NCBI GenBank assembly: GCA_019637335.1
Contig: JAHBVV010000001.1
Location: 1-64,000, forward strand
Length of the DNA: 64,000 bases
Reading direction: 5' to 3'
From: Candidatus Hydrogenedentota bacterium
Lineage (GTDB): Bacteria; Hydrogenedentota; Hydrogenedentia; Hydrogenedentales; JAEUWI01
Shown: one piece after another, positions 1 to 64,000 of the stretch
Layout of the letters: the number at the start of each line of letters is the position of its first letter
How positions within the stretch are numbered: position 1 is the first letter of the stretch
Notes under the pieces: generated by a model
What the model saw: only the letters and a program-made list of their open reading frames with translations
What the model was told of the DNA's origin: nothing
Database searches by the model: none
Made by a program: the position numbers and the translations under genes

Positions 1-325
1 GTATCGCGGCATGACAAGAATGGGCTGGCGCTACTTCAGACCGCTAAAGTGTTACGAACTAACGACAGTGAGCGTTTTGGAGCGCCGACATCTGTGCCGG
101 CAAGGTCGGGGATTCGCCGCAGGCGAAATGCCAGCGCCCCAACACGCGCCCTTTTTAACATTGAAAGCGGCTCATGTGGCGCTCGGATCGAGTTGGAAGT
201 TTAAATGCGATTGCCCTGATTTCCGGGCGGGGGCTGGATGTAGCCAGTGATGGGATAGTTTGCGCACCGAACGCCATGGCGTTACGATAGTCGCCTGGTT
301 GAGGCAGCACGGAGACCATCCCGCC
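1..325. other. gene-free left edge with two dispersed repeats
   Basis: No convincing gene is visible here. Positions 1-56 resemble the stretch at 33610-33668: both begin GTATCGCGGCA and later carry GGCGC(T/C)ACTTC followed by a GCT(A/C)A core, so this is probably one end of a dispersed repeat cut by the window edge. Positions 77-146 are a degenerate copy of the folded repeat at 49671-49762. The remainder leads into the ribosome binding site of the gene starting at 326. Confidence 0.6.
77..146. repeat. dispersed folded repeat, copy 1 (degenerate)
   Basis: It starts TTGGAGCGCCGACAT and ends ATGCCAGCGCCCCAACA, the same outer arms as the better preserved copy at 49671-49762. Between the arms both copies carry a GCCGGCA-type palindrome and a GATTCGCC...GGCGAAATGCC hairpin. 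Three arm positions no longer pair in this copy, so it looks older. Confidence 0.65.
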
Positions 326-1624
326 ATGAAATCTCATACGATGAACCGCCGTACTTTTCTTGCCGCCGCGGGCGCCGCCGGATTGGCCGCGGCCGCTTCA
401 CCATCGGACGGCGCGGCGCAATCCGCGCCCGTTCGCGCGGACTGGCCTCATTTCCTCGGGCCCGCGCGGACCGGGGTTTCGGCGGAGACGGGGCTGCTGA
501 AGACCTGGCCGGAGGAAGGGCCGCCGGTGGTATGGCAGCGGGATATTGGCGAAGGCTATGGCGCGCCGGTGGTGGCGGAGGGGCGGCTGGTGAACTTCCA
601 CCGGATCGGCGACGAGGAAATCGTCGAGTGCGTGGATGCGCTGGATGGGGCCAAGTCGCTTTGGCAATACGGCTACCCGACGCGGTACGTGGATCAGTAC
701 GGTTACAACGGCGGGCCGCGTTCCTCCCCCGCGATCGCGGGCGGGCGCGTGTACACGTATGGCGCGGAGGGGGTTCTGACGTGCGTGGATTTTGCGACGG
801 GCGCGCTGCGCTGGCAGCGCCCGGTGAACCGCGAGTTTAACGCGCCCCAGGGCTTCTTCGGCGCGGGCAGCGCGCCGGTGGTCGACGGCGGCCTGGTGTT
901 CCTGAATACCGGCGGCCCCGACGGCGCGGGCGTGGCGGCGTTTGACGCGGATACGGGGGAGACGGCGTGGACAGCGAGCAACGACACCGCGAGCTACTCC
1001 ACGCCCATTGTGGCGGCGCTCCACGGCGAGCGGCTGGCCATTTTCCACACGGGCGACGGCCTGCTGGTCGTGGAGGCGAAAACGGGGATGGAGCGCTACC
1101 GCTATCCGTTCCGCTCCGAACTGTACGAGTCGGCGATCGCGGCGACGCCGGTGCTCGTGGGCGATGTGGTGTTTCTCTCGGGCGCGTACCATATCGGGGC
1201 GGTGGCCCTGAAGCTTGCGCCGGGCGGCCTGGAGGTGGTCTGGCGCGACGAATTCGCGATGCAGAATCACTGGGCGACGAGCATTTACCACGAGGGGTAT
1301 CTCTACGGCATGGACGGGCGCCACGAGCGGGGATCGAACCTGCGCTGCATTGAGTTTGCGACGGGAAAGGTGGTTTGGACGGCGGAAAAGGGGCTGGGCC
1401 GCGCGTCGTTCATCATGGTGGAGGGGCATCTGATTGCGGTGGGCGAGCGGGGCGATATCGCGCTGATCGAGGCGAGTCCGGAGGGCTACCGGGAGAAGGC
1501 GCGGGTGAAGGTGCTGTATTACCCGGTGTGGACGCCGCCTATACTGGCGCGGGGGCGGCTCTATGTGCGGAACGAGCGGAGCAAGCGGGCGATCAAGTGT
1601 CTCGACCTGCGGGCGGAGGCGTAG
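326..1624 (+). CDS. Tat-exported PQQ-binding-like beta-propeller protein
   Basis: This 432-residue protein begins with a twin-arginine signal (NRRTFLAAAGAAGLAAA), so it is probably exported folded. The mature part has repeated W-rich blades of the PQQ-like/BamB-like propeller kind, for example DALDGAKSLWQYG, DFATGALRWQRP, DADTGETAWTA and EFATGKVVWTA, each with the G-x-x-x-W strand ending. It reads like the outer-membrane assembly/PQQ propeller superfamily without a dehydrogenase active site that I can identify. The start at 326 has GGAG at 311-314; a second Met at 341 is possible. No neighbour on its strand suggests a pathway. Family assignment is firm; substrate or partner is unknown. Confidence 0.85.
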   Translation: MKSHTMNRRTFLAAAGAAGLAAAASPSDGAAQSAPVRADWPHFLGPARTGVSAETGLLKTWPEEGPPVVWQRDIGEGYGAPVVAEGRLVNFHRIGDEEIVECVDALDGAKSLWQYGYPTRYVDQYGYNGGPRSSPAIAGGRVYTYGAEGVLTCVDFATGALRWQRPVNREFNAPQGFFGAGSAPVVDGGLVFLNTGGPDGAGVAAFDADTGETAWTASNDTASYSTPIVAALHGERLAIFHTGDGLLVVEAKTGMERYRYPFRSELYESAIAATPVLVGDVVFLSGAYHIGAVALKLAPGGLEVVWRDEFAMQNHWATSIYHEGYLYGMDGRHERGSNLRCIEFATGKVVWTAEKGLGRASFIMVEGHLIAVGERGDIALIEASPEGYREKARVKVLYYPVWTPPILARGRLYVRNERSKRAIKCLDLRAEA

Positions 1625-1816
1625 CGCGGGCCTGAATTCCGCCGATTTCGATTCCCCGGAAAGCGCCCGCCAATACTACCTCGGATAGAACGTGACAGAG
1701 GTCCATGAGGCGCCGGAGGCGGGCGTCTCGTCTGTCTCGCGATTCCATCTTCCGATCGGGCGCAAGCCCGCCAGGCGTACAACCACGCCACGGCGCCAGC
1801 ATCTTACTACACAACG

Positions 1817-1857
1817 AAAAAACCGGGCCGCCGCGCCTATGTCCGCGGCGGCCCGGT
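1817..1857 (-). terminator. rho-independent terminator of the pyruvate dehydrogenase operon
   Basis: A perfect 14-bp GC-rich stem (1822-1835 with 1844-1857) with an 8-nt loop is followed, read on the minus strand, by a run of six T. It lies 22 bp beyond the stop of the dihydrolipoyl dehydrogenase gene, where an operon end is expected. Confidence 0.9.
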
Positions 1858-1878
1858 GGCCTTGTCTCGTGGTATCGC

Positions 1879-3300
1879 CTACTTCTTCTTCGGGCGGTAG
1901 ATGTGCGTGCTCGTGCCATAGACGGCGCCGGCGGCCTCCATCACCGTTTCGCTGAGTGTCGGGTGCGGGTGGATCGTCAGGTCGAGATCGCTCGCGAGCG
2001 CGCCCATCTCGATCGCCAGCGCGCCTTCCGCGATCATTTCACCCGCGCCCACGCCGACGATGCCCACGCCGAGCACCTGCTGCGTCTCGGGATCCGTGAT
2101 GAGCTTGGTCAGGCCCTCGGTCCGGCCCACGGTCGTCGCCCGGCCCGACGCGGCCCACGGGAAGCGGGAGACGTGCACGGCGCGGCCCTGTTTCTTCGCG
2201 TCATCCTCGGTCAGGCCGCACCACGCGATTTCGGGATCGGTGAAGACCACCGCCGGAATCGCCTGGGGCTCGAAGGCCGCGTTGTGGCCCGCGATGACCT
2301 CCGCCGCCACGCGCCCCTCGGCGGAGGCCTTGTGCGCGAGCATCGCCCCGCCCACGATATCGCCGATCGCGAAGATGTTCGGCTCGGCGGTGCGCATCTG
2401 CGCGTCGACCTCGATGTAGCCCTGTTCGTTCACGACAACACCGGTGCTCTTGAGGCCCAGGCCGCTGGAATTCGGCTTGCGCCCGATGCTCACCAGCACC
2501 TTGTCATACACCCGGTTCGGTTTCTTGATGCCCTCGCCTTCGAGCACGACCTTGATGCCCGCCTTCTGCTCCTTCATCTCCGCGATCTTGGTGTTGAGCA
2601 GGATTTCCTTGAACTGCTTCTCCAGGCGATCGTGAAGCGGCTTCACCAGGTCGCGGTCCGCGCCCGGCAGCAGCCCGGGCATCATCTCCACGCACGTGAC
2701 TTCCGAACCCAGCGCGGTGTACACCGTGCCGAGCTCCAGCCCGATGTAACCGCCGCCCACGAGGAGCAGGCTCTCCGGGATATCCTTCATCTTAAGGGCG
2801 CCCGTCGAATTCATGATCCGGTCGGACTCGATGAGCGGGCCGAAACGCGCCGGGCGCGATCCCGCCGCGATGATCGTGTATTCCGCGGCCAGCTTGACTT
2901 GCTTTCCGTCCTGCAGGGTGACGATGATTTCCCGCGGCCCGGCAAAGGTGCCCCGGCCGCGGATGTAGTTAATCTTGCGCGCTTTGCAGAGCTGCCCCAG
3001 GCCGCTGGTCATCTGGTGCACCACGCCCTCGGTCGCGGCGCGGACGCGGTCGAGGTCGATTTCGGGCTCGGCGAACTTCAGGCCGAAATGCGCCGATTCG
3101 CGGGCCTCGTTAATCACGCGTGCGACGTGCAGGAGCGCCTTCGACGGAATGCAACCGCGGTACAGGCAGGTGCCGCCCGGGTTTTCCTCGACGTCGATCA
3201 GGGTGACTTCCAGCCCCAGGTCTGCCGCCATGAACGCGGCCGCGTACCCGCCCGGGCCGCCGCCCAGCACGGCCACCTGTGTGCTCTGATTGCTGCTCAT
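1879..3300 (-). CDS. lpdA: dihydrolipoyl dehydrogenase (E3)
   Basis: This flavoprotein of 473 residues reoxidises the lipoyl groups of the pyruvate dehydrogenase complex and reduces NAD+. The FAD-binding motif VLGGGPGGYAAAF is near residues 11-23. The redox-active disulfide is GGTCLYRGC, Cys45-x4-Cys50. The second nucleotide-binding motif is LLVGGGYIGLELG, the late FAD motif is IFAIGD, and the C-terminal HPHPTLSE supplies the active-site His and Glu. Length is normal. It is the last gene of E1-E2-E3 on this strand, 90 bp after E2, and a strong terminator follows. The residues before the second Cys (LYRG instead of LNVG) are an accepted variant. Confidence 0.96.
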   Translation of the reverse strand: MSSNQSTQVAVLGGGPGGYAAAFMAADLGLEVTLIDVEENPGGTCLYRGCIPSKALLHVARVINEARESAHFGLKFAEPEIDLDRVRAATEGVVHQMTSGLGQLCKARKINYIRGRGTFAGPREIIVTLQDGKQVKLAAEYTIIAAGSRPARFGPLIESDRIMNSTGALKMKDIPESLLLVGGGYIGLELGTVYTALGSEVTCVEMMPGLLPGADRDLVKPLHDRLEKQFKEILLNTKIAEMKEQKAGIKVVLEGEGIKKPNRVYDKVLVSIGRKPNSSGLGLKSTGVVVNEQGYIEVDAQMRTAEPNIFAIGDIVGGAMLAHKASAEGRVAAEVIAGHNAAFEPQAIPAVVFTDPEIAWCGLTEDDAKKQGRAVHVSRFPWAASGRATTVGRTEGLTKLITDPETQQVLGVGIVGVGAGEMIAEGALAIEMGALASDLDLTIHPHPTLSETVMEAAGAVYGTSTHIYRPKKK

Positions 3301-3390
3301 ACGCTATCCTTCTCCCCGTGCGGGGCCATTTTCGTGTTGGTCCGCCGGCGCGCCCCCGATGCGGCGCACCCGGCGCGGGTTCCCGTCGTC

Positions 3391-4725
3391 TCAGGACTCG
3401 AGAATCAGTTTCCAGGGGTTTTCCAGCGCCTCGGCCACCCAGCGCATGAAGCGCGCGGCGTCCGCGCCGTCGATCAGGCGGTGGTCGTAGGAAAGGCTCA
3501 GCGGCAGCATGGTGCGCGGCACGAGCTGGCCATTCTGGAAGACGCCCTCGATCGAGGAGCGAGACACCCCGAGAATCGCCACTTCCGGCGCGTTGATGAT
3601 CGGCGTGAATCCCGTGCCGCCGATGCCGCCGAGATTGCTGATGGTGAACGTCGTGCCGGACATGTCCTCCAGCGTGAGCTTCCGGTCGCGCGCCTTCTTG
3701 GCAAGCACCGGCAGCTCCAGCGCGAGTTCCTGGAGGCTCTTCCGGTCGACATCGCGCACCGCCGGCACCAGCAGGCCCGCCGGCGTATCCACCGCGATTC
3801 CGATGTGGTAGTACTGCTTCAGCACCACCTCTTCGCTTTCAAAATCCAGACTTGCATTGAACTTCGGAAAGCGGCGCAGCGCCTCGGTGATCACCTTCAT
3901 CAGGAACACCGTCACCGTGAGGCTGCCTCCCTCCGCCTTGATGGCCGGCGCGTACTGCTGGCGGACCTGCTCCAGCGCCGTGATGTCCGCCTTCTCAAAA
4001 TGCGTCACGTGCGGGATCGTGGTCCAGCAGTGTTCCATGTGCTCGGCGGTCTTCTTCCGGATCCCGCTCATCGCCTCGCGAACCACCGCGCCCCAGCGAT
4101 CGTCCGAGCGCGCGCCGGAAAGCGCCGGCGGGCCCGTGCGAACCGGCACGGGCGCCCGGGACGCGTCGCCCGGCTCGGATTTTGCCGCCGGGGCTTCGGC
4201 GGAAGGCGCCCCGCCCGCCGCATAGGCTTCCACGTCCTGCGCGCTTACGCGGCCCGACGGATCCGAGGTCGGAACATCATCCAGTTGGACGCCGAGTTCG
4301 CGGGCGAGCTTGCGCACCGAGGGGGAGGCGAGCACCTTGCCCGAGGAGCGCTTCGCCGCGGGCGTCGCCGCCGGGGCGGCTTTGCGCGCGGCCGGCGCGG
4401 GCTTCGATTCTTCCTTTGGAGCGGGCTTGGATTCGGCCTTCGGCGCTTCCTTCTTTTCCGCCGCCGGAGCCTTCGCCGCCGCACCCTCGGTCCGGTCGGC
4501 GATCAGGATCACCTGGCCGACGGACACCTTGTCGCCCGGCTTGACCTTGATTTCCTTGATTGTGCCGCTGAAGGGAAGCGGGATCTCCGCGACGGCCTTG
4601 TCGGTCTCGATCTCGATGATGGGGCTGTTGGCCGACACCGATTCCCCCACGGAAGCCAGCACGCTGGCCACGGTGCCGGAGGTGACGCCCTCGCCAAGCT
4701 CGGGAAGTTTGAACTCTGTTGCCAT
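3391..4725 (-). CDS. aceF: dihydrolipoamide acetyltransferase (E2 of pyruvate dehydrogenase)
   Basis: This 444-residue protein forms the core of the complex and moves acetyl groups from lipoyl-lysine to CoA. A single lipoyl domain covers residues 1-75, with the lipoylated Lys43 in ETDKAVAEI. An Ala/Pro/Lys-rich swinging linker follows (about 78-130), then a peripheral subunit-binding domain (VLASPSVRKLAREL...GRVSAQDV). The C-terminal catalytic domain carries DHRLIDG near residues 414-420, with His415 and Asp419. It has one lipoyl domain where enteric E2 has three. It lies between the E1 and E3 genes, so the acyl substrate is most likely pyruvate-derived. Confidence 0.95.
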   Translation of the reverse strand: MATEFKLPELGEGVTSGTVASVLASVGESVSANSPIIEIETDKAVAEIPLPFSGTIKEIKVKPGDKVSVGQVILIADRTEGAAAKAPAAEKKEAPKAESKPAPKEESKPAPAARKAAPAATPAAKRSSGKVLASPSVRKLARELGVQLDDVPTSDPSGRVSAQDVEAYAAGGAPSAEAPAAKSEPGDASRAPVPVRTGPPALSGARSDDRWGAVVREAMSGIRKKTAEHMEHCWTTIPHVTHFEKADITALEQVRQQYAPAIKAEGGSLTVTVFLMKVITEALRRFPKFNASLDFESEEVVLKQYYHIGIAVDTPAGLLVPAVRDVDRKSLQELALELPVLAKKARDRKLTLEDMSGTTFTISNLGGIGGTGFTPIINAPEVAILGVSRSSIEGVFQNGQLVPRTMLPLSLSYDHRLIDGADAARFMRWVAEALENPWKLILES

Positions 4726-4888
4726 GGATAGTTGTCCCTGAGTCGTGTTTCACGCCCGGCGGCGGCCCGTTCCGCGGCGCGGCCGGCGGCGTGGAAGAAT
4801 CGTTCGCGGGCCCGATTCGCAACCCGCTCTCTCATTTTGTGCTGGATATGCCTCGCGCGGCCCGGTGGCGGCTACGCCCCGGAATCGC

Positions 4889-7558
4889 CTACGACGTCGC
4901 CGGATCGGGCTTCGTCGCGGATATCTTCAGTTCGGCCATCGCCTTCTTCACCACGTCGATCTTAATCTTGCCGTCGCGCGCGAGCGCCGAAAGCGTCGCC
5001 AGCACAATGTGGCGCGCGTCCACCTCAAAGTGGTCGCGCAGCGCGGCGCGCGATTCGCTGCGACCGAAACCATCCGTGCCCAGGCTCTCGATGCCCTGCG
5101 GCACCCACTTGGCCACGCCGTCCGGCAGGATTTTCATATAGTCGGACGCCGCCACGATCACGCCCGGCTCATTCGCGAGACACTTGGCGATGTGGGGCAC
5201 GCGCGGTCGCGATCCGGGGTGCAGCCGGTTCCAACGCTCCGCCGCGAGACCGTCGCGCCGCAACTCGGTGTAGCTCGTGACGCTCCAGACATCCGCCGAA
5301 ACCTTGTACTTCTCCAGCAGCTTCTGCGCCTTGAGCACTTCGTTCATGATCGCGCCGCTGCCGAGCAACTGCGCGTGGAGTTTGGTCTTATCCTTGAGAT
5401 CGGAGGGCTTGAACTTGTACAGGCCCTTGAGAATGCCCTCGCGCACGCCCTTGCCTTTGGGCATCGCCGGCATCGGATACGGCTCATTCTCCACCGTCAG
5501 GTAGTAGAACACGCTTTCCTGCTTCTCGTACATCCGCCGGATGCCGTCCTGAACGATAATCGCCAGTTCGAACGCGAAGGCCGGATCGTAGCTGATCATG
5601 TTGGGCACCGTGCTGCCCAGGACGAGGCTGTGCCCGTCCTGGTGCTGGAGCCCCTCGCCGTTCAGCGTTGTGCGGCCCGCCGTACCGCCCACCAGGAAGC
5701 CCTTGGCGCGGATGTCGCCGGCGAGCCACACGAGGTCGCCGATGCGCTGCATGCCGAACATCGAGTAGTAGATGAAGAAGGGGATCGTGTTGATCGCGTG
5801 GGTGGCGTACGCCGTGCCCGCCGCGAGCAGCGAGCACATGGACCCCGCTTCGTTGATGCCCTCCTGCAGGATCTGGCCGTCCTTCGCCTCGCGGTAGTAC
5901 AGCAGGTTGTCGGCGTCGACGGGCTCGTACAGCTGCCCCTTGGAGGAGTAAATGCCGACCTGGCGGAAGAGGCCGTCCATACCGAAGGTGCGCGCCTCGT
6001 CCGGGACGATCGGCACGATCAGCTTGCCCAGCGTCTTGTCGCGCAGGAGCTGGGAGAGAATGCGCACGAACACCATCGTCGTGGAGACCGCGCGATCGTT
6101 GCCCGAGAAGAATTCCTTGATCAGGTCGTCCGAGGGGGCCTTCAGCGGCTTTACCGTCACGTCCCGCCGGGGCAGGTAGCCGCCAAGCGCGCGGCGGCGC
6201 TCCTGGAGATACTGCATCTCGGGGCTGTCTTCGGCCGGCTTGTAAAACGGCGCGTAGGCGATTTCCTCGTCCGTGATCGGGATGCCGAAGTTGCCCCGGA
6301 ACTCGCGGAGTTCATCCTCGTTGAGCTTTTTCTGCTGGTGGGTGATGTTCTTGCCTTCACCCGCTTCGCCCAGGCCGTAGCCCTTCACGGTCTTTGCCAG
6401 GATTACCGTCGGGCGGCCTTCGGTCTCCACCGCCTTCTTGTACGCGGCGTACACCTTAATCGGATCGTGTCCCCCGCGCTTGATCCGGCGGAGCTGTTCA
6501 TCGGTCAGCGTGTCGAGCAGCGGCTCAAGCTCGGGATCGCGCTCGAGGAACCAGGTGCGAATATAATCGCCGGTCTCGACGGTAAATTTCTGGTAGGATC
6601 CGTCGACCGCGTTCTCCAGCACCTGGATCAGCCGCCCCCCGAGATCCGACGCAAAAATCGGGTCCCACTCGCTGCCCCAGATCACCTTGATCACGTTCCA
6701 GCCCGCGCCGCGGAAAATGCGCTCCAGCTCCTGGATGATCTTCCCGTTGCCGCGCACCGGCCCGTCGAGCCGCTGGAGGTTGCAGTTGATCACGAAAATC
6801 AGGTTATCGAGCTGCTCGCGCACCGCCAGCCCGATGGCCCCGAGCGTCTCGGGCTCGTCGCACTCGCCGTCGCCCAGGAACGCCCACACGTGCCCGCCGT
6901 TGTCCGGCTTCAGGCCGCGGTGCTCGAGGTAGCGGTTAAAACGCGCCTGGTAGATGGCCATGATCGGGCCCAGCCCCATCGACACGGTCGGAAACTGCCA
7001 GAAATCCGGCATGAGCCACGGGTGCGGGTAGGAGGAAAGGCCGCCGCCCTTGGCCAGTTCGCGGCGGAAGTTGTTCAGATGCTTCTCGGAAAGGCGCCCC
7101 TCCACGTAGGCGCGGGCGTACATCCCGGGAGAGGCGTGTCCCTGAAAATAGATTTGGTCGCCCCCGTGGTCTTCCGTGCGCCCGTGGAAAAAGTGATTGA
7201 ATCCCACTTCATACAGCGACGCGGAGGAGGCATACGTCGAAATGTGCCCCCCGATGCCGTCGCTCTCGCGGTTCGCGCGAACAACCATGGACATGGCGTT
7301 CCACCGGATGGTGGATTTGATAAGCCGTTCGAGTTCCCGATCCCCCGGGTACTCGGGCTCCTCGTCGGCCGGAATCGTGTTTATATACGGCGTATTTGCG
7401 GTAAAGGGCAGGCGAACGCCCCGCTCGTATGCCCGGTCCGAAAGCTTGTCGAGCAATTCCCGACCGACATGCACGTCGGTCTCGTCCAACAGCGCGTCCA
7501 GGGCGTCCAGCCACTCCTGGGCTACTTGTTCATCCAGAGATCCGTGTTCCATACTCAC
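4889..7558 (-). CDS. aceE: pyruvate dehydrogenase E1 component, homodimeric type
   Basis: This 889-residue thiamine-diphosphate enzyme decarboxylates pyruvate and acetylates E2. Its length and single-chain layout match the homodimeric AceE family rather than split alpha/beta E1. The ThDP/Mg motif is FLGDGECDEPETLG followed by NLIFVINCNLQRLDGPV (roughly residues 223-265). The RWNAMSMVVRAN, GHISTYAS and GHASPGMYARA blocks near residues 95-170 are AceE hallmarks. It is first in the E1-E2-E3 operon, 162 bp upstream of E2. A promoter candidate lies about 120 bp upstream of the start. Purine-rich AAGGAT sits 16 nt before the ATG, so the ribosome binding site is not ideal. Confidence 0.96.
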   Translation of the reverse strand: MSMEHGSLDEQVAQEWLDALDALLDETDVHVGRELLDKLSDRAYERGVRLPFTANTPYINTIPADEEPEYPGDRELERLIKSTIRWNAMSMVVRANRESDGIGGHISTYASSASLYEVGFNHFFHGRTEDHGGDQIYFQGHASPGMYARAYVEGRLSEKHLNNFRRELAKGGGLSSYPHPWLMPDFWQFPTVSMGLGPIMAIYQARFNRYLEHRGLKPDNGGHVWAFLGDGECDEPETLGAIGLAVREQLDNLIFVINCNLQRLDGPVRGNGKIIQELERIFRGAGWNVIKVIWGSEWDPIFASDLGGRLIQVLENAVDGSYQKFTVETGDYIRTWFLERDPELEPLLDTLTDEQLRRIKRGGHDPIKVYAAYKKAVETEGRPTVILAKTVKGYGLGEAGEGKNITHQQKKLNEDELREFRGNFGIPITDEEIAYAPFYKPAEDSPEMQYLQERRRALGGYLPRRDVTVKPLKAPSDDLIKEFFSGNDRAVSTTMVFVRILSQLLRDKTLGKLIVPIVPDEARTFGMDGLFRQVGIYSSKGQLYEPVDADNLLYYREAKDGQILQEGINEAGSMCSLLAAGTAYATHAINTIPFFIYYSMFGMQRIGDLVWLAGDIRAKGFLVGGTAGRTTLNGEGLQHQDGHSLVLGSTVPNMISYDPAFAFELAIIVQDGIRRMYEKQESVFYYLTVENEPYPMPAMPKGKGVREGILKGLYKFKPSDLKDKTKLHAQLLGSGAIMNEVLKAQKLLEKYKVSADVWSVTSYTELRRDGLAAERWNRLHPGSRPRVPHIAKCLANEPGVIVAASDYMKILPDGVAKWVPQGIESLGTDGFGRSESRAALRDHFEVDARHIVLATLSALARDGKIKIDVVKKAMAELKISATKPDPATS

Positions 7559-7678
7559 TGGCGCCGGCTATCCTTTCCGCTTCGATGCGCCCGCGCCCGC
7601 GCGGGCACACTACGGCCCGCGTCGCCAGGCAGGGAAGCGCATCATGCTGCTGGCCCGGCACGATCCAGGCCAACGCGT

Positions 7679-7708
7679 ATTGTATGCCACGCACGCGCCG
7701 GGCTTCAA
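7679..7708 (-). promoter_or_regulatory. candidate sigma70 promoter for aceE-aceF-lpdA
   Basis: Read on the minus strand, TTGAAG (7708-7703) and TACAAT (7684-7679) are 18 nt apart. The site lies in the 177-bp gap between the ABC ATPase gene and aceE. It would give a leader of roughly 115 nt and make the dehydrogenase operon independent of thrC. Confidence 0.45.
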
Positions 7709-7735
7709 GGCCACTGCGCGCGCCCGAGGCTCCGG

Positions 7736-8473
7736 CTACGCGCCCGACGCGCCCGATTCCCGCTGCCGCGAGAGGAATTGGCGCACAAAATCCGTGGCGG
7801 GCGCCTCCAGAATCTCGCGGGGCGACCCGATCTGGTGGCAGACGCCATCCTTCATCACCGCGATGCGGTCCGCCAGCTCGATCGCTTCTTCCTGGTCGTG
7901 TGTAACATAGATAGCCGTGATGCCAAGCTTTTTCTGGATTTCCGCAAGTTGCGCGCGCGTGGCGTAGCGCAGTTCCGCGTCCAGATTGCTCAGCGGCTCG
8001 TCGAGCAGCAGGATTTCCGGGTGGACCGCGAGCGCCCGCGCAAGCGCCACGCGCTGCTGTTGGCCGCCGCTTAACTCCGTGACCCAGCGGCGCTCCAAAC
8101 GCTCCAGCTGCACCAGCGCGAGGGACGCGCGCACGCGCTCGGGGATCAGGGTCTTGTCCATGCGCTGCGCGCGAAGCCCGAACGCGACGTTCTCAAACAC
8201 GTTCATGTGGGGAAAAAGCGCGTAACTCTGGAAGACCATCGCGGCCTTCCGGCGCTCGGGCGGCTCGTGGGTGACGTCACGCCCGCCGAAGTAAATCGCG
8301 CCGGAATCCAGCTCTTCGAGCCCCGCGATGCTCCGCAGGGTCGTCGTTTTCCCGCATCCCGAAGGCCCGAGCAACGCGAAGAACTCGCCCTGCGCGATCT
8401 CGCAGGAAAAATCCCGCACGCCGCCGCCCTCGGCGAAGACCCGCGTGACCCTTTCGAGGCGAACGCTGCTCAT
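7736..8473 (-). CDS. ABC transporter ATP-binding protein (FbpC/PotA-like)
   Basis: This 245-residue ATPase powers import of a substrate delivered by a periplasmic binding protein. Visible motifs are Walker A GPSGCGKTTT (about 35-44), the Q-loop in MVFQSYALFPHMNV, the signature LSGGQQQR, Walker B ILLLDEPLSNLD and the switch His in VTHD. It most resembles the iron/spermidine/molybdate group but ends after the ATPase domain, without the C-terminal TOBE region usual there. Its start overlaps the stop of the binding-protein gene by 4 bp (ATGA), so the two are translationally coupled. No permease gene lies next to it. Confidence 0.88.
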   Translation of the reverse strand: MSSVRLERVTRVFAEGGGVRDFSCEIAQGEFFALLGPSGCGKTTTLRSIAGLEELDSGAIYFGGRDVTHEPPERRKAAMVFQSYALFPHMNVFENVAFGLRAQRMDKTLIPERVRASLALVQLERLERRWVTELSGGQQQRVALARALAVHPEILLLDEPLSNLDAELRYATRAQLAEIQKKLGITAIYVTHDQEEAIELADRIAVMKDGVCHQIGSPREILEAPATDFVRQFLSRQRESGASGA

Positions 8474-9459
8474 GGGGCCTCAAAGATCTCCCTCTTCCAC
8501 CGCTCGCACCAGGCGTTTTCTTTTTCCGCGAACGCGGCCCAGTCGATCTCCATGGCGCCGATCCGCTGCGCCACGAGCTTCGGCGGCAGCGCCGCGGCGT
8601 CTATATCGTTCCGGGCCGGGAGCTTGGCGTATTCCGCGGCCTGATGCACGAGCGCTTCCTTCGTGGTCACGAAGTCATAGAACTTCCGCGCCCACTCGGG
8701 ATTCGGGCCACCCTTGACCAGCGCGATGCCGTCCGTCAGCACGGGCGTGTCCGGCGGGATGTAATAATCGAAGGGAAACCCGTTTCGCACCGCCTGCATC
8801 ACGATATCCGGCATCAGCCAGATGCTGATCTGGCCCGGATTCTTCTTGATATGGTCGAAGAGCAGCGCGGGGTTGCCCAGGTATTGCCCCGTCTGCCCGT
8901 GAAAGTCGCGCAGCCATTCAATCCCGGCGTCTTCCGCGCCCGCGCGGTGGATCATCGCGCAGATAAAGGTGCGCATCGTGCCCGATTCAAGCGGGCGGCG
9001 CAAACTGATCTTGCCCCGCCACGCTTCGTCGAGCAGCCCGTCCCACGTGCGCGGCATGTCCGCCGCCGTGTAGTGGCGATCGTTAAAGAGGATCGCGAGT
9101 GGGGACAGGTACGTGGCGTGCCACCGTCCCTCGGAATCCTTGTATTCCGGCGACAGCGCATCCGCCCATTCCGGCGTGTATGGCGCAAGCAGGCCCTCGT
9201 CCGCGGCCTGCATGAACATGGTCGAGGGCGCGCCCCACCAGATGTCGCACTGCGGGCGGTTGCGCTCGGCCAGGAGCCGGCTGTGCACCTCCTTGGCGCC
9301 CATATCGACCATGTGGACATCAACGCCGGGGTGCGCCGCCTCGAACAGGACCTCGTAATCCCCCAGCATTTCGGCGCCGTGGGGGCTGTAGACGACGATG
9401 ACATTGGAGGGCCCGCATCCCGCCAGGAGCAGGACGCCCATCCAGATCGCGTGTTTCAT
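8470..9459 (-). CDS. extracellular solute-binding lipoprotein (iron-type ABC importer)
   Basis: This 329-residue protein begins MKHAIWMGVLLLAGCGPSN. The LLAGC lipobox predicts a lipid-anchored Cys15. The mature start NVIVVYSPHGAEMLGDYEVLFEA and later CDIWWGAPSTMFMQA, LAILFNDRHY and DGIALVKGGPNPEWARKFYDF are typical of the Fe3+-type (FbpA/AfuA) binding-protein family, which also includes thiamine and phosphonate binders. Start chosen at the lipobox Met; the frame stays open upstream but codes no plausible signal. It lies 35 bp after thrC and overlaps the ATPase gene. Ligand is not certain. Confidence 0.85.
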   Translation of the reverse strand: MKHAIWMGVLLLAGCGPSNVIVVYSPHGAEMLGDYEVLFEAAHPGVDVHMVDMGAKEVHSRLLAERNRPQCDIWWGAPSTMFMQAADEGLLAPYTPEWADALSPEYKDSEGRWHATYLSPLAILFNDRHYTAADMPRTWDGLLDEAWRGKISLRRPLESGTMRTFICAMIHRAGAEDAGIEWLRDFHGQTGQYLGNPALLFDHIKKNPGQISIWLMPDIVMQAVRNGFPFDYYIPPDTPVLTDGIALVKGGPNPEWARKFYDFVTTKEALVHQAAEYAKLPARNDIDAAALPPKLVAQRIGAMEIDWAAFAEKENAWCERWKREIFEAP

Positions 9460-9494
9460 TGAAATGACTCCCAGCAGGGTAAGGTGGCGCGGGA

Positions 9495-10739
9495 TCAGGC
9501 CGGGATCGGGAGGCCGGGAACGGACGCAAGCGCCTCCGGGGTCGCGGGGATCCTGGGGACATCGTCCGCGCTGGCCGCCAGGCCGCCCAACTCCTTCAGG
9601 CCGCTGCCCGACACTATACAACAGACACGCGTGTTCTTGTCCAACCCCGGCAGCGCGCCAGGCGCCGCTATCGCGCTTGCGGAGGCGATTTCGCAGAATA
9701 GTCCCTCCGTCTGCGCGAGTTGGGTCTGGGCGGCGCCCATTGCCGCGTCGGTCACGGCAATCGCCGCGCCGCCGGTCTCCCGGATCGCCGGCAGGGCCGT
9801 GTGGCCATCGAAAAGGATGTCGTCCGCGATGGCCCCGGCGATGGTGTCCGGATGCGGCCACGGGTGCGCCAGGTGGGTATTGAAGTCCCATCCGGCGTCG
9901 ATCGCCTGCACCAGCGGCTGGCAACCCGCCGCCTGAACCCCGGCCAGGCGCGGCAGCTCGCGCACGAGCCCCATGGCCCGCAGGTCAAGCAGGCCGCGCC
10001 ATATCCCGCCCAGCAGCCCGCCGCCGCCGACCGGCGCGACGATCCAGTCGGGCAGATCGCCGCGATACTGCTGGTATAGTTCGTAGGCGATGGTCTTGGC
10101 GCCCTCCACGTTCCACGGTTCGTAGATCCCGGCGGTGGACAGGTGATACCACCCGTACCGCTGGCAGGCCCCGATGCAAAGCTGGAAGACCGCCGCCGGA
10201 GAAGGGTCCTCGACCGCGATCACGGTGGCCCCGTAACACCGCGCCTGGGCCATCTTGGCCGGCGCCGCCTGCCCGTGCATAAACAGCACCGCGCGCATCC
10301 CCGCCCGGGCCGCATAGGCCGCCGCAGCGGCCGCAACGTTTCCGGACGATACCGCCGCGACCGTCTGAATTCCCTTGCTGCGCGCCCAGTTCAACCCGAC
10401 CGCGACCTGCCGGTCCTTGAAGGATCCGGCGGGATTCGCCATCTCGTTCTTCAACCCGATCTCCCCCGCGCCAATCGCCGCCGCGAGGGCCGTTGCGCCC
10501 ACGAGCGGCGTCGCGCCCTCGCCCAGGCTGACGGCCGCGTGGTCCCGGGGCAGCGGAAGCAACTCCCGGAAGTCCCAGAGGCCGCGGGCGGGCCGTTCGA
10601 GGTAGCCTGGGCGCAGGTACACCCGCGGGCGCAACGCCAGCGGCGACGCGCATGCCGGGCAGCGCGCGGGGCCATCTATGGGGGCGGTCCGGCCACAGGT
10701 GTAACAGGCGAACTCGAAGCGGTCACATAGTTCTTGCAA
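9495..10739 (-). CDS. thrC: threonine synthase
   Basis: This 414-residue PLP enzyme converts O-phosphohomoserine to threonine. The N-terminus is a zinc-ribbon-like segment (CYTCG...CPACASPL), common in the longer threonine synthases. ATPLVGATALA and GSFKDRQVAVGL follow, with the PLP-binding Lys in SFKD near residue 108, then SSGNVAAAAAAYAARAG and the phosphate-binding GGGGLLGG. The start appears to be TTG at 10739 with no clear Shine-Dalgarno; I saw no in-frame ATG nearby. A hairpin at 10768-10798 lies just upstream. It heads a run with the binding protein and ATPase, although no threonine link to them is known. Confidence 0.88.
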   Translation of the reverse strand: MQELCDRFEFACYTCGRTAPIDGPARCPACASPLALRPRVYLRPGYLERPARGLWDFRELLPLPRDHAAVSLGEGATPLVGATALAAAIGAGEIGLKNEMANPAGSFKDRQVAVGLNWARSKGIQTVAAVSSGNVAAAAAAYAARAGMRAVLFMHGQAAPAKMAQARCYGATVIAVEDPSPAAVFQLCIGACQRYGWYHLSTAGIYEPWNVEGAKTIAYELYQQYRGDLPDWIVAPVGGGGLLGGIWRGLLDLRAMGLVRELPRLAGVQAAGCQPLVQAIDAGWDFNTHLAHPWPHPDTIAGAIADDILFDGHTALPAIRETGGAAIAVTDAAMGAAQTQLAQTEGLFCEIASASAIAAPGALPGLDKNTRVCCIVSGSGLKELGGLAASADDVPRIPATPEALASVPGLPIPA

Positions 10740-10767
10740 GGCGAGGGCGTGTCCCGAAAACAGGGAA

Positions 10768-10798
10768 CGGGCGCCCCGGCTCCAGACCGGGGCGCCCG
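10768..10798 (-). terminator. terminator or attenuator hairpin after the microprotein gene
   Basis: A perfect 12-bp stem (10768-10779 with 10787-10798, loop CTCCAGA) is followed on the minus strand by TTCCCTGTTTTC, a broken T-tract. It sits 38 bp after the stop of the microprotein gene and 29 bp before the start of thrC, so it can end the small transcript or attenuate read-through into thrC. Confidence 0.65.
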
Positions 10799-10835
10799 CT
10801 CGCGACGAAAGACTGTACGTCTTGATCGGTCCGGA

Positions 10836-10928
10836 CTAGAAGAGCCAGCCGAAGAAGAAACCGAAAATGTTGATTACGAGCTCAAAAACCCACCGGAACA
10901 CGTTTCCAATAAACTCAAAAATGAACAT
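10836..10928 (-). CDS. 30-residue hydrophobic microprotein
   Basis: The reading frame has 30 codons and a TAG stop. The product is almost entirely hydrophobic and aromatic: MFIFEFIGNVFRWVF, then ELVINIFGFFFGWLF. It carries two Glu, one Arg and many Phe/Trp, so it should lie in or along the membrane. Evidence for a real gene is an excellent ribosome binding site (AAAGGAG at 10941-10935, 6 nt before ATG), a following GC-rich terminator and its isolation as a unit. A 13-bp perfect palindrome TTCGTCAGACGAA (10948-10960) lies just upstream. Function unknown; candidates are a small membrane regulator or a type I toxin-like peptide. I recognise no family. Confidence 0.6.
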   Translation of the reverse strand: MFIFEFIGNVFRWVFELVINIFGFFFGWLF

Positions 10929-11324
10929 TGTCTTCTCCTTTAACTGTTTCGTCAGACGAATACGGCGCGGGTACACGCCAATGGCCCGCGCTCACTACTA
11001 CAAAACCTGTATCTGTATGTTACATCTTTGAACCCCCCTGTTCAACCTCGATCAGGCGTGTATCCGCACACCCCTTGCGCGGTTGCCCCGCCATTCTCCA
11101 CTCTGTTTGCGCGCCAACCCGTGGCGGTGGCCCGCGTGATCCCCGCAGCCGGCGCGAGAGCGCGAAAACTGGACTGCCTCCCGCCGAATTTGAAACAATA
11201 GGGTTCCGCTCCCGGCCCCGCATCGTCCCGCCCGGCGCCCTTGCGCGCCGCGGCCCTGCCGGGCCAATCCAGAACACTCCGCCGCGGCGCGGCCCGCGGC
11301 ATGCCCCACAGGAGAGCAGCGCCC
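10929..11324. other. divergent intergenic region
   Basis: This separates the microprotein (minus) from the aminotransferase (plus). It holds the microprotein ribosome binding site, the palindrome TTCGTCAGACGAA (10948-10960) and a 7-bp GCGCGGG/CCCGCGC hairpin (10965-10991). A ribosome binding site AGGAG (11310-11314) serves the gene at 11325. I see no further gene. Confidence 0.6.
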
Positions 11325-12695
11325 ATGGCCACCAAAGAATTTCCCCTGACGCCCGAGCAGGTCCCCCACGTCGATACCGCCCACCGCAAGATCGTCACGC
11401 CGCTGCCGGCGCCGGATTCGGTCCCCACGCTGGAGCGCCTGCGCGCCATCGAGCCGCGCAGCATGGGCGGCCAGCCGCCCATACTCTGGGATCACGGCCA
11501 CGGCGAGTATATCTGCGACGCCTACGGCAACCAGTGGATTGACTTTTCCAGCGGCGTGCTCGTCACCAACAGTGGCCACGGTCGGCCCGAGATCGGCGAG
11601 GCGATCGCCGCCATGGCGAAAAAGGGCCTCTATTTCGCCTACGCATTCCCGACCGAAGTGCGCGCGCGGCTTATCGAAGAAATCCAGTCGTACCTGCCCG
11701 CGCCCCTCAAGCGCGTCTTCCTCTTGACCACCGGCGCGGAGGCGACCGAATGCTGCATTAAGCTCGCCCGCACGAAGGGCATGCAGGCCGGCGGGAAGGA
11801 AAAGTCCGTCCTCGTATCCTTCACCCACGCTTTCCACGGCCGCACCATGGGCTCCCAGCTCGCGGGCGGCATTCCCGGCCTCAAGGCCTGGATGGGCGAT
11901 CTCGACCCCCGCTTCGTGAATGTGCCCTTCCCCGACGGCTACCGCCAGCGGGACGTGGGCTTTCACGTCTTCGAGGAGTCCCTCGCCGCGCAGGGCGTCA
12001 AGCCGGAGAACGTCTGCGGCGTGATGAGCGAGACCTTCCAGGGCTGCAACGCCACGCTTATGCCCCCAGCCTACGCCCAGGCCCTGCGCGCGTGGTGCGA
12101 TAAACACCAGGCCGTGCTCATTTTCGACGAGGTCCAGGCCGGCTTCGGGCGCGCGGGCAAGGCCTTCGGCTTCCAGCACCTCGGCGTGGTGCCCGACCTG
12201 GCGGCCTGCGGCAAGGGCATTTCCGGCGGCACGGCCCTTTCCGCGGTCGTCGGCACGGAAGAGCTCATGACCATGTACGGCCCGGGCGAAATGACCAGCA
12301 CGCACTCGGCCAACGCGATCTCCGCGGCCGGCGCCCTGGCGAACCTCCAAGTCCTCCGGAAAGAAAAGCTCATCGAGCACACCGCGGCCATGGAGCCCGT
12401 CCTCAAGGAGGGCGCCGCCGCGATCGCCACCGCCTCCAACGGGCGCATCGGCGCGCACGACGCCGTCGGCCTGGTGTGCTCCCTGCAATTCCGCCAGGGA
12501 ACGGAAGGAACCGACCCCGATCCCGACCTCGCCTGGCGGGTCGTCTACAACAGCTACAAGCGCGGCGTCATGCTCTTCGCCCCCGTCGGTGTCGGCGGCG
12601 GCGCCGTGAAGATCTGCCCCCCGCTCGTCATCAAGGAAGACGCGCTCCGGGAAGGGCTGGGGGTTGTGGAAGAGGTGGTGAAGGAACTGGTGTAA
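11325..12695 (+). CDS. class III aminotransferase (4-aminobutyrate aminotransferase-like)
   Basis: This 456-residue PLP enzyme of fold type I moves an omega- or alpha-amino group to a keto acid. Seen: WIDFSSGVLVTNSGHGRPEI near the start, LTTGAEATECCIKLAR, FHGRTMGSQLAGG, the PLP Asp in LIFDEVQAGFGRAGKAF, and the Schiff-base Lys in AACGKGISGGTALSAVVG. These fit the GABA/ornithine/acetylornithine group; the ExxQGxxG variant MSETFQGCNATLMPP differs from textbook GabT, so substrate is open. AGGAG lies 10 nt before the ATG. It stands alone on its strand with repeat-rich DNA downstream. Confidence 0.88.
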   Translation: MATKEFPLTPEQVPHVDTAHRKIVTPLPAPDSVPTLERLRAIEPRSMGGQPPILWDHGHGEYICDAYGNQWIDFSSGVLVTNSGHGRPEIGEAIAAMAKKGLYFAYAFPTEVRARLIEEIQSYLPAPLKRVFLLTTGAEATECCIKLARTKGMQAGGKEKSVLVSFTHAFHGRTMGSQLAGGIPGLKAWMGDLDPRFVNVPFPDGYRQRDVGFHVFEESLAAQGVKPENVCGVMSETFQGCNATLMPPAYAQALRAWCDKHQAVLIFDEVQAGFGRAGKAFGFQHLGVVPDLAACGKGISGGTALSAVVGTEELMTMYGPGEMTSTHSANAISAAGALANLQVLRKEKLIEHTAAMEPVLKEGAAAIATASNGRIGAHDAVGLVCSLQFRQGTEGTDPDPDLAWRVVYNSYKRGVMLFAPVGVGGGAVKICPPLVIKEDALREGLGVVEEVVKELV

Positions 12696-13130
12696 AACCT
12701 TCGAAGCGCCAAGATGCCTGTGCGCGCAATCCGGGACTTTGATGCATCCAAATCTGCACGATTTCCGCGTGAAGAACGACCCTCGCCTTTTCCAGGCGAT
12801 CCGGCGTCACAACGGATATGCCGACAAATGGGAGCGCAGGCGGCCCGCCTGCACCGCACCAAAGGCGCGTCTTTACCGGGCGGTCGGCCCAGGTTCGCCG
12901 GCGGAATGTTTGAGTATGGGCGAAAAGCCCGTTTCACGTGGACTCCGCCGAGCGAAGACTAAATATGGCTCATCCGGTTTGAAGGTGCATCAGCAACGAT
13001 GACCGAAAATTTGAGTTGATTGCTCGGTTCTCTTTTCCAGGCGACGATGCTAAGAGCGGATACGAGATTCCTTGAACCTTGTCTGTGGTACAGACGGTGT
13101 GTTCGGCAGCAGAACTGGATGCCAACGCAC

Positions 13131-13233
13131 TCTTTCGGCCCGAAGGGCCAACGCAGTTTTCAGCCCTGGGCAACGCCCAGGGATTGAGCGGTGGGCTTCT
13201 TGTACGCCCTGAAAGGGCAGCGCAGTTGAACTT
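13131..13233 (+). repeat. REP-like triple-hairpin repeat, left arm
   Basis: Three hairpins occur in order: GGCCCGAAGGGCC, then CCCTGGGCAACGCCCAGGG, then GCCCTGAAAGGGC, joined by CAACGCAGTTTTCAG-type spacers. The same three-part unit recurs in reverse at 13590-13697 and as a facing pair at 36012-36220. Repeats of this kind are often moved by REP-associated tyrosine transposases; none is present in the window. Confidence 0.8.
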
Positions 13234-13241
13234 CAGGTAAC

Positions 13242-13334
13242 ACTTTAGCCGTATGAAGCACCCCCGGTGGGAGAGCATGTCTCGATCAAGAGAGCGTGAA
13301 TCGAAGGATCGCGGACACTCCTGTCTGCGGCAGG
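13242..13334 (+). repeat. dispersed ~95-bp repeat, copy a
   Basis: It runs from TTTAGCCGTATGAAGCACCC to GGATCGCGGACACTCCTGTC and TGCGGCAGG. Matching copies are at 13462-13560 (inverted), 61632-61724 (same orientation) and 62161-62261 (inverted). The right end is itself a hairpin (GCGGACA...TGTCTGC). Confidence 0.75.
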
Positions 13335-13461
13335 AGGTGCGCAAGACTTCAGGTGATTGCTGCGCTTGTGTATAGACGCCGGTCCCGATTGGATTCCGGT
13401 TTTGGGGACGCCGGGAATCTATTCCAGGCCAGCCATGCCCGTTGAAAGCCGACGCAGGCGT

Positions 13462-13560
13462 TGCCGCAGGCAAGAATGCCCGCGATCCTTTAGCCGTGCT
13501 TCCTCGCAGAATTACCGGAGCGCTTGGAATTATACCTGCTCACTGCTTCATACGGCTAAC
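13462..13560 (-). repeat. dispersed ~95-bp repeat, copy b (inverted)
   Basis: This is the inverted partner of 13242-13334. It starts GCCGCAGGCAAGAATGCCCG and ends CTGCTTCATACGGCTAACG. The two copies face each other across about 125 bp. Confidence 0.75.
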
Positions 13561-13589
13561 GTATTACAACTTCAGAAACGCTGGACTGG

Positions 13590-13697
13590 CCTACCACTGC
13601 GCTGCCCTTTCAGGGCGGGGAAGGCGATGTCCCGGTATTCCCCGGGCGTTGCCCGGGGCTGGAAGCTGCACTGGCCCTTCGGGCCGAAAGACCAGTC
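13590..13697 (-). repeat. REP-like triple-hairpin repeat, right arm
   Basis: The hairpins GCCCTTTCAGGGC, CCCCGGGCGTTGCCCGGGG and GGCCCTTCGGGCC occur in the reverse order of the copy at 13131-13233, so the two arms are an imperfect inverted repeat. Confidence 0.8.
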
Positions 13698-13851
13698 GAT
13701 ACGATTTCAACAACAGAGGCCCCAACCGGCACACATTGGCGGTTTCGGACAATTCGGGCACGGAGAAACGCCGATGAATAATCCCGTACGCTCAAACCGG
13801 ATGAACCCTAAGTGTCATCGGTCAACCAATAAAACGAACTGAACGGCTCCG

Positions 13852-14421
13852 CTATTTATATTCTTGCTTACCTCCTCGTGGCGGCAGGTCTGCACTCTGC
13901 AATCTCCCCTCTACTTTGGCAAGTAGCTCCACAACGCCTTCCCGCAAACTATCTTTATTTGGGAGAACCATTGCGGAAATGTTTGTGTGCGCATATCGAA
14001 GCAGATGAGACTCGTTGTTAAGCTCACTAAGACGAACTAACCAGTACGGAGGGGAGGGGTCCAATGCCAGGCCACTATCATTCGCCTTTTCCCAGGCCTT
14101 TACCAAATCGTGCCCGACGCACTTGGGACTCTTGATGTCCTTTTCCTTGTACTTCCCGGTCCACAATAAATAAGCCTTTAGCCCGATTTCCACCGCGAGC
14201 GCGGCAATATAAGCGATAGGTATTGAATTGTCCGGCTGCTTATCATGTAGGGTAATCAGTGCGCGTTCGAACATTTTTGCCCGGTGAAACATCGGCGCCG
14301 CCATACTTAATTCCGGGTCACCCGGGCCATCCCGGCGGTTGATTGAGATACCCCCGAGGGTTATGTTACCTGAACCAGATATCGGGGCTGCTTCTTCGCA
14401 TCTCTTGCTGTGCTCGTCCAA
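13852..14421 (-). CDS. HEPN-like small protein, possible defence or abortive-infection gene
   Basis: This 189-residue protein is visibly lower in GC than its neighbours. The middle part IAYIAALAVEIGLKAYLLWTGK...CVGHDLVKAWEKA and later HLLRYAHTN has the rhythm of HEPN-fold proteins (an E-x-x-LKA helix, GHDL, and a late Arg/His segment). HEPN proteins are often RNases or partners of nucleotidyltransferase toxins. The canonical RNase motif R-x4-6-H is not clear here (RYAH is shorter), so nuclease activity is doubtful. Start is TTG with CCCTTT (minus AAAGGG) 8 nt upstream. It lies between the repeat island and a broken toxin-antitoxin pair. Confidence 0.6.
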   Translation of the reverse strand: MDEHSKRCEEAAPISGSGNITLGGISINRRDGPGDPELSMAAPMFHRAKMFERALITLHDKQPDNSIPIAYIAALAVEIGLKAYLLWTGKYKEKDIKSPKCVGHDLVKAWEKANDSGLALDPSPPYWLVRLSELNNESHLLRYAHTNISAMVLPNKDSLREGVVELLAKVEGRLQSADLPPRGGKQEYK

Positions 14422-14769
14422 TGTATAAACCCTTTATCGTACACATTTTCATCGGTTAATTGTTTTCCCATGAGGATTATACGAAAGCGTCTTAGGTCAA
14501 TTCGCCCCACAATGTGCTGGCCTCAAACAACTCTTGGGAATGGCCACTCTGTTGGGACCAAATACCAACCACCCGGCTACTCCCGCATCAGGAGCGGATC
14601 CAGCGGGCGCCGCCCACCCATTCTGGGAAACCATTACAGTCGCCGTTCCCGCCAGCACAATCGCTACGAACGTAGCGACCCGAAAGTATGCTCAATAAGC
14701 AAAGATCATTTTATGTGGACCGGGATTCTCCATCTGTATGCTATAGTTGCTGAAAAAGTGAGGGCCGCT
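14422..14769. other. gene-free spacer between HEPN-like gene and antitoxin
   Basis: No gene is seen. It contains an 18-nt spaced palindrome TCGCTACGAACGTAGCGA (14661-14678) about 90 bp before the antitoxin start; this could be a regulator site or a hairpin. TATAGT (14742-14747) lies 23 bp before the antitoxin ATG, but without a good -35 match. Confidence 0.5.
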
Positions 14770-14997
14770 ATGAGCACGGAAGATCTTATCGACGAAGTCA
14801 CCATGTTACCCGTCGAGGAGCGCCTGCGTATTGTCGACGCCTTGTTGAAGTCCATGAACACCCCGGATCCCGAGGTAGACAAGGCGTGGGCCAATGCTGC
14901 ACAGCGCCGTTTAGAGGAATTGGACTCGGGGAAGGTGGAAGCTATCCCGGGGGAGGTTGTTATCGAGCAAGTTCGAACGCGATTCAATCACCCATGA
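14770..14997 (+). CDS. putative addiction-module antitoxin (Unstab_antitox-like)
   Basis: This 75-residue acidic protein (MSTEDLIDEVTMLPVEERLRIVDALLKSMN...) matches the pattern of the small addiction-module component family: an LPxEERLxIVDxLLxSL helix followed by AWANAAQRRLEELDSGKVEAIPGEVV. Members bind and silence ParE/RelE-type toxins encoded directly downstream. The stop overlaps a downstream ATG by 4 bp, exactly as in intact pairs, but the toxin frame is cut short. A purine stretch GTGAGGG precedes the ATG. Confidence 0.8.
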   Translation: MSTEDLIDEVTMLPVEERLRIVDALLKSMNTPDPEVDKAWANAAQRRLEELDSGKVEAIPGEVVIEQVRTRFNHP

Positions 14998-15069
14998 ACT
15001 TCAGCCGGTGCCCGGAAGCGGAAGTAGCGTTGGCCGCTACCCTGGCGTTCTACGCTGCTGCAGCCGGCC
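14994..15069 (+). pseudogene. truncated ParE/RelE-type toxin remnant
   Basis: From the ATG overlapping the antitoxin stop, the frame reads MNFSRCPEAEVALAATLAF, then YAAAAGLIPP. The start resembles the first helix of ParE/RelE toxins (x-F-x-PEAExEL..A..FY). Resemblance fades after about 25 codons, where the sequence meets the 3' end of the convergent glycosylase gene. The catalytic core of the toxin is missing, so the antitoxin is an orphan. The frame stays open to 15188, but only as the antisense of that gene. Confidence 0.6.
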
Positions 15070-15744
15070 TCATCCCACCACCGGCTGCCCGCGCTTCAGG
15101 AGGGGCTCCAGCGGGCACCCGGCGCATTTGGGGTGGCTGTTGCAGAAATCCTTGCCCGTCCACACAATCAGCCCGTGGTATTCCTTGAAATACGCGACGT
15201 CGGCTTTCAGGTGCTCCTCAAACAGCCGCCGCAACGGCTCGTACCGGATGTCTCCCGGCGCCAGCCCGTGGCGGCTCAGGATCCGCCGGGTATACGCGTC
15301 CACCACGAACACGGGCTTTTCGCAGGCGTACAGCAGGATGTCGTCCGCCGTTTCCGGGCCGATGCCGTGCAGGGCGAGCAGTTCGGGGCGGAGCTCCGCA
15401 AGCGGGCGCTTCGCCATCCGCGCCACGCTCCCGCCGTAGTGCTCCACGAGATGCCGCGCAAAGCCGCGAACGCGCGCCGCCTTCTGCCGGAAATAGCCCG
15501 AAGGGCGCAACGCGGCCTCCAGCGCGTCCGGTTCCGCCGCGAGGATGGCGCGCGGCGTCAGTAGCCGCTCCCGCTTCAGGTTGGCGATGGCCTTCTCCAC
15601 GTTGGTCCAGGCCGTGTTCTGCGTGAGTATGGCCCCGATGCAGATTTCGAAGGGCGTGTCCCCCGGCCACCAGTGTGTGGGCCCGTAATGGGCCGCCATC
15701 CGGTCGTAAAACAACCGCAGCGTATCGGAAGTTTTCTTCGCCAT
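15070..15744 (-). CDS. endonuclease III-like DNA glycosylase (HhH-GPD)
   Basis: This 224-residue protein belongs to the endonuclease III-related family that starts LRLFYDRMAAHYGPTHWWP and PFEICIGAILTQNTAWTNVEKAI. The helix-hairpin-helix is LHGIGPETADDILLYA and the catalytic Asp is in FVVDAYTRR. The lysine that makes E. coli Nth a lyase (GxGxKTA) is Glu here (GIGPETA), so glycosylase without beta-lyase activity is likely. The iron-sulfur loop FCNSHPKCAGCPL shows three Cys; I do not see the fourth. Role: base excision repair. It is convergent with the toxin remnant. Confidence 0.85.
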   Translation of the reverse strand: MAKKTSDTLRLFYDRMAAHYGPTHWWPGDTPFEICIGAILTQNTAWTNVEKAIANLKRERLLTPRAILAAEPDALEAALRPSGYFRQKAARVRGFARHLVEHYGGSVARMAKRPLAELRPELLALHGIGPETADDILLYACEKPVFVVDAYTRRILSRHGLAPGDIRYEPLRRLFEEHLKADVAYFKEYHGLIVWTGKDFCNSHPKCAGCPLEPLLKRGQPVVG

Positions 15745-15838
15745 TGCGCCTGCTACCGCCTTTCGACACTGGACCTGCCCGCCGCCGGATGGTATCGTAG
15801 CGCGGTACGCAATTCAAACCGTTCCCGGGAGATGACCC

Positions 15839-17281
15839 ATGCCTTCGAATCCTGTCCGCGCCCTGCTGCTTCTGCTGTCGCTTTGCCTGATTGCGCCCGC
15901 CGCACACGCCGCCGCACTGCACGCCGGCGCCTTTACAACCAGCATCACGCCGGATCAGCCGGTCGCGCTGGACGGCCAGATGACCACGCGCATCGCGCGC
16001 ACGGTGGAGAGCGAGCTTCAGGCCAACGCGCTGGCGCTGGAATCGCGCGAGGGCGACGCTGTGATCGCGCAGGCCATCTTCGTAGCCTGCGACCTGGTCG
16101 CCATCCGCCAGGGCGTGCGCGAAGGCGTGCAGGCGCTCCTGGCCGATCGCATTCCCGATTTCGACAACACCCGCCTCATCCTCAGCGCCACCCACACGCA
16201 CACCGGCCCGGTCACCGAGGAGGGCAAGTACGCGGTGGACGATCCCGAGGTCATGACGCCGACCGCCTATGTGGCCTTCCTGGTCGAGCGCGTGGCCGAC
16301 GCCGCCGAGGCCGCGTGGAAGGCGCGCAGGCCCGCGCGGGCCGCCTGGGGCCAGGGCCACGCCGTGGTGGGCTACAACCGCCGTTCCTACTTTGCCGATG
16401 GCCACGCGCAGATGTATGGCGACCTGAGTGTCGATGGCTTTCGCGGCATCGAGGGCCCGGAGGACCACGCCGTGGAGGTGCTGTTCTTCTGGGACGACAA
16501 CGACGCGCTTTTAGCCACCGCGGTGAACGTGGTGTGCCCCGCGCAGGAAGTGGAGAGCCGCAGCGCGGTCAATGCCGACTTCTGGCATCCCGTCCGCGAA
16601 GGCCTCAAGGAAAAACACGGACAGGAGCTCGTGGTCCTCGGCTGGACCGGCGCGGCGGGCGATATTTCCCCGCACATCCGCTACCGGCAGGCCGCCGAAG
16701 ACCGCATGCGGAAGCTGCGCGGCCTCGACCGGCTCGACGAAATCGCGCGCCGCATCCTGATCGCGTGGGACGAGGCCCTGGCGGGCGCGGCGGGAGAAAA
16801 ACAGGCCGATCTCGCCCTGGCGCACGACGTGAAGACCCTCGAACTCCCCGAGCGCATCGTGACTGCGGACGAGGTTGCGGAAGCAAAGGCCGAAATCGAG
16901 AAATGGTCGCAGGATCCGAAGTTCTCCCGCCGCGTGAAGTGGCATGAAAAGGTGCTGGAACGCTACGCGCGCCAGCAGGCCGGAAACATCCAGCCGTACA
17001 TCACCCAGGTGCACACCCTGCGCCTCGGCGACGTCGCCATCGCCACCAACACCTTCGAGCTCTTCGCGCAATTCGGGATCCAGATGAAAGCCAAGAGTCC
17101 GGCGATGCACACCTTCCTCATCCAGCTCTGCGGCCCCGGAACCTACGTGCCCACGCCCCAGGCCGCCGCCGGCGGCGGCTACAGCGCGGTGGTCCAGAGC
17201 AACGCGGTCGGCCCGGAAGGCGGCCAGGTGCTCGTCGACGAGACCGTCGCCGCCCTCAAGGCCCTCTGGCCCCGGGAATAA
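15839..17281 (+). CDS. exported neutral/alkaline ceramidase-like hydrolase
   Basis: This 480-residue protein has a signal peptide (MPSNPVRALLLLLSLCLIAP...HAA). FTTSITPDQPVALDGQM and the metal motif SATHTHTGPV (about residues 117-126) place it in the neutral/alkaline non-lysosomal ceramidase N-terminal family. At the position where ceramidases have a His ligand (H-x-T), it has VVCPAQEVESRSAVNADFWHP, so one zinc site is altered and true ceramide cleavage is doubtful. It ends GPEGGQVLVDETVAALKALWP, near the size of the N-terminal domain alone. GGGAG precedes the ATG. A related but unexported copy is at 26915-28246. Confidence 0.8.
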   Translation: MPSNPVRALLLLLSLCLIAPAAHAAALHAGAFTTSITPDQPVALDGQMTTRIARTVESELQANALALESREGDAVIAQAIFVACDLVAIRQGVREGVQALLADRIPDFDNTRLILSATHTHTGPVTEEGKYAVDDPEVMTPTAYVAFLVERVADAAEAAWKARRPARAAWGQGHAVVGYNRRSYFADGHAQMYGDLSVDGFRGIEGPEDHAVEVLFFWDDNDALLATAVNVVCPAQEVESRSAVNADFWHPVREGLKEKHGQELVVLGWTGAAGDISPHIRYRQAAEDRMRKLRGLDRLDEIARRILIAWDEALAGAAGEKQADLALAHDVKTLELPERIVTADEVAEAKAEIEKWSQDPKFSRRVKWHEKVLERYARQQAGNIQPYITQVHTLRLGDVAIATNTFELFAQFGIQMKAKSPAMHTFLIQLCGPGTYVPTPQAAAGGGYSAVVQSNAVGPEGGQVLVDETVAALKALWPRE

Positions 17282-17285
17282 GGGA

Positions 17286-17332
17286 CACAGACATTCTTGT
17301 CTGTGAAACCTGGCCCTGAGCCCGCCGAAGGG
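17286..17332. repeat. two short hairpin repeats between convergent genes
   Basis: CACAGACA/TGTCTGTG (17286-17305) is an 8-bp stem with a TTCT loop, related to the right end of the ~95-bp repeat family. CCCTGAGCCCGCCGAAGGG (17314-17332) is a variant of the widespread CCCTGAGC...CGAAGGG intergenic motif. There is no T-tract, so termination is possible but not shown. Confidence 0.55.
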
Positions 17333-17338
17333 CCCCCT

Positions 17339-18337
17339 TCACCCCGCCCCGAACATGCGCGCGGCGTTGTCGTAAAAGATGGCGCGCCGCTCCGTCTCGT
17401 CCAGCCCCAGAAAGCGCATAGCGAAACAAAGCGCCGCCAGGTTCTCGCAGGCCGCGAAGGTCGTCCGGTGCGCCGTGCCGCCCTGCCGCCGCACCATCTC
17501 GTCGGTGCACACGTGCCAGCTCATGCCCATGCGAATGTAGTTGCCGCGAAACGCCACCGCCGTGACCAGATCGGTTCCGAAGAGGATCTTCGCCCGGTCA
17601 TAGTGCTTCAGTACGGTCAGGAACACGCCCGCGTCGCACACCGCCGAGGTGTCCATCCAGACATTATCGGCGCGCACCAGTGTGTCGACCATGCGCTGCG
17701 CGTTCGGCGGGATGAAGCAGCGCCCGCAATGGGCCAGAATGAACTGGCATCGGGGCCAGGCCACCGCGAGGCGCGCGATCTCCGATAGGTTCTCCGCATC
17801 GCCCATGCCGCGCGGCTTCGCCACGTGCAGCATCACCGCCAGTCCATAGCGATCCGCAAGCGCGAGCTGGGCTTCGGGGATCAGGTCGGTCACGCCGGCG
17901 TCGTTCATCGGCTTGCCCTCAACGAAGCACATGTACGGCTTAAGCACAGCCGGCCGGTATTGCTGGATATCGGCTTCCAGGCGTCCCGGGTCGTCCGATG
18001 GCCGCACAAGCCAGGCGAAGGGGTAGCCGGCGGGCGCGCACTGTGCCGCCACGGCGCGGTTCTCCTCGGCCATCCGCACGTCGATCGTGGGAAAGCCCAT
18101 GACCATGCCGCGGACTTCAGCATCTGGGAGCAGCGTTTTCCACCACTGCTGGAGCCAGGGCAAATCGACGTTCCCGAGCAGGGGATCCAAGGCCAGCGGC
18201 ATCGTCTCGGCAAGCCGCGGATGGCAGTCGTTCACGAGCAGGTGCGTATGCGCGTCGAAAATGCGCGCGGGAAGCCAGGGGCGAATCTCTTCTTCGTAGA
18301 TCAGGCGGTCGTCATCGGTGAGCTGGACTTCGCGCAT
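17339..18337 (-). CDS. amidohydrolase-2 family metal hydrolase
   Basis: This 332-residue TIM-barrel protein has the metal motif FDAHTHLLVND near residues 27-37. Later it shows a barrel His in AVMLHVAKPRGMGDAENL, FILAHCGRCF and the final Asp region KILFGTDLVTAV. These fit the amidohydrolase-2 family, which includes ACMS decarboxylase-type lyases and lactone or amide hydrolases. It is the last gene of the minus-strand catabolic run, 6 bp after the small ATC-hydrolase-like gene, so it probably acts on an intermediate of that pathway. The substrate is unknown. Confidence 0.82.
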   Translation of the reverse strand: MREVQLTDDDRLIYEEEIRPWLPARIFDAHTHLLVNDCHPRLAETMPLALDPLLGNVDLPWLQQWWKTLLPDAEVRGMVMGFPTIDVRMAEENRAVAAQCAPAGYPFAWLVRPSDDPGRLEADIQQYRPAVLKPYMCFVEGKPMNDAGVTDLIPEAQLALADRYGLAVMLHVAKPRGMGDAENLSEIARLAVAWPRCQFILAHCGRCFIPPNAQRMVDTLVRADNVWMDTSAVCDAGVFLTVLKHYDRAKILFGTDLVTAVAFRGNYIRMGMSWHVCTDEMVRRQGGTAHRTTFAACENLAALCFAMRFLGLDETERRAIFYDNAARMFGAG

Positions 18338-18343
18338 GGTCGC

Positions 18344-18784
18344 CTACTTCTCCACGCCGTCCGGCTTTACGACGGTCATACGGCAGCGCCCCTTTTCGCA
18401 GCTGATGATGTCGTAGTCGACCTCGTAGCCGTACTCGCGGATGAGCGGCGGATACAGCACCTGGCAGTGCTCGCAATACTTTTTGTACGGCTCAATGCGC
18501 CCCGACTGGTGCACCAGCTTCGCCGAGGGGCAGTCCTGCATGTCGATGATGAACATGTCGTCATACAGGGAAAGCTGATGCCGCCCCCCTTCCTCCGTGA
18601 GCGTGTGCGTCCAGTACCGGTGCATGCCCTTCAGGCCGTCCTGCTCGATGTATTCGCGCAGATTGCCCAGGAAATTGTCCGAGATGCCCTTCCAGAATTC
18701 ATGCACCTTCGCCTCGCCGTCCTTCTCCTCCAGAAAGCGAAACAGCTCGCTGTAACACCAGATAAACTCGGTACACGAGACCAT
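18344..18784 (-). CDS. small ATC-hydrolase-like protein, paralogue 2
   Basis: This 146-residue protein lacks a signal. It shares a spaced pattern with the next gene upstream (18842-19264): YWTHTLTEEGG, MQDCPSAKLVH, YCEHCQVLY, GYEVDYD and a final GRC. Conserved Cys-Pro, Cys-Glu-His and Gly-x-Cys suggest the L-2-amino-thiazoline-4-carboxylate hydrolase-like family. Start taken at the Met with GGAGAAAGGG just upstream. The pair may be a heteromeric enzyme in this catabolic locus. Confidence 0.6.
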   Translation of the reverse strand: MVSCTEFIWCYSELFRFLEEKDGEAKVHEFWKGISDNFLGNLREYIEQDGLKGMHRYWTHTLTEEGGRHQLSLYDDMFIIDMQDCPSAKLVHQSGRIEPYKKYCEHCQVLYPPLIREYGYEVDYDIISCEKGRCRMTVVKPDGVEK

Positions 18785-18841
18785 GGTCTTCCCTTTCTCC
18801 GGAACGCGGGCCGCATCGGGCCGGCGCAATCGCAATCATTA

Positions 18842-19264
18842 TCACGCCTTCCAGAACCGCTGCACACACCGCCCGGCGGCCTGGTCGTACTCCACGGCGC
18901 TGCGGTAGCCCGCGCGCGAACAGATCGCCTCGTTCAGGATCCGTGTATGCTCGCAGAAATGCGGGTCAATCGCGTAGCCCTGCTGTTTCATGTGCGCGAT
19001 CGCCGGGCACTCGCGCACCTCCAGCACCAGCGTCTCCCCCTCCTCTCGCAGCGTGTACTTCCCACCTTCCACGGTGAATACCCGGTCCCAGTGATCGCGC
19101 AGCGCGACCAGCCCCTCCACATCCAGGGCCTTCACCAGCGGCGCATAAACCGTGTCCGCCAGGCGCTCCAGGTACGCGCGGAGCCCGTCCAGGCCATAGT
19201 TCTCGACGACGAACTGGATGCCGTAGCTGAACGCGCCGTGAAAATCCTTGTGCACATTGGCCAT
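18842..19264 (-). CDS. small ATC-hydrolase-like protein, paralogue 1
   Basis: This 140-residue protein is a distant copy of the neighbour at 18344-18784. Shared landmarks are DHWDRVFTVEGGKYTL, VRECPAIAHM, HFCEHTRILNEAI, AGYRSAVEYD and GRCVQRFW. Both keep a CP, a CEH and a terminal GxC, likely a metal or catalytic set. No transmembrane segment or signal is present. It is 33 bp downstream of the PhyH-family oxygenase, in the same operon. Confidence 0.6.
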   Translation of the reverse strand: MANVHKDFHGAFSYGIQFVVENYGLDGLRAYLERLADTVYAPLVKALDVEGLVALRDHWDRVFTVEGGKYTLREEGETLVLEVRECPAIAHMKQQGYAIDPHFCEHTRILNEAICSRAGYRSAVEYDQAAGRCVQRFWKA

Positions 19265-19297
19265 GGAATTCGTTTTCCTCGTTTCCGGCCCGGCGGA

Positions 19298-20005
19298 TCA
19301 GCCCGCCAGGGCGTAGTTGGCGCGCAGCGATTCGTCCACGGCGCAGTGCGCGCCCTTGAACACCATCAGCAGGCCGAGGCGAGGGTGCTCGCTCGTATTG
19401 GGCGCGCTGAAGTGGATCGTGTTGCAGTGGTGCGCCAGCGCGTCGCCCGGACGAAGCAACCCGGCCCACGCCCCCGCGGGATCCACCGGTTCGGCCAGGC
19501 CCATCGAGTTGCCCGCCACGCCCGAAGCCGCATGCGGCCGCGCGCCATCCAAATGGCTCCCGCGCAGGTAGGACACGGGCCCGTTCTCCGGCGTCACGGC
19601 GTCCACAGCGATCCAGACGGTCAGCGCGTCGGGGGGCGCCAGGCAGAAATAGGCGTTGTCCTGGTGCGGCGGCACGGCGGAGCCCACGCGCGCGGGTTTG
19701 TTGAACGATTCCACCGCCATGAGCACGGGATCGCCGTTCACCAGCCGCGCCACCAGCGCGAGGATCGATTCGCGCCGGGCGAGATCCGCAAACCAGGGAT
19801 CATGCGCCTCCATGCGCCAGCAATTGCGCACGGAAACACCGTCGGCTTCGAAAACAACATCGTTCGGCGGCAGGCCGGGCACAAGCTCCGCCGCATAGCG
19901 CCGGATCTGGGTACGTATTTCCTCGATATCGGCCGCGTCGAACAGGCTTTCCACCTTGATCACACCGTCGGACGCGTATTCGGTCGCCAGGGCGTCAATG
20001 TTCAT
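19298..20005 (-). CDS. phytanoyl-CoA dioxygenase (PhyH) family oxygenase
   Basis: This 235-residue Fe(II)/2-oxoglutarate-dependent oxygenase starts at MNIDALATEYASDGVIKVESLF. The metal triad is visible as PPHQDNAYF (His and Asp) and the distal His in HFSAPNTSEHPRLGL; the Arg of the latter can bind 2-oxoglutarate. VSYLRGSH and LRPGDALAHHCNTIHF are typical of the bacterial PhyH group that hydroxylates small molecules. The start overlaps the upstream Gfo/Idh gene stop by 4 bp (ATGA), showing coupled translation. Confidence 0.85.
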   Translation of the reverse strand: MNIDALATEYASDGVIKVESLFDAADIEEIRTQIRRYAAELVPGLPPNDVVFEADGVSVRNCWRMEAHDPWFADLARRESILALVARLVNGDPVLMAVESFNKPARVGSAVPPHQDNAYFCLAPPDALTVWIAVDAVTPENGPVSYLRGSHLDGARPHAASGVAGNSMGLAEPVDPAGAWAGLLRPGDALAHHCNTIHFSAPNTSEHPRLGLLMVFKGAHCAVDESLRANYALAG

Positions 20006-21015
20006 GATCCGCTGTCTCCAATGTCCTGCCAGGTCCCGGTCTCCAGGGAGCGCAGCGCCGCCAGGTTCACCCGGAGCGTCTGCGCGCCCTCGGCCAGCGT
20101 GCACAGCGGCGCCCCCGTCCCGTCGAGGGCGTCCAGAAACACGTTGGCGTTCGTAATATACCACGCGTCGCGGTCCGGCAGTTCATGCAGGGATTCCTCC
20201 CAGGGCCCCTCCACCTCGGTCATGATCCGGAGGCGCTTCTCGTGCAGTTCGAAGCGGACCGTGCCCTTCTCGCAGACCACGGTGATGCAGCTTTCGTTCG
20301 GGTGCTGGTACATGTTCATCGCGTAGCTCGCCATCACGTCGCCGTGCCGCGCCATCACGTGCACCGTGTCCTCCACCGTCACCCCGTCCAGGTGCTGGTG
20401 CTGCGCGTCCGCCGTCAGGCGCGTAATCGGGCCCAACAGCCACTCCGCCAGGTTCAGCGTGTGCGTAATCGAATCCTGGATCGCCCCGCCGCCCTGCTTT
20501 CGATCGGCGAAGTAGATATCGCGGTAGGCTGGCCGGTACGTCGGAAAGTGCTGTCCGCTCGTCATGTAAAGCTGAAGCGGCTTCCCGAAGCGCCCGCCGC
20601 TCAGGGCCGCTTTCATCGCCCGCGCGCCCGGGTGCGCCCGGTGGTTGTAGCTGACGGCGGCGATCAGTTTCTTCTCCGCCACCAGCCGTTCCAGCGCCGC
20701 GACGCCGTCCAGGGATGTCGAAAGCGGCTTTTCGATGAGGAGGTGGATGCCCGCCTCCGCCACCTGCGTTGCTATCGGTATGTGCGTGTGCGCCGGCGTC
20801 GCAATCAGCACGGCGTCCCAGGGGCGCGCCAGGGCGCTCGCAAGCTCCCCGAAGACTTCGGTGAGGTTGTAACGTTTGGCGATGGTCTGCCGGAGGTCGG
20901 GGTTGAGTTCGCAGATGCCTATTTCCGCGCGATCGGTGGCGAGAAAGCACCGCACGTGGCGCTCCCCAATGGATCCAACCCCGACCACGAGTATGCGGCG
21001 TTTTAAATCAAACAT
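20002..21015 (-). CDS. Gfo/Idh/MocA family oxidoreductase A
   Basis: This 337-residue NAD(P)-dependent sugar or cyclitol dehydrogenase has the Rossmann motif RILVVGVGSIGERHVRCF near residues 6-23. Then come VLIATPAHTHIPIATQVAEAGIHLLIEKPLS (the EKP active-site Lys near residue 97) and the late GGGAIQDSITHTLNLAEWLLG, which supplies the catalytic Asp/His region. It is followed by the PhyH gene (4-bp overlap). Another family member lies 75 bp upstream in the same operon, so sequential oxidations are plausible. Confidence 0.9.
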   Translation of the reverse strand: MFDLKRRILVVGVGSIGERHVRCFLATDRAEIGICELNPDLRQTIAKRYNLTEVFGELASALARPWDAVLIATPAHTHIPIATQVAEAGIHLLIEKPLSTSLDGVAALERLVAEKKLIAAVSYNHRAHPGARAMKAALSGGRFGKPLQLYMTSGQHFPTYRPAYRDIYFADRKQGGGAIQDSITHTLNLAEWLLGPITRLTADAQHQHLDGVTVEDTVHVMARHGDVMASYAMNMYQHPNESCITVVCEKGTVRFELHEKRLRIMTEVEGPWEESLHELPDRDAWYITNANVFLDALDGTGAPLCTLAEGAQTLRVNLAALRSLETGTWQDIGDSGS

Positions 21016-21090
21016 GGGACTTCAGTGCTCCATCTAACGCGAAAAGTGAATGCGAAATACGATCAATCGACACGCTCATCCCGGAACCGC

Positions 21091-22236
21091 TCACAATACC
21101 TGCCACTCCCCGGTCGCGGCGGATTTATAGGCCGCATCGAGGTGACGCTGGAGTTCCGCCGCGCCCCGGATCGTCAGGTGCGCCTCGGCCTTGCCGCCGA
21201 TCGCCGCCAGAAAATTGTGGAGGCAGGCCACATGCGCGCGGAGCCAGCCGATGTTGCACGCCGGCGAGGGGAAGGCGCCGCCGGGATCGGGGTAACGGCT
21301 GACGGTTTCGATCTTCTTGAAGCCGCGGTCTCCGCCAAGGTCCCCGCCCTTGTCCCGCGCGTCGAAGACCTCCAGCCAGTTGGGGTCCATGAGGTTGAAG
21401 CGCATCGCGCCCTTCTCGCCGTGGATCTCCACGCGGAGCTCGTCGTTTGTGCCGGTCGCGATCTTCGTCGCCTCCACGCTGCCGAGCGCGCCATTCTTCG
21501 CGCGGACCAGCAGCAGCGCCAGGTCGTCCGTCTCCACCCGCGTCACTTCGCCCGTCTCCGGGTGGACGCGGCGCTCCACGGCGATGTGTGTCTCGCAGAA
21601 GACCTTCGCCGGCTCGCCCACGAGGTAATTCACCAGGTCCAGCACGTGGCTTCCGAGGTCATACAGCACGCCGCCACCGCCCATTTCCTTGTCCAGCTTC
21701 CATTTCAGCGGCTTGTCCGGGTCGGCCGAGCTTGCGTGCAGATAGACCGCCCGGAAGCTGTAGATCTTACCGAGAAAGTCCTCTTCCACCAGCTGTTTCG
21801 CCCGCATCGTGCAGGGGTAGAACCGGTATTGCAGCGCGACCTGCGTCACGATGTCCGGGCGGGAATTCACCAGCGCCGCCACCATGTCCTGGCAGTCTTC
21901 GTAGCTGCTACCGAGCGGCTTGTCGCAGTAGATGTGCTTTCCGGCTTCCGCCGCCTTGATCACCTGATCGCGGTGCAGGTTGTTCGGCGTGCACACGTGG
22001 ATGATGTGAATATCGTCGCGGGAGAGCAGTTCATCGTAGCTGGTCGTCCCGAACTCGAAGCGCCCTTCCTTCACCGCCGCGTCCAGCGTCTCCGGACGCC
22101 GTACGCACACGCCCTTCAGCGCGTAGTTGATGGGCAGTTCACGGTAGAAGAAGGGAATCGTGTGATAGCCGAAGGTATGGGTCCTCCCCATGAACCCGTA
22201 GCCCACCACGCCAACGCCATAGGTCTTTTCCGTCAT
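21091..22236 (-). CDS. Gfo/Idh/MocA family oxidoreductase B
   Basis: This 381-residue dehydrogenase begins KTYGVGVVGYGFMGRTHTFG. It has IHVCTPNNLHRDQVIKAAEAGKHIYCDKPLG (the active Lys is in CDKP) and GGGVLYDLGSHVLDLVNYLVGEP, the usual D-x-x-x-H catalytic pair. The start overlaps the stop of the class III aminotransferase gene by 4 bp, so they are probably made together. An oxidised sugar or inositol intermediate transaminated by the partner is a reasonable inference. Confidence 0.9.
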   Translation of the reverse strand: MTEKTYGVGVVGYGFMGRTHTFGYHTIPFFYRELPINYALKGVCVRRPETLDAAVKEGRFEFGTTSYDELLSRDDIHIIHVCTPNNLHRDQVIKAAEAGKHIYCDKPLGSSYEDCQDMVAALVNSRPDIVTQVALQYRFYPCTMRAKQLVEEDFLGKIYSFRAVYLHASSADPDKPLKWKLDKEMGGGGVLYDLGSHVLDLVNYLVGEPAKVFCETHIAVERRVHPETGEVTRVETDDLALLLVRAKNGALGSVEATKIATGTNDELRVEIHGEKGAMRFNLMDPNWLEVFDARDKGGDLGGDRGFKKIETVSRYPDPGGAFPSPACNIGWLRAHVACLHNFLAAIGGKAEAHLTIRGAAELQRHLDAAYKSAATGEWQVL

Positions 22237-23606
22237 CCCATCAGTTCCTTCTGGGTCTCGCCGATGGCCTCGTCGATGATGTCGAGGCCCTTGAGCAGCG
22301 TGTCTTCATTCATGACGATCGGCGGGCTCATGCGGAGGATGTGTCCCGCCGGGATCCACGCCAGACCCTTCGCGAAGGCTTTCTGGTAGACCAGTTCGCC
22401 GGCCTTGTTGAAGGGCTCTTTTGTGCCGCGGTCCTTCACCAGCTCGATGCCCATGAGGCAGCCCTTCGCGCGGACGTCACCCACGATTTTGTGCTCTTCC
22501 TTCATCTTCGCCATGCGCTTGTTGGCGACGTCGCCGAGGTGCTGCGCGTGTTCGAGCAGGTTCTCTTCTTCGATGACCTCGGTGGAGGCGAGGGCGGCCG
22601 CGCAGGCCATCGGGTTGCCGCCGTAGCTGCTGGAGGCGGAGATCGCCTCGAAGGCCTCCTTGTAGGGCTCGCGCACGGCCACGCAGGTCACCGGGAAGCC
22701 GTTGCCGAAGCCCTTGCCCAGGGTGACGACGTCGGGCAGGGTGTCGTAGTGCTCCATGCAGAGCCACTTGCCGGTGCGGCCCCAGCTCGTGAGCACTTCG
22801 TCGGCCATGAGGAGAATGCCGAGTTCATCGCAGAGCTTGCGCACCTTGGGGAAAAAGTCGCCCGGCGGCATGATGGTGCCGCCCCAGCCCTGGATGGGTT
22901 CGAGCACGAAGCCCGCCACGTCGCCCACTGTGGCCTTGTCGAGGTATTCGCGGTAGAAGGTGATGTAGGCGTCCGTGTCGACGGTTCCGTCCGGTTTGGT
23001 CCACATCGGGCGGTAGAGGTCGGGGCGCGGCACCATGTGGGAACCCGGCGCGCGCACCGCGCCATACACGTGGGAGCGGATGTGGCCCAGCGAAACGGCG
23101 CCGTAGGTCTTGCCGTGGTAGTCGTAGAAGCAGGAGATGGTCTCGTTCTTCTTCGTGCCCGCGCGGAGCACGCGGATGCCCGCTTCGACCGCCGTCGTGC
23201 CGGAGTCGTAGAACTGGAAGCCGTTGAGGTCGCCCGGCAGGATCTCCGCGAGCTTCTCGACCAGCATGGTCTTGATGGGCGTGGTGAAGTCGTGCGCGTT
23301 CATCAGCTGCCCCGCGTACTTCGCGATGGCCTCGCTGATTTTGGGGTGGCAGTGGCCGAGCGTGGTGACGTAGATGCCCGACGAGAAGTCGATGTACTCG
23401 TTGCCGTCCACGTCGGTCATCATGCAGCCCTCGCCCGACTCAAACGCAACGGGGAAGAGCTTCACCTGGCCGCTGAGGCCCTTGAAGTACTTGCAGCAGC
23501 GCGCGTGGCAGTCCTTCGACACCGGGCCCGGCGGGGGCACGCTGATGTTGGGAAGATCCGCACAACGGGCATTCGCCCATTCGAGGGAAGTCTGGGTGGC
23601 TAACAT
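22233..23606 (-). CDS. class III aminotransferase
   Basis: This 457-residue PLP enzyme shows MTDVDGNEYIDFSSGIYVTTLGHCHPKI, QFYDSGTTAVEAGIRVLRA, CFYDYHGKTYGAVSLG, FVLEPIQGWGGTIMPP, LLMADEVLTSWGRTGKW and the PLP Lys in VTLGKGFGNGFPV. These are all class III landmarks. The start at 23606 has GGAG 8 nt upstream. It is translationally coupled to Gfo/Idh B and is distinct from the aminotransferases at 11325 and 31909. Substrate unknown; an amino-sugar or aminocyclitol-type keto compound is possible given the neighbours. Confidence 0.88.
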   Translation of the reverse strand: MLATQTSLEWANARCADLPNISVPPPGPVSKDCHARCCKYFKGLSGQVKLFPVAFESGEGCMMTDVDGNEYIDFSSGIYVTTLGHCHPKISEAIAKYAGQLMNAHDFTTPIKTMLVEKLAEILPGDLNGFQFYDSGTTAVEAGIRVLRAGTKKNETISCFYDYHGKTYGAVSLGHIRSHVYGAVRAPGSHMVPRPDLYRPMWTKPDGTVDTDAYITFYREYLDKATVGDVAGFVLEPIQGWGGTIMPPGDFFPKVRKLCDELGILLMADEVLTSWGRTGKWLCMEHYDTLPDVVTLGKGFGNGFPVTCVAVREPYKEAFEAISASSSYGGNPMACAAALASTEVIEEENLLEHAQHLGDVANKRMAKMKEEHKIVGDVRAKGCLMGIELVKDRGTKEPFNKAGELVYQKAFAKGLAWIPAGHILRMSPPIVMNEDTLLKGLDIIDEAIGETQKELMG

Positions 23607-23623
23607 TTTGCATTCTCCTTCAA

Positions 23624-23744
23624 AGTAGGACAGCCGTTCCGGCTGTCTTCGCGGCAACGCCAATGTAGGATAGCCGTCCCGGCTGTCCATGGACAGGCGG
23701 GACGCCTATCCTACTTTGACAGACCGGAAGCCTATCCTACATCA
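23624..23744. repeat. GTAGGATAGCC-type hairpin repeat inside the operon
   Basis: This block carries several copies of TAGGA(C/T)AGCCG(T/G)(C/T)CCGGCTGTC and its inverse. 23665-23688 pairs with 23691-23714 over 24 positions with two mismatches, a 50-nt hairpin. Related hairpins lie at 54814-54858 and 62029-62106. It separates the NagB-like and aminotransferase genes, where it could stabilise or process the message. Confidence 0.75.
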
Positions 23745-24674
23745 ATACCCTTTGTCCCAGCGGGGACGGATGTCTTCGGCGATGCTTTCGGTCATCCACA
23801 CGTCGGTCCGGAGCAGTTGGTGGATGGAAGTCGGCAGCTTCGGCGTCACGGGGCCGTGCAGGCACAGCCGCGACATCGTCCGCTGCCACGAGGCCTGGGA
23901 ACCGTCGACGGTGATGCCGTGCAGATCGATGCGGTTCTTCGCGCCGATGACTTCGGCCGGTCCGATGGTCGCGGCCTTCGGCGGCACCGCGGTGAGATCG
24001 CCGCTCAGCCCGAAGCTGCCGTGGAGCGAGTTCTGGGCGATGGTGAACGGACTCAGCGTGCAGATGCGCGGGCCCATCTGCTTCCACTCCTCCAGGGGGG
24101 CGTCGAATTCCGGACAGTCCGGCTCCACAAAGGCGAGGTGCCCGGTCCAACCGGGCCCGCTGTAGCAATAATCCGCGCCGCCCATGTCGGCGATCATCTT
24201 ACCGTAGTCGTTGATGTTCTTCGAGGTCGGGCCCTGGATTTGTTCGATGGGGGGGCGCAGTTTCGGATCGATGTTCGCATAGAAATGCGTCATCATCGAG
24301 TACATGAAGCCATATTCCCACGACGCGGGCGGGGTCTCGTCGTGTTCGTTGGCGTATTCGTCCATGTTGAACGTGTGCAGGTGGCTGCAATCGAGGCGGT
24401 TGATGTTGATCATCTCCGCCACCCACCGGTAGCCCGGCCACGGCTGCGGCGTAATAAGCACGCAGGTCCGGTTCTCGTCCCGCGCCTGTTTGATCTGCGC
24501 GTAGATGTGGAGCAGCCACCGGAGCTGCAACTCCGCATCGGGGATGACCTCGATTTTCAGATCGGGGTTCGGATGTTTCGTAATGTTCTCGCGCGTAATA
24601 GCGCGCACCCGCGCCACGGCCTCCTTGTCCCGGAAGGGCACGCAATCGGCGGGGCTGAATTCAAATGTGGACAT
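23742..24674 (-). CDS. NagB-like sugar-phosphate isomerase/deaminase homologue
   Basis: This 310-residue protein of the glucosamine-6-phosphate isomerase/6-phosphogluconolactonase family keeps HTFNMDEYANE, with the family's active-site Asp, and GHLAFVEP, with the His and Glu of the catalytic set. The Asp before that His in NagB (motif N/D-G-H) is Thr here (GPGWTGHLAF), so classic deamination may be lost or changed. It is longer than NagB (about 266). It lies 107 bp downstream of the nagA-type gene in a GntR-controlled operon, supporting an amino-sugar context. Confidence 0.78.
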   Translation of the reverse strand: MSTFEFSPADCVPFRDKEAVARVRAITRENITKHPNPDLKIEVIPDAELQLRWLLHIYAQIKQARDENRTCVLITPQPWPGYRWVAEMININRLDCSHLHTFNMDEYANEHDETPPASWEYGFMYSMMTHFYANIDPKLRPPIEQIQGPTSKNINDYGKMIADMGGADYCYSGPGWTGHLAFVEPDCPEFDAPLEEWKQMGPRICTLSPFTIAQNSLHGSFGLSGDLTAVPPKAATIGPAEVIGAKNRIDLHGITVDGSQASWQRTMSRLCLHGPVTPKLPTSIHQLLRTDVWMTESIAEDIRPRWDKGY

Positions 24675-24703
24675 GGCGTCCCTCTCCTAATCTATCTGTT
24701 CTC

Positions 24704-24835
24704 GTTACCACGGTCCTCCGTGGTAACGGGAGCAAGCTGTTTGCCTTCTGCCGTGCCCGTTGGTCACAGGGACAGCAGGGACTACAGTGACTTCAGGGAC
24801 CTGTTGTCGCTGCTGTCGCTGAAGTCCCTGCACCC
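24704..24835. repeat. mixed repeats at the end of the nagA-type gene
   Basis: CTCGTTACCACGGTCCTCCGTGGTAACG (24704-24731) is a hairpin also seen at 61793-61824. 24762-24835 is a run of GGGAC/CAG-type short repeats, related to 30787-30815. The second part overlaps the 3' end of the coding region at 24782. Confidence 0.6.
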
Positions 24836-26035
24836 CCCCTCAGCGAGCGGCGGCCTGTTCAAAGTATCTTTTCCCCCCACCCAAACGGCCGCGGGGGTCA
24901 ATGCCTCATCGTCGTTCCACAGCACAAGGTCGGCGCGCATGCCAGGCTCCAGGCGTCCGCGATCGGTCAAGCCCAGCACGTGCGCGGGGCTTGAGGTTCC
25001 CATCGCCCACACCTCCGCCTCGGGCTTCTCCACCCAGGCCAGCAGGTTCCGCATACCCTGGTTCATGGTGAGCGCGCTGCCCGCCAGCGCCCCGTAATAC
25101 GGATGCGCGGGGTCCGCGATGCGCGGCGCATTGCCGGGTTTCACTTCCACCGGATAGCCCCAGGGCGTGTCGTACACGCCCGGGCCGAGCCCGGCGCCGA
25201 AGGAGGCGTCGGTGATCAGCGAGACGCGGGCGCAGCCCTTCGCGGCCAGCGCGGCCCGCACGGCCACCGGGTGGACGTGGATGCCGTCGCAGATGAAGTC
25301 GCACGTCGCATCCGGGTGGCCGAGTATCGCCTCCACCGCGCCCACGGGGCGTACGCCGGGGTCGGTCTCTTCCGGTACGGGAAACACATCATAGAAGTGC
25401 GTGGCGTGCCGCGCGCCGGCGTCGATTGCGGCCAGGGTCTGTTCCGCGCTTGCCCGCGTGTGTGTAATGAAGGGAACGATGCCCTCCGCGCGCAGGTGCT
25501 CGATCACGGGCAGAATACCGGGCACTTCCGGCGCCACCGACATCACCGAAACGCGGCCGCCGCACGCGGCGATCAATTCCTTCAACAGGCCCAGGTCGCC
25601 ATCGCGCGTTTCGCAGGCCGCGCCCGTGATTGCGACGAAGGGGCCTTCCAGGTGCAGGCCGGGAATCGATACACAGTCCATGCCGGGCAGCGCGTCCGAC
25701 AACTCCGGAAGCAGCGCCCACATCCGGCCGCCCAGGTTGGGCACGAGCGTCGGGATCACCGTCGTCGTGCCGTACCGACCGAGCAGGGCCGCCGCTTCGC
25801 GCAGTTCGCCGGCGCCCCGGTCGTAATTGAACCGGTGCATGCCGTGCGTGTGCATGTCGATCAGGCCCGGCGTCAGGCGGCGGCCTTCCGCGTCGAGCCG
25901 GTTGCCATTCAGGCTGTCGGGCGCGTCGTCGTCGCCAATTTCCGCGATGACGCCATCGGAAATCAGCAGCCAGCCGTGGAAAACCCGGTCTCCGGGGCAG
26001 ATCAGCCGCGCGTTGTCAATCAGAAAGTCAGCCAT
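24782..26035 (-). CDS. nagA: N-acetylglucosamine-6-phosphate deacetylase-type amidohydrolase
   Basis: This 417-residue metal hydrolase removes the acetyl group from a sugar phosphate in characterised relatives. Seen: GLIDMHTHGMH (HxH metal motif near residue 62), GTTTVIPTLVPN, GLHLEGPFV (Glu ligand), FITHTRASAEQ, HATHFYDVF and SLITDASFGAGL (catalytic Asp). The C-terminal 18 or so residues (CRDFSDSSDNRSLKSL) are encoded by short GGGAC-type repeats and look like an add-on. It overlaps the GntR regulator gene by 8 bp. Confidence 0.86.
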   Translation of the reverse strand: MADFLIDNARLICPGDRVFHGWLLISDGVIAEIGDDDAPDSLNGNRLDAEGRRLTPGLIDMHTHGMHRFNYDRGAGELREAAALLGRYGTTTVIPTLVPNLGGRMWALLPELSDALPGMDCVSIPGLHLEGPFVAITGAACETRDGDLGLLKELIAACGGRVSVMSVAPEVPGILPVIEHLRAEGIVPFITHTRASAEQTLAAIDAGARHATHFYDVFPVPEETDPGVRPVGAVEAILGHPDATCDFICDGIHVHPVAVRAALAAKGCARVSLITDASFGAGLGPGVYDTPWGYPVEVKPGNAPRIADPAHPYYGALAGSALTMNQGMRNLLAWVEKPEAEVWAMGTSSPAHVLGLTDRGRLEPGMRADLVLWNDDEALTPAAVWVGGKDTLNRPPLAEGGCRDFSDSSDNRSLKSL

Positions 26036-26771
26036 GGCGCCTCGCGATCGTCCCGCGGGACTTGAGGTCTATCGTGCATTCAAACCGGAACACGTCGTGC
26101 CGGTAGTGTGTGATGAAGAGCCCCGCCGGATCGCCGCCCGACACGGTCACCACGTTCGTTTCCTTCAGAACAATCTCGTTCGCCTTGATGCGCAGCAGCC
26201 CGGCGACCGCCTTGTCCGCGCGCGCCGCCTCGATGGTCTGCGTGCAGTAGTCCAACTCGATGCGCTGCCGCCGCGCCCAGACCGCCAGAAAATCCATCGC
26301 TTCAAAATGCGATCGATCCAGGCGGTCCGCGTGGGCCGCCGCGATCAACACCCGGTCCGTCGCTATCGGCTCCCCGCGCAGACGGTCCACGCGCACCGCC
26401 TCACGAAGCGCCGTGCCCGGCTCGGCCCGGAGCGCGCGCGCCGCTTCCTCGCCCAGGGCCGTGTCGCGGAGCGATTCGAGGCGCCGCGAAATGTCGGGCG
26501 CGTGGGTCTGGATGCTCCCGAAGTAGTCCGTGGTCAACAGCGGGATCTTGCGCTCGGGATTCGACTTGATGAACGTGCCCACGCCCTGGTGGCGCTCCAC
26601 GAGCTGTTCGTCTTCGAGGATTTCAAGGGCGCGACGTATCGTGATGCGCGACGTATCGAAGCGCGCGCACAACTCCCGCTCGGTGGGCAACTGGAGCCGC
26701 CCCTCCCAGGATCCCGAGAGAATCTGGTCGCGCAGGGTGGCGGCGACCCGGTTATAGGCGGTGTTGGACAT
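26028..26771 (-). CDS. GntR/HutC-family transcriptional regulator
   Basis: This 247-residue regulator has an N-terminal winged helix (YNRVAATLRDQILSG...LPTERELCARFDTSRITIRRALEILEDEQLVERHQGVGTFI, residues 5-68) and a C-terminal UTRA-type ligand domain. That is the layout of NagR/DasR, which sense amino-sugar phosphates. It is first of the minus-strand run and overlaps the deacetylase gene. A palindrome resembling the DasR/NagR site lies 65 bp upstream. A longer start at 26810 is possible but adds a Pro-rich tail. Confidence 0.88.
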   Translation of the reverse strand: MSNTAYNRVAATLRDQILSGSWEGRLQLPTERELCARFDTSRITIRRALEILEDEQLVERHQGVGTFIKSNPERKIPLLTTDYFGSIQTHAPDISRRLESLRDTALGEEAARALRAEPGTALREAVRVDRLRGEPIATDRVLIAAAHADRLDRSHFEAMDFLAVWARRQRIELDYCTQTIEAARADKAVAGLLRIKANEIVLKETNVVTVSGGDPAGLFITHYRHDVFRFECTIDLKSRGTIARRHG

Positions 26772-26804
26772 GGTGTTTGGCGCGGGTCCCGGGGGTGGGC
26801 GTGA

Positions 26805-26833
26805 TTGCACGTTGCTTACGGGAAAAGTATAAT
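26805..26833 (+). promoter_or_regulatory. near-consensus sigma70 promoter
   Basis: TTGCAC (26805-26810), a 17-nt spacer and TATAAT (26828-26833) drive the plus-strand operon starting at 26915. This is the best promoter I see in the window. The expected start of transcription lies within the operator just downstream. Confidence 0.75.
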
Positions 26834-26846
26834 TGGTTATAACAAC
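26833..26846. promoter_or_regulatory. candidate GntR operator
   Basis: TTGGTTATAACAAC contains the 8-bp perfect palindrome GTTATAAC (26836-26843). It resembles the DasR/NagR consensus TGGTCTAGACCA in spacing and outer bases. It abuts the -10 box, where a bound repressor would block the plus operon, and lies 62 bp before the regulator start, allowing autoregulation. Confidence 0.6.
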
Positions 26847-26914
26847 ATATTCAAGCGCGGGTTGGGCCGATCGAGGCGGCTGGCCCGGCGCCCCACCGTT
26901 GTGAAAGGAATTCC

Positions 26915-28246
26915 GTGAGCCAGCCCCTGCACGCCGGCGCGGCGCAAATCGACATCACGCCCGCGAAGTCGCTCCATCTCTTTGGCTACCCCCACGTAAA
27001 GCGCAACAGCACCGGAACCCACGATCCCCTGCTCAGTTCCGCGATCTACCTGCGCAGCGGCGAAGAGCAACAGCTTTACATCGGGAACGACGTGATCTTT
27101 GTTCCGAAGGACCTCGCGGCGCGCGCGCGCCAGCGCCTGGAAGCCGGCACGGGGATACCCGCAAGCGCTATTTGCGTAACGGCGACCCACACCCATTCCG
27201 GCCCGGATACGGTGGCCTACGCCAGCAACGCGGACGACGAGACCGTGCCCCCGCCGGACCCGGAGTACCTCCGGCAGCTGGAGGATGGCATTGTCGCGGC
27301 GGGAGAGGCCGCGGTGGGGAACGCCGCCGAGGCGGAAATCGCGTTCGCCGAGGCCGATGGATCGTGTGTGGGTGGAAACCGGCGCGATCCCGATGGCCCG
27401 AGCATACCGGAGACGCCGGTCTGGCTTGTCCGCAACGCGGCGACCCAGGCCCCCATCGGGCTGATGCTGATCGTGTCCATGCACCCCACGGTGCTGCACG
27501 AGGACTCGACCGTCTACAGCGGCGATTTCCCCGGACTCGCGCGCAAGCGCCTCCAGGACGCGTGGCTGGGCGCGGACGTACCGGTCATCTACCACACCGG
27601 GGCCTGCGGCAACCAGAGCCCGCGCCACGTTGTGAAGGGGAACACACTGGCGGAGGCCGAACGCCTGGGGAACGCGCTTGCTGATAGCGTCATCGGCGCG
27701 ATGGCTTCGCCCCGGTTCAGCACCGAACTCGCGCTGGGCCACGCGACCGCCGCCACCCGCCTGCCCTTGCGCGGCTTCCCGAGCGAGGCCCTCGCCGCAA
27801 CCGCCCTGGACACCGCCGAGGCGCGTTACGCGGCGCTGAAAAAGTCCAAGCCGGGCAGCCCGGAAACGCGCACCGCGGAAGTAGACCTGTTTGGCGCGCA
27901 GGAAACCCTGACGCTGGCGAAGGCCGCGCACCGGGGGACCCTGACGCCCTTTGTGGAGTCCTGCATGCCCGCCGAGGTGCAATGCTTCCGCCTGGGGAAG
28001 CAGCGCATGGCGGCGTTTCCCGGCGAAATATTCGTGGAGTTTGTCCTGGGCCTGATGGGGGAATTCCCGGGGCTCTACGCCATCACCATGGCCAACGGCG
28101 AATTCCAGGGCTACCTCGTCACGGAGGAGGCGCTGGCGGAAGGCGGCTACGAAGCGAACAACGCCCTGTTCAAGAGCCCCGACGGCGGAAATCTCCTCAT
28201 GGACCACGCCGCCGAATTGTTGTGTGAGCCCGCGCTGGAATTGTGA
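26915..28246 (+). CDS. cytoplasmic ceramidase-like hydrolase
   Basis: This 443-residue protein has the neutral ceramidase N-terminal fold pattern: GAAQIDITPAKSLHLFGYPH, IGNDVIFVP, and the metal motif TATHTHSGPDTV (about residues 89-100). Here the second His site is kept (IVSMHPTVLHEDSTVYSGDFPG), unlike in the copy at 15839. No signal peptide is seen, so it should work inside the cell on an imported compound. GTG start with AAAGGAA before it. It is the first gene behind the GntR-controlled promoter. Confidence 0.8.
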   Translation: MSQPLHAGAAQIDITPAKSLHLFGYPHVKRNSTGTHDPLLSSAIYLRSGEEQQLYIGNDVIFVPKDLAARARQRLEAGTGIPASAICVTATHTHSGPDTVAYASNADDETVPPPDPEYLRQLEDGIVAAGEAAVGNAAEAEIAFAEADGSCVGGNRRDPDGPSIPETPVWLVRNAATQAPIGLMLIVSMHPTVLHEDSTVYSGDFPGLARKRLQDAWLGADVPVIYHTGACGNQSPRHVVKGNTLAEAERLGNALADSVIGAMASPRFSTELALGHATAATRLPLRGFPSEALAATALDTAEARYAALKKSKPGSPETRTAEVDLFGAQETLTLAKAAHRGTLTPFVESCMPAEVQCFRLGKQRMAAFPGEIFVEFVLGLMGEFPGLYAITMANGEFQGYLVTEEALAEGGYEANNALFKSPDGGNLLMDHAAELLCEPALEL

Positions 28247-28385
28247 TGGAAAACACCACACACACCACCTTGTGCCACGCGATCCGGCTACGCCGGTTCG
28301 TGTGCCTGGAGCACCAGGAGCCACGCGCCACCATCGGGACGCTCCCCACGAGCGATTTGATCCCGGGCTTGGAGAGCCACTTCCC

Positions 28386-29768
28386 ATGACCCCCGATGGC
28401 GCGATCCTCGTCTTCGATCTTGGCACGACCAATTTCAAGGCTACACTCTTCGGCTTCGACGGGACGCTTCGCGCCCTGGCGCGCACGCCAACCCCGTTCC
28501 GGCACGCCCGCGCCCCGCACAGCGAAGTGCCGGTCGACGCCTTTGACGCCGCGCTGCTCGGTCTTGCCCGCGACCTCCGGCGGCAGGCCCCCGACGCCTG
28601 GGCCGCCGTACGCGCGGTCACCTGGTCCAGCCAGACGAACACCTTCGCGCTGCTGGACGCGGAAAACGCGCCGTTGACGCCCCTGGTGGTCTGGAATGAT
28701 CGCCGCGCGGCCGACCACACCGCGCCCGTGGAGCAGCTTCAGGCGCTGCCGCGCTTCTACGAGACCACGGGCGTGCCCGGGATGTCCGCGGAGTTCATGG
28801 CCGCCAAGCTTCGGTGGTTTCAGGACCAGACCCCGGAACTCTGGGAGCGCGCCGCCCGAATTGCGCTGATCAGCGACTACTTCACCTGGCGCTTCACCGG
28901 CGAATTCATCACCGAGGCGGGCGCGGCGGGCCTCACCGGACTGTTCGATATCCACACGCTCGCGTGGTGGAAGCCGGCCCTGGATATCGTGGCCATCGAC
29001 GCGGACATGCTCCCCCGGATCGCCCGCACGGGCGACCGCATCGGCGCCATCACACCCGAAGCGGCGGCCGCGTTCGACCTCCCGCATGACTGCGTTTTCG
29101 TCACCGGCTGCCTGGACCAGTACGCCGGAGCGATTGGCGCGGGCAACGTGGCCACCGGGGGCTTTTCGGAAACCACCGGCACGGTGCTGGCCACGGTTCG
29201 GTGCGCGGACGACTTCACCCCCGCGCCGGGGAGCGGCATATTCTGGGGGCCCGCCGCCGATGCTGGCCGTTACTACCAGATGCTTTTCGGCGACGTGTCC
29301 GGGAATCTGCTCGAAGCCTTCCGGAACGCGTTGCCGGATCGCCCGGATTTCGACGCGTTAACGGAAGCCGCCGCCGGAGCCGCCGACAGCCGCCTTGCGC
29401 TGCCGCACGGCCTGGATACCCCCGCGCTGCTTGCGTGTGTGCGCGGCTGGGCGGATAGCGAGTCCCGAGGCGATGCCGTCCGCGCCATTCTCCAGGGCGT
29501 CGCCGAGGCCCTGGCGGCACAGCTCGACGCCCTTTGCGGCGCGAATCGCCCGGCGGAGCTCCACAGCGTGGGCGGCGCTGCCCGCAGCCGCGTCTGGATG
29601 CAAATCAAGGCCATCACGCTCGGCATCCCCGTGCGCGCGGTGGCCTGCCCCGAACCGACCAGCCTCGGCGCGGCGCTGCTGGCCATGCGCGGCATTGACG
29701 GAACGCCGCTGGATGAATTGGCCGCGCGGTGCGTCGCGCTGGAATCTCCCGTGCAACCGGGCGGATAA
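28386..29768 (+). CDS. FGGY-family carbohydrate kinase
   Basis: This 460-residue sugar kinase has the N-terminal phosphate motif ILVFDLGTTNFKATLF, the sugar-site region VTWSSQTNTFALLD and PLVVWNDRRAADHT, the catalytic Asp in VFVTGCLDQYAGAIGAG, and the ATP-binding ELHSVGGAARSRVWMQIKA. FGGY members act on xylulose, glycerol, ribulose, gluconate and similar. It sits between the ceramidase-like and Gfo/Idh genes, so it likely phosphorylates an intermediate of this locus. Start chosen at the Met before the phosphate motif; GGAG lies 13 nt upstream. Confidence 0.87.
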   Translation: MTPDGAILVFDLGTTNFKATLFGFDGTLRALARTPTPFRHARAPHSEVPVDAFDAALLGLARDLRRQAPDAWAAVRAVTWSSQTNTFALLDAENAPLTPLVVWNDRRAADHTAPVEQLQALPRFYETTGVPGMSAEFMAAKLRWFQDQTPELWERAARIALISDYFTWRFTGEFITEAGAAGLTGLFDIHTLAWWKPALDIVAIDADMLPRIARTGDRIGAITPEAAAAFDLPHDCVFVTGCLDQYAGAIGAGNVATGGFSETTGTVLATVRCADDFTPAPGSGIFWGPAADAGRYYQMLFGDVSGNLLEAFRNALPDRPDFDALTEAAAGAADSRLALPHGLDTPALLACVRGWADSESRGDAVRAILQGVAEALAAQLDALCGANRPAELHSVGGAARSRVWMQIKAITLGIPVRAVACPEPTSLGAALLAMRGIDGTPLDELAARCVALESPVQPGG

Positions 29769-29810
29769 TGCCCCCGCCGCCATGCCCCCTTACCCCGCAG
29801 GAAACCCGAC

Positions 29811-30770
29811 ATGAGCCTCGTACCCGACCCGAACAACATCCGCCTCGCCATGCTCGGCATGGTCGAGGGCAACGGGCACCCCTTCAGCTGGTCCGCCATC
29901 GTCAACGGGCGCTACGACGCCGAGGCCATGGCGGAATGCGGCTACCCCGTGATCCCGCAATACCTCGGCGCGCAGCCGAAGGAGGCGCTCGGCATTCCCG
30001 GCGTCCAGGTCACGCACGTCTGGTGCGACGATCCCGACGACGCGCCGCGTGTCGGTCGCGCCTCCTGCATCCCCTTCATCCTGGAGCGCCCCGAAGACGC
30101 GATCGGCGTGGTCGACGCGGTCGTGGTGGCCACGGATATCGGACACGAGCATGTGGACCGCTGCCGCCCCTTCATCGAGGCGGGCATACCGATCTTCATT
30201 GACAAGCCCATGACCGACAACACGCCGGATCTACGCCAGTTCATCGCGTGGCGCGACGCCGGCTGCCCGTTCATGTCCACGAGCGCCATGCGCTACGGTA
30301 GGGAGTTTCGCGCGCTCGACAGCCGCCTCGGCGAAGTGGGGGACTGCCGCCTGATCACGGTGAGCATGGCCAAGTCGTGGGAGCGCTACGGCATTCACGC
30401 GCTGGAGGCCGTCTACCCCATGCTGCCCGCCGGCGGCTACCGCAGCGTGTCGCACCAGGGCGACGAAAACGCCAACTTCATGCTCATCGAACATGAATCG
30501 GGCGTGAAGGTTCTGCTCAACGTCATCAGCGACCTCTACGGCGCCTTTGGCCATGTGCAGGTGCTTGGCACGAAAGGCGCCCTGAGCACGAAATTCGAAG
30601 ACACCTTCCACGCCTTCAAGACCCAGCTCGAAGCCTTCGTCCACTACCTCCGCACCGGCGCTTCCCCCGTGCCCTTCGAGCAAACCGTCGAGCAGATGAA
30701 GATCATCATCGCCGGCATCGAAAGCCGCGAGCGCGGCGGCGAGACCGTCCGTCTCGATCAGGCGCCGTAG
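29811..30770 (+). CDS. Gfo/Idh/MocA family oxidoreductase C
   Basis: This 319-residue protein is related to the two dehydrogenases on the other strand but more distant. The N-terminus lacks a perfect G-x-G-x-x-G motif (RLAMLGMVEGNGHPFSWSAI). It has VVVATDIGHEHVDRCRPFIEAGIPIFIDKPMTDN, with the catalytic Lys in DKP, and KSWERYGIHALEAVYPML. The altered nucleotide motif could mean a lyase or isomerase role. It is 42 bp after the kinase gene in the same operon. Confidence 0.82.
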   Translation: MSLVPDPNNIRLAMLGMVEGNGHPFSWSAIVNGRYDAEAMAECGYPVIPQYLGAQPKEALGIPGVQVTHVWCDDPDDAPRVGRASCIPFILERPEDAIGVVDAVVVATDIGHEHVDRCRPFIEAGIPIFIDKPMTDNTPDLRQFIAWRDAGCPFMSTSAMRYGREFRALDSRLGEVGDCRLITVSMAKSWERYGIHALEAVYPMLPAGGYRSVSHQGDENANFMLIEHESGVKVLLNVISDLYGAFGHVQVLGTKGALSTKFEDTFHAFKTQLEAFVHYLRTGASPVPFEQTVEQMKIIIAGIESRERGGETVRLDQAP

Positions 30771-30860
30771 CATGTTCGCCACCGCCGTCCCTGCTGACTC
30801 TGCCGTCTCTGTGACCCCCGACGCCACTCCCCGCACCTCCCCAACCACAAAGGACCCCGA

Positions 30861-31646
30861 ATGACCACCCCGCACATGCGGCCCAGCCGCCTCCTGCGCA
30901 AGCTCCGCGCCGGCCAGATCGCCCACAGCCTCAAACTCAACCTGACCGACGGGCGCGCGGCGGAGATCGCCGGCCAGTGCGGCGCCGACGCGGTCTGGCT
31001 CGACCTGGAGCACGTCCCCAACAGCATCCACCACGTGGAAGAGCAGATCCGCGCCGCGAAAATCTACGACTGCGACGCGATCGTGCGCGTCGAGCGCGGG
31101 AGCTACAGCGATCTGATCCGCCCCTTCGAGATGGATGCCACCGCCATCATGGTCCCGCATGTCATGAGCGCGGAAGACGCCCGCGACATCGCCTGGCGCA
31201 CGCGCTTCCACCCGATCGGGCGCCGCCCGCTCGATGGCGGCAACGCGGACGGCGCGTATTGCGCAATTCCGGTGGCGGAGTACATCGCGCAGGCGAACCG
31301 CGAGCGCATGGTCATCGTTCAGATCGAGGATCCCGAGGCCATGGATGAATTGGAGGGCATTTCGGCGGTCGAGGGCATCGACATGATCTTCTTCGGTCCC
31401 GGCGACTACAGCCACGCGATCGGCGACCCCGGCAACCTGAACCACCCGGAAGTGCAGGCCGGCTACCGGCGCGTGGCCGAGGTCGCGCTGAAGCACGGCA
31501 AGTTCGCCGGCACCGTCGGCCCCGCCGCGATGCTGCCCGACTTCGTCGCGATGGGCTATCGCTTTTTCAACACCGGCGCCGACGTCACGGCGCTGCGCCA
31601 GGGCTTCCTGAGCGCGGTCGCCCTGGCCGAAGGCCTGACGGTGTAA
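30861..31646 (+). CDS. HpcH/HpaI-family aldolase
   Basis: This 261-residue class II aldolase splits a 2-oxo acid such as 2-keto-3-deoxy sugar acids, releasing pyruvate in most relatives. Seen: GADAVWLDLEHVPNSI, AIVRVER, PHVMSAEDAR, the metal Glu in VIVQIEDPEAM and the metal Asp in FFGPGDYSHAIGDPG. It gives a credible carbon-carbon cleavage step for the locus. A short GGGAC/CTGTGACC-type repeat lies before it at 30787-30815. Confidence 0.88.
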   Translation: MTTPHMRPSRLLRKLRAGQIAHSLKLNLTDGRAAEIAGQCGADAVWLDLEHVPNSIHHVEEQIRAAKIYDCDAIVRVERGSYSDLIRPFEMDATAIMVPHVMSAEDARDIAWRTRFHPIGRRPLDGGNADGAYCAIPVAEYIAQANRERMVIVQIEDPEAMDELEGISAVEGIDMIFFGPGDYSHAIGDPGNLNHPEVQAGYRRVAEVALKHGKFAGTVGPAAMLPDFVAMGYRFFNTGADVTALRQGFLSAVALAEGLTV

Positions 31647-31908
31647 GCAGGACAATTTGATCCAGAATTCGTGTACGAGCCAGTCGCCATATGAACCGGT
31701 GGAAATCTGGAAGAGGAGGCGCTCCAGGACGCTCCCTTTCCTTGAATCGAGGTTCCAAAATCGACACGTGTTTATGCCCATCTGTCATGATCGGATTTAA
31801 ATGCGATTGTCGTGAAAGTGTATGCGAAATCCCTGTCCTCTTGAGTTTAATGTGTTCTCCACGGTTCCAAACGAATTTCCAACCCCCACGCAACCACCAG
31901 GCAAGCCC

Positions 31909-33228
31909 ATGAACACCCCGAAAACCCAGGCGCTTTACGCACACGCGAAAACCCGGATCCCCGGCGGCGTGCAACTCCTCAGCAAACGCCCGGAAAACTT
32001 CGCCCCGGGACAGTGGCCCGCCTATTTCGCCCGCGCGAAGGGCTGCGAAGTCTGGGATCTGGACGGCAACCGCTACGCCGATATGTGCTTCAACGGCATC
32101 GGCGCGTGCCTGCTTGGTTTCGCGCACCCCCGCGTCACCGAGGCCGTCACACGCCGGATCGCGGACGGCGGCATGTGCACGCTCAACGCCCCGGAGGAAG
32201 TCGCGCTGGCGGACCGGCTTTGCGGACTTCACCCCTGGGCGGAGCAGGCGCGCTTTGCGCGAACGGGCGGCGAGGCCTGCGCCATGGCGGTGCGCATCGC
32301 CCGCGCGACCACCCGCCGCGACATGGTGGCCATCTGCGGCTACCACGGCTGGCAGGACTGGTATCTCGCGGCGAACCTGGGCGAGACCGACGCCCTCAAG
32401 GGCCACCTGCTCCCGGGCCTCGATCCGGGCGGCGTGCCGTCGGGCCTGCGCGGCACGGCGCTCGCCTTCGCGGCCAATGATCTGGACGCATTTCAACGCA
32501 TCCTCGATGCCTGCGGCGACCGCCTCGCCGCCGTGGTGATGGAGCCGTGCCGCTTCCACGATCCCGCGCCGGGCTTCCTGGAGGCCGTGCGCGCCGGGTG
32601 CGCGCAACACGGCGCCCTCCTCGTCTTCGACGAAATCACCATCGGCTGGCGGCTGTGCCGGGGCGGGGCCCACCTGGCGCTTGGCGTTCAGCCCGATCTC
32701 GCCAACTTCGCCAAGGCCCTCGGCAACGGCCACCCCATCAGCGCCGTAATCGGAACGCGCGCGGCGATGGAAGGCGCCCACGAATCCTTCATCAGCAGCA
32801 CGTACTGGACCGAGGCTGTGGGGCCCGCCGCCGCGCTCGCCGTGCTCGACGTCATGGCGGAAGAAGACGTGCCGGCCCACGTGGCCCGCATCGGCACGGC
32901 AATGCAGCGGTGCTGGCGCGACGCCGCCGCGCGCCACGGCCTGCCCGTGTCGGTTCCCGAGGGCTACCCCTGCCTGGCGCACTTCGCCTTCGATCATCCC
33001 CGCGCCAATGCCCTCAAGACGCTCTATACCCAGGAAATGCTGAAAGAAGGCTACCTCGCCAGCACGGTGATCTACCCCACGCTCGCGCACACCGACGCCA
33101 TCGTCGAAGAGCACGCGCACGCCGTCGATCGCGTCTTCGAAATCATCAAGGGCTGCGTGGAGCGGGACCAGATCGACGCCGCGCTCGAAGGTCCCGAAGC
33201 CCTCACTGGCTTCCGCCGCCTGCTCTGA
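31909..33228 (+). CDS. glutamate-1-semialdehyde aminomutase-like class III aminotransferase
   Basis: This 439-residue PLP protein starts YAHAKTRIPGGVQLLSKRPENFAPG, the usual opening of the GSA-aminomutase subgroup. It shows ARTGGEACAMAVRIAR, GYHGWQDWYL, VVMEPCRFHDP, LLVFDEITIGWRLCRGG and the PLP Lys in LANFAKALGNGHPISAVIG. As it lies in a catabolic operon with an HpaI aldolase, it is more likely a transaminase or epimerase than a haem enzyme. Last gene of the plus operon. The 262-bp gap before it holds no gene I can support. Confidence 0.85.
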   Translation: MNTPKTQALYAHAKTRIPGGVQLLSKRPENFAPGQWPAYFARAKGCEVWDLDGNRYADMCFNGIGACLLGFAHPRVTEAVTRRIADGGMCTLNAPEEVALADRLCGLHPWAEQARFARTGGEACAMAVRIARATTRRDMVAICGYHGWQDWYLAANLGETDALKGHLLPGLDPGGVPSGLRGTALAFAANDLDAFQRILDACGDRLAAVVMEPCRFHDPAPGFLEAVRAGCAQHGALLVFDEITIGWRLCRGGAHLALGVQPDLANFAKALGNGHPISAVIGTRAAMEGAHESFISSTYWTEAVGPAAALAVLDVMAEEDVPAHVARIGTAMQRCWRDAAARHGLPVSVPEGYPCLAHFAFDHPRANALKTLYTQEMLKEGYLASTVIYPTLAHTDAIVEEHAHAVDRVFEIIKGCVERDQIDAALEGPEALTGFRRLL

Positions 33229-33702
33229 AAATTTGCGACGCAGCATCACCACAACCGCCTCACACAAAACAGATTACAGCGTCCCCAAACAAGGAAGCGG
33301 CAAAGGCTGGGAGCGCAGGCGTCCCCGCCTGCCAGGCGGCGAAGCCGCCGTCCATTTTCACCCTTAACGGGTGACGCAACGCGTCATGAACGGCTGCTCT
33401 GATATGGCGGAATGAAGTTGGCTTTACTACACAACCGCACAAAACCGCGCCACCCGCACCGCGCCGAAGGCGCGAAACTGATGTGTGCTGGCGGCCCAGG
33501 CCCGATCTTGTCCCCAATCAAATGTGCCGATATTTCAATAATTCCATGCACCTCCGGTGCATGGCAGGCGGGGACGCCTGCGCTCCCAGCCTTGCACGCT
33601 CTCGTTGTAGTATCGCGGCAAGACGATAAAGAGCAGGCGCCACTTCGTATAGCTCACGTATTAGATATGTGGCGCACTGAGTCATGAACGACAGCCCTGA
33701 TC
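33229..33702. other. gene-free repeat region with a 32-bp perfect inverted repeat
   Basis: Arms 33303-33334 and 33562-33593 are exact reverse complements (GGGAGCGCAGGCG...), 227 bp apart. A 9-bp CCATGCACC/GGTGCATGG hairpin (33544-33564) and a partial copy of the GTATCGCGGCA repeat (33610-33668) follow. No protein gene is credible here. Confidence 0.75.
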
Positions 33703-34698
33703 CTACCGGCCTTCCGCCACCGCGTCGAGGCGTATGCACGCCGCCGCGCGACCCTCGGCAAACGGCGCCAGCGGCGGAACCTCCGCGCGGCATGCATCCG
33801 TCGCCCAGGGGCACCGCGGGTGAAACGCGCAGCCGGGCGGCGGGTTCACGGGGGACGGCGGGTCGCCCTGCAACCGCAGCGACTCCAGCTGCGCCGGGGC
33901 ATCGGCCGACGGCTTCAGGATGGCGGCCAGCAGCGCCCGCGCATAGGGATGCCGCGGGTCGCTGAACACGGACTCCGCCGGCCCTTCCTCCACGATGCGC
34001 CCCAGGTACATCACCGCAATCCGGTGCGCCATGTGATGCACTACCGCCAGGTCGTGCGATATGAGCATCATCGCCAGGCGCTCCTCGGCGCACAGCGCGC
34101 GCAACAAATTGAGGATTTGCGCCTGCACCGAGACGTCCAGCGCCGACACCGGCTCATCCGCAATGATCACCCGCGGCCGCAGCGCCAGCGCGCGCGCAAT
34201 CGCAATGCGCTGCCGCTGCCCGCCGGAGAATTCGTGCGGGTACTTCCGCACGAAACGCCGGGCCAGCCCCACCTTCTCCATAAGCGTGCTCACCGCCGCC
34301 GGCAGTTCCGCGCGCGGCACGATCCCGTGCGCGATCATGGGCTCCGCCAGCGCGTCATACACGGTCTTCCGCGGATTCAGCGACGCGTAGGGATCCTGAA
34401 AGATCATCTGGATTGCCGGGCGGATCCCGCGCAGTTCGCGCGCCTTCAACCCCGCCAGGTCGCGGCCGTCAAAATGGATCGAACCGCCCGCCGCCGGCAC
34501 AAGCCGCAGAATGGTCCGCGCGAGGGTCGACTTGCCGCACCCCGATTCGCCGACCAGGCCGAGAATCTCCCCTTCGCGCAAGGTCAGGCTCACCCCCGCC
34601 ACCGCGCGCAGTGTGCCGTGCGACCGCCGGAAAAAGGGCCCCGTGCTCACCCGAAAATGCGTGCTGGCGTTCTCGACGCGCAAGAGCGGTTCGCTCAT
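33703..34698 (-). CDS. oligopeptide-type ABC transporter ATPase (OppF/DppF-like)
   Basis: This 331-residue ATPase has Walker A GLVGESGCGKSTLAR (about residues 47-61), FQDPYASLNPRKTV, the signature FSGGQRQRIAIARAL, Walker B VIIADEPVSALD and LISHD. The C-terminal DPRHPYARALLAAI and FHPRCPWA segment, with its Cys, is the oligopeptide/dipeptide signature. It overlaps the OppD-like gene by 4 bp (ATGA). Together they energise the permeases at 36397-38198. Confidence 0.92.
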   Translation of the reverse strand: MSEPLLRVENASTHFRVSTGPFFRRSHGTLRAVAGVSLTLREGEILGLVGESGCGKSTLARTILRLVPAAGGSIHFDGRDLAGLKARELRGIRPAIQMIFQDPYASLNPRKTVYDALAEPMIAHGIVPRAELPAAVSTLMEKVGLARRFVRKYPHEFSGGQRQRIAIARALALRPRVIIADEPVSALDVSVQAQILNLLRALCAEERLAMMLISHDLAVVHHMAHRIAVMYLGRIVEEGPAESVFSDPRHPYARALLAAILKPSADAPAQLESLRLQGDPPSPVNPPPGCAFHPRCPWATDACRAEVPPLAPFAEGRAAACIRLDAVAEGR

Positions 34699-35675
34699 GG
34701 GTCCACCTCCCCGTCCAGCACCCGGATGCAGGCGGTATGGCGGTTGGTTTCCTTCTCGCGCAGGGCCATCTCGCCCGCGCGGCAGCGATCCGCGGCGTGT
34801 TCGCACCGTGGCGCGAACGCGCAGCCCGCGACGGGGCGGCTCAGGTCGGGAGGCAGGCCCGGAATGGTGTACAGCGGCTCGCCGGCCCGGTGCATCGCCG
34901 GCATCGACGCCATCAGCGCCTTCGTGTACGGGTGAAGCGGCTTCCGGAACAGATCCGCCCGCGGCGCGGCCTCCACGATCCGCCCGGCGTACATCACGAG
35001 CACCCGATCGCAGGTTGCGGCGATCACGCCCAGATCGTGGGTAATGATCGTCACCGCCATGCCCAGATCCTGCTGGCGCCGCTTGATCAGCGCGAGGATC
35101 TGCGCCTGCACCGTCACGTCCAGCGCGGTCGTCGGTTCATCGGCGATCAGCAGGGCCGGCCGCGTGATCAGCGCCATCGCTATCATGATCCGCTGGCGCA
35201 TCCCGCCCGAAAACGCGTGCGGGTAGCGCTCGAGCGCGCCCGCCGCGTCCTGGATGCCCACCTCGCCCAGCGCTTCGATTGCCCGGTCGCGCGCTTCGCC
35301 CTTCGATACGTCCGCGTGAAGCCGGAGGGGCTCCATCAGCTGTTTTCCGATGCGCATATACGGGTTCAGGGCGGTCATCGGGTCCTGAAAGATCATCCCG
35401 ATGCGCCCGCCCCGCACGCGCCGCTGCACCTCGCCGCCCGCGCGCAGAAGATCGGTTCCATCGAAGATCGCCGCGCCCGATTCCACGCGCGCCGGCGGGA
35501 CGGGCAGCAGCCCCAAGAGCGAATATTGCGACACCGACTTGCCGGACCCCGACTCGCCCACGATCCCCAGCGTCTCGCCGGGCGCCATCGTGTACGACAC
35601 CCCGTTCACCGCGCGAACAATTCCGTCGCGGGTGTGGAAAGCGGTGTGCAGGTTCTGAACTTCGAGTAGACTCAT
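34695..35675 (-). CDS. oligopeptide-type ABC transporter ATPase (OppD/DppD-like)
   Basis: This 326-residue ATPase shows Walker [32 protein letters not shown], the signature [15 protein letters not shown], Walker [13 protein letters not shown] and IITHD. The C-terminal [12 protein letters not shown] and [15 protein letters not shown] give the usual Cys cluster of peptide and nickel transporters. It lies downstream of the permease pair, but 721 bp of repeat-filled DNA separates them, so it may depend on a separate promoter or read-through. Confidence 0.92.
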
Positions 35676-36396
35676 ACCATATCCATATGTTAACGCGAAC
35701 AGATCAGATCAGGCGTCGGGAGCAACCCGGAAAGTGGGAACCACGAATAAACGCGAATTCACACGAATGAAGAGACCATAGCCTCGTCCCGGGATTCGAA
35801 GGCGGTGTTTATGGAGCCAGTGGGCCAGAATGGCAACCTCGGAGTCCCAGGGATATTGAATCACTTCTTCCTTCGTACAACTATCCGTCACTTTCTTTTT
35901 ATTTTTGCATGTCTATTGGAAAGTCACGCAGCAGTTCATTCATACAGATCAGGTTACGTAGATGAGACGCGGGTTCGACATTCAGCCTCATCTATCGGCA
36001 CTGTTTTGAGAAAACGCCCCGAAGGGGCACGGCAGCTTCGAGCCCCGGGCAACGCCCGGGGTTAACGGAATAGGTATCCTGTGAGCCCTGAAAGGGCGGC
36101 GGAGTTCTGGCTCGTACATTGAACTGCGTTGCCCTTTCAGGGCGAATGAAAACTACACCACGCTTCCCCTGGGCGTTGCCCAGGGCTCGAAGCTGCATTG
36201 GCCCTTCGGGCCGGAAGTGCGGGAATCCCGAGTCCACTACATTCATCATCGACGCGCCTTGAAGCACCATACAATTCGCGTTCATTCGTGTGCATTCGCG
36301 GTTCAAATCGATTCGGTTGCGGCCAGAGGCTGCCCTGTGTGAGTTCGTGTCCATTCGTGGTTCAATCTATATTGCTTTAAGCCGGTGCCCGGCCCG
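35676..36396. other. repeat island splitting the peptide transporter operon
   Basis: No gene is supported. 36012-36105 and 36119-36220 are facing copies of the triple-hairpin repeat also seen at 13131-13697. Outside them, 35741-35769 carries AATAAACGCGAATTCACACG, with its inverse at 36280-36302 and 36344-36365 (ATTCGTGTGCATTCG). The nested inverted layers suggest repeated insertion into one site. Confidence 0.75.
36012..36220. repeat. facing pair of triple-hairpin REP-like repeats
   Basis: Left unit (36012-36105): GCCCCGAAGGGGC, CCCCGGGCAACGCCCGGGG, GCCCTGAAAGGGC. Right unit (36119-36220): GCCCTTTCAGGGC, CCCTGGGCGTTGCCCAGGG, GGCCCTTCGGGCC. Order and orientation mirror the 13131/13590 pair, with a shorter gap. 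Confidence 0.8.
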
Positions 36397-37278
36397 CTAA
36401 TCCTTTGACGCCTTGGGGTCGAGCGCGTCCCGCAGCCCGTCCCCGAGGAAATTGAGCGCGAAGAGCGTCGCCGATAGCGCCAGGCTCGGGAAAATCAACA
36501 GCCAGGGGTATTCCTCCATGACCTCGACGCCCTCCTGGATCAGCAGGCCCCAGCTGCTCATCGGCGGCTGCACGCCGAGGCCGAGAAAGCTCAGGAAGGC
36601 CTCCAGCAGCATCACCTGCGGCACCGTCAGCGTCACGTACACGATGACCGGCCCGAGCGTGTTGGGTATCACGTGCTGAAACACGACCCGCGCGCCGGAA
36701 AAGCCCATCACGCGCGTCGCTTCTATAAACTCCTTCTCCCGCAGCGAGATCACCTGGCTGCGGACAATGCGGGCCATCGTCAGCCATTCCACCGCGCCGA
36801 TCGCCAGGAATAGCAGGACGATATTCCGCCCGAACAGGACCATCAGGATAATCACGAAGATCGTGAACGGCAGCGCGTAAAGCACATCGACGATCCGCAT
36901 CATGATCTGGTCGGTGCGCCCGCCGGCGAACCCCGCGATCGCGCCCCACGTCACGCCGATCGTCATCGACACCAGCGTCGCCACGATGCCCACCAGCAGC
37001 GAGATCCGGCCCCCGTACAGCACGCGCACCAGCAGGTCGCGCCCCAGCGGATCCGTGCCGAACCAGTGGGCCGCGGAGGGCGCGGACGCCCCCACGCTGG
37101 TGTCCTGCTGGTCGTAGGCGTAGGGCGAGAGCCACGGGCCGCACACCGCCAGCAGCACGACGGCCGCCAGCAGCCCGGTGCTGACCACCGCCAGGTGGTT
37201 CTTGCGCAGGCGGCGCCAGGCGTCCTTCCACAGGGATACGCCCGCTTCCGCGTCCCCCGCCAGGACCGGCGTGCTCAT
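36397..37278 (-). CDS. oligopeptide-type ABC transporter permease (OppC/DppC-like)
   Basis: This 293-residue inner-membrane protein has an N-terminal cytoplasmic lead (WKDAWRRLRKNHLA) and first segment VVSTGLLAAVVLLAVCGPWL. The family block WFGTDPLGRDLLVRVLYGGRISLLVGI follows. The EAA-like loop REKEFIEATRVMGFSGARVVFQHVIPN contacts the ATPases. The start overlaps the OppB-like stop by 4 bp. No binding-protein gene is adjacent. Confidence 0.9.
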   Translation of the reverse strand: MSTPVLAGDAEAGVSLWKDAWRRLRKNHLAVVSTGLLAAVVLLAVCGPWLSPYAYDQQDTSVGASAPSAAHWFGTDPLGRDLLVRVLYGGRISLLVGIVATLVSMTIGVTWGAIAGFAGGRTDQIMMRIVDVLYALPFTIFVIILMVLFGRNIVLLFLAIGAVEWLTMARIVRSQVISLREKEFIEATRVMGFSGARVVFQHVIPNTLGPVIVYVTLTVPQVMLLEAFLSFLGLGVQPPMSSWGLLIQEGVEVMEEYPWLLIFPSLALSATLFALNFLGDGLRDALDPKASKD

Positions 37279-38198
37279 TTCGCCCCCGCGCGCACGCGCG
37301 GATCGAGCCAGGCCTGGGCCAGATCCGCGACAAGGTTGAGGGCCAGCACGAGCGTGGCGTAGACCAGCACCGTACCCATGATCATCGTGTAATCCCGGTG
37401 AAACGCCGCCTCGACAAACTCGCGGCCAAGCCCCGGTATCTGAAAGATCTTCTCCACCACGAAGGAGCCCGTCAGCAGACCCGCCGTCGCGGGCCCCAGA
37501 AAGGCCACGACCGGCAGGATCCCGCCCCGCAGCCCGTGCTTGAGCACCACGGCCGGTTCCCGCAACCCCTTCGCGCGCGCCGTGCGGATGTAGTCCTGCC
37601 CGAGCACCTCCAGCAGCCCGCCGCGCGTCAGTCGCGCGATGTAGGCGGCGTACACGGCGCCGAGCGTGAGCGACGGGAGCACCTTCTCCGCCGGCGTGTC
37701 CCAGCCCGCCACCGGCATCCACCCCAGCCAGAGTGAAAACACGAGCACGAGCAGGGGGCCCAGCACAAAATTCGGCAGGCAGATCCCCGCCATCGCGAAC
37801 GACATGGGGACGTAGTCCTGGGCGGTGTTGGGCCGGGACGCCGCGAGGATGCCGGCGGGCAGGCCAATGCACAGCGCCACCAGCAGCGCGTAGGCCCCCA
37901 ATTCCAGTGAGACGGGGAGCCGCAACAGGATCCATTCGCGCACGGTGCGGCTGGGCTTGCGGAAGGAGGGGCCGAGATCCCCCTGGATCACCCCCGCGAC
38001 ATAGTCCAGGTACTGCCGGTACAGCGGTGCATCCAGGTTGTAGGCCGCTTCCAGCTGGCGCAGGGTTTCCTCCGGCACGCGGCGATCCTGGTCGAAGGGC
38101 CCACCCGGCGCCAGGCGGACCATGAAGAACGTGAGCGTGATGATCGCGAGCAGCACCGGCGCGAAGGTCGCCAGCCGTTTAATCAAGTACAGTATCAT
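37275..38198 (-). CDS. oligopeptide-type ABC transporter permease (OppB/DppB-like)
   Basis: This 307-residue membrane protein begins MILYLIKRLATFAPVLLAIITLTFFMVRLAPGGP, the classic OppB opening, then LGPSFRKPSRTVREWIL. The EAA loop is LGQDYIRTARAKGLREPAVVLKHGLRGGILPVV, followed by GSFVVEKIFQIPGLGREFVEA. It is the first gene of this transporter run. A longer frame upstream to 38354 lacks membrane-protein character, so the shorter start is preferred. Substrate may be peptides or oligosaccharides. Confidence 0.9.
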   Translation of the reverse strand: MILYLIKRLATFAPVLLAIITLTFFMVRLAPGGPFDQDRRVPEETLRQLEAAYNLDAPLYRQYLDYVAGVIQGDLGPSFRKPSRTVREWILLRLPVSLELGAYALLVALCIGLPAGILAASRPNTAQDYVPMSFAMAGICLPNFVLGPLLVLVFSLWLGWMPVAGWDTPAEKVLPSLTLGAVYAAYIARLTRGGLLEVLGQDYIRTARAKGLREPAVVLKHGLRGGILPVVAFLGPATAGLLTGSFVVEKIFQIPGLGREFVEAAFHRDYTMIMGTVLVYATLVLALNLVADLAQAWLDPRVRAGAK

Positions 38199-38544
38199 GA
38201 ATAGGTTACATTTCCAGCCCGCTTCAGACTCCAGTGGCGGAGAAATCGCGCCCCTACTATGCCATTCCGCCCGGCCCCGGTTCCAGATACGGGGCGCGCG
38301 GGCGGCATTTCGGATATTTTGTGGCGCCCTTCTCGAAATGCCCTGACCAACCACAACATATATTGCCTCCCCGGAAGGCCTGTGCTACAATGGCCGCTCG
38401 GAGGTGCTCACGGTGCGATTTGGAAAAAAATCCCGGAATCTGGCGGCGGCCGGACGCCGCCTCTTTGGGGAGCGCCCGCAGCAGGACCGGCAGGCGGCGG
38501 GCCTCGCGGTGCAGACGCTTGAACCAATTGTCGATGAGGAGACT

Positions 38545-40461
38545 ATGATGACCCCACCGTCCCCGGAAGAGCCCAGGGTTGCGGGCGATCCCACCCAGCG
38601 GCTTCTAACCGCGCTGGGCCGCTTCCAGCGTCAGGTGACCCGCGCCGAAGAGGGCGCGCCCCAGGAAGCCTGGTGCGACGAGTGCATGAACCAGCTCATC
38701 ACGGGCATCGAAATCGCCCTCGGCGAGGACTGGGACGACGTCAAGGAAGCGCTGACCGACACCGCGCGCATTCTCCAGACCTTCGAGGACGCGGGCCAGG
38801 CCGGACAGTGCGTCGGCTTTCTCAAGGAAAGCTACGAAATCCTATGCCTGATGGTGGGCGACCTTATCGTTGGCAATGTGCGCTCCGGCGTCATGAAAAA
38901 GTGGGAAAACCGCTACGAACGCGCCTTGGACGACCTTGCCACCGCCGGCTTGACCCTGATCGACGACGACGGCCCGGTCGAGCGGGAATCCGCCCACGCG
39001 CCCGCCCGGACCGAACCGGACGACTTCGATAACATCCTCGATGATGGCTCCGGGATACCGGGCTCGGTCTTTGATGATGCCCACGCGCCATCCGCGACCG
39101 CCCGCGCCTTCGCCAGCGATCCCGGTGACCCCTTCGCCCCGGTGGATCCTGGCGTGGAAGGCGGCGACGACGACTCGCCCTTCGATTCCCCCGCCCACAG
39201 GAACCGGAGCCAGGAAGAGGACCATCCCGCGCCATCGCTGGACGAACTCCTCGGCCGCCCCGTTTCCTCCGGGGATGACCTGGAGGACGAGCTTACGCCG
39301 GATGCCGGTACGCAGCCGGAATTGACCGACGATTTCACGGCGGAGACAGAACCCTCCTTCAATGCGCATGCCGGCGCGGACGCGCCGGAATCCGCGGTCG
39401 ATTCCGGAGACGCCGCCGCGTTCTGGGACGGCCAGGCGGTTGATTCGCCCGTGGAACCCGAGGACTCCGGCCTTGACGAAGGGCCCGAGGCGCCAATCGA
39501 AGACGCCGCCCCGCAAGTGGACGAAGTCGCGCCCCCGGAAGAGCCGGCGGTTGCGCCCGCGCCCGAACCCGCCCCGGCAAAACCCGCCCCGGCGCCCGCT
39601 GCGGTGCAGCCGGAACCCGAACCGGAACCGGGAACCCCGGAGGCGCTCCTCCGCACCGCGCAGCGCGCCATGGCCGCCGGCAACGTCTCCGACGCCAAGT
39701 TGTTCGCCCTGCAGCTCGCCGTGAACATGGCGCGCCTGGAGGCCAACCAGGTCGCGGAGCGGATCGCGCTAATCGAAAGTGATATCGCGCGCAATCGCGA
39801 CGCCGTGGCCTCGGGTGAGCTTGCGGTCCACGAAGCGGAAGAGCGCGTGAGACGTCTCGAAGAGGACGTCGCCCGGTGCCGCCAGGAATTCGAGGAAAAA
39901 CAGCGGCGCATCGAAGAGCTGCGCGGCGAAGTGGCCGCGGCCGAGGGCGCCGTCGAGGATCTCAATCGCCAGATCGCCGAACTCGAAGCCCGCCGCGACG
40001 CGGAAGCCGAGCGCCTGGCGGGAATCCAATCGAACCTGAGCGATTCCATCGGCGAAGAGCAGCGCATGCAGGCCGAACTCGAGAGCCTGGAGGAAGAGGA
40101 ATCCGGTTCCCGCGAGAATCTGGACGGCGCGCGCGATCACGTCCGCGCGCTTCAGGAAAGCGGCGCGGCGCACGAGTCGCGGCTCGCCGAAACCCAGACG
40201 GAATTCGCCCGCCGGGAAAAGGCCGTCGATGATATTGAGAACACGCTCCGGCACGTAACCGGCGAGCCGGAACCCGCCGCGGAGCCGCCAGCCCCCGAGG
40301 ATTCCGCGCCGGAATCGGACGCGTCCGCCGCCGGCAACGGCGCCGCCGATCACGGGGAGGCCCACGAGCCGCAGCAGGCCGAACTTCTCCCGGCCGACGA
40401 GGGGAATGGCGACGGTGGGGATGGCGCGGGGAACGGCGCGCCCCAGGAACACGCCAGTTAG
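38545..40461 (+). CDS. acidic coiled-coil protein upstream of ftsA
   Basis: This 638-residue protein has an ordered N-terminal domain (residues 1-130, TQRLLTALGRFQRQV...MMDLIVGN-like helical), then about 270 residues rich in Asp, Glu, Pro and Ala (VAPAPEPAPAKPAPAPAA). From about residue 380 to 570 it is a long heptad-like coiled coil (ELAVHEAEERVRRLEEDVARC..., QIAELEARRDAEAERLAGIQ). The tail is Pro/Glu/Gly-rich. No signal or membrane segment. AGGAG precedes ATGATG at 38545/38548; a GTG at 38404 lacks a ribosome site. It lies 72 bp before ftsA, so a cell-division or cytoskeletal partner is inferred. No family recognised. Confidence 0.7.
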   Translation: MMTPPSPEEPRVAGDPTQRLLTALGRFQRQVTRAEEGAPQEAWCDECMNQLITGIEIALGEDWDDVKEALTDTARILQTFEDAGQAGQCVGFLKESYEILCLMVGDLIVGNVRSGVMKKWENRYERALDDLATAGLTLIDDDGPVERESAHAPARTEPDDFDNILDDGSGIPGSVFDDAHAPSATARAFASDPGDPFAPVDPGVEGGDDDSPFDSPAHRNRSQEEDHPAPSLDELLGRPVSSGDDLEDELTPDAGTQPELTDDFTAETEPSFNAHAGADAPESAVDSGDAAAFWDGQAVDSPVEPEDSGLDEGPEAPIEDAAPQVDEVAPPEEPAVAPAPEPAPAKPAPAPAAVQPEPEPEPGTPEALLRTAQRAMAAGNVSDAKLFALQLAVNMARLEANQVAERIALIESDIARNRDAVASGELAVHEAEERVRRLEEDVARCRQEFEEKQRRIEELRGEVAAAEGAVEDLNRQIAELEARRDAEAERLAGIQSNLSDSIGEEQRMQAELESLEEEESGSRENLDGARDHVRALQESGAAHESRLAETQTEFARREKAVDDIENTLRHVTGEPEPAAEPPAPEDSAPESDASAAGNGAADHGEAHEPQQAELLPADEGNGDGGDGAGNGAPQEHAS

Positions 40462-40533
40462 CGGCGGATCTGGTAATCAGCGCCGGACCGGGGCGTCCGC
40501 ACGCACACACCAACAGGAAGGAAGACTCCCATC

Positions 40534-41826
40534 GTGGCCAGGAAAGGTGAAATTGTCGGCGCCGTCGACTTCGGCTCCCGCGAGGTGCGCGTAGTCGTCG
40601 CGATGGAAGGGCGGGACGGCTCGGTACAGATCCTCGGCCACGGCGTCGCCCAGGGGAAGGGCTGCGTATCCCAGGGCCTCATCCAGGACCTCACCGCCGC
40701 CCAGCGCGCCCTGAAACAGGCCATCCACGCCGCCGAAAAAGAGGCCGGCGTCAAGATCGCCTCGCTGTTCTGTGGCCTGAGCGGCACCAACGTCGAGAGC
40801 TGCGTCCGGGAAGGCACCGTAAAGCTCGACAGCGATGTCGTGGAGATGCACCACCTCGACGAGTCCATCGATTTGGCCTCCCGCGAGATCCTGGCGCCCG
40901 GAAAACAGGTCATTTCCTCCATCACCTCGCAGGAATGGTATGTCGACGACCTCCGCGTGAGCGATCCCGTCGGCATCCGGGGAAGCATCCTCAAGGTCCG
41001 CGTGCATTTCGCGCAGATTCCGTCCGTCATCGAGGACAATATCGTGACCTGCATCGAATCGCAGGGGCGTGAACTGGAGGATCTCGTGTTCCTCCCCATC
41101 GCCTCCGCGCTTGGCTGCCTCACCCTGGAAGACAAGGAGCTCGGCGTCGCCGTCCTCGACATGGGCCGGAGCACGACCAGCCTCGCCGTGTACCGGGACC
41201 GGCGCATTCTGGCGACCCAGTGCTTCGACTGGGGCGGATTCCACATCACCCGCGATGTCGCCGCCGGCCTCCAGGTCTCCTTTGAGGAGGCGGACGAGCT
41301 GGTGCTGGAGTACGGGCTTTCCGACGCCCTGATCCAGCGTGAACTCAAGACGGGCAAGCCCGGAAACGACGCCGAGGAACTGGCCAAGGGCCGCTCCGCG
41401 CAGATAAAGCTCAAAAGCGCCGTGCACGGCGCCCCCACGATCGTGGACCGCGAGGAGCTCGAAATGATTATCTTCGAGCGGTCGCGCGAACTTCTCAACA
41501 AGGTGCAGCAGCACATCAACTCCCGCGGCATGGCCAAGCACCTCGTTCGCGGCATCATCCTCACCGGCGGCGCCGCGTCCATACGCAATATGGTCTCCCT
41601 CGCCGAAGCCGTCTTCGAAGTCCCCGCGCGCCAGGGCCTGCCCGAAGGCATCGACGTCACCCCGCAGCCCGTTCAGTCCACCGCCTTCACCCCGGTCGTC
41701 GGCGTCGCCCGCCACGGCTTCGAATACCGCGCCGCCCTCCACAACGGCCGCATCAAGGTCCAGCGCGGCCCCGTCGGCGCCTTCTTCAGCGGCATCGGCG
41801 GCTTCTTCGCGCGCTATTTCTTTTAG
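40534..41826 (+). CDS. ftsA: FtsA-like cell-division actin homologue
   Basis: This 430-residue actin-fold protein tethers FtsZ to the membrane in characterised relatives. Seen: phosphate-1 motif IVGAVDFGSREVRVVVA, the 1C domain (KQAIHAAEKEAGVKIASLFCGLSGTNVES), phosphate-2 VAVLDMGRSTTSLAVY and the adenosine motif GIILTGGAASIRNM. The C-terminus GAFFSGIGGFFARYFF is an aromatic amphipathic helix fit for membrane binding. GTG start with AGGAAGG upstream. FtsZ and the usual cell-wall cluster are not next to it; its neighbour is an unknown coiled-coil protein. PilM is an alternative, but the 1C domain favours FtsA. Confidence 0.82.
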   Translation: MARKGEIVGAVDFGSREVRVVVAMEGRDGSVQILGHGVAQGKGCVSQGLIQDLTAAQRALKQAIHAAEKEAGVKIASLFCGLSGTNVESCVREGTVKLDSDVVEMHHLDESIDLASREILAPGKQVISSITSQEWYVDDLRVSDPVGIRGSILKVRVHFAQIPSVIEDNIVTCIESQGRELEDLVFLPIASALGCLTLEDKELGVAVLDMGRSTTSLAVYRDRRILATQCFDWGGFHITRDVAAGLQVSFEEADELVLEYGLSDALIQRELKTGKPGNDAEELAKGRSAQIKLKSAVHGAPTIVDREELEMIIFERSRELLNKVQQHINSRGMAKHLVRGIILTGGAASIRNMVSLAEAVFEVPARQGLPEGIDVTPQPVQSTAFTPVVGVARHGFEYRAALHNGRIKVQRGPVGAFFSGIGGFFARYFF

Positions 41827-42181
41827 ATCTTGCCGTGCCGTTCACGTACGCACACCCGGCCGCGTTCGCCCTGATTGCGTCGGTATGAACGTCCTGTTTG
41901 TCGCACTATTCGCCGCTGCGGTATCAGCCCGCATTGGGCAACGTGCGCGCGCGGCCTTTTGAAGGCTTGCTGTATCGCCCCACACTTGCTATGCTACGCA
42001 TCGCGCGAATCCTGCACCGTCGGGGAGGCAGGTTCGCGGCTGGTTTCGCCGGGCCCGCGCCCGGCAGCGCTGGCCCCCGAATTCAGGCCTGGCTTCCATC
42101 ACTCCGCGGTATGCGTGGCCCCCGAACGCGGGGCCGGCTGGCGGACGCCGCACACCCCGAACCCAAAAGGAAATGTACACA
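41827..42181. other. intergenic region before glucan phosphorylase
   Basis: No gene is supported (a 25-codon frame at 41885 lacks a ribosome site). It holds a promoter candidate at 41967-41995 and AAAAGGA just before the phosphorylase start. The rest is GC-rich with no repeat of the families seen elsewhere. Confidence 0.5.
41967..41995 (+). promoter_or_regulatory. candidate promoter for glgP
   Basis: TTGCTG (41967-41972), 17 nt, TATGCT (41990-41995). It would give a leader of about 180 nt, in which I see no recognisable riboswitch. Confidence 0.4.
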
Positions 42182-44740
42182 ATGCCAATGGTATCAAAAT
42201 ATACGGTGGTGCCCCGGGTCCCGGAGCGTCTCAAGCCCCTGCTCGAAATCGCGGGCAATCTCTGGTGGTGCTGGAACCATGACGCAATCGACATGTTCCA
42301 CCGCATTGACCGCGACCTCTGGACGCGCGTCAACCAGAACGCCTCCGCGATGCTGGGCCAGATCAGCCAGCTGCGGCTCGACGAACTCGCGAAGGACGAC
42401 AGCTTCCTCGCGCACATGGACCGCGTTCAGGAGAAGCTCCGTGACTACATGGAAACCAACACCTGGGCCGATCGCAACCCCGACGCCTCGCCGGACTTCT
42501 GCGTGGCCTATATGTCCGCCGAGTTCGGGCTTCACGAATCCCTCCGTATCTACTCCGGCGGCCTGGGCGTGCTCGCCGGCGACCACCTGAAGGCCGCCAG
42601 CGACCTGGGCCTGCCCCTCGTCGGCATTGGCATGCTCTACCGCGAGGGCTATTTCAGCCAGTACCTCAGCGCGGACGGCTGGCAGCAGGAAACCTACCCG
42701 CACAACGATTTCTACAACATCCCCATCGCGCACGAACGGGACAAATCGGGCGCGCCCCTGACCATCGAAATCCCCTATCCCGAGGGTATGATAAAGGCCT
42801 ATGTCTGGCGTTGCCAGGTCGGGCGCGTACCGCTCTTCCTGCTCGATTGCGACCACGAGGACAATTCCCCGGCGGCCCGCGCGATCACCGCGCAGCTCTA
42901 CGGCGGCGATCGCGAGACCCGCGTGCGCCAGGAAATACTCCTGGGCATGGGCGGCGTTATCGCCATGCACGCGCTCGGCATCCAGCCCACCACCTACCAC
43001 ATGAACGAGGGCCACGCGGCCTTCATGACGCTCCAGCGCATCAAGGACCTGGTGCTTAACGACGGCATGGTCTTTGAGGATGCTATCGAGACCGTCAAGG
43101 CCGGCAGCTTCTTCACCACCCATACCCCCGTGCCCGCCGGCAATGACATGTTCGAACCCGCCCTGGTCGAGCGCTACTTCCACACCTATTGCGCCGAGGT
43201 CGGCATCCCCTTCGATCGCCTGCTCCGCCTCGGACGCCAGAATCCCGACGACAGCCACGAACCCTTCTGCATGACCGTGCTCGCGCTGCGGCTTTCCTCG
43301 GGCGCGAACGGCGTCAGCAAGCTCCACGGCGAGGTCGCCAGAAACATGTGGAACCTCACGTGGACAGGCGTGCCCGAGGAGGAGGTGCCCATCACCTCCA
43401 TCACCAACGGCATCCACACGCGCAGCGTAATCTCCCGCGACCTGTCGGACCTTTACGACCGCTATCTCGGTCCGGGCTGGGTCAACAGCCCCGACGACCA
43501 CAGCATCTGGCAGCGCATCGACAGCGTGCCCGATACCGAGCTCTGGCGCACGCACGAGCGGCGCCGCGAGCGCCTCGTGAATTTCGCGCGGCGCCGGCTT
43601 GCCGCGCAATACGAAAAGCGGGGCGCCACGGACACCGAGCTCCGCATCTGCCATGAAGTGCTTAACCCCGATACCCTCACCATCGGTTTCGCGCGGCGAT
43701 TCGCCACCTACAAGCGCGCCGCCCTCATCCTCCGCGATCGAGAGCGCCTGATGCGTATCCTGACCAACCCGGAGCACCCCGTACAGTTTATCATCGCCGG
43801 CAAGGCGCACCCCGCGGATACCGCGGGCAAGCAGCTTATTCGCGATTTGCAGCAGTTCGCCCGCGAACCCGCCGTGCGCCGCAACTTCATCTTCCTGGAG
43901 GACTACGACATCAACGTCGCGCGCTACATGGTCCAGGGCGTCGACTGCTGGCTCAACACCCCCCGCCGGCCCATGGAGGCCAGCGGCACCAGCGGCATGA
44001 AAGCCTCGGCCAACGGCGGGCTGAACATCAGCATTCCCGACGGCTGGTGGTGCGAGGCCGAGCACCTCGGCCCCAACGGCTGGAGCATCGGGCGCGGCGA
44101 ACAGTACGACGACCTCGAGGAACAGGACCGCGTCGAGAGCGAACTGCTCTACGAAATCCTGGAGAAGGAGGTTGTTCCCACCTTCTATGATCGCGGCAGC
44201 GACGACCTCCCGCGACAGTGGATTCACCGGATGAAATCCGCCATCCGCACGATCGGGCCGGTATTCAATACCTACCGCATGGTCCAGGAATACACCGATC
44301 GCTGCTACATCCCCTCCAGCAACCGCCGCAACGCCCTCAAGGCCGATGGGCGGAAACGCGCGCTGGCGCTCTCCGCCTGGAAGCAGCGCGTGCACAAGCT
44401 GTGGCCCAAGGTGCGGATTGCCAGCGTGGAGTCCGGGCCCACCGAGAACCTTCCCGTCGGGACCCATCTGAGCGTCTCCGCCGTCGTGCACCTCGGCGAG
44501 CTGACCAGCAAGGACGTCACCGTTGAGGTCTACTACGGCACCCTCGACACGGAAGGCCAGATCGAGCACGGCCACTGGAGTGAAATGAAGGTCGCCGCGG
44601 AGCCGGAAAAGGGCGATGTCCGCTTCGAGGGCTCCATCCTCTGCAACCAGACCGGACAGCTCGGCTTCACCGTCCGCGCCATTCCCAGCCACGAGGATCT
44701 CGCGCAGAAACACGAGACCACCCTGATCGCCTGGGCCTGA
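42182..44740 (+). CDS. glgP: alpha-glucan (glycogen/maltodextrin) phosphorylase
   Basis: This 852-residue enzyme releases glucose-1-phosphate from alpha-1,4-glucans. The N-terminal VPRVPERLKPLLEIAGNLWWCWNHDA is typical of the long bacterial/archaeal GlgP subgroup. It has AYMSAEFGLHESLRIYSGGLGVLAGDHLKAASDLGLP, HMNEGHAAF and TTHTPVPAGNDMF. The PLP site is EASGTSGMKASANGGLN, with Lys about residue 607. Start chosen at 42182, about 10 nt after AAAAGGA; the ATG at 42173 is too close to it. A terminator follows. Confidence 0.94.
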   Translation: MPMVSKYTVVPRVPERLKPLLEIAGNLWWCWNHDAIDMFHRIDRDLWTRVNQNASAMLGQISQLRLDELAKDDSFLAHMDRVQEKLRDYMETNTWADRNPDASPDFCVAYMSAEFGLHESLRIYSGGLGVLAGDHLKAASDLGLPLVGIGMLYREGYFSQYLSADGWQQETYPHNDFYNIPIAHERDKSGAPLTIEIPYPEGMIKAYVWRCQVGRVPLFLLDCDHEDNSPAARAITAQLYGGDRETRVRQEILLGMGGVIAMHALGIQPTTYHMNEGHAAFMTLQRIKDLVLNDGMVFEDAIETVKAGSFFTTHTPVPAGNDMFEPALVERYFHTYCAEVGIPFDRLLRLGRQNPDDSHEPFCMTVLALRLSSGANGVSKLHGEVARNMWNLTWTGVPEEEVPITSITNGIHTRSVISRDLSDLYDRYLGPGWVNSPDDHSIWQRIDSVPDTELWRTHERRRERLVNFARRRLAAQYEKRGATDTELRICHEVLNPDTLTIGFARRFATYKRAALILRDRERLMRILTNPEHPVQFIIAGKAHPADTAGKQLIRDLQQFAREPAVRRNFIFLEDYDINVARYMVQGVDCWLNTPRRPMEASGTSGMKASANGGLNISIPDGWWCEAEHLGPNGWSIGRGEQYDDLEEQDRVESELLYEILEKEVVPTFYDRGSDDLPRQWIHRMKSAIRTIGPVFNTYRMVQEYTDRCYIPSSNRRNALKADGRKRALALSAWKQRVHKLWPKVRIASVESGPTENLPVGTHLSVSAVVHLGELTSKDVTVEVYYGTLDTEGQIEHGHWSEMKVAAEPEKGDVRFEGSILCNQTGQLGFTVRAIPSHEDLAQKHETTLIAWA

Positions 44741-44766
44741 GACCCCGCGTCAATCTGAACCGCCAC

Positions 44767-44806
44767 GGCAGCCCGCCGCGAACACCGCGCGCGGGCTGTC
44801 GTTTTT
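44767..44806 (+). terminator. rho-independent terminator of glgP
   Basis: The stem CAGCCCGC/GCGGGCTG (44769-44776 with 44791-44798), extended inward by CGCG/CGCG, is followed by GTTTTT (44801-44806). It lies 26 bp after the glgP stop. Confidence 0.85.
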
Positions 44807-44877
44807 GTCGCGCCGCCGAGCCCGCTCGATTCTCGCTTTCGCGGCCTGCGGCTTCAAACGGCGGATGGGGGCTCCGG

Positions 44878-45402
44878 TCAGCTTTCGAGGGTGTAGATGG
44901 CGTCGAGTTCGCGGTAGCGCTCGTTGTAGTCGAGCCCGTAGCCGACGACGAAGTGATCGGGGATCACGAAGCCGGCCAGGTCCGCGTTGATGGCGCAGGT
45001 GCGCCGGGAGGGTTTGTCCAGGAGCGTGGCGAGGCACAGGGAGGCCGGGTGCTGCGCGCGGACGAAGTCGAGGATCGCGGTGGCGGTTTGTCCCGTGTCG
45101 AGGATGTCCTCCAGCACCAGCACATGCCGGTCGCGGAGGGGCTCCTCGGGCAGGTGCGAGAAGACCACCTCGCCGCGCGAGGCCGTGCCGTCGTAGCTCT
45201 TCGCGCGGATGTACTCCACCGTCAGCGGGGCTTGCATCGCGCGCAGGAGATCGGCGCTGAACGGGACCGCGCCCTTGAGCACCACGAGCGCGAGGGGCTC
45301 CCGGCCGGCGTAGCGCGCGTCCAGTTCCGCCGCCATGGCGCCGATGCGATCGCGGATTGCGGCGGCGTCGATGAGGGGATACTGGCTGAGGCGCAGGTGC
45401 AT
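44878..45402 (-). CDS. hpt: hypoxanthine phosphoribosyltransferase
   Basis: This 174-residue purine salvage enzyme converts hypoxanthine (or guanine) and PRPP to IMP (or GMP). The PRPP loop is HVLVLEDILDTGQTATAI (about residues 93-110). LVVLKGAVPFSADLLRAM is the early PPi loop, and FVIPDHFVVGYGLDYNERYREL is the base-binding end. Size is normal. It lies 3 bp after tilS, an arrangement common in bacteria (tilS-hpt). Confidence 0.94.
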   Translation of the reverse strand: MHLRLSQYPLIDAAAIRDRIGAMAAELDARYAGREPLALVVLKGAVPFSADLLRAMQAPLTVEYIRAKSYDGTASRGEVVFSHLPEEPLRDRHVLVLEDILDTGQTATAILDFVRAQHPASLCLATLLDKPSRRTCAINADLAGFVIPDHFVVGYGLDYNERYRELDAIYTLES

Positions 45403-45405
45403 GAA

Positions 45406-46767
45406 TCAGGTTACCGTGACTTCGAGCAGGCGCCGGGTGGCGGCGGTGACGGCCACATTGTGGCTGATGGTGTGCCCGGGAATCCAGACGATTTCGCCGT
45501 TACTCTCGAACAGGAGCTGGGCGTCGCGTTCCGGTTGGGTCAGTCCGAGGGTGTTGAAGACGTCCTTGAGCTTGCGGGATCCGGCCAGGCCCAGGGGCTG
45601 AAAGCGATCCCCGGGGCGGCGCGTCCGGATGATCAGCGCGTCCCCGAGCGCAGCCGCGTCGAAGACCTGTCGTCCGGGGTGGCAGTAGCGCGCGAGGGGC
45701 TCCGCCGGGCGCGCTTCGAGGATCCGCGCCTGGAAGCGGCGTCCGAGGCCGTCGGCGACGCCGGGCACAGGCAGGATGAGGCGTAGGGGGTCGCGGGCCT
45801 GTTGCGGGAGGGCCATCACGGCATGATCGGCGGCCAGGAAGAGCGAGCGATCGTGGCCCAGGTCGATCTGGATGCCGGCTGGCGCGCTCTGGAGCGCCTC
45901 CACCGCCTGCTGGACTCCCTCGAAGGAGGCGTCGCCGCCGATCTCTTGAATACAGGCCGCGATCAGCCGATATTGAAGGGCGGGGTCGGTGTCGCGGAAA
46001 GGGGCGCGCAGGAGGCGGCCCGTGGCGTCGAGGCACTGTTCCCGGGCCGCGTCGGTCAGGCGCTCCAGCAGGGCGTCGTCCTGGCGCTGGAGTTGGGCGA
46101 GGCGCTGGAGCGCTTCGGCGATGGCGGGGTTGTAGTCCCGGGCGAGCAGCGGCAGCAATTCGTGGCGGATGCGGTTGCGCGTGTACCGCGGATCGGTGTT
46201 GCTCGTGTCTTCGCGCCAGGGCAGGCCCTCGGCCCGGAGCCAGGCGAGGATGGTGTCGCGCGGGCATTCGAGCAGGGGGCGGATGAAGCGTACGCCATGC
46301 CGGTTGCGGGAGGGCGGAATGCCCGCGAGGCCGGACGGGCTCGCGCCGCGCAGCAATCGCATCAGCACGGTTTCGGCCTGGTCGTCCGCGTGGTGGCCCG
46401 TGGCCACGGCGGATAAACCGGCAGTGCGGGCGGCCTCCTCGAAGAAGCCGTAGCGCAGGTCGCGCGCGGCCATTTCGAAGCTGGCGCCCTGCGCGGCGGC
46501 GAGTTCGGCCACGGAGCGGGAATCGAAGTGAAAGGGGAGATCCAGCGACGCCGCGAGATCCCGAACGAAGGCCGCGTCCTCCGCGCTGGCGCCGCCGCGG
46601 GTCTGGTGGTCGAAATGGAGGACACCTCCGGCCCGGCCCGCGCGGTGCGTCAGGTGCAGCAGGGCTACGGAATCCGCGCCCCCGGAAACGGCCACCAGGG
46701 CGCGCTCCCCGGGGGCGAGCAGGGCGTCGAGCGCCTGCTGCGCGGTTTCGGGCAGGGGGTGCGACAT
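45406..46767 (-). CDS. tilS: tRNA(Ile)-lysidine synthetase
   Basis: This 453-residue enzyme makes lysidine at the wobble base of the tRNA-Ile that reads AUA. The ATP-pyrophosphatase P-loop SGGADS is at residues 28-33, with VATGHHADDQAETVLMRLLRGA, LECPRDTILAWLRAEGLPWREDTSN and RNRIRHELLPLLA, all typical of TilS. The C-terminal domain (RTRRPGDRFQPLGLAGSRKLKDVF) is present. It is third of a minus-strand run ending in hpt. Essential in nearly all bacteria. Confidence 0.95.
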   Translation of the reverse strand: MSHPLPETAQQALDALLAPGERALVAVSGGADSVALLHLTHRAGRAGGVLHFDHQTRGGASAEDAAFVRDLAASLDLPFHFDSRSVAELAAAQGASFEMAARDLRYGFFEEAARTAGLSAVATGHHADDQAETVLMRLLRGASPSGLAGIPPSRNRHGVRFIRPLLECPRDTILAWLRAEGLPWREDTSNTDPRYTRNRIRHELLPLLARDYNPAIAEALQRLAQLQRQDDALLERLTDAAREQCLDATGRLLRAPFRDTDPALQYRLIAACIQEIGGDASFEGVQQAVEALQSAPAGIQIDLGHDRSLFLAADHAVMALPQQARDPLRLILPVPGVADGLGRRFQARILEARPAEPLARYCHPGRQVFDAAALGDALIIRTRRPGDRFQPLGLAGSRKLKDVFNTLGLTQPERDAQLLFESNGEIVWIPGHTISHNVAVTAATRRLLEVTVT

Positions 46768-46801
46768 ACGTTTGGGCCTTCGCGCGGCGGTGCGGGCGGC
46801 G

Positions 46802-47476
46802 CTATTTCAGGGTGACGATCACGCGGTCGTCAACGACCCTGATCTCGTCGATCTTGCTGAAGAATTCCTGCATCTTGGGGTCGTTGGCCAGATCCTGCGC
46901 GAGATTCTGGGTGCGCAATTGGGCGATGAAATCCGCCGGCGCGTCCTGGTCCTTGAAGCGGAAGTCTTCCAGAAACACGAAGACTCGCCCGGAATTCGCC
47001 GATACGTTGAAGGTGCCCGAGCCGTTCAGGTAGCGCCCCTCGAAGAAGGAAAGCGGCATGATGCGGCTCAGTTCCAGGCTGACTTCGCCCCGGACCTCCC
47101 CGTTTGCGATGGTAATGTAGACGGATTCGCCCAGCGCCCGAATATTCTCATCCGAACGCAGGAGCACATTCAGATCGTCGCCGGTGAGGGAGAATTCCCG
47201 CTGTTCGCCGCCCTGCTCCAGCGCCGTCTTCAACGCCGCAACTTTTTGCGACGATTCGGCCTGCTCCGCCTCGTTCAGCGCGAGCGGCGGGAGCTCCCGC
47301 GGCGCCGTTTCCGTGGTGGCTTCGAGCATGCCGGTGGCCCCCCGGTAGAGGCCGTAGCCGACGAGCGCCGCGCCCACGACGCAGACGAGTGCGACGACCA
47401 GGCAGCCGATCAGGCAGCCGTTGACGCCGGAACGGGATTTGGGAAGCGGGGGTACGTGATCGAGATCGTGGGCCAT
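46802..47476 (-). CDS. single-span membrane protein of unknown function
   Basis: This 224-residue protein has a short cytoplasmic start (PPLPKSRSGVNG), one membrane segment (CLIGCLVVALVCVVGAALVGYGLY, residues 20-43) and an outer domain of about 180 residues. That domain contains REFSLTGDDLNVLLRSDENI and VRGEVSLELSRIMPLSFFEGRYLNGSGTFNVSANSGRVFVFLEDFRF, beta-rich in appearance. GGAGG lies 7 nt before ATG. It stands between a thiamine-binding-type gene and tilS. I recognise no family. Confidence 0.65.
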   Translation of the reverse strand: MAHDLDHVPPLPKSRSGVNGCLIGCLVVALVCVVGAALVGYGLYRGATGMLEATTETAPRELPPLALNEAEQAESSQKVAALKTALEQGGEQREFSLTGDDLNVLLRSDENIRALGESVYITIANGEVRGEVSLELSRIMPLSFFEGRYLNGSGTFNVSANSGRVFVFLEDFRFKDQDAPADFIAQLRTQNLAQDLANDPKMQEFFSKIDEIRVVDDRVIVTLK

Positions 47477-47514
47477 GGTGGAACCTCCGGGCGCGGGCCG
47501 CCGGTTGCTGGGTG

Positions 47515-47829
47515 TCAGGTTGTGGTCACATCGCCCATCAGGGCCTTCACATGGGTCACCTTGTCGCGCATGGACTGGGGCTTGTCCACGCGGGTGCCCA
47601 GCTTGATCGTGGTGCTGATGCGCGGCGCGCCCATGGCGTGGATCTTCTCGTGGCAGGCCTTGATCGCCGCCATCACGTCGTCCCACTCGCCCTCGATGTT
47701 GGTGCCGAAGGCGTGCAGGTGGACCGCCAGGCCGGCGTCCCGCAGGATCTGCTGGCACGCCGCGATGTAGGGCGACAGGGACACCTCGGCGTTCATGGGG
47801 ATAATGCAGAGATCGACGATGACTTTCAT
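47515..47829 (-). CDS. MTH1187/YkoF-type thiamine-binding family protein
   Basis: This 104-residue soluble protein has the DUF77 fold pattern MKVIVDLCIIPMN...VSLSPYIAACQQIL and LHAFGTNIEGEWDDVMAAIKACHEKIHAMGAPRISTTIKLGTRVDKP. Relatives bind thiamine or hydroxymethylpyrimidine, but their role is not settled. It is the first gene of the run with the unknown membrane protein, tilS and hpt. No thiamine riboswitch is visible upstream. Confidence 0.85.
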   Translation of the reverse strand: MKVIVDLCIIPMNAEVSLSPYIAACQQILRDAGLAVHLHAFGTNIEGEWDDVMAAIKACHEKIHAMGAPRISTTIKLGTRVDKPQSMRDKVTHVKALMGDVTTT

Positions 47830-48060
47830 GTAAATCGGCCTTTCTTCCGTAAAACTGCCGGGCGTCTAGTTTCGATCATTCCGCCCCCGGGATACAATTC
47901 GGGCGCGCCGGGTATTCGATGTGGGGTGGTGAGGATGGCGCGGGTTCAATGTCGAGGCGTGGCCGGAAAAAGGCCATGTTCTTGGCATACAGCCTGGAAT
48001 TTACCCGGCAACACGCGAATAATGGGCGTTGGCAGGTGTACCGGCAAGAGGAGAGCGAGC

Positions 48061-49470
48061 ATGAACGGACGAAACCCCCTTACGGTGTTGATTCAATCTA
48101 CGACAGCCTTCATCGCGATTGCGGTCCCGGCCATTCTACACGCTGAGACGGCATACAAACCTCGAACGCTCGCCGATTATCCGCCAGCGATCGTCGAATG
48201 GGTGGTTGCCGATTTCGAGGCGCGCCTGGAGGCGCTCCGCGCGGATGGCGCGCCGCGATCGGTGGCGGAACTTGCCAAATGGGGCGCGTGTCCAGACGCG
48301 GATACGGACGCATACCCGCTGTATGAGAAGGCGCTGCGGCAGACTCCGTACTCGGCGCAGCTGAGCGCGGTTGTCGCCGCGACCAGGCGACCGTGTTATC
48401 AGTATCCGGTTTCGGCGCGGGATCTTCGGGACGACGTCAGGAAGCAGTTTCTACCTGAACTCGACTATCTCGGGGAAATGCGAAATATGGCGCGAATGTT
48501 CTCCAGCGAAGCGGGGATGCTTGCTGCGTGGGGCGACACGGACGGCGCCGTGGACCTGCTCTGCGCTGGATTCAATTTTCTGGGACACCACGCCCGCGCG
48601 CCATTTGGGTTGATGCACCTGACCCGCTACGCCTGCCAATCCCTAATCGTAAACGCCGCGGAAGAAATCCTGAATCGCGTCAACCTTACGGGCGCCCAAC
48701 TGGAGCGGCTGAACGCGGCCGTGGCCCGCGCGGAGAACCCCGACGCGCTTGCGCAAATCTGGCATTTCAACGTGGAAGCGGGTATTGACGCCAATCCCTT
48801 CTCGGCGATGCCCTCCGTACACGTCATTGACGCGGTATACCGTGCGGAGTTGCTCCTTCTGCGGGCGGGCATTGCCATAGAACGATTCCGGCTTGCGGAG
48901 GGTGAGGCGCCCGCGTCCCTGGCGGATTTGGTTCCCGCCTACCTTCCGAAATTGCCGCTGGATCCCATGAACGGCGCGCCGCTGCAATACACACGCGGCG
49001 AGGGCGAATTCGCGCTGTGCAGTGTTGGCGACACCGGCGCACTCTGCGCGGATCCACTGCAAGAATCTGACGTGCCGAACCAGCCAAAGCTTGTTGTTGC
49101 ATATCAGAAGACGCCTGCCGCGTTTCACGAGATGGGCATTGCGCTTCCAACGCGGGAACCCCGGCGTCTTTCGCGGGCCGAAAAACGGGCCGTGGAGGTG
49201 GTAAGGGTTGAACTGGACTTCGGATCGCTCCATGTGGAGTCCGGCATAGCGCAGTTCTCGGCCGGTGCACTGAACGGTGGTGTCGCGGTTCTGCTGGTAT
49301 CCGTGTCGGCGGCGCAGCCCGATCCCCGCGAACTGCCCCTGATGGCGGCGTTTTTTGTGAAGGATGGCTCGGCCAGGCGGGTAAATCGGGTCGCCGCCGA
49401 ACTGGCGCCCCGGCTGGAGGGAGCCCCGGAACACATAACGTTTGATCGGGTGCGCGACGCGGCATATTGA
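48061..49470 (+). CDS. exported protein of unknown function
   Basis: This 469-residue protein starts with a signal peptide (TVLIQSTTAFIAIAVPAILHAETA). The middle is helical, with Ala-rich repeats. Near residue 265 ELLLLRAGIAIERFRLAEGEAPASLADLVPAYLPKLPLDPMNGAPLQYTRGEGEFALCSVG is a module common in large Planctomycetes-type exported proteins (a helix, then P-x-SLA-x-L, then LPxDP-x-NG-x-PLxY). AGGAG precedes the ATG. No partner on the strand; function unknown. Confidence 0.7.
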   Translation: MNGRNPLTVLIQSTTAFIAIAVPAILHAETAYKPRTLADYPPAIVEWVVADFEARLEALRADGAPRSVAELAKWGACPDADTDAYPLYEKALRQTPYSAQLSAVVAATRRPCYQYPVSARDLRDDVRKQFLPELDYLGEMRNMARMFSSEAGMLAAWGDTDGAVDLLCAGFNFLGHHARAPFGLMHLTRYACQSLIVNAAEEILNRVNLTGAQLERLNAAVARAENPDALAQIWHFNVEAGIDANPFSAMPSVHVIDAVYRAELLLLRAGIAIERFRLAEGEAPASLADLVPAYLPKLPLDPMNGAPLQYTRGEGEFALCSVGDTGALCADPLQESDVPNQPKLVVAYQKTPAAFHEMGIALPTREPRRLSRAEKRAVEVVRVELDFGSLHVESGIAQFSAGALNGGVAVLLVSVSAAQPDPRELPLMAAFFVKDGSARRVNRVAAELAPRLEGAPEHITFDRVRDAAY

Positions 49471-49670
49471 GCGTCGGTTCCGCGATGGCGAGGGATTGAA
49501 CCGCGCGTGCGGAGTACCTTCCCTGGAGGCGGGCGGCGCCTGCTCCAGGCACACGAATCCGCCTTTGGCGCCATCGCGTGGCACAGCGCGCGGGCCTGTG
49601 GTGCGCGTTTTGGGGCTGCTAATCGATCTCGTGAACGGGCCATACGCCATAGGATCCACCGTGAACTCAG

Positions 49671-49762
49671 AAAAGGGCGCGTGTTGGAGCGCCGGCATCT
49701 CTGCCGGCAGGGTCAGGGATTCGCCAAAGGCGAAATGCCGGTGCTCCAACACGCTCACCTTC
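49671..49762. repeat. folded repeat, copy 2 (three-way-junction type)
   Basis: Outer arms GTGTTGGAGCGCCGGCAT (49681-49698) and 49735-49752 pair over 18 bp with one G-U. Inside are a CTGCCGGCAG palindrome (49701-49710) and a TTCGCC-AAA-GGCGAA hairpin (49720-49734). As RNA or a cruciform this gives a stem with two inner hairpins. A degenerate copy is at 77-146. Confidence 0.75.
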
Positions 49763-49863
49763 GTAGATTCGATGCGTTATCAGGCGGCGCCCATCTTTCA
49801 CAATACCGTCGGCCCTGTTCCGCATCGCCTTCGCGCCGCGCTCCCCGACTTGCGGTTCGCGCG

Positions 49864-49872
49864 TGGTATACT
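49864..49872 (+). promoter_or_regulatory. extended -10 promoter of the two-component operon
   Basis: TGGTATACT (TGnTATACT) lies only 7 nt before the ATG at 49880. No Shine-Dalgarno is seen, so the message may be leaderless. Confidence 0.5.
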
Positions 49873-49879
49873 TCCGCGC

Positions 49880-50554
49880 ATGAACGTGCTGCTGGTGGAA
49901 GACGAAAAGCGGATTGCCGGGTTTGTGAAGAAGGGCCTGGCGGAGCAGGGCTTTCAGGTGGACCATGTCGCGGATGGGGACGAGGCGCTGGAGCGGATGC
50001 TTTCGCGGCCCTACGACGCGATCGTGCTGGATATCATGCTGCCGGGCCGCGACGGGCTGAGCGTCTTGCGCCAGTTCCGGAAGAAGGGGCACGCGGCGCC
50101 CGTTATCCTGCTGACGGCGCGGTCGGCGCTGGATGAGCGGGTGGAGGGCTTGAACGCGGGGGCGGACGACTATCTCACGAAGCCGTTTTACGTGGAGGAG
50201 CTGGTGGCGCGGCTGCACGCGGTGATCCGGCGCGCGTCGGACGAACCGATGAGCCTGCTGCGGGCGGGGGAGGTTGCCGTGAACGTGCTGACGCGGGAGG
50301 TCACGGTCGGGGGCGAGCCGGTGAAGCTCACGGCGCGGGAGTTCGGCCTGCTGGAGTACATGATGCGAAACCCCGGGCGCGTCTACACGCGGACGCAGCT
50401 GCTGGAGCATGTCTGGGGCTACGATTTCGACCCGAGCACGAACCTGGTGGACGTGCACATCCAGCGGTTGCGCAAGAAGGTCTCCCCGGACAAGGACAAC
50501 CCCCTGATCGAGACGATTCGCGGCGTGGGCTACCGGGTGCGGAAGGGCGGCTGA
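49880..50554 (+). CDS. OmpR/CusR-family response regulator
   Basis: This 224-residue regulator has a receiver domain with acidic pair Glu7-Asp8, phosphoacceptor Asp51 (IVLDIMLPGRDG) and Lys near 101 (LTKPF). The C-terminal winged helix shows LTAREFGLLEYMMRNPGRVYTRTQLLEHVWGYDFDPSTNLVDVHIQRLRKKV. The pattern is that of CusR/CopR metal-responsive regulators. It is 2 bp before its kinase gene. Possible target: the metal efflux genes near 62-64 kb, but nothing links them directly. Confidence 0.93.
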   Translation: MNVLLVEDEKRIAGFVKKGLAEQGFQVDHVADGDEALERMLSRPYDAIVLDIMLPGRDGLSVLRQFRKKGHAAPVILLTARSALDERVEGLNAGADDYLTKPFYVEELVARLHAVIRRASDEPMSLLRAGEVAVNVLTREVTVGGEPVKLTAREFGLLEYMMRNPGRVYTRTQLLEHVWGYDFDPSTNLVDVHIQRLRKKVSPDKDNPLIETIRGVGYRVRKGG

Positions 50555-50556
50555 CG

Positions 50557-52173
50557 ATGCGACCGCCCCTCCCGCGCACGTTTCGCATGCGCCTGCTGTT
50601 GCTTTCCACCCTGCTCTCGGGCGCGATCGTGCTGGGCTTCGGCTTTGCGGCCTGGCAGCTGCTGCACCGGCATTTCGGGCCGCAGCGGCTGGACGCGGAG
50701 TTGCGCGGCCTGGCGCGGGGCCAGCTCGCGCTGCCGCGGCGCCCGGGGGACTGGCCGGCGTTTGAGGAAGTGCTCGATTACTGGGCGGGCCTGGACACGT
50801 CGCGGGTCTTCGCGTTTGCCGCGCTCAACCGGGACGGGCGGGTTCGGTACCGCAGCCATGCGTGGCCCGAGGGAATGGCGCCGGGCGACCTGGTCGATGT
50901 GGCCGCGCTTCCCCTGCCCCCGCCGCCGCCGGACTGGGGCGAGGGGCCGGATCCGCGCGGTCCGCAGGACGGGCGTCCGCGCTTCGAGGACCGGCCGCGT
51001 CCGGAGGATCGCCCGCCGCCCGATCGCCGCCCGGAGATCGGCGGGGCGCCCGGCGGCGAGCCGCGCGGGAACGGGGAGGAACGGCGCAACTTTCGGCGGA
51101 TGCGCGATCCGAACATCCGCCCGATAGAAGTGGCGATGCTGACCCGCCCGGTCGGGGGCGGGGCCTGGCGGATTGCGGTGATGGCGACGCCTGGCGAGGT
51201 GCTGTTGCTTGCCGCGGATCTGACGCCGTACCGCGCGGAGGCGGTGGCGCTGCGCAACGCCTTTCTGGCGGTGCTCGGGCTTACGCTGCTGGCGATCGGC
51301 GCGGGCGGGTGGTACCTGGCGGGGCGCGCGGTGCGCCCGGTGCAACGGCTGGCGGCGGCGGCGGAATCGATTACGGCGCAGGCGCTGGACCGGCGCATTC
51401 CGGCCTCGGGGTCCGCGACGGAATTCGAGCGGCTGGTGCAGGTGTTCAACCAGATGCTGGAGCGTTTGGAGCGGAGCTTCCGGCAGGCGAACCGGTTCAG
51501 CGCGGATGCGGCGCACGAACTGAAGACGCCGCTGACGATTCTTCAGGGGCAGTTGAACCAGGTCTTGCAGGAGGCGCCGCCGGGATCGCCGTTGCAGCAG
51601 CGCCTGGGGGAGTTGCTGGAGGAAGTGCAGCGCCTTTCCGTCATCATCCGGAAACTGCTCCTGCTTTCGCAGGCGGACGCGGGCGCGATTCCGCTGAACC
51701 GGACGCCGGTCGCGCTGGACGCGTTCCTGGCGTCGATCCGGGAGGACATCGAGGTGCTGGCGCCCGATCTGGCGGTGGAAGAGGACCTGGCCCCGGACAT
51801 AACGGTGCAGGCGGATGCATCGCTGCTGCAGCAGGCGGTGCAGAATCTCACCAGCAACGCGATCAAGTACAACACACCGTGCGGGCGGATTCGGCTGGCG
51901 CTGCGGCGCGAGGCCGGTCGGGTGCGGGTGTCGGTGGCGAATACCAGCCCGGGCATCGCGGAGGCCGACCGGAAGCGGCTGTTCAACCGGTTTTTTCGCG
52001 CGGATCCGGCGCACTCGCGCGCGGTGGACGGCGTGGGGCTGGGCCTGAGCCTGGCGCGGGAAATAGCCCGGGCGCACGGGGGCGACCTGTGGCTGGCGGA
52101 CGCGCCGCCGGGCTGGGTCCAATTCATCCTGGAAATCCCGGACGCGCCGCCGGCGGGCCGCGCGCCTACCTGA
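50557..52173 (+). CDS. CusS-like sensor histidine kinase
   Basis: This 538-residue kinase has a first membrane segment (about 10-33), a periplasmic loop (34-230), a second segment (about 234-257), HAMP (258-312), the phosphorylated His about 320 (FSADAAHELKTPLTIL) and an ATPase domain (NLTSNAIKYN, GVGLGLSLAREIARAHGG). The loop contains an unusual Pro/Arg/Asp-rich stretch near residues 124-175 (PPPPPDWGEGPDPRGP..., RPRPEDRPPPDRRP). The usual N-x-G-x-G Asp is Asn/Ser (VANTSPGI), as in some CusS relatives. Its 3' end overlaps the convergent kinase gene by 8 bp. Confidence 0.9.
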   Translation: MRPPLPRTFRMRLLLLSTLLSGAIVLGFGFAAWQLLHRHFGPQRLDAELRGLARGQLALPRRPGDWPAFEEVLDYWAGLDTSRVFAFAALNRDGRVRYRSHAWPEGMAPGDLVDVAALPLPPPPPDWGEGPDPRGPQDGRPRFEDRPRPEDRPPPDRRPEIGGAPGGEPRGNGEERRNFRRMRDPNIRPIEVAMLTRPVGGGAWRIAVMATPGEVLLLAADLTPYRAEAVALRNAFLAVLGLTLLAIGAGGWYLAGRAVRPVQRLAAAAESITAQALDRRIPASGSATEFERLVQVFNQMLERLERSFRQANRFSADAAHELKTPLTILQGQLNQVLQEAPPGSPLQQRLGELLEEVQRLSVIIRKLLLLSQADAGAIPLNRTPVALDAFLASIREDIEVLAPDLAVEEDLAPDITVQADASLLQQAVQNLTSNAIKYNTPCGRIRLALRREAGRVRVSVANTSPGIAEADRKRLFNRFFRADPAHSRAVDGVGLGLSLAREIARAHGGDLWLADAPPGWVQFILEIPDAPPAGRAPT

Positions 52174-53059
52174 CGCCGATCCCGGCCGGGTGCGGGGCCA
52201 TGGCGCCCGGATGCGCGCAGACGTGTGCCGCCAGGCGATTCGCGCGCTCGCTGATGACGCCGAGGGGCCAGCCACGGAGCAGGCCCATGACGGCCATGGC
52301 CGTGAAGGAATCGCCCGCGCCCACGGTGTCGGCCAGCTTCTCCACCGGCGTCCCCGGGTGTTCTTCGAATTCGCCGGGCGCCGCCAGAATGCTCCCCTGG
52401 CCGCCCCGCGTGAGGACGATGAGATCGAGGGCGAAACGATCCATCATCGCGTTGAGCCGTTCCCGGGTTGAACCGGGAATGCGCAGGAGATCCGAGATGG
52501 CCGGCAATTCGTCCTCGTTGAGCTTGAGGACCTCCGCGCGGTCGAGCAAGGCGAGGATGACTTCTTCGCTGTAGTAGTGCTGCCGCAGGTTCACATCGAA
52601 CACGCGGATACAGCCGGGGACCGCGGCGTCCAGCAGCCGGCGGATGGTCTCGCGGCTGTGCGGGTTGCGGGACGCGAGCGATCCAAAGCAGATCGCGTTG
52701 GCCCGGCGCGCCAGCGCCAGGGCGGCGTCGGTGAAGGGAATGTAGTCCCAGGCGACGCCCTCGTGAATGGTGTAGGCCGGCACGCCTGACCCGTCCACCG
52801 TAACCGTGACGGTACCCGTTGGGTGTGCGCGGTCCACGTGGATGTAGCTTGTGTCCAATCCCCGGGCATCCAGCGTGGCGAGGATCTCGCGGCCTTCGGG
52901 GTCGTCGCCGACCGCGCTTACGGTTACGCCGCGCGCGCCCAGGGCGGCGGCGTGGTAGGCGAAGTTCGCCGGCGCGCCGCCGAGTTGTTTTCCCTCGGGC
53001 AGGACGTCCCAGAGAATTTCGCCCAGACCGAGGACGAGAAAGGGTTCATTATTTGGCAT
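52166..53059 (-). CDS. PfkB-family carbohydrate kinase (fructokinase-like)
   Basis: This 297-residue ribokinase-fold enzyme shows GEILWDVLPEGKQLGGAPANFAYHAAALG (the GGxxxN start motif), VFDVNLRQHYYSEEVI (the inner PfkB motif) and DTVGAGDSFTAMAVMG with the catalytic Asp near residue 250. Relatives phosphorylate fructose or similar sugars. It is third of the minus run permease-sulfatase-kinase, which suggests use of a sugar freed from a sulfated glycan. Confidence 0.88.
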   Translation of the reverse strand: MPNNEPFLVLGLGEILWDVLPEGKQLGGAPANFAYHAAALGARGVTVSAVGDDPEGREILATLDARGLDTSYIHVDRAHPTGTVTVTVDGSGVPAYTIHEGVAWDYIPFTDAALALARRANAICFGSLASRNPHSRETIRRLLDAAVPGCIRVFDVNLRQHYYSEEVILALLDRAEVLKLNEDELPAISDLLRIPGSTRERLNAMMDRFALDLIVLTRGGQGSILAAPGEFEEHPGTPVEKLADTVGAGDSFTAMAVMGLLRGWPLGVISERANRLAAHVCAHPGAMAPHPAGIGVR

Positions 53060-53122
53060 GCCGTATCTCCCGGTTCGTGCGGGCCACGCGGGACCCGGAG
53101 GTGACCTGGTCGTTGCGCGCGG

Positions 53123-54730
53123 CTATTGGGGCGGCGCGGCGCCCGCGGCGGGGCCGGGCAGTTCCTCGGAGTCGCCGTAGTGGGCGCGCAGTTCGTCCAG
53201 GCGCGTGTGGAGCGCCTCGATCACCTCCGCATACTCCGGGTTGCCGTACTGGTTGTTCATTTCCGAGGGGTCAAGCTTCAGATCGTAGAACTCCCACTCG
53301 CCGAGCGTGTAGAAGTACATCAGCTTGTAACGATCCGTGCGTACGCCATAATGGCGGTACACGTTGTGGACCTTACCCTCGCCCTCGTAGTAGTGGTAGT
53401 AGATGGCGTCGCGCCAGTTTTCGGGGGTTTCGCCGCGCATCAGCGGCGTCAGGCTTCGGCCCTGCATGTCGGGCGGAAGCGGGGCGCCGGCCAGCTCCAG
53501 GAAGGTCTGGGCCATGTCCAGGTTCTGCACCATGGGATCGGTCTGGCTTCCGGCGGGTATGCCCGGGCCCATGGCGACCAGCGGCGTGCGCAGGGATTCC
53601 TCGTACATGAAACGCTTGTCGAACCAGCCGTGCTCCCCGAGGTAGAAGCTCTGATCGGAGGAATAAAACACGACGGTGTTCCTGTCGAGCCCCTTTTCCC
53701 TCAGGTAATCCAGCACCCGGCCGACATTGTCGTCCACGGAGCGCACGCAGCGCAGGTAGTCTTTCATGTAGCGCTGGTATTTCCAGCGGACGAGGTCCTT
53801 GCCGGTCAGGTTGGCGTCGAGAAAGGCCTGATTTTTCGGTCCGTATGCGGCGTTCCAGGCGGCAAGCTGCTTTTCGTCCATGCGGCCGAGGGTGCGGTTC
53901 CAGCGGCCCTTGGTTTCGGGGTTTTCCGCCGCGTCCTCCGGCCACACCTTCAGGTCCGAGTGGAGCGTCATGGTTTTCTCGATGCTCATGTCCTGGAGTT
54001 TGGCGGCCGATCCCCGGTTCTCGTAGTCGTCGAAGAGATTGTCCGGCTCGGGGATTTCCACGTCATCGAAGGTGTTGAGGTGGTCCGGGCCGGGTTCCCA
54101 CTCGCGGTGCGGGGCCTTGTGCTGGAGCATCAGCATGAAGGGCTGGTTCGCGTCGCGCCCGTTCTCGAGCCAGTTCAGGGCCTTGTCGGTGATGATGTCC
54201 GTCACGTAGCCGTGCTCGCGGGTTTTTCCGTCCGGCGTAATGAAATCCGGATTGTAGTAGTGGCCCTGGCCCGGGAGCACCTCCCAGGCGTCGAAGCCCG
54301 TGGGGTCGGACTCGAGGTGCCACTTGCCGAAAAGGGCGGTCTGGTAGCCGTGTTGCTGGAGCAGCTTCGGAAAGGTCTGCTGCGATCCGTCGAATCTGTC
54401 GCCATTCTGCCGGAATCCATTCAGGTGGCTGTGTTTGCCGGTAAGGATAACCGCGCGGCAGGGGCCGCAGATCGAGTTGGTGACGAAGCTGTTGTTGAAG
54501 CGCACGCCGCCGTTGGCGATGCGGTCGATGTTCGGCGTGGGCGCGACATCGGCGAGGCGGCCTCCGTAGGCGCTGACGGCGTTCTGGGCGTGATCGTCAC
54601 TGTAGATCCAGACCACATTGGGGCGCTGCGCGTCCTGCGCGCGCGCGTCCCGGCCCGCCAGGCCCGCGAGCGCCAGGGCGCCGGCTCCGGTGCGCCGCAG
54701 AAAGGCGCGTCGGTTGTAGGATGGCTGCAT
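53123..54730 (-). CDS. Tat-exported type I sulfatase
   Basis: This 535-residue enzyme starts with a twin-arginine signal ([21 protein letters not shown]). Sulfatase marks are [10 protein letters not shown] with metal Asp residues about 45-46 and [11 protein letters not shown], in which Cys88 is the expected formylglycine precursor (C-x-P-x-R). RRPRS-type glycan sulfatases share the later GKWHLE and [28 protein letters not shown]. It needs a formylglycine-generating enzyme elsewhere. Start at the Met after the non-homologous leader [11 protein letters not shown]. Confidence 0.92.
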
Positions 54731-54813
54731 GGGATTGGTCCTCCTCGCTCGTTGAAGCACCATAATCGGCCATGGGCGCGGTCCGGGTCAAGAGTAGGCG
54801 GGTATGTCCGTTC

Positions 54814-54858
54814 TTCGGTTGCTTCGCAACCGAACCACAGCCGGGACGGCTGTGCCAC
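54814..54858. repeat. two hairpins of the AGCCGGGACGGCT repeat family
   Basis: TTCGGTTGC/GCAACCGAA (54814-54834) and CACAGCC/GGCTGTG (54836-54854), followed by CCACGTTCTTTCCCCGGT, are also seen near 62091-62115. They lie between the permease and sulfatase genes. Confidence 0.65.
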
Positions 54859-54950
54859 GTTCTTTCCCCGGTCATATGGAAGACTTGGGCGCGTTTTTCC
54901 GCCCGATGCGCTCCCCGAGGAGTCGCCCGGCGAGGTGGCGGCGTCCGCCG

Positions 54951-55931
54951 CTACGTGGCGGCGGCGCGGGCGGAGATAATGGCGCGGCGCTTCGCGATGA
55001 CGCGCTTGACGAGTTCGTCGGCCATGACGCCGGCAAGCAGGACGACGCCTATAATCGCGAATTCGAGCTGGGAGGGGAGCCCGAGGATGTTGATGGCGTT
55101 GTAGAGGACGCGGATGACGGCGGTGCCGATGACGACGCCGAGGATCGAGCCCTCGCCGCCGCGAAGGCTGCACCCGCCCAGGACGGCGGCGGCAATCGCG
55201 AAGAGCTCGTAGAATTCGCCCATGCCGGCGGGCTGGACGGTGTTGAGGTCGAGGGCGAAGACCATGCCGCTGAATCCGGCGAGGACCGAGCAGGCGACGT
55301 AGGCGCCGATGGTGACGCGCGCGGTGTTGATGCCGCTGAAGCGGGCGGCTTCCTCGTTGCGCCCGAGCGCGAGGAGGTAGCGTCCGTAGATCGTGAAATT
55401 GAGGAAGAAGCCCGCAATGAGGGCTACGACGATCAGCGAGATGAAGGGGACCGGGAGCGCGAAGCCGCCGATCGGGACCGACCCATTGGCCAGCAGGCCG
55501 AGCCCCGGGAAATTGGAGCCGAAGCCGACGCTCTGGTCGCCCGTGGCGTAGCGGGCGAAGCCGCGCAGGTAGAGCAGGCTGCACAGGGTCACCACGAAGG
55601 GCTGGAGCTTCATTCTGGTGATCAGGAGGCCGTGCGCGAGCCCGATGAGCGCGGAGCCCGCGAGCAGCCCGGGGACGACGATCCAGGGGGAGTAGCCCTT
55701 GCCGAGGAGCATGGCCAGGAGCGCGCCGGTAAGGCCGATCACGGAGCCGATGGAGAGATCGATGCCGCCGGTGATGATGACGAGCGCGGCCCCGACGCCG
55801 ATCACGCCGAAGAGGCCGGTCCAGCGCACGGTGTTCTGCACGTTGTAGGCCGAGAGGAAATTGTCGCTGTTCATGGCGGTAAAGGCGCACACGGCGACCA
55901 GCAAAACAAAGATGCCCAGCGTTTTTTTCAT
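54951..55931 (-). CDS. RbsC-like sugar ABC transporter permease
   Basis: This 326-residue membrane protein has about 8-10 hydrophobic segments. It shows VIITGGIDLSIGSVIGLTGALLAMLL, the EAA-like ALGRNEEAARFSGIN and AAAVLGGCSLRGGEGSILGVVIGTAVI, all classic of the ribose/galactose permease family. No ATPase or binding protein lies beside it in this window. It is first of the run leading to the sulfatase and PfkB kinase. Start at 55931 (MKKTLGIFV); earlier in-frame Met codons lack membrane character. Confidence 0.86.
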   Translation of the reverse strand: MKKTLGIFVLLVAVCAFTAMNSDNFLSAYNVQNTVRWTGLFGVIGVGAALVIITGGIDLSIGSVIGLTGALLAMLLGKGYSPWIVVPGLLAGSALIGLAHGLLITRMKLQPFVVTLCSLLYLRGFARYATGDQSVGFGSNFPGLGLLANGSVPIGGFALPVPFISLIVVALIAGFFLNFTIYGRYLLALGRNEEAARFSGINTARVTIGAYVACSVLAGFSGMVFALDLNTVQPAGMGEFYELFAIAAAVLGGCSLRGGEGSILGVVIGTAVIRVLYNAINILGLPSQLEFAIIGVVLLAGVMADELVKRVIAKRRAIISARAAAT

Positions 55932-56241
55932 CCGCGAATACTCACTCCAACCCCATGCTGTAACGTGAATGGCGCCCGCCCGGCGGGATCGCCCGCCCGA
56001 AATGGACCTCGGGCCACCCCCGCCAAAAGATACTGTATCCCGCGCCCCGAAACAAGCGCGCGGCCCGGCGGCAGGCCTGAACACAGTTGCGCAGCGGAAA
56101 AATCCCCATTGACAGCCAGCGCCGTTCGTGGTACGTTTCTGCGCCATCGCGCCGGCGATTGAGGAGATCCGCTGGCATACAAGGGGGGCGGCGATCAGGC
56201 AGGGTTCGGGTTCGAAACGGGTTCCGGAGTCGTCTTTTCGT
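55932..56241. other. divergent intergenic region
   Basis: No gene is seen. It holds an 11-bp palindrome GATACTGTATC (56029-56039). GGAG (56226-56229) precedes the start of the giant protein at 56242. Confidence 0.5.
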
Positions 56242-59200
56242 ATGTCTGCTCAAGTTATTTCTCTCTGTTTTGTGCGCTTCTTCCTCGTATCGCGGATTCG
56301 GGCCGCGGCGACGGCGCTGATCCTGGCCGCGCTCGCCAGTCCGCTGGCCGCGCCCGCCGTCGCGGAGGTTATATTCGAGTCCGGGACAATCGCCTTGGCG
56401 TCTGCGGGCACGCCCGGCTGCACCGACAGCGCACCTCCCTTCGGCGAAGAGGCGCTGGGTTACGAAGGTTCGGGCGAATGTTCGATCGATTTCGGGGGCG
56501 CCAGCGCCACCGCGCGCGCGACCAATACCTTCGCCATCATCGGCGGGCGGGACAATGTCACCGGTTTTGACGTGAACACGGCCGCGAATTTCAACCTGAC
56601 CCGGTCCGATGACGCCCCCACGATCGATCCGCGCGCGTCGACCTCCATCTCCGCGCGCTTTACCGTGACGGAGACGATGATATTCGAGGTGACGGGCGAC
56701 GCGACGGCCACCGCTGCGGATTCCCGCGCGAATCCCAGTGTTCGCCGGACGGATGCGTCCGTGAACATCTTCTTCCGGCCCGTGGGCGCCTCGGGCGGCC
56801 TGGGCGGTTCCGCCATCGGGGACGCCACCCAGCCGCCGCAGAACAACAACTTCGACCAGCAGGGCACGCTTCCTCCGGGTGAGTACGAACTGCTTTGCTT
56901 CGTGAACGTCAGCGCGAGTGCGTTTGGCGGCATCGGCATCCCGGGACGGACCATGGCGGCCGAAGCCACCGCCACGATGGAAATTCGCTTTATGCCGGTC
57001 CCGCCCACGGGCGGTTGCTGCATCGACGGCTTCTGCGACACCCTGACCGAGGCGGAGTGCCGGGATGCGGGCGGCGTCTATGCCGGCGACAACCAGGACT
57101 GCGTGGATTGCGTGGTAGAGGAATGCGATCTGCGCTGGATCGACGCGGCGGGCGGGAATCTGGGCACGGCGTCGAACTGGGATCCGGCGCAGGTTCCCCG
57201 GGACGACGGCGACGGCTGCAACAACCTCACCTTCAACCTGTCGGGCGAGTACTCCGTGAATTTTGAAACCCGCGCCGCAAACGCCCTGTTCCTGCGCGAC
57301 GGCAACGTGGAGTTTTCCGGCACGCGACTGGCCCTCTCCGGCCGGCCCGGCGGCGGGGGCGGTGCGGGCCCCCTGCCGCCCGCCCTGGGCGTGGGCAACG
57401 GCGCCGTGCTGTTCCTGAGCGGCGGGGAGATTGCGCCCGACACCGCGATCATCGGGGATGTGGGCTCGGGCTCCTCAAGCCGCTTGACGGTCTCGGGCAA
57501 TGGCGCGCGGCTCAACGTGGCGGATTCCCTGGTCGTCGGCGATGTGATGGATGGTACGCTCACCATCACCGACACCGGGCGCGTGGACAGCGGCGACGCC
57601 ATTGTAGGCCGCGGTGTAGTCGCGAGCAGCGCGGGATCGGATGTACTGATCAACAGCGGCGGCGAATGGACCCACGCCGATCTCACGGTCGGCCTCTTCG
57701 CTCCCGGTTTCGTTACCGTCCGTGGCGGCGGCGCCATGGTGTCCAACACGGCCACCATCGGCGCGAACGCGGATACCCAGGGGGACGTGCTGGTGACGGG
57801 GGCGGATTCGGGGTGGCGCGTGACCGGGCTCGCCACGATTGGCGGGGAAGGCACGGGCGCGCTGAACATTGAGGAACTTGGCCTGGTTACCGCCGACGCC
57901 CTGGTGGTCGGCACGGGCGACGGCGAGTCCGGCGGCATCATCGTTCGCGGGGCGGCCGCCATACTCGAGCGCTCCACCCTCGAAGTCGAAACGGGGGACC
58001 TGGTGTTGGGCGACGGCGGCACGGGAACGCTCGCGCTTCTCGAAGGCGGGACCCTGCGCGCCGCGGGCGACTTCATTGTGGGCGCCAGTGGCCTGCTGGC
58101 TTCCTTCCTCGTGGACGGCGCACAGAACGATGTGACTTCGGGCATGGCAATCGCCGGTCACCTGCGCCTGGGTACGGGCGCGGCAGTCTCACAGGGCGTC
58201 TTCGAGAATGGCGGCGCCGGCGCCGCGGGCACGGCCACGATCGGCGACGGTGGGCAGGGTCAACTATTCATCAGCAATCTGGGCCGATTCGTGGTCATGG
58301 CCAACGAGGAAGAGACGCATTTCGGCGATCTGGTGATTGGGGACGGCAGCCAGGGCAGCGTCACGGTCGAATCGGACGGCGAATTGGAGGCGGGCAGCAT
58401 TACCGTAAGCCAGGGCGGCGGCGGCGTGGGTTCGCTCACCGTGCGCAACGCCACCGTCGCCTCCACCCGGATCGGGATTACCATCGGCCAGGGCGGCGAC
58501 TCGGCCATCATGACCGTCGAAGGCGCGGGCAGCGTTCAGAGCGCCACCGGCTTCTTCATCGGCGCGAGCGGCGGCGCGGCCAGCGTGACGTTGGCGGGCG
58601 ACGCTTCCGACGCTCCCGCGCAGATTAACGTTACCGGACTTCTGGGAATCGGCCTGGCGGCAACCGAATCCTCCCTGACCCTGACCCGCAACGCGGCGGT
58701 CACCGCGGGCGAGATTATCGTGGGCGGCAACGCGCCGGGCCTCCTGGCCATCCTGGAGAACTCCGTGGTGACGTCTCCCACGACGACCGTGCGGGCGGAA
58801 GGCTTGCTTATCGGCGATGTGAACACGCCGGAGAAGCAGGCCGGTGGCGCGGATGCGCCCAATCTCGAGGGCGACCTCATCGTGGAGGAAGGGGGCCGTG
58901 TTCGCGTCAGCGCGGGTGCGACACCCGCCCTTCGCGTCAGCGGCAACGCCACACTCAACGGCACACTCGAAGTTGAGTTCTCGGACGAAGCCGGCCTCGC
59001 GGCGGGCAACACGCTCAGTCTGCTCCGCGTGGACGGCGAAACAACAGGCGAATTCACCGAAGTGACGTTCCCCACCCGCAGCGCGGATTTTGACGGCGAC
59101 CTCTCACTGGTGGACGGCGAACTGGTGCTCGCGGTCAATAACCCCGGCACGCCGCTCGGCGGTGAGGGCGAAGGTGAGGGCGAAGGTGAGGGCGAAGGTG

Positions 59201-59382
59201 AAGGTGAGGGCGAAGGCGAGGGCGAAGGCGAAGGCGAAGGCGAGCCGCAGCCGTTCAATTGCAGCCTCTCGAAATCCGCGTTGGCCGAGGGCCTGCACCG
59301 CGTCTTCGGCGATTTGTTCCTGCTTGGCGCCGCGCTGGCCGGACTCGCCTGCTTCCGGTTCCGGAACGGGGAGGGGATGTAA
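56242..59382 (+). CDS. giant repeat-rich surface protein with Gly-Glu linker and C-terminal membrane segment
   Basis: This 1046-residue protein has a signal peptide (ATALILAALASPLAAPAVA), then a beta-rich domain to about residue 250. Next is a Cys-rich GGCCIDGFCDTLTEAECRDAGGVYAGDNQDCVDC motif (about 255-290) that recurs in Planctomycetes-type exported proteins. About 600 residues of autotransporter-like beta-helix repeats follow, with units such as LVVGDVMDGTLTITDTG, LVVGTGDGESGGIIV and LVIGDGSQGSVTVESDG. Residues 974-1001 are 14 Gly-Glu pairs. A lone Cys and a membrane segment (GDLFLLGAALAGLACF) end in Arg. It is likely anchored or sorted at the C-terminus. No catalytic motif seen. Confidence 0.82.
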   Translation: MSAQVISLCFVRFFLVSRIRAAATALILAALASPLAAPAVAEVIFESGTIALASAGTPGCTDSAPPFGEEALGYEGSGECSIDFGGASATARATNTFAIIGGRDNVTGFDVNTAANFNLTRSDDAPTIDPRASTSISARFTVTETMIFEVTGDATATAADSRANPSVRRTDASVNIFFRPVGASGGLGGSAIGDATQPPQNNNFDQQGTLPPGEYELLCFVNVSASAFGGIGIPGRTMAAEATATMEIRFMPVPPTGGCCIDGFCDTLTEAECRDAGGVYAGDNQDCVDCVVEECDLRWIDAAGGNLGTASNWDPAQVPRDDGDGCNNLTFNLSGEYSVNFETRAANALFLRDGNVEFSGTRLALSGRPGGGGGAGPLPPALGVGNGAVLFLSGGEIAPDTAIIGDVGSGSSSRLTVSGNGARLNVADSLVVGDVMDGTLTITDTGRVDSGDAIVGRGVVASSAGSDVLINSGGEWTHADLTVGLFAPGFVTVRGGGAMVSNTATIGANADTQGDVLVTGADSGWRVTGLATIGGEGTGALNIEELGLVTADALVVGTGDGESGGIIVRGAAAILERSTLEVETGDLVLGDGGTGTLALLEGGTLRAAGDFIVGASGLLASFLVDGAQNDVTSGMAIAGHLRLGTGAAVSQGVFENGGAGAAGTATIGDGGQGQLFISNLGRFVVMANEEETHFGDLVIGDGSQGSVTVESDGELEAGSITVSQGGGGVGSLTVRNATVASTRIGITIGQGGDSAIMTVEGAGSVQSATGFFIGASGGAASVTLAGDASDAPAQINVTGLLGIGLAATESSLTLTRNAAVTAGEIIVGGNAPGLLAILENSVVTSPTTTVRAEGLLIGDVNTPEKQAGGADAPNLEGDLIVEEGGRVRVSAGATPALRVSGNATLNGTLEVEFSDEAGLAAGNTLSLLRVDGETTGEFTEVTFPTRSADFDGDLSLVDGELVLAVNNPGTPLGGEGEGEGEGEGEGEGEGEGEGEGEGEGEPQPFNCSLSKSALAEGLHRVFGDLFLLGAALAGLACFRFRNGEGM
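59161..59244 (+). repeat. 84-bp Gly-Glu coding microsatellite
   Basis: Fourteen six-base units of GG(T/C)GA(A/G) encode the (Gly-Glu)14 linker of the giant surface protein. The mix of T/C and A/G forms shows past slippage; the unit number may differ between strains. Confidence 0.85.
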
Positions 59383-59448
59383 GCTGAGATAGCCCCGCGC
59401 TCTCGGTGAGCCGGGGCAACCGTTACCCGAGTCGCATGCGCCTCGGCG

Positions 59449-60807
59449 TCAGTGGCCCTGACGCCGGTTGACGGCCCGGAAGAGGAGCCCGCCCGCGAGC
59501 ACGGTGGCCAGGGCGAGCAGGGATTCCACGGGCCTGCCGCGGAAGGCCCAGATCATGGTCCACAGGGAGACCGCGATGAAGAGCAGGGGCGTGTAGGGGT
59601 AGGCCCACACGCGGAACGGCCTGGGCATGTGCGGGGCCTTGATCCGCAGGGCGATCACGCAGGAGACCGCGATGGCCGAGAAGAGCGTGAGCGTAAAGCC
59701 GGCGTAGACGAGGATCTGGTCGACGCGGCCGGAGAGGATCACGATGGTGACGATCGCGCCTTGCAGGAGGAGGGCGGTCCAGGGGGAGCCGTTGGGCGAG
59801 GTGTGGGCGAGCCCGTGCAGGGGGCGCATGTCCTGGCCGAAGGCGAAGAGCACGCGGGAGCCCGCGACGGTCATGGCGGACGCGGAGGCGAGGATCGACA
59901 CGCCAAGTATCAGGGTGACGGCGGTCACCCCGGCGGGGCCGAAGAGCTGCTCCGCCGCGAGCGTCCCCACGTTGAGTTGTCCGCTGAGTCCGTCCACCCC
60001 GGCGCCATAGAAATAGACGGCGTTCAGGCCCAGGTAGAGGGCGGTCACGATGGCGGTGCCGGCGAGGAGCGATTTCGGCAGGGTCGATTGCGGGTCTTTC
60101 ATCTCGCTGGCGACGTAGGCCGAGCCGTTCCAGCCGAGGTAGCAGAAGGTAACGAAGATGAGCGAGGTCGCCATGGCGGAGGCGAGGTCCGCGGGCGACT
60201 TTTCGCGGTAACCGGCGGCCACCTCGACGATGTTCGCGGCCCGCCCGTCTCCCCAGAGCGCGGCGGCGGCGATGATGGCCACGATGCCGAGGACCTTGAA
60301 CACGGTCACGGCGTCGCTGAAGCGCATGCCCGACCGGGCGCCCCGGCAGTGCACCGCCACGAGGAACCACACGACGGCGATGGCGCAGAGGTCGACCAGT
60401 TCGACGCCGAGCAGGGATGGATTGTCGCGGAGCGGCGCCACGAGGTAGCCCATATAGGCTACGAGGCTCTTGGCGGCGGCGGCGATGGGCGCGGAGAAGC
60501 CGGCGGTCAGCGCGACGAAGGCGCTCACGAAAGCGAGGGCCTGCCCGTAGGACTCGCGGATGTAGACGTACTCCGCACCGGCGCGGGGCAGCATGGCGCC
60601 GAGCTCGGCGAAGCACAGGGCGCCGCAAAACGCCAGCACGCCCCCGATGACCCAGAGCGCGTAAATCAGGCCGGGATGGCCGAGGTCGGCGGCCTGGTAG
60701 CCCGTTGTGGTGAAGATGCCCGCGCCAATCATGTTGGCGACGACCAGCCCCGTGGCCGACTTCAGGGTGATGAAGCGGGTCAGTCCCGTGTCCGCCGGCG
60801 CCGGCAT
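59449..60807 (-). CDS. APC-family amino acid permease
   Basis: This 452-residue transporter has about 12 membrane segments. The family opening SATGLVVANMIGAGIFTTTGYQA is followed by the FCGALCFAELGAMLPRAGAEYVYIRESYG stretch typical of the basic APC/LAT-type exchangers. It starts 3 bp after the exported methyltransferase gene, so they are coexpressed. Amino-acid or polyamine substrate cannot be told from sequence. Confidence 0.88.
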   Translation of the reverse strand: MPAPADTGLTRFITLKSATGLVVANMIGAGIFTTTGYQAADLGHPGLIYALWVIGGVLAFCGALCFAELGAMLPRAGAEYVYIRESYGQALAFVSAFVALTAGFSAPIAAAAKSLVAYMGYLVAPLRDNPSLLGVELVDLCAIAVVWFLVAVHCRGARSGMRFSDAVTVFKVLGIVAIIAAAALWGDGRAANIVEVAAGYREKSPADLASAMATSLIFVTFCYLGWNGSAYVASEMKDPQSTLPKSLLAGTAIVTALYLGLNAVYFYGAGVDGLSGQLNVGTLAAEQLFGPAGVTAVTLILGVSILASASAMTVAGSRVLFAFGQDMRPLHGLAHTSPNGSPWTALLLQGAIVTIVILSGRVDQILVYAGFTLTLFSAIAVSCVIALRIKAPHMPRPFRVWAYPYTPLLFIAVSLWTMIWAFRGRPVESLLALATVLAGGLLFRAVNRRQGH

Positions 60808-60810
60808 GGG

Positions 60811-61512
60811 CTATTCTTCCGCCGGCTTGGCCTCGGCGGGGCGCTTGACGAACTCGATCACGTACTGCTCCTTCATGCCGGTCGGTGTCTTTCGCACGAA
60901 ATCGAAACCGGCCTCCTGCAACTCGTCGATGACGCCGCCCATGCCGTTGCGCACGTGATCGAGGGTCCAGTCGGTGCTGAGCCCCTTGATGCGGACGAAG
61001 TCCACGATGATTACCCGGCCGTCCGGCCGCAGCGCGTCATGCAGGGATTTCAACGTGTCGACGGGGTACTCGAAATGGTGGTAGGTGTCGCAGATAAAGG
61101 CGAGGTCGATGGAATTCTCGGGGAGGCGCGCCGAGCGTTCGTCGCAGACGACGCCCTCGATATTGGTCCGCCCGCTCTCCCGGCTGATCGTGTTGATATG
61201 GTCCACGAAGTTCTTCGCGATGTCCACGGCGTACACGCGCCCCTCGGGGCCGACGGCATCGGCAATCATCAGGGAGAAGAAGCCTGTGCCCGCGCCGATA
61301 TCGCCCACGTCCATGCCGGGTTCCAACGCCAGGGCTTCGAGGATCTCGTGGCGGTGCGCGTAGACTTCGCGGCTTTCGCCTTCAAAACGCACGATGTATT
61401 CTTCGACATCCGGGTTCTCAAAGTTCTTGTTGATGCCCGGGGCGACGCTGGTCTCCTGGGCCAGGGCCGGGGCCAGGCCGACCAAGGCGAGGGCGAGGAA
61501 GATTCGCTTCAT
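60811..61512 (-). CDS. exported SAM-dependent methyltransferase
   Basis: This 233-residue protein has a clear signal peptide (MKRIFLALALVGLAPALAQ) ahead of a class I methyltransferase domain. Motif I is MDVGDIGAGTGFFSLMI (about residues 68-84), motif II YAVDIAKNFV, and later FICDTYHHFEYPVDTLKSLHDALRPDGRVIIVDFVR. A SAM enzyme outside the cytoplasm is unusual, since SAM is cytoplasmic. This signal-bearing group does occur in several phyla, and its substrate is not known to me. It is the first gene of a two-gene run with the APC permease. Confidence 0.82.
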   Translation of the reverse strand: MKRIFLALALVGLAPALAQETSVAPGINKNFENPDVEEYIVRFEGESREVYAHRHEILEALALEPGMDVGDIGAGTGFFSLMIADAVGPEGRVYAVDIAKNFVDHINTISRESGRTNIEGVVCDERSARLPENSIDLAFICDTYHHFEYPVDTLKSLHDALRPDGRVIIVDFVRIKGLSTDWTLDHVRNGMGGVIDELQEAGFDFVRKTPTGMKEQYVIEFVKRPAEAKPAEE

Positions 61513-61631
61513 GCAAGTTTGCTCCTGGGGTTGGCGGCCCGGCGGGCCGCAGCTTCCTGAATTGCGCTACGGGCGCATCGTATGCTTTCCGAGGACCGGC
61601 TATCAATGCGGTGGCGGTGCGAATTGGTAAC

Positions 61632-61724
61632 TCTTTAGCGGAATGAAGCACCCACCGCCTTTGGGGCGAATCTCGCTCAAGACGGGCGTGAACAGCAGGA
61701 TCGCGGACATTCCTGTCCGCGGCG
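61632..61724 (+). repeat. dispersed ~95-bp repeat, copy c
   Basis: It runs from CTTTAGCGGAATGAAGCACCC to GGATCGCGGACATTCCTGTC and CGCGGCGGG, the best conserved right end of the family. Confidence 0.75.
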
Positions 61725-62160
61725 GGACGAGCCACCAGACCAAAAGCACCCTCCCCCCTTCACTCTTCGCTCATCTCCCTTCTCCACCCGGAACTCGTTC
61801 CCACGGTCCACCGTGGGAATGCATACCGTTCCGCTCAGCGGAACAATCCCCACACAAGAATCCGTAAACCCATTCCGCAAAAAGCAGGCTGAAAGTCCGC
61901 CGCAGGTGGAATAGGCATCCTTGCCTGACCCAATACGCGCTCCGTACGCGCAGCCAGCCTGAACTCCAACCACATCACCCAACGCCACAACAGAGGCGCA
62001 AACCAATGGGAGCGCGGGCAGCTTCGCCGCCGGGGACAGCCGGGACGGCTATCCTACATTTGCGCCTTGCGGCGCTGAACACAGGCGGGACGCCTGTGCC
62101 ACTTTCTTTTCCCGGTTGTTTTGGCGGGGCGATCTGCTTCCGTCTGGTCTTGCGCTCCCT

Positions 62161-62261
62161 CCGCCGCAGACAAGAATGTCCGCGATCCCTTGCCGTGCTT
62201 CCTCGTATATCAACGGTCCGTTTGTGCTGTTTCCACACGTTTCTGCTTCAGGCGGCTAAAA
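62161..62261 (-). repeat. dispersed ~95-bp repeat, copy d (inverted)
   Basis: It begins CCGCCGCAGACAAGAATGTC, then CGCGATCCCTTGCCGTGCTT, and ends TTCAGGCGGCTAAAATC. It is the facing partner of copy c across about 435 bp. Confidence 0.75.
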
Positions 62262-62319
62262 TCTTCCGCTACTTGCAAATTTCGGGGCGCCGTGCTACCA
62301 TTGCGGTAACAAGGAGTGT

Positions 62320-62709
62320 ATGGTGCTTCGCTTTTTCCACATAGGGTTTGCCCTGGCGCTGTCGCTGACGGCGCTGGCGGTGCGCCCGTGCCTGTGCTGC
62401 GAAATGCGGGCCGAGGCGGAACAGGCGGAGCCCACGGCGTGCCACGCGTGTCCGGAGGAGACCCCGGCGCGCGCACCGGAAAAGGGCCACGATTGCGACA
62501 GCGGAAGCGGTTGTTGCTCGCTCTCCGCCCGCCATGACGCGGTTTCTCCGCCGAATCATGCCCTTACCCACACGCTGACCCTCGAAAAGGTTCCGGCAAT
62601 TGCCGCAATCGCCGATGCGCCTGTGCACAGCGCTTCCTTCCCCGTGGGCCTCACCCCCTCCCCCGCATCCCGAACGACTCTTCACCTGAACTGCGTCTAT
62701 CGCTGCTGA
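62320..62709 (+). CDS. Cys-rich exported small protein before the metal efflux adaptor
   Basis: This 129-residue protein has a hydrophobic start (FFHIGFALALSLTALAV) and then a dense Cys/His region (CLCCEMRAEAEQ...CHACPEE...HDCDSGSGCC). The mature part may bind metal, probably copper or silver, given the downstream gene. AAGGAG lies 3 nt before ATG; an in-frame GTG three bases later has better spacing. No family recognised. It is 42-78 bp upstream of the efflux adaptor, depending on its start. Confidence 0.62.
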   Translation: MVLRFFHIGFALALSLTALAVRPCLCCEMRAEAEQAEPTACHACPEETPARAPEKGHDCDSGSGCCSLSARHDAVSPPNHALTHTLTLEKVPAIAAIADAPVHSASFPVGLTPSPASRTTLHLNCVYRC

Positions 62710-62787
62710 TCCGATCGCGTTCCCCGTTTCCCTTCCGAAGGGGCGCCCTGTATGCGCCCAGATCCTGGAACCGAGAGGCTCAACGCG

Positions 62788-64000
62788 ATGCGCGACTTCC
62801 TCAAGTCCATCTTAACACGGACATCCTACCTTCTTGTTCTGACGTCCATTCTGGGCGCATTCGCCGCGGGATTCTACCTGCGCGGCGGGTCGGGCGGCGC
62901 GGAACACGCCCCCGATGCGGCGTATTCCGGTCCGGATGCGGCTGAACCGGCGGCCAGCGCTCCCACCACCTGGACGTGCTCCATGCACCCGCAGATCCGC
63001 CAGCCCAATCCCGGCAAGTGCCCCATCTGCGCGATGGATCTAATCCCCGCTGGGGATGATGACGGCGGGAACAGCGCGCCGCGCGTGCAGCGATTCAGCG
63101 CGGCGGCGGCGGCGATCATGCGCGTGGCGACTGTGCCGGCGTACCGCGCAACCCCGGAAGGCCAGCGGGTGCTGCTCGGGCGCGTTGAGGCCGACGAAAC
63201 ACGTCTGGCGACCATTGCGGCGTGGGTTCCCGGGCGCATCGAAAAGATGCACGTGGCTTTCACCGGCGAGGTGGTGAGCGCGGGCGAGGCGGTGGTGACG
63301 TTGTACAGCCCGGAACTGCTTTCGGCGCTGGCGGAGCTGCGCCTCGCGGAAGAAGCGCTATCCCGCGCGGAGGCCGGCGGACCGCTCCGGGGCGCCATGG
63401 AGGACAACGCCTCCGCGGCTCGGGCGAAGCTGCGCCGGCTGGGGCTCTCGGACGGGCAGATTGCCCCATTGATCCGGGAGGGCCGGGGCGACCGGATCGT
63501 TATCACCGCGCCCGCGGCCGGCACCGTGGTGGAGCGTCTGGGTCAGGAGGGCATGTACGTCGAAATGGGCGAGGCGATCTACCGGCTGGCGGACCTGTCC
63601 CGCGTGTGGGTGAACCTGGAGGCCTACGAGAGCGATCTCCCGTCGCTGGCCCTCGGATCCGAGGTCGAATTCACGGCGGAGGCGCTTCCCGGCGAGCGCT
63701 TCACCGGGACGGTGGAGTTTATTGACCCGGTTATCGATCCGCAACGCCGGATCGCGCGTGTGCGGCTATCGCTATCGAACCCGAATGGGTTGTTGCGTCC
63801 GGGGATGTTCGTGCGGGCGCAGGTGGGTGTCGGCCCGTCGTCCGCGGGGGAACAGGATGCGCCGGACGATGGGATGCTCATGATCCCGGCGACCGCGCCG
63901 CTGATTACCGGCAAGCGCGCGCTGGTGTACGTGATGGTGGAGGCGGGCGAGCGGCCGGCCTTCGAGAGCCGGGAGGTGGTGCTCGGTTCGCGCGCGGGAG
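62788..64000 (+). CDS. cusB: CusB-type RND efflux adaptor, 3' end outside the window
   Basis: The visible part is 404 codons with no stop. It has an N-terminal membrane anchor (SYLLVLTSILGAFAAGFYL), then a heavy-metal-binding domain TWTCSMHPQIRQPNPGKCPICAMDL with Cys64, His67, Cys78 and Cys81. The barrel-sandwich and helical hairpin follow (VPGRIEKMHVAFTGEVVSAGEAVVTLYSPELLSALAELRLAEEAL), then the beta-barrel (GSEVEFTAEALPGERFTGTVEFIDPVIDPQRRIARVRL). This is the periplasmic adaptor of a CusABC-like copper/silver pump. Start at 62788 has GAGAGG; the in-frame ATG at 62752 is an alternative. The pump gene should follow outside. Confidence 0.9.
   Translation, partial: MRDFLKSILTRTSYLLVLTSILGAFAAGFYLRGGSGGAEHAPDAAYSGPDAAEPAASAPTTWTCSMHPQIRQPNPGKCPICAMDLIPAGDDDGGNSAPRVQRFSAAAAAIMRVATVPAYRATPEGQRVLLGRVEADETRLATIAAWVPGRIEKMHVAFTGEVVSAGEAVVTLYSPELLSALAELRLAEEALSRAEAGGPLRGAMEDNASAARAKLRRLGLSDGQIAPLIREGRGDRIVITAPAAGTVVERLGQEGMYVEMGEAIYRLADLSRVWVNLEAYESDLPSLALGSEVEFTAEALPGERFTGTVEFIDPVIDPQRRIARVRLSLSNPNGLLRPGMFVRAQVGVGPSSAGEQDAPDDGMLMIPATAPLITGKRALVYVMVEAGERPAFESREVVLGSRAG

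Follow-up and report, generated by a model that had tools for sequence, protein, structure and literature searches.

A predicted cysteine-type C-terminal sorting tag on exported proteins of Candidatus Hydrogenedentota

What the unusual C-terminus of a large repeat protein is for, and which enzyme might act on it, are the questions raised by the gene at positions 56242–59382 of the window, the 64,000-nucleotide stretch of Candidatus Hydrogenedentota DNA under analysis. The sequence-only reading had described a giant beta-helix protein ending in a Gly-Glu tract, one Cys and a membrane segment with a terminal Arg, the plan of a C-terminal sorting tag. The open reading frame is real, with an ATG start on the plus strand and (GE)14 at 59161–59244, and its features are listed below.

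56242..59382, plus strand: gene for the 1046-aa tagged repeat protein, ATG start, stop included
56242..56364, plus strand: putative signal peptide of ~41 aa, from sequence by a crude heuristic, cleavage site by eye
57751..57891, plus strand: best T5SS/PEP-CTERM-associated repeat (TIGR04393), residues 504–550, by NCBIfam match
59161..59244, plus strand: (Gly-Glu)14 linker, from sequence
59245..59379, plus strand: predicted C-terminal Cys sorting tag, 45 aa, from profiles and sequence
59260..59262, plus strand: signature Cys, invariant in the 38 aligned own-genome tails and in the 38 of a mixed set
59263..59307, plus strand: 15-aa spacer with basic residues, ahead of the membrane segment
59308..59355, plus strand: Gly-Asp and short hydrophobic segment, from sequence
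59356..59379, plus strand: basic end RFRNGEGM, from sequence

At 1046 aa the product is large rather than giant. Its tail reads PQPFNC-SLSKSALAEGLHRVF-GD-LFLLGAALAGLACF-RFRNGEGM, which gives a plan of Asn-Cys, a 15-aa spacer, Gly-Asp, a short hydrophobic helix and Arg-x-Arg. Two details of the first description needed correction, as a second Cys lies inside the hydrophobic segment and the chain ends in RFRNGEGM rather than at an Arg. The TIGR04393 'T5SS/PEP-CTERM-associated repeat' matches three stretches of the protein and scores 63.2 bits (cut-off 23), while a Pfam scan finds no family at cut-off and no autotransporter barrel. The protein shares TIGR04393 repeats with type V autotransporter passengers but has a membrane-helix tail in place of the barrel domain. 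A beta-helix fold is plausible judging from the repeat family, but gains no support from the single-sequence AlphaFold2 model of the passenger, which is mostly strands at a low mean pLDDT of 45.4.

The tail recurs across the 7.16-Mb genome. A DNA pattern encoding (GE)3 and then Cys occurs at 32 places, and the loci around them contain 26 ORFs whose C-terminal tail has both a GE run and a Cys. A profile built from 25 of these tails (A1) gives 44 genome matches, comprising the 25 inputs, 14 new tails, and five matches at E >1 that are not tails. All 14 new tails lie at a protein C-terminus and contain the Cys, and at least 11 of them carry a GE run by our reading of the counts. With one tail added by hand (C15:95595), 40 proteins of the genome end in this element, so the earlier concern that it might occur only once does not apply. 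A second profile (A2) was made from 38 of the 40, leaving out the degenerate C14:77344 and the weak C37:44371 and including the hand-added tail; its 38 own-genome matches at E ≤1e-3 are mostly so by construction.

Alignment of the A2 tails defines the element. The Cys is invariant (38/38), the residue preceding it is Gly in 28 tails, and a Gly-Asp, Ala-Asp or Ser-Asp pair lies downstream in 34, at a median distance of 15 residues. Tails from foreign genomes have a second Cys at +2 in 12 of 26 cases. The tag common to ~40 proteins is G/N-Cys, a ~15-aa spacer, GD, a short hydrophobic segment and Arg or Lys. The Gly-Glu tract, which had been grouped with the Cys and membrane segment, is a frequent linker alongside the tag and stands outside the tag proper. 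It is the usual linker in this genome and may be followed by two EF-hand-like motifs before the tag, as in several own-genome tails. GE runs also occur inside proteins (L017, L019, L021, L022, L027, L032). In L031 (own genome, C3:19100–26000) and others they are written in mixed codons, reaching 97 repeats in L031.

Such plentiful repeats raise the concern that the similarity of the tails is an artefact of low complexity or of hydrophobic C-termini in general. The (GE)5 pattern matches the genome 1880 times; read backwards, it matches 17 times. Yet the profiles begin near the Cys and mostly leave the GE run out, and several f3 tails come after EF-hands with no GE run. A profile made from 26 foreign-genome tails matched 31 of 2978 own-genome ORFs at E <0.01, 30 of them finishing within 20 aa of the C-terminus. 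These ORFs derive from 360,821 bases of loci picked for tails or candidate enzymes, so the fraction is not a genome rate. The same 2978 ORFs gave no match when reversed and none when shuffled, so composition by itself yields no matches, and an artefact is very improbable.

The proteins that carry the tag are predicted to be secreted and of surface type. Ten of the 26 ORFs were scanned for domains, revealing right-handed Beta_helix, PKD, Ig-like, cadherin-like, CHRD and LTD (lamin-tail) domains. By a crude rule, an N-terminus resembling a signal peptide is present in 28 of the 35 long tail ORFs, compared with 27 of 210 long ORFs that lack the tail, the latter being taken from the same loci with spurious frames included. 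The sorting-tag plan first proposed for this C-terminus is upheld, and the tail recurs on unrelated exported proteins genome-wide. We consider it probable, at roughly 0.68, that the product of 56242–59382 is a Sec-exported surface protein with a phylum-specific C-terminal sorting tag. A simpler role as a membrane anchor that is never processed would agree with the lack of any sign of cleavage in the sequence. The invariant Cys, the conserved GD and the likeness of tails across unrelated proteins and genera nonetheless exceed what an anchor needs, making this role quite improbable.

Among known tag families, the PEP-, GlyGly- and Synerg-types had been suggested. The comparison holds for the general plan, but the tail comes nearest to the Cys tags MYXO-CTERM and JDVT-CTERM, which had not been named. 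In NCBIfam 20.0, no match above cut-off was seen for the 38 own tails, for which bits were given for the first member only, and two sets of 10 tails likewise contained none above cut-off. The EF-hand part of one sequence in those sets matched other models, all below cut-off. This agrees with the earlier impression that the tail fits no described family exactly. The nearest models are JDVT-CTERM, MYXO-CTERM, VPDSG-CTERM and PVV-CTERM.

MYXO-CTERM of Myxococcota offers the closest parallel. PMC11980579 reports Cys-dependent cleavage of this tag by the CPBP protease MrtX, which has an EExxxR motif, and puts forward lipidation as a proposal. Like MYXO-CTERM, the Hydrogenedentota tails have a tripartite architecture with an invariant Cys, a hydrophobic helix and a basic end, and occur on dozens of exported proteins per genome behind a disordered region. 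In contrast, they come from another phylum, have a conserved GD opening the hydrophobic segment, and match the MYXO-CTERM models rarely and weakly. TIGR03901 matched three of the 38 own tails (best E 0.0082) and three of one set of 10, with 11.6, 8.3, and 9.2 bits against a cut-off of 20. TIGR03382 reached 7.5 bits against 15.85 in one of 10, and neither model matched a further set of 10 tails. MrtX (NF040593) was also not listed for the four of the five own-genome CPBPs that were scanned (L038 lay outside the scan), and PF02517 may miss weak CPBPs.

The other tag families differ in various ways. JDVT-, CGP- and Synerg-CTERM are also Cys tags and pair with the CPBP-family proteases MrtJ, MrtA, and MrtS, pairings known partly from NCBIfam family names; the Cys tags other than MYXO-CTERM were reportedly defined by Haft in 2024. 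The JDVT-CTERM model (NF033191) matched one of the 38 own tails at E 0.03 and at best gave 18.3 bits for a foreign-genome tail, below its cut-off of 27, while the CGP-CTERM and Synerg-CTERM models were not listed for the tails. CGP-CTERM has a Cys-Gly-Pro motif and then a membrane segment, is possibly lipid-modified and belongs to Thermococcales, as described in PMC4870337. GlyGly-CTERM, the rhombosortase tag, shares the tripartite plan and, with the 28 of 38 own tails that have Gly ahead of the Cys, a Gly in the signature, but is defined without Cys in PMC3237569, whereas every aligned own tail contains one. PEP-CTERM and VPDSG-CTERM share the tripartite plan, exosortases are present in the genome, and TIGR04393 is by name a repeat of PEP-CTERM proteins. 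The tag has neither a PEP nor a VPDSG motif, however. No PEP-CTERM model was listed for the 38 own tails under the HMMER filters, and the VPDSG-CTERM model matched five of them, the one shown having 18.5 bits against 22 within the hydrophobic end. We read the tail as a new C-terminal sorting tag of the Cys type, one that appears related to MYXO-CTERM by plan, not by membership.

By analogy with MYXO-CTERM, the tail would stall in the inner membrane after export, where its Cys may be lipid-modified. A membrane protease would then cut distal to the Cys, leaving the protein anchored by its lipid, and the protein would be moved to the surface. The acidic (GE)n tract would act as a flexible spacer.

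The tag is widespread within the phylum. At E ≤1e-3 it is found in 33 of 68 genomes and 18 of 44 genera. When the remaining 35 genomes were searched less strictly, 19 gave matches at E ≤0.3, and those retrieved as loci, a part of the matches, were read by eye. Some are Cys tails, in f3, f6, f10 and a few cases in f11, whereas others have no Cys. The tail is rare in f11, where G043 alone passes the strict cut-off. A 400-kb sample of the tail-free f11 genome G046 contained no accepted tail-like C-terminus by a heuristic that finds ~15 of 26 known tails. Several f11 proteins (e.g. L144, L148, L171) end in Gly-Asp or Ala-Asp, a hydrophobic helix and an Arg-rich end with no Cys, which is perhaps a variant of the tag.

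The expectation that the tailed proteins could be collected and a shared processing enzyme found has been realised in part: 40 proteins were collected, and three candidate enzymes emerged, none of them established. The genome encodes five PF02517 (CPBP) proteins and two classical exosortases. Some of the possible enzymes could be set aside. L036, a CPBP at C6, is nearly confined to one genus, with E <1e-20 in only six of 68 genomes including the tail-free G024, and L035, in which an ABC permease is fused to a CPBP, exceeds the cut-off of NF041647. Classical exosortases fail as the sole enzyme, as PF09721 has no match (E ≤0.001) in f6 (4/4), f8 (2/2), and G018–G020, all of which have strict or loose tail matches.

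Of the remaining CPBPs, L037 has the canonical EExxxR motif, which is that of the proven enzyme MrtX as given in PMC11980579. It occurs in 58 of the 68 genomes, which are fragmented MAGs: 31 of the 33 with the tail have it, as do 27 of the 35 without. All 18 tail-positive genera have L037, and none of the four tail-free f5 genomes (G023, G024, G026, G027) does. This association gives Fisher p 0.085 by genome and 0.031 by genus with relatedness ignored, and L037 is also present in f11 genomes without a detectable tail, e.g. G046–G049. The protein falls far below all Mrt cut-offs, and no tail adjoins its gene in 20 loci. Its gene lies with two GNATs, an ABC ATPase, an ABC-2 permease and an RRE/SPASM-like protein of ~640 aa, an order kept in the 20 compared loci, some of which are cut by contig ends. 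The last protein of the operon has a SPASM domain (33.8 bits against a cut-off of 27), a hint at the maturation of peptides and not at sorting, and the whole resembles an operon for peptide maturation and export. Processing of the tag by L037 is hence considered unlikely. The same gene order is seen phylum-wide, in L173, L182, and 18 further loci, and at C26:13000–31000 of this genome.

A second alternative is processing by a new exosortase/archaeosortase-like family, in which case the tail Cys would be incidental. Found through weak PF09721 matches, this family has an invariant Cys, Arg, and His and is nearest to XrtH, below its cut-off. TIGR04178 matches all eight scanned members above cut-off, at 50.6–62.8 bits against 23. 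A model of one protein has a pLDDT of 85.5, and Foldseek found no PDB match for it at E ≤0.001. Members (L223–L242; L272–L306) have a long region preceding the catalytic part, and a conserved ORF follows downstream or is fused to them; 32 of the L272–L306 records are named Hydrogenedentota or similar and three 'uncultured bacterium'. Of the 68 genomes, 50 encode a member, among them 28 of the 33 with the tail and 22 of the 35 without it, counts that come from fragmented MAGs and ignore relatedness. The exosortase-like gene of G032 has a tail gene immediately upstream, but beyond this case no tail adjoins one in 20 + 40 loci (the sets overlap). The gene is also present in the tail-free G024 and G026, while the genome studied here, with 40 tails, has no match at 96% completeness, where a gap is possible. 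Among the tags linked to exosortases we know of none that has an invariant Cys. This route to processing also seems unlikely.

The most likely processing enzyme is a divergent CPBP family, L039, a tentative candidate found through weak PF02517 matches and present in this genome on C22. Its gene comes directly after nth, the gene for endonuclease III, and polX also precedes it in most loci; the loci are L332–L340, L342, L344, L345, and L350. Six of 13 members match the archaeomyxosortase MrtA (NF040590) at E ≤0.1, with a best E of 1.6e-7, and MrtJ is the sole other NCBIfam family listed. The family is favoured because it is present in the genome itself, because its listed relatives are only myxosortase-type proteases, and because known Cys tags pair with such enzymes. 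Like the tag, which stays below the JDVT-CTERM cut-off, the enzyme remains distant from the known pairs: L332 has 28.9 bits against the MrtA cut-off of 200, and the motif is WExxxR instead of EExxxR. The family is present in the own genome, and in an insensitive Pfam search of 25 genomes it was found in 14 of 21 tail-positive genomes against none of four tail-negative ones (Fisher p 0.026, relatedness ignored), which leaves seven tail-positive genomes without a member, bar one doubtful match in G025. No tail gene lies near the family in 13 loci, where the neighbours are DNA repair genes. This setting counts against it, as does the broken motif of L338 from the tail-positive G018, which has Ser at the Glu position. 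Several genomes also encode a family of membrane proteins of ~450 aa (L346–L349) that match CPBP weakly and carry QQ instead of EE.

A wider picture can be drawn more tentatively still, in which Hydrogenedentota would possess a surface-sorting system of their own. It would combine the Cys tag, a GD-started membrane helix, a new MrtA-related bacterial protease family, and spacers, either (GE)n or EF-hands, that determine how far from the surface the proteins stand. In the open literature, a search that left most subscription papers outside its reach, no title or abstract on this tag was found. If the reading is correct, dozens of proteins in each genome of this uncultured phylum, so far uncharacterised, would become predicted surface proteins. 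It would also add one more Cys tag to a class with one experimentally shown enzyme known to us, MrtX, and it names candidate proteases that can be tested.
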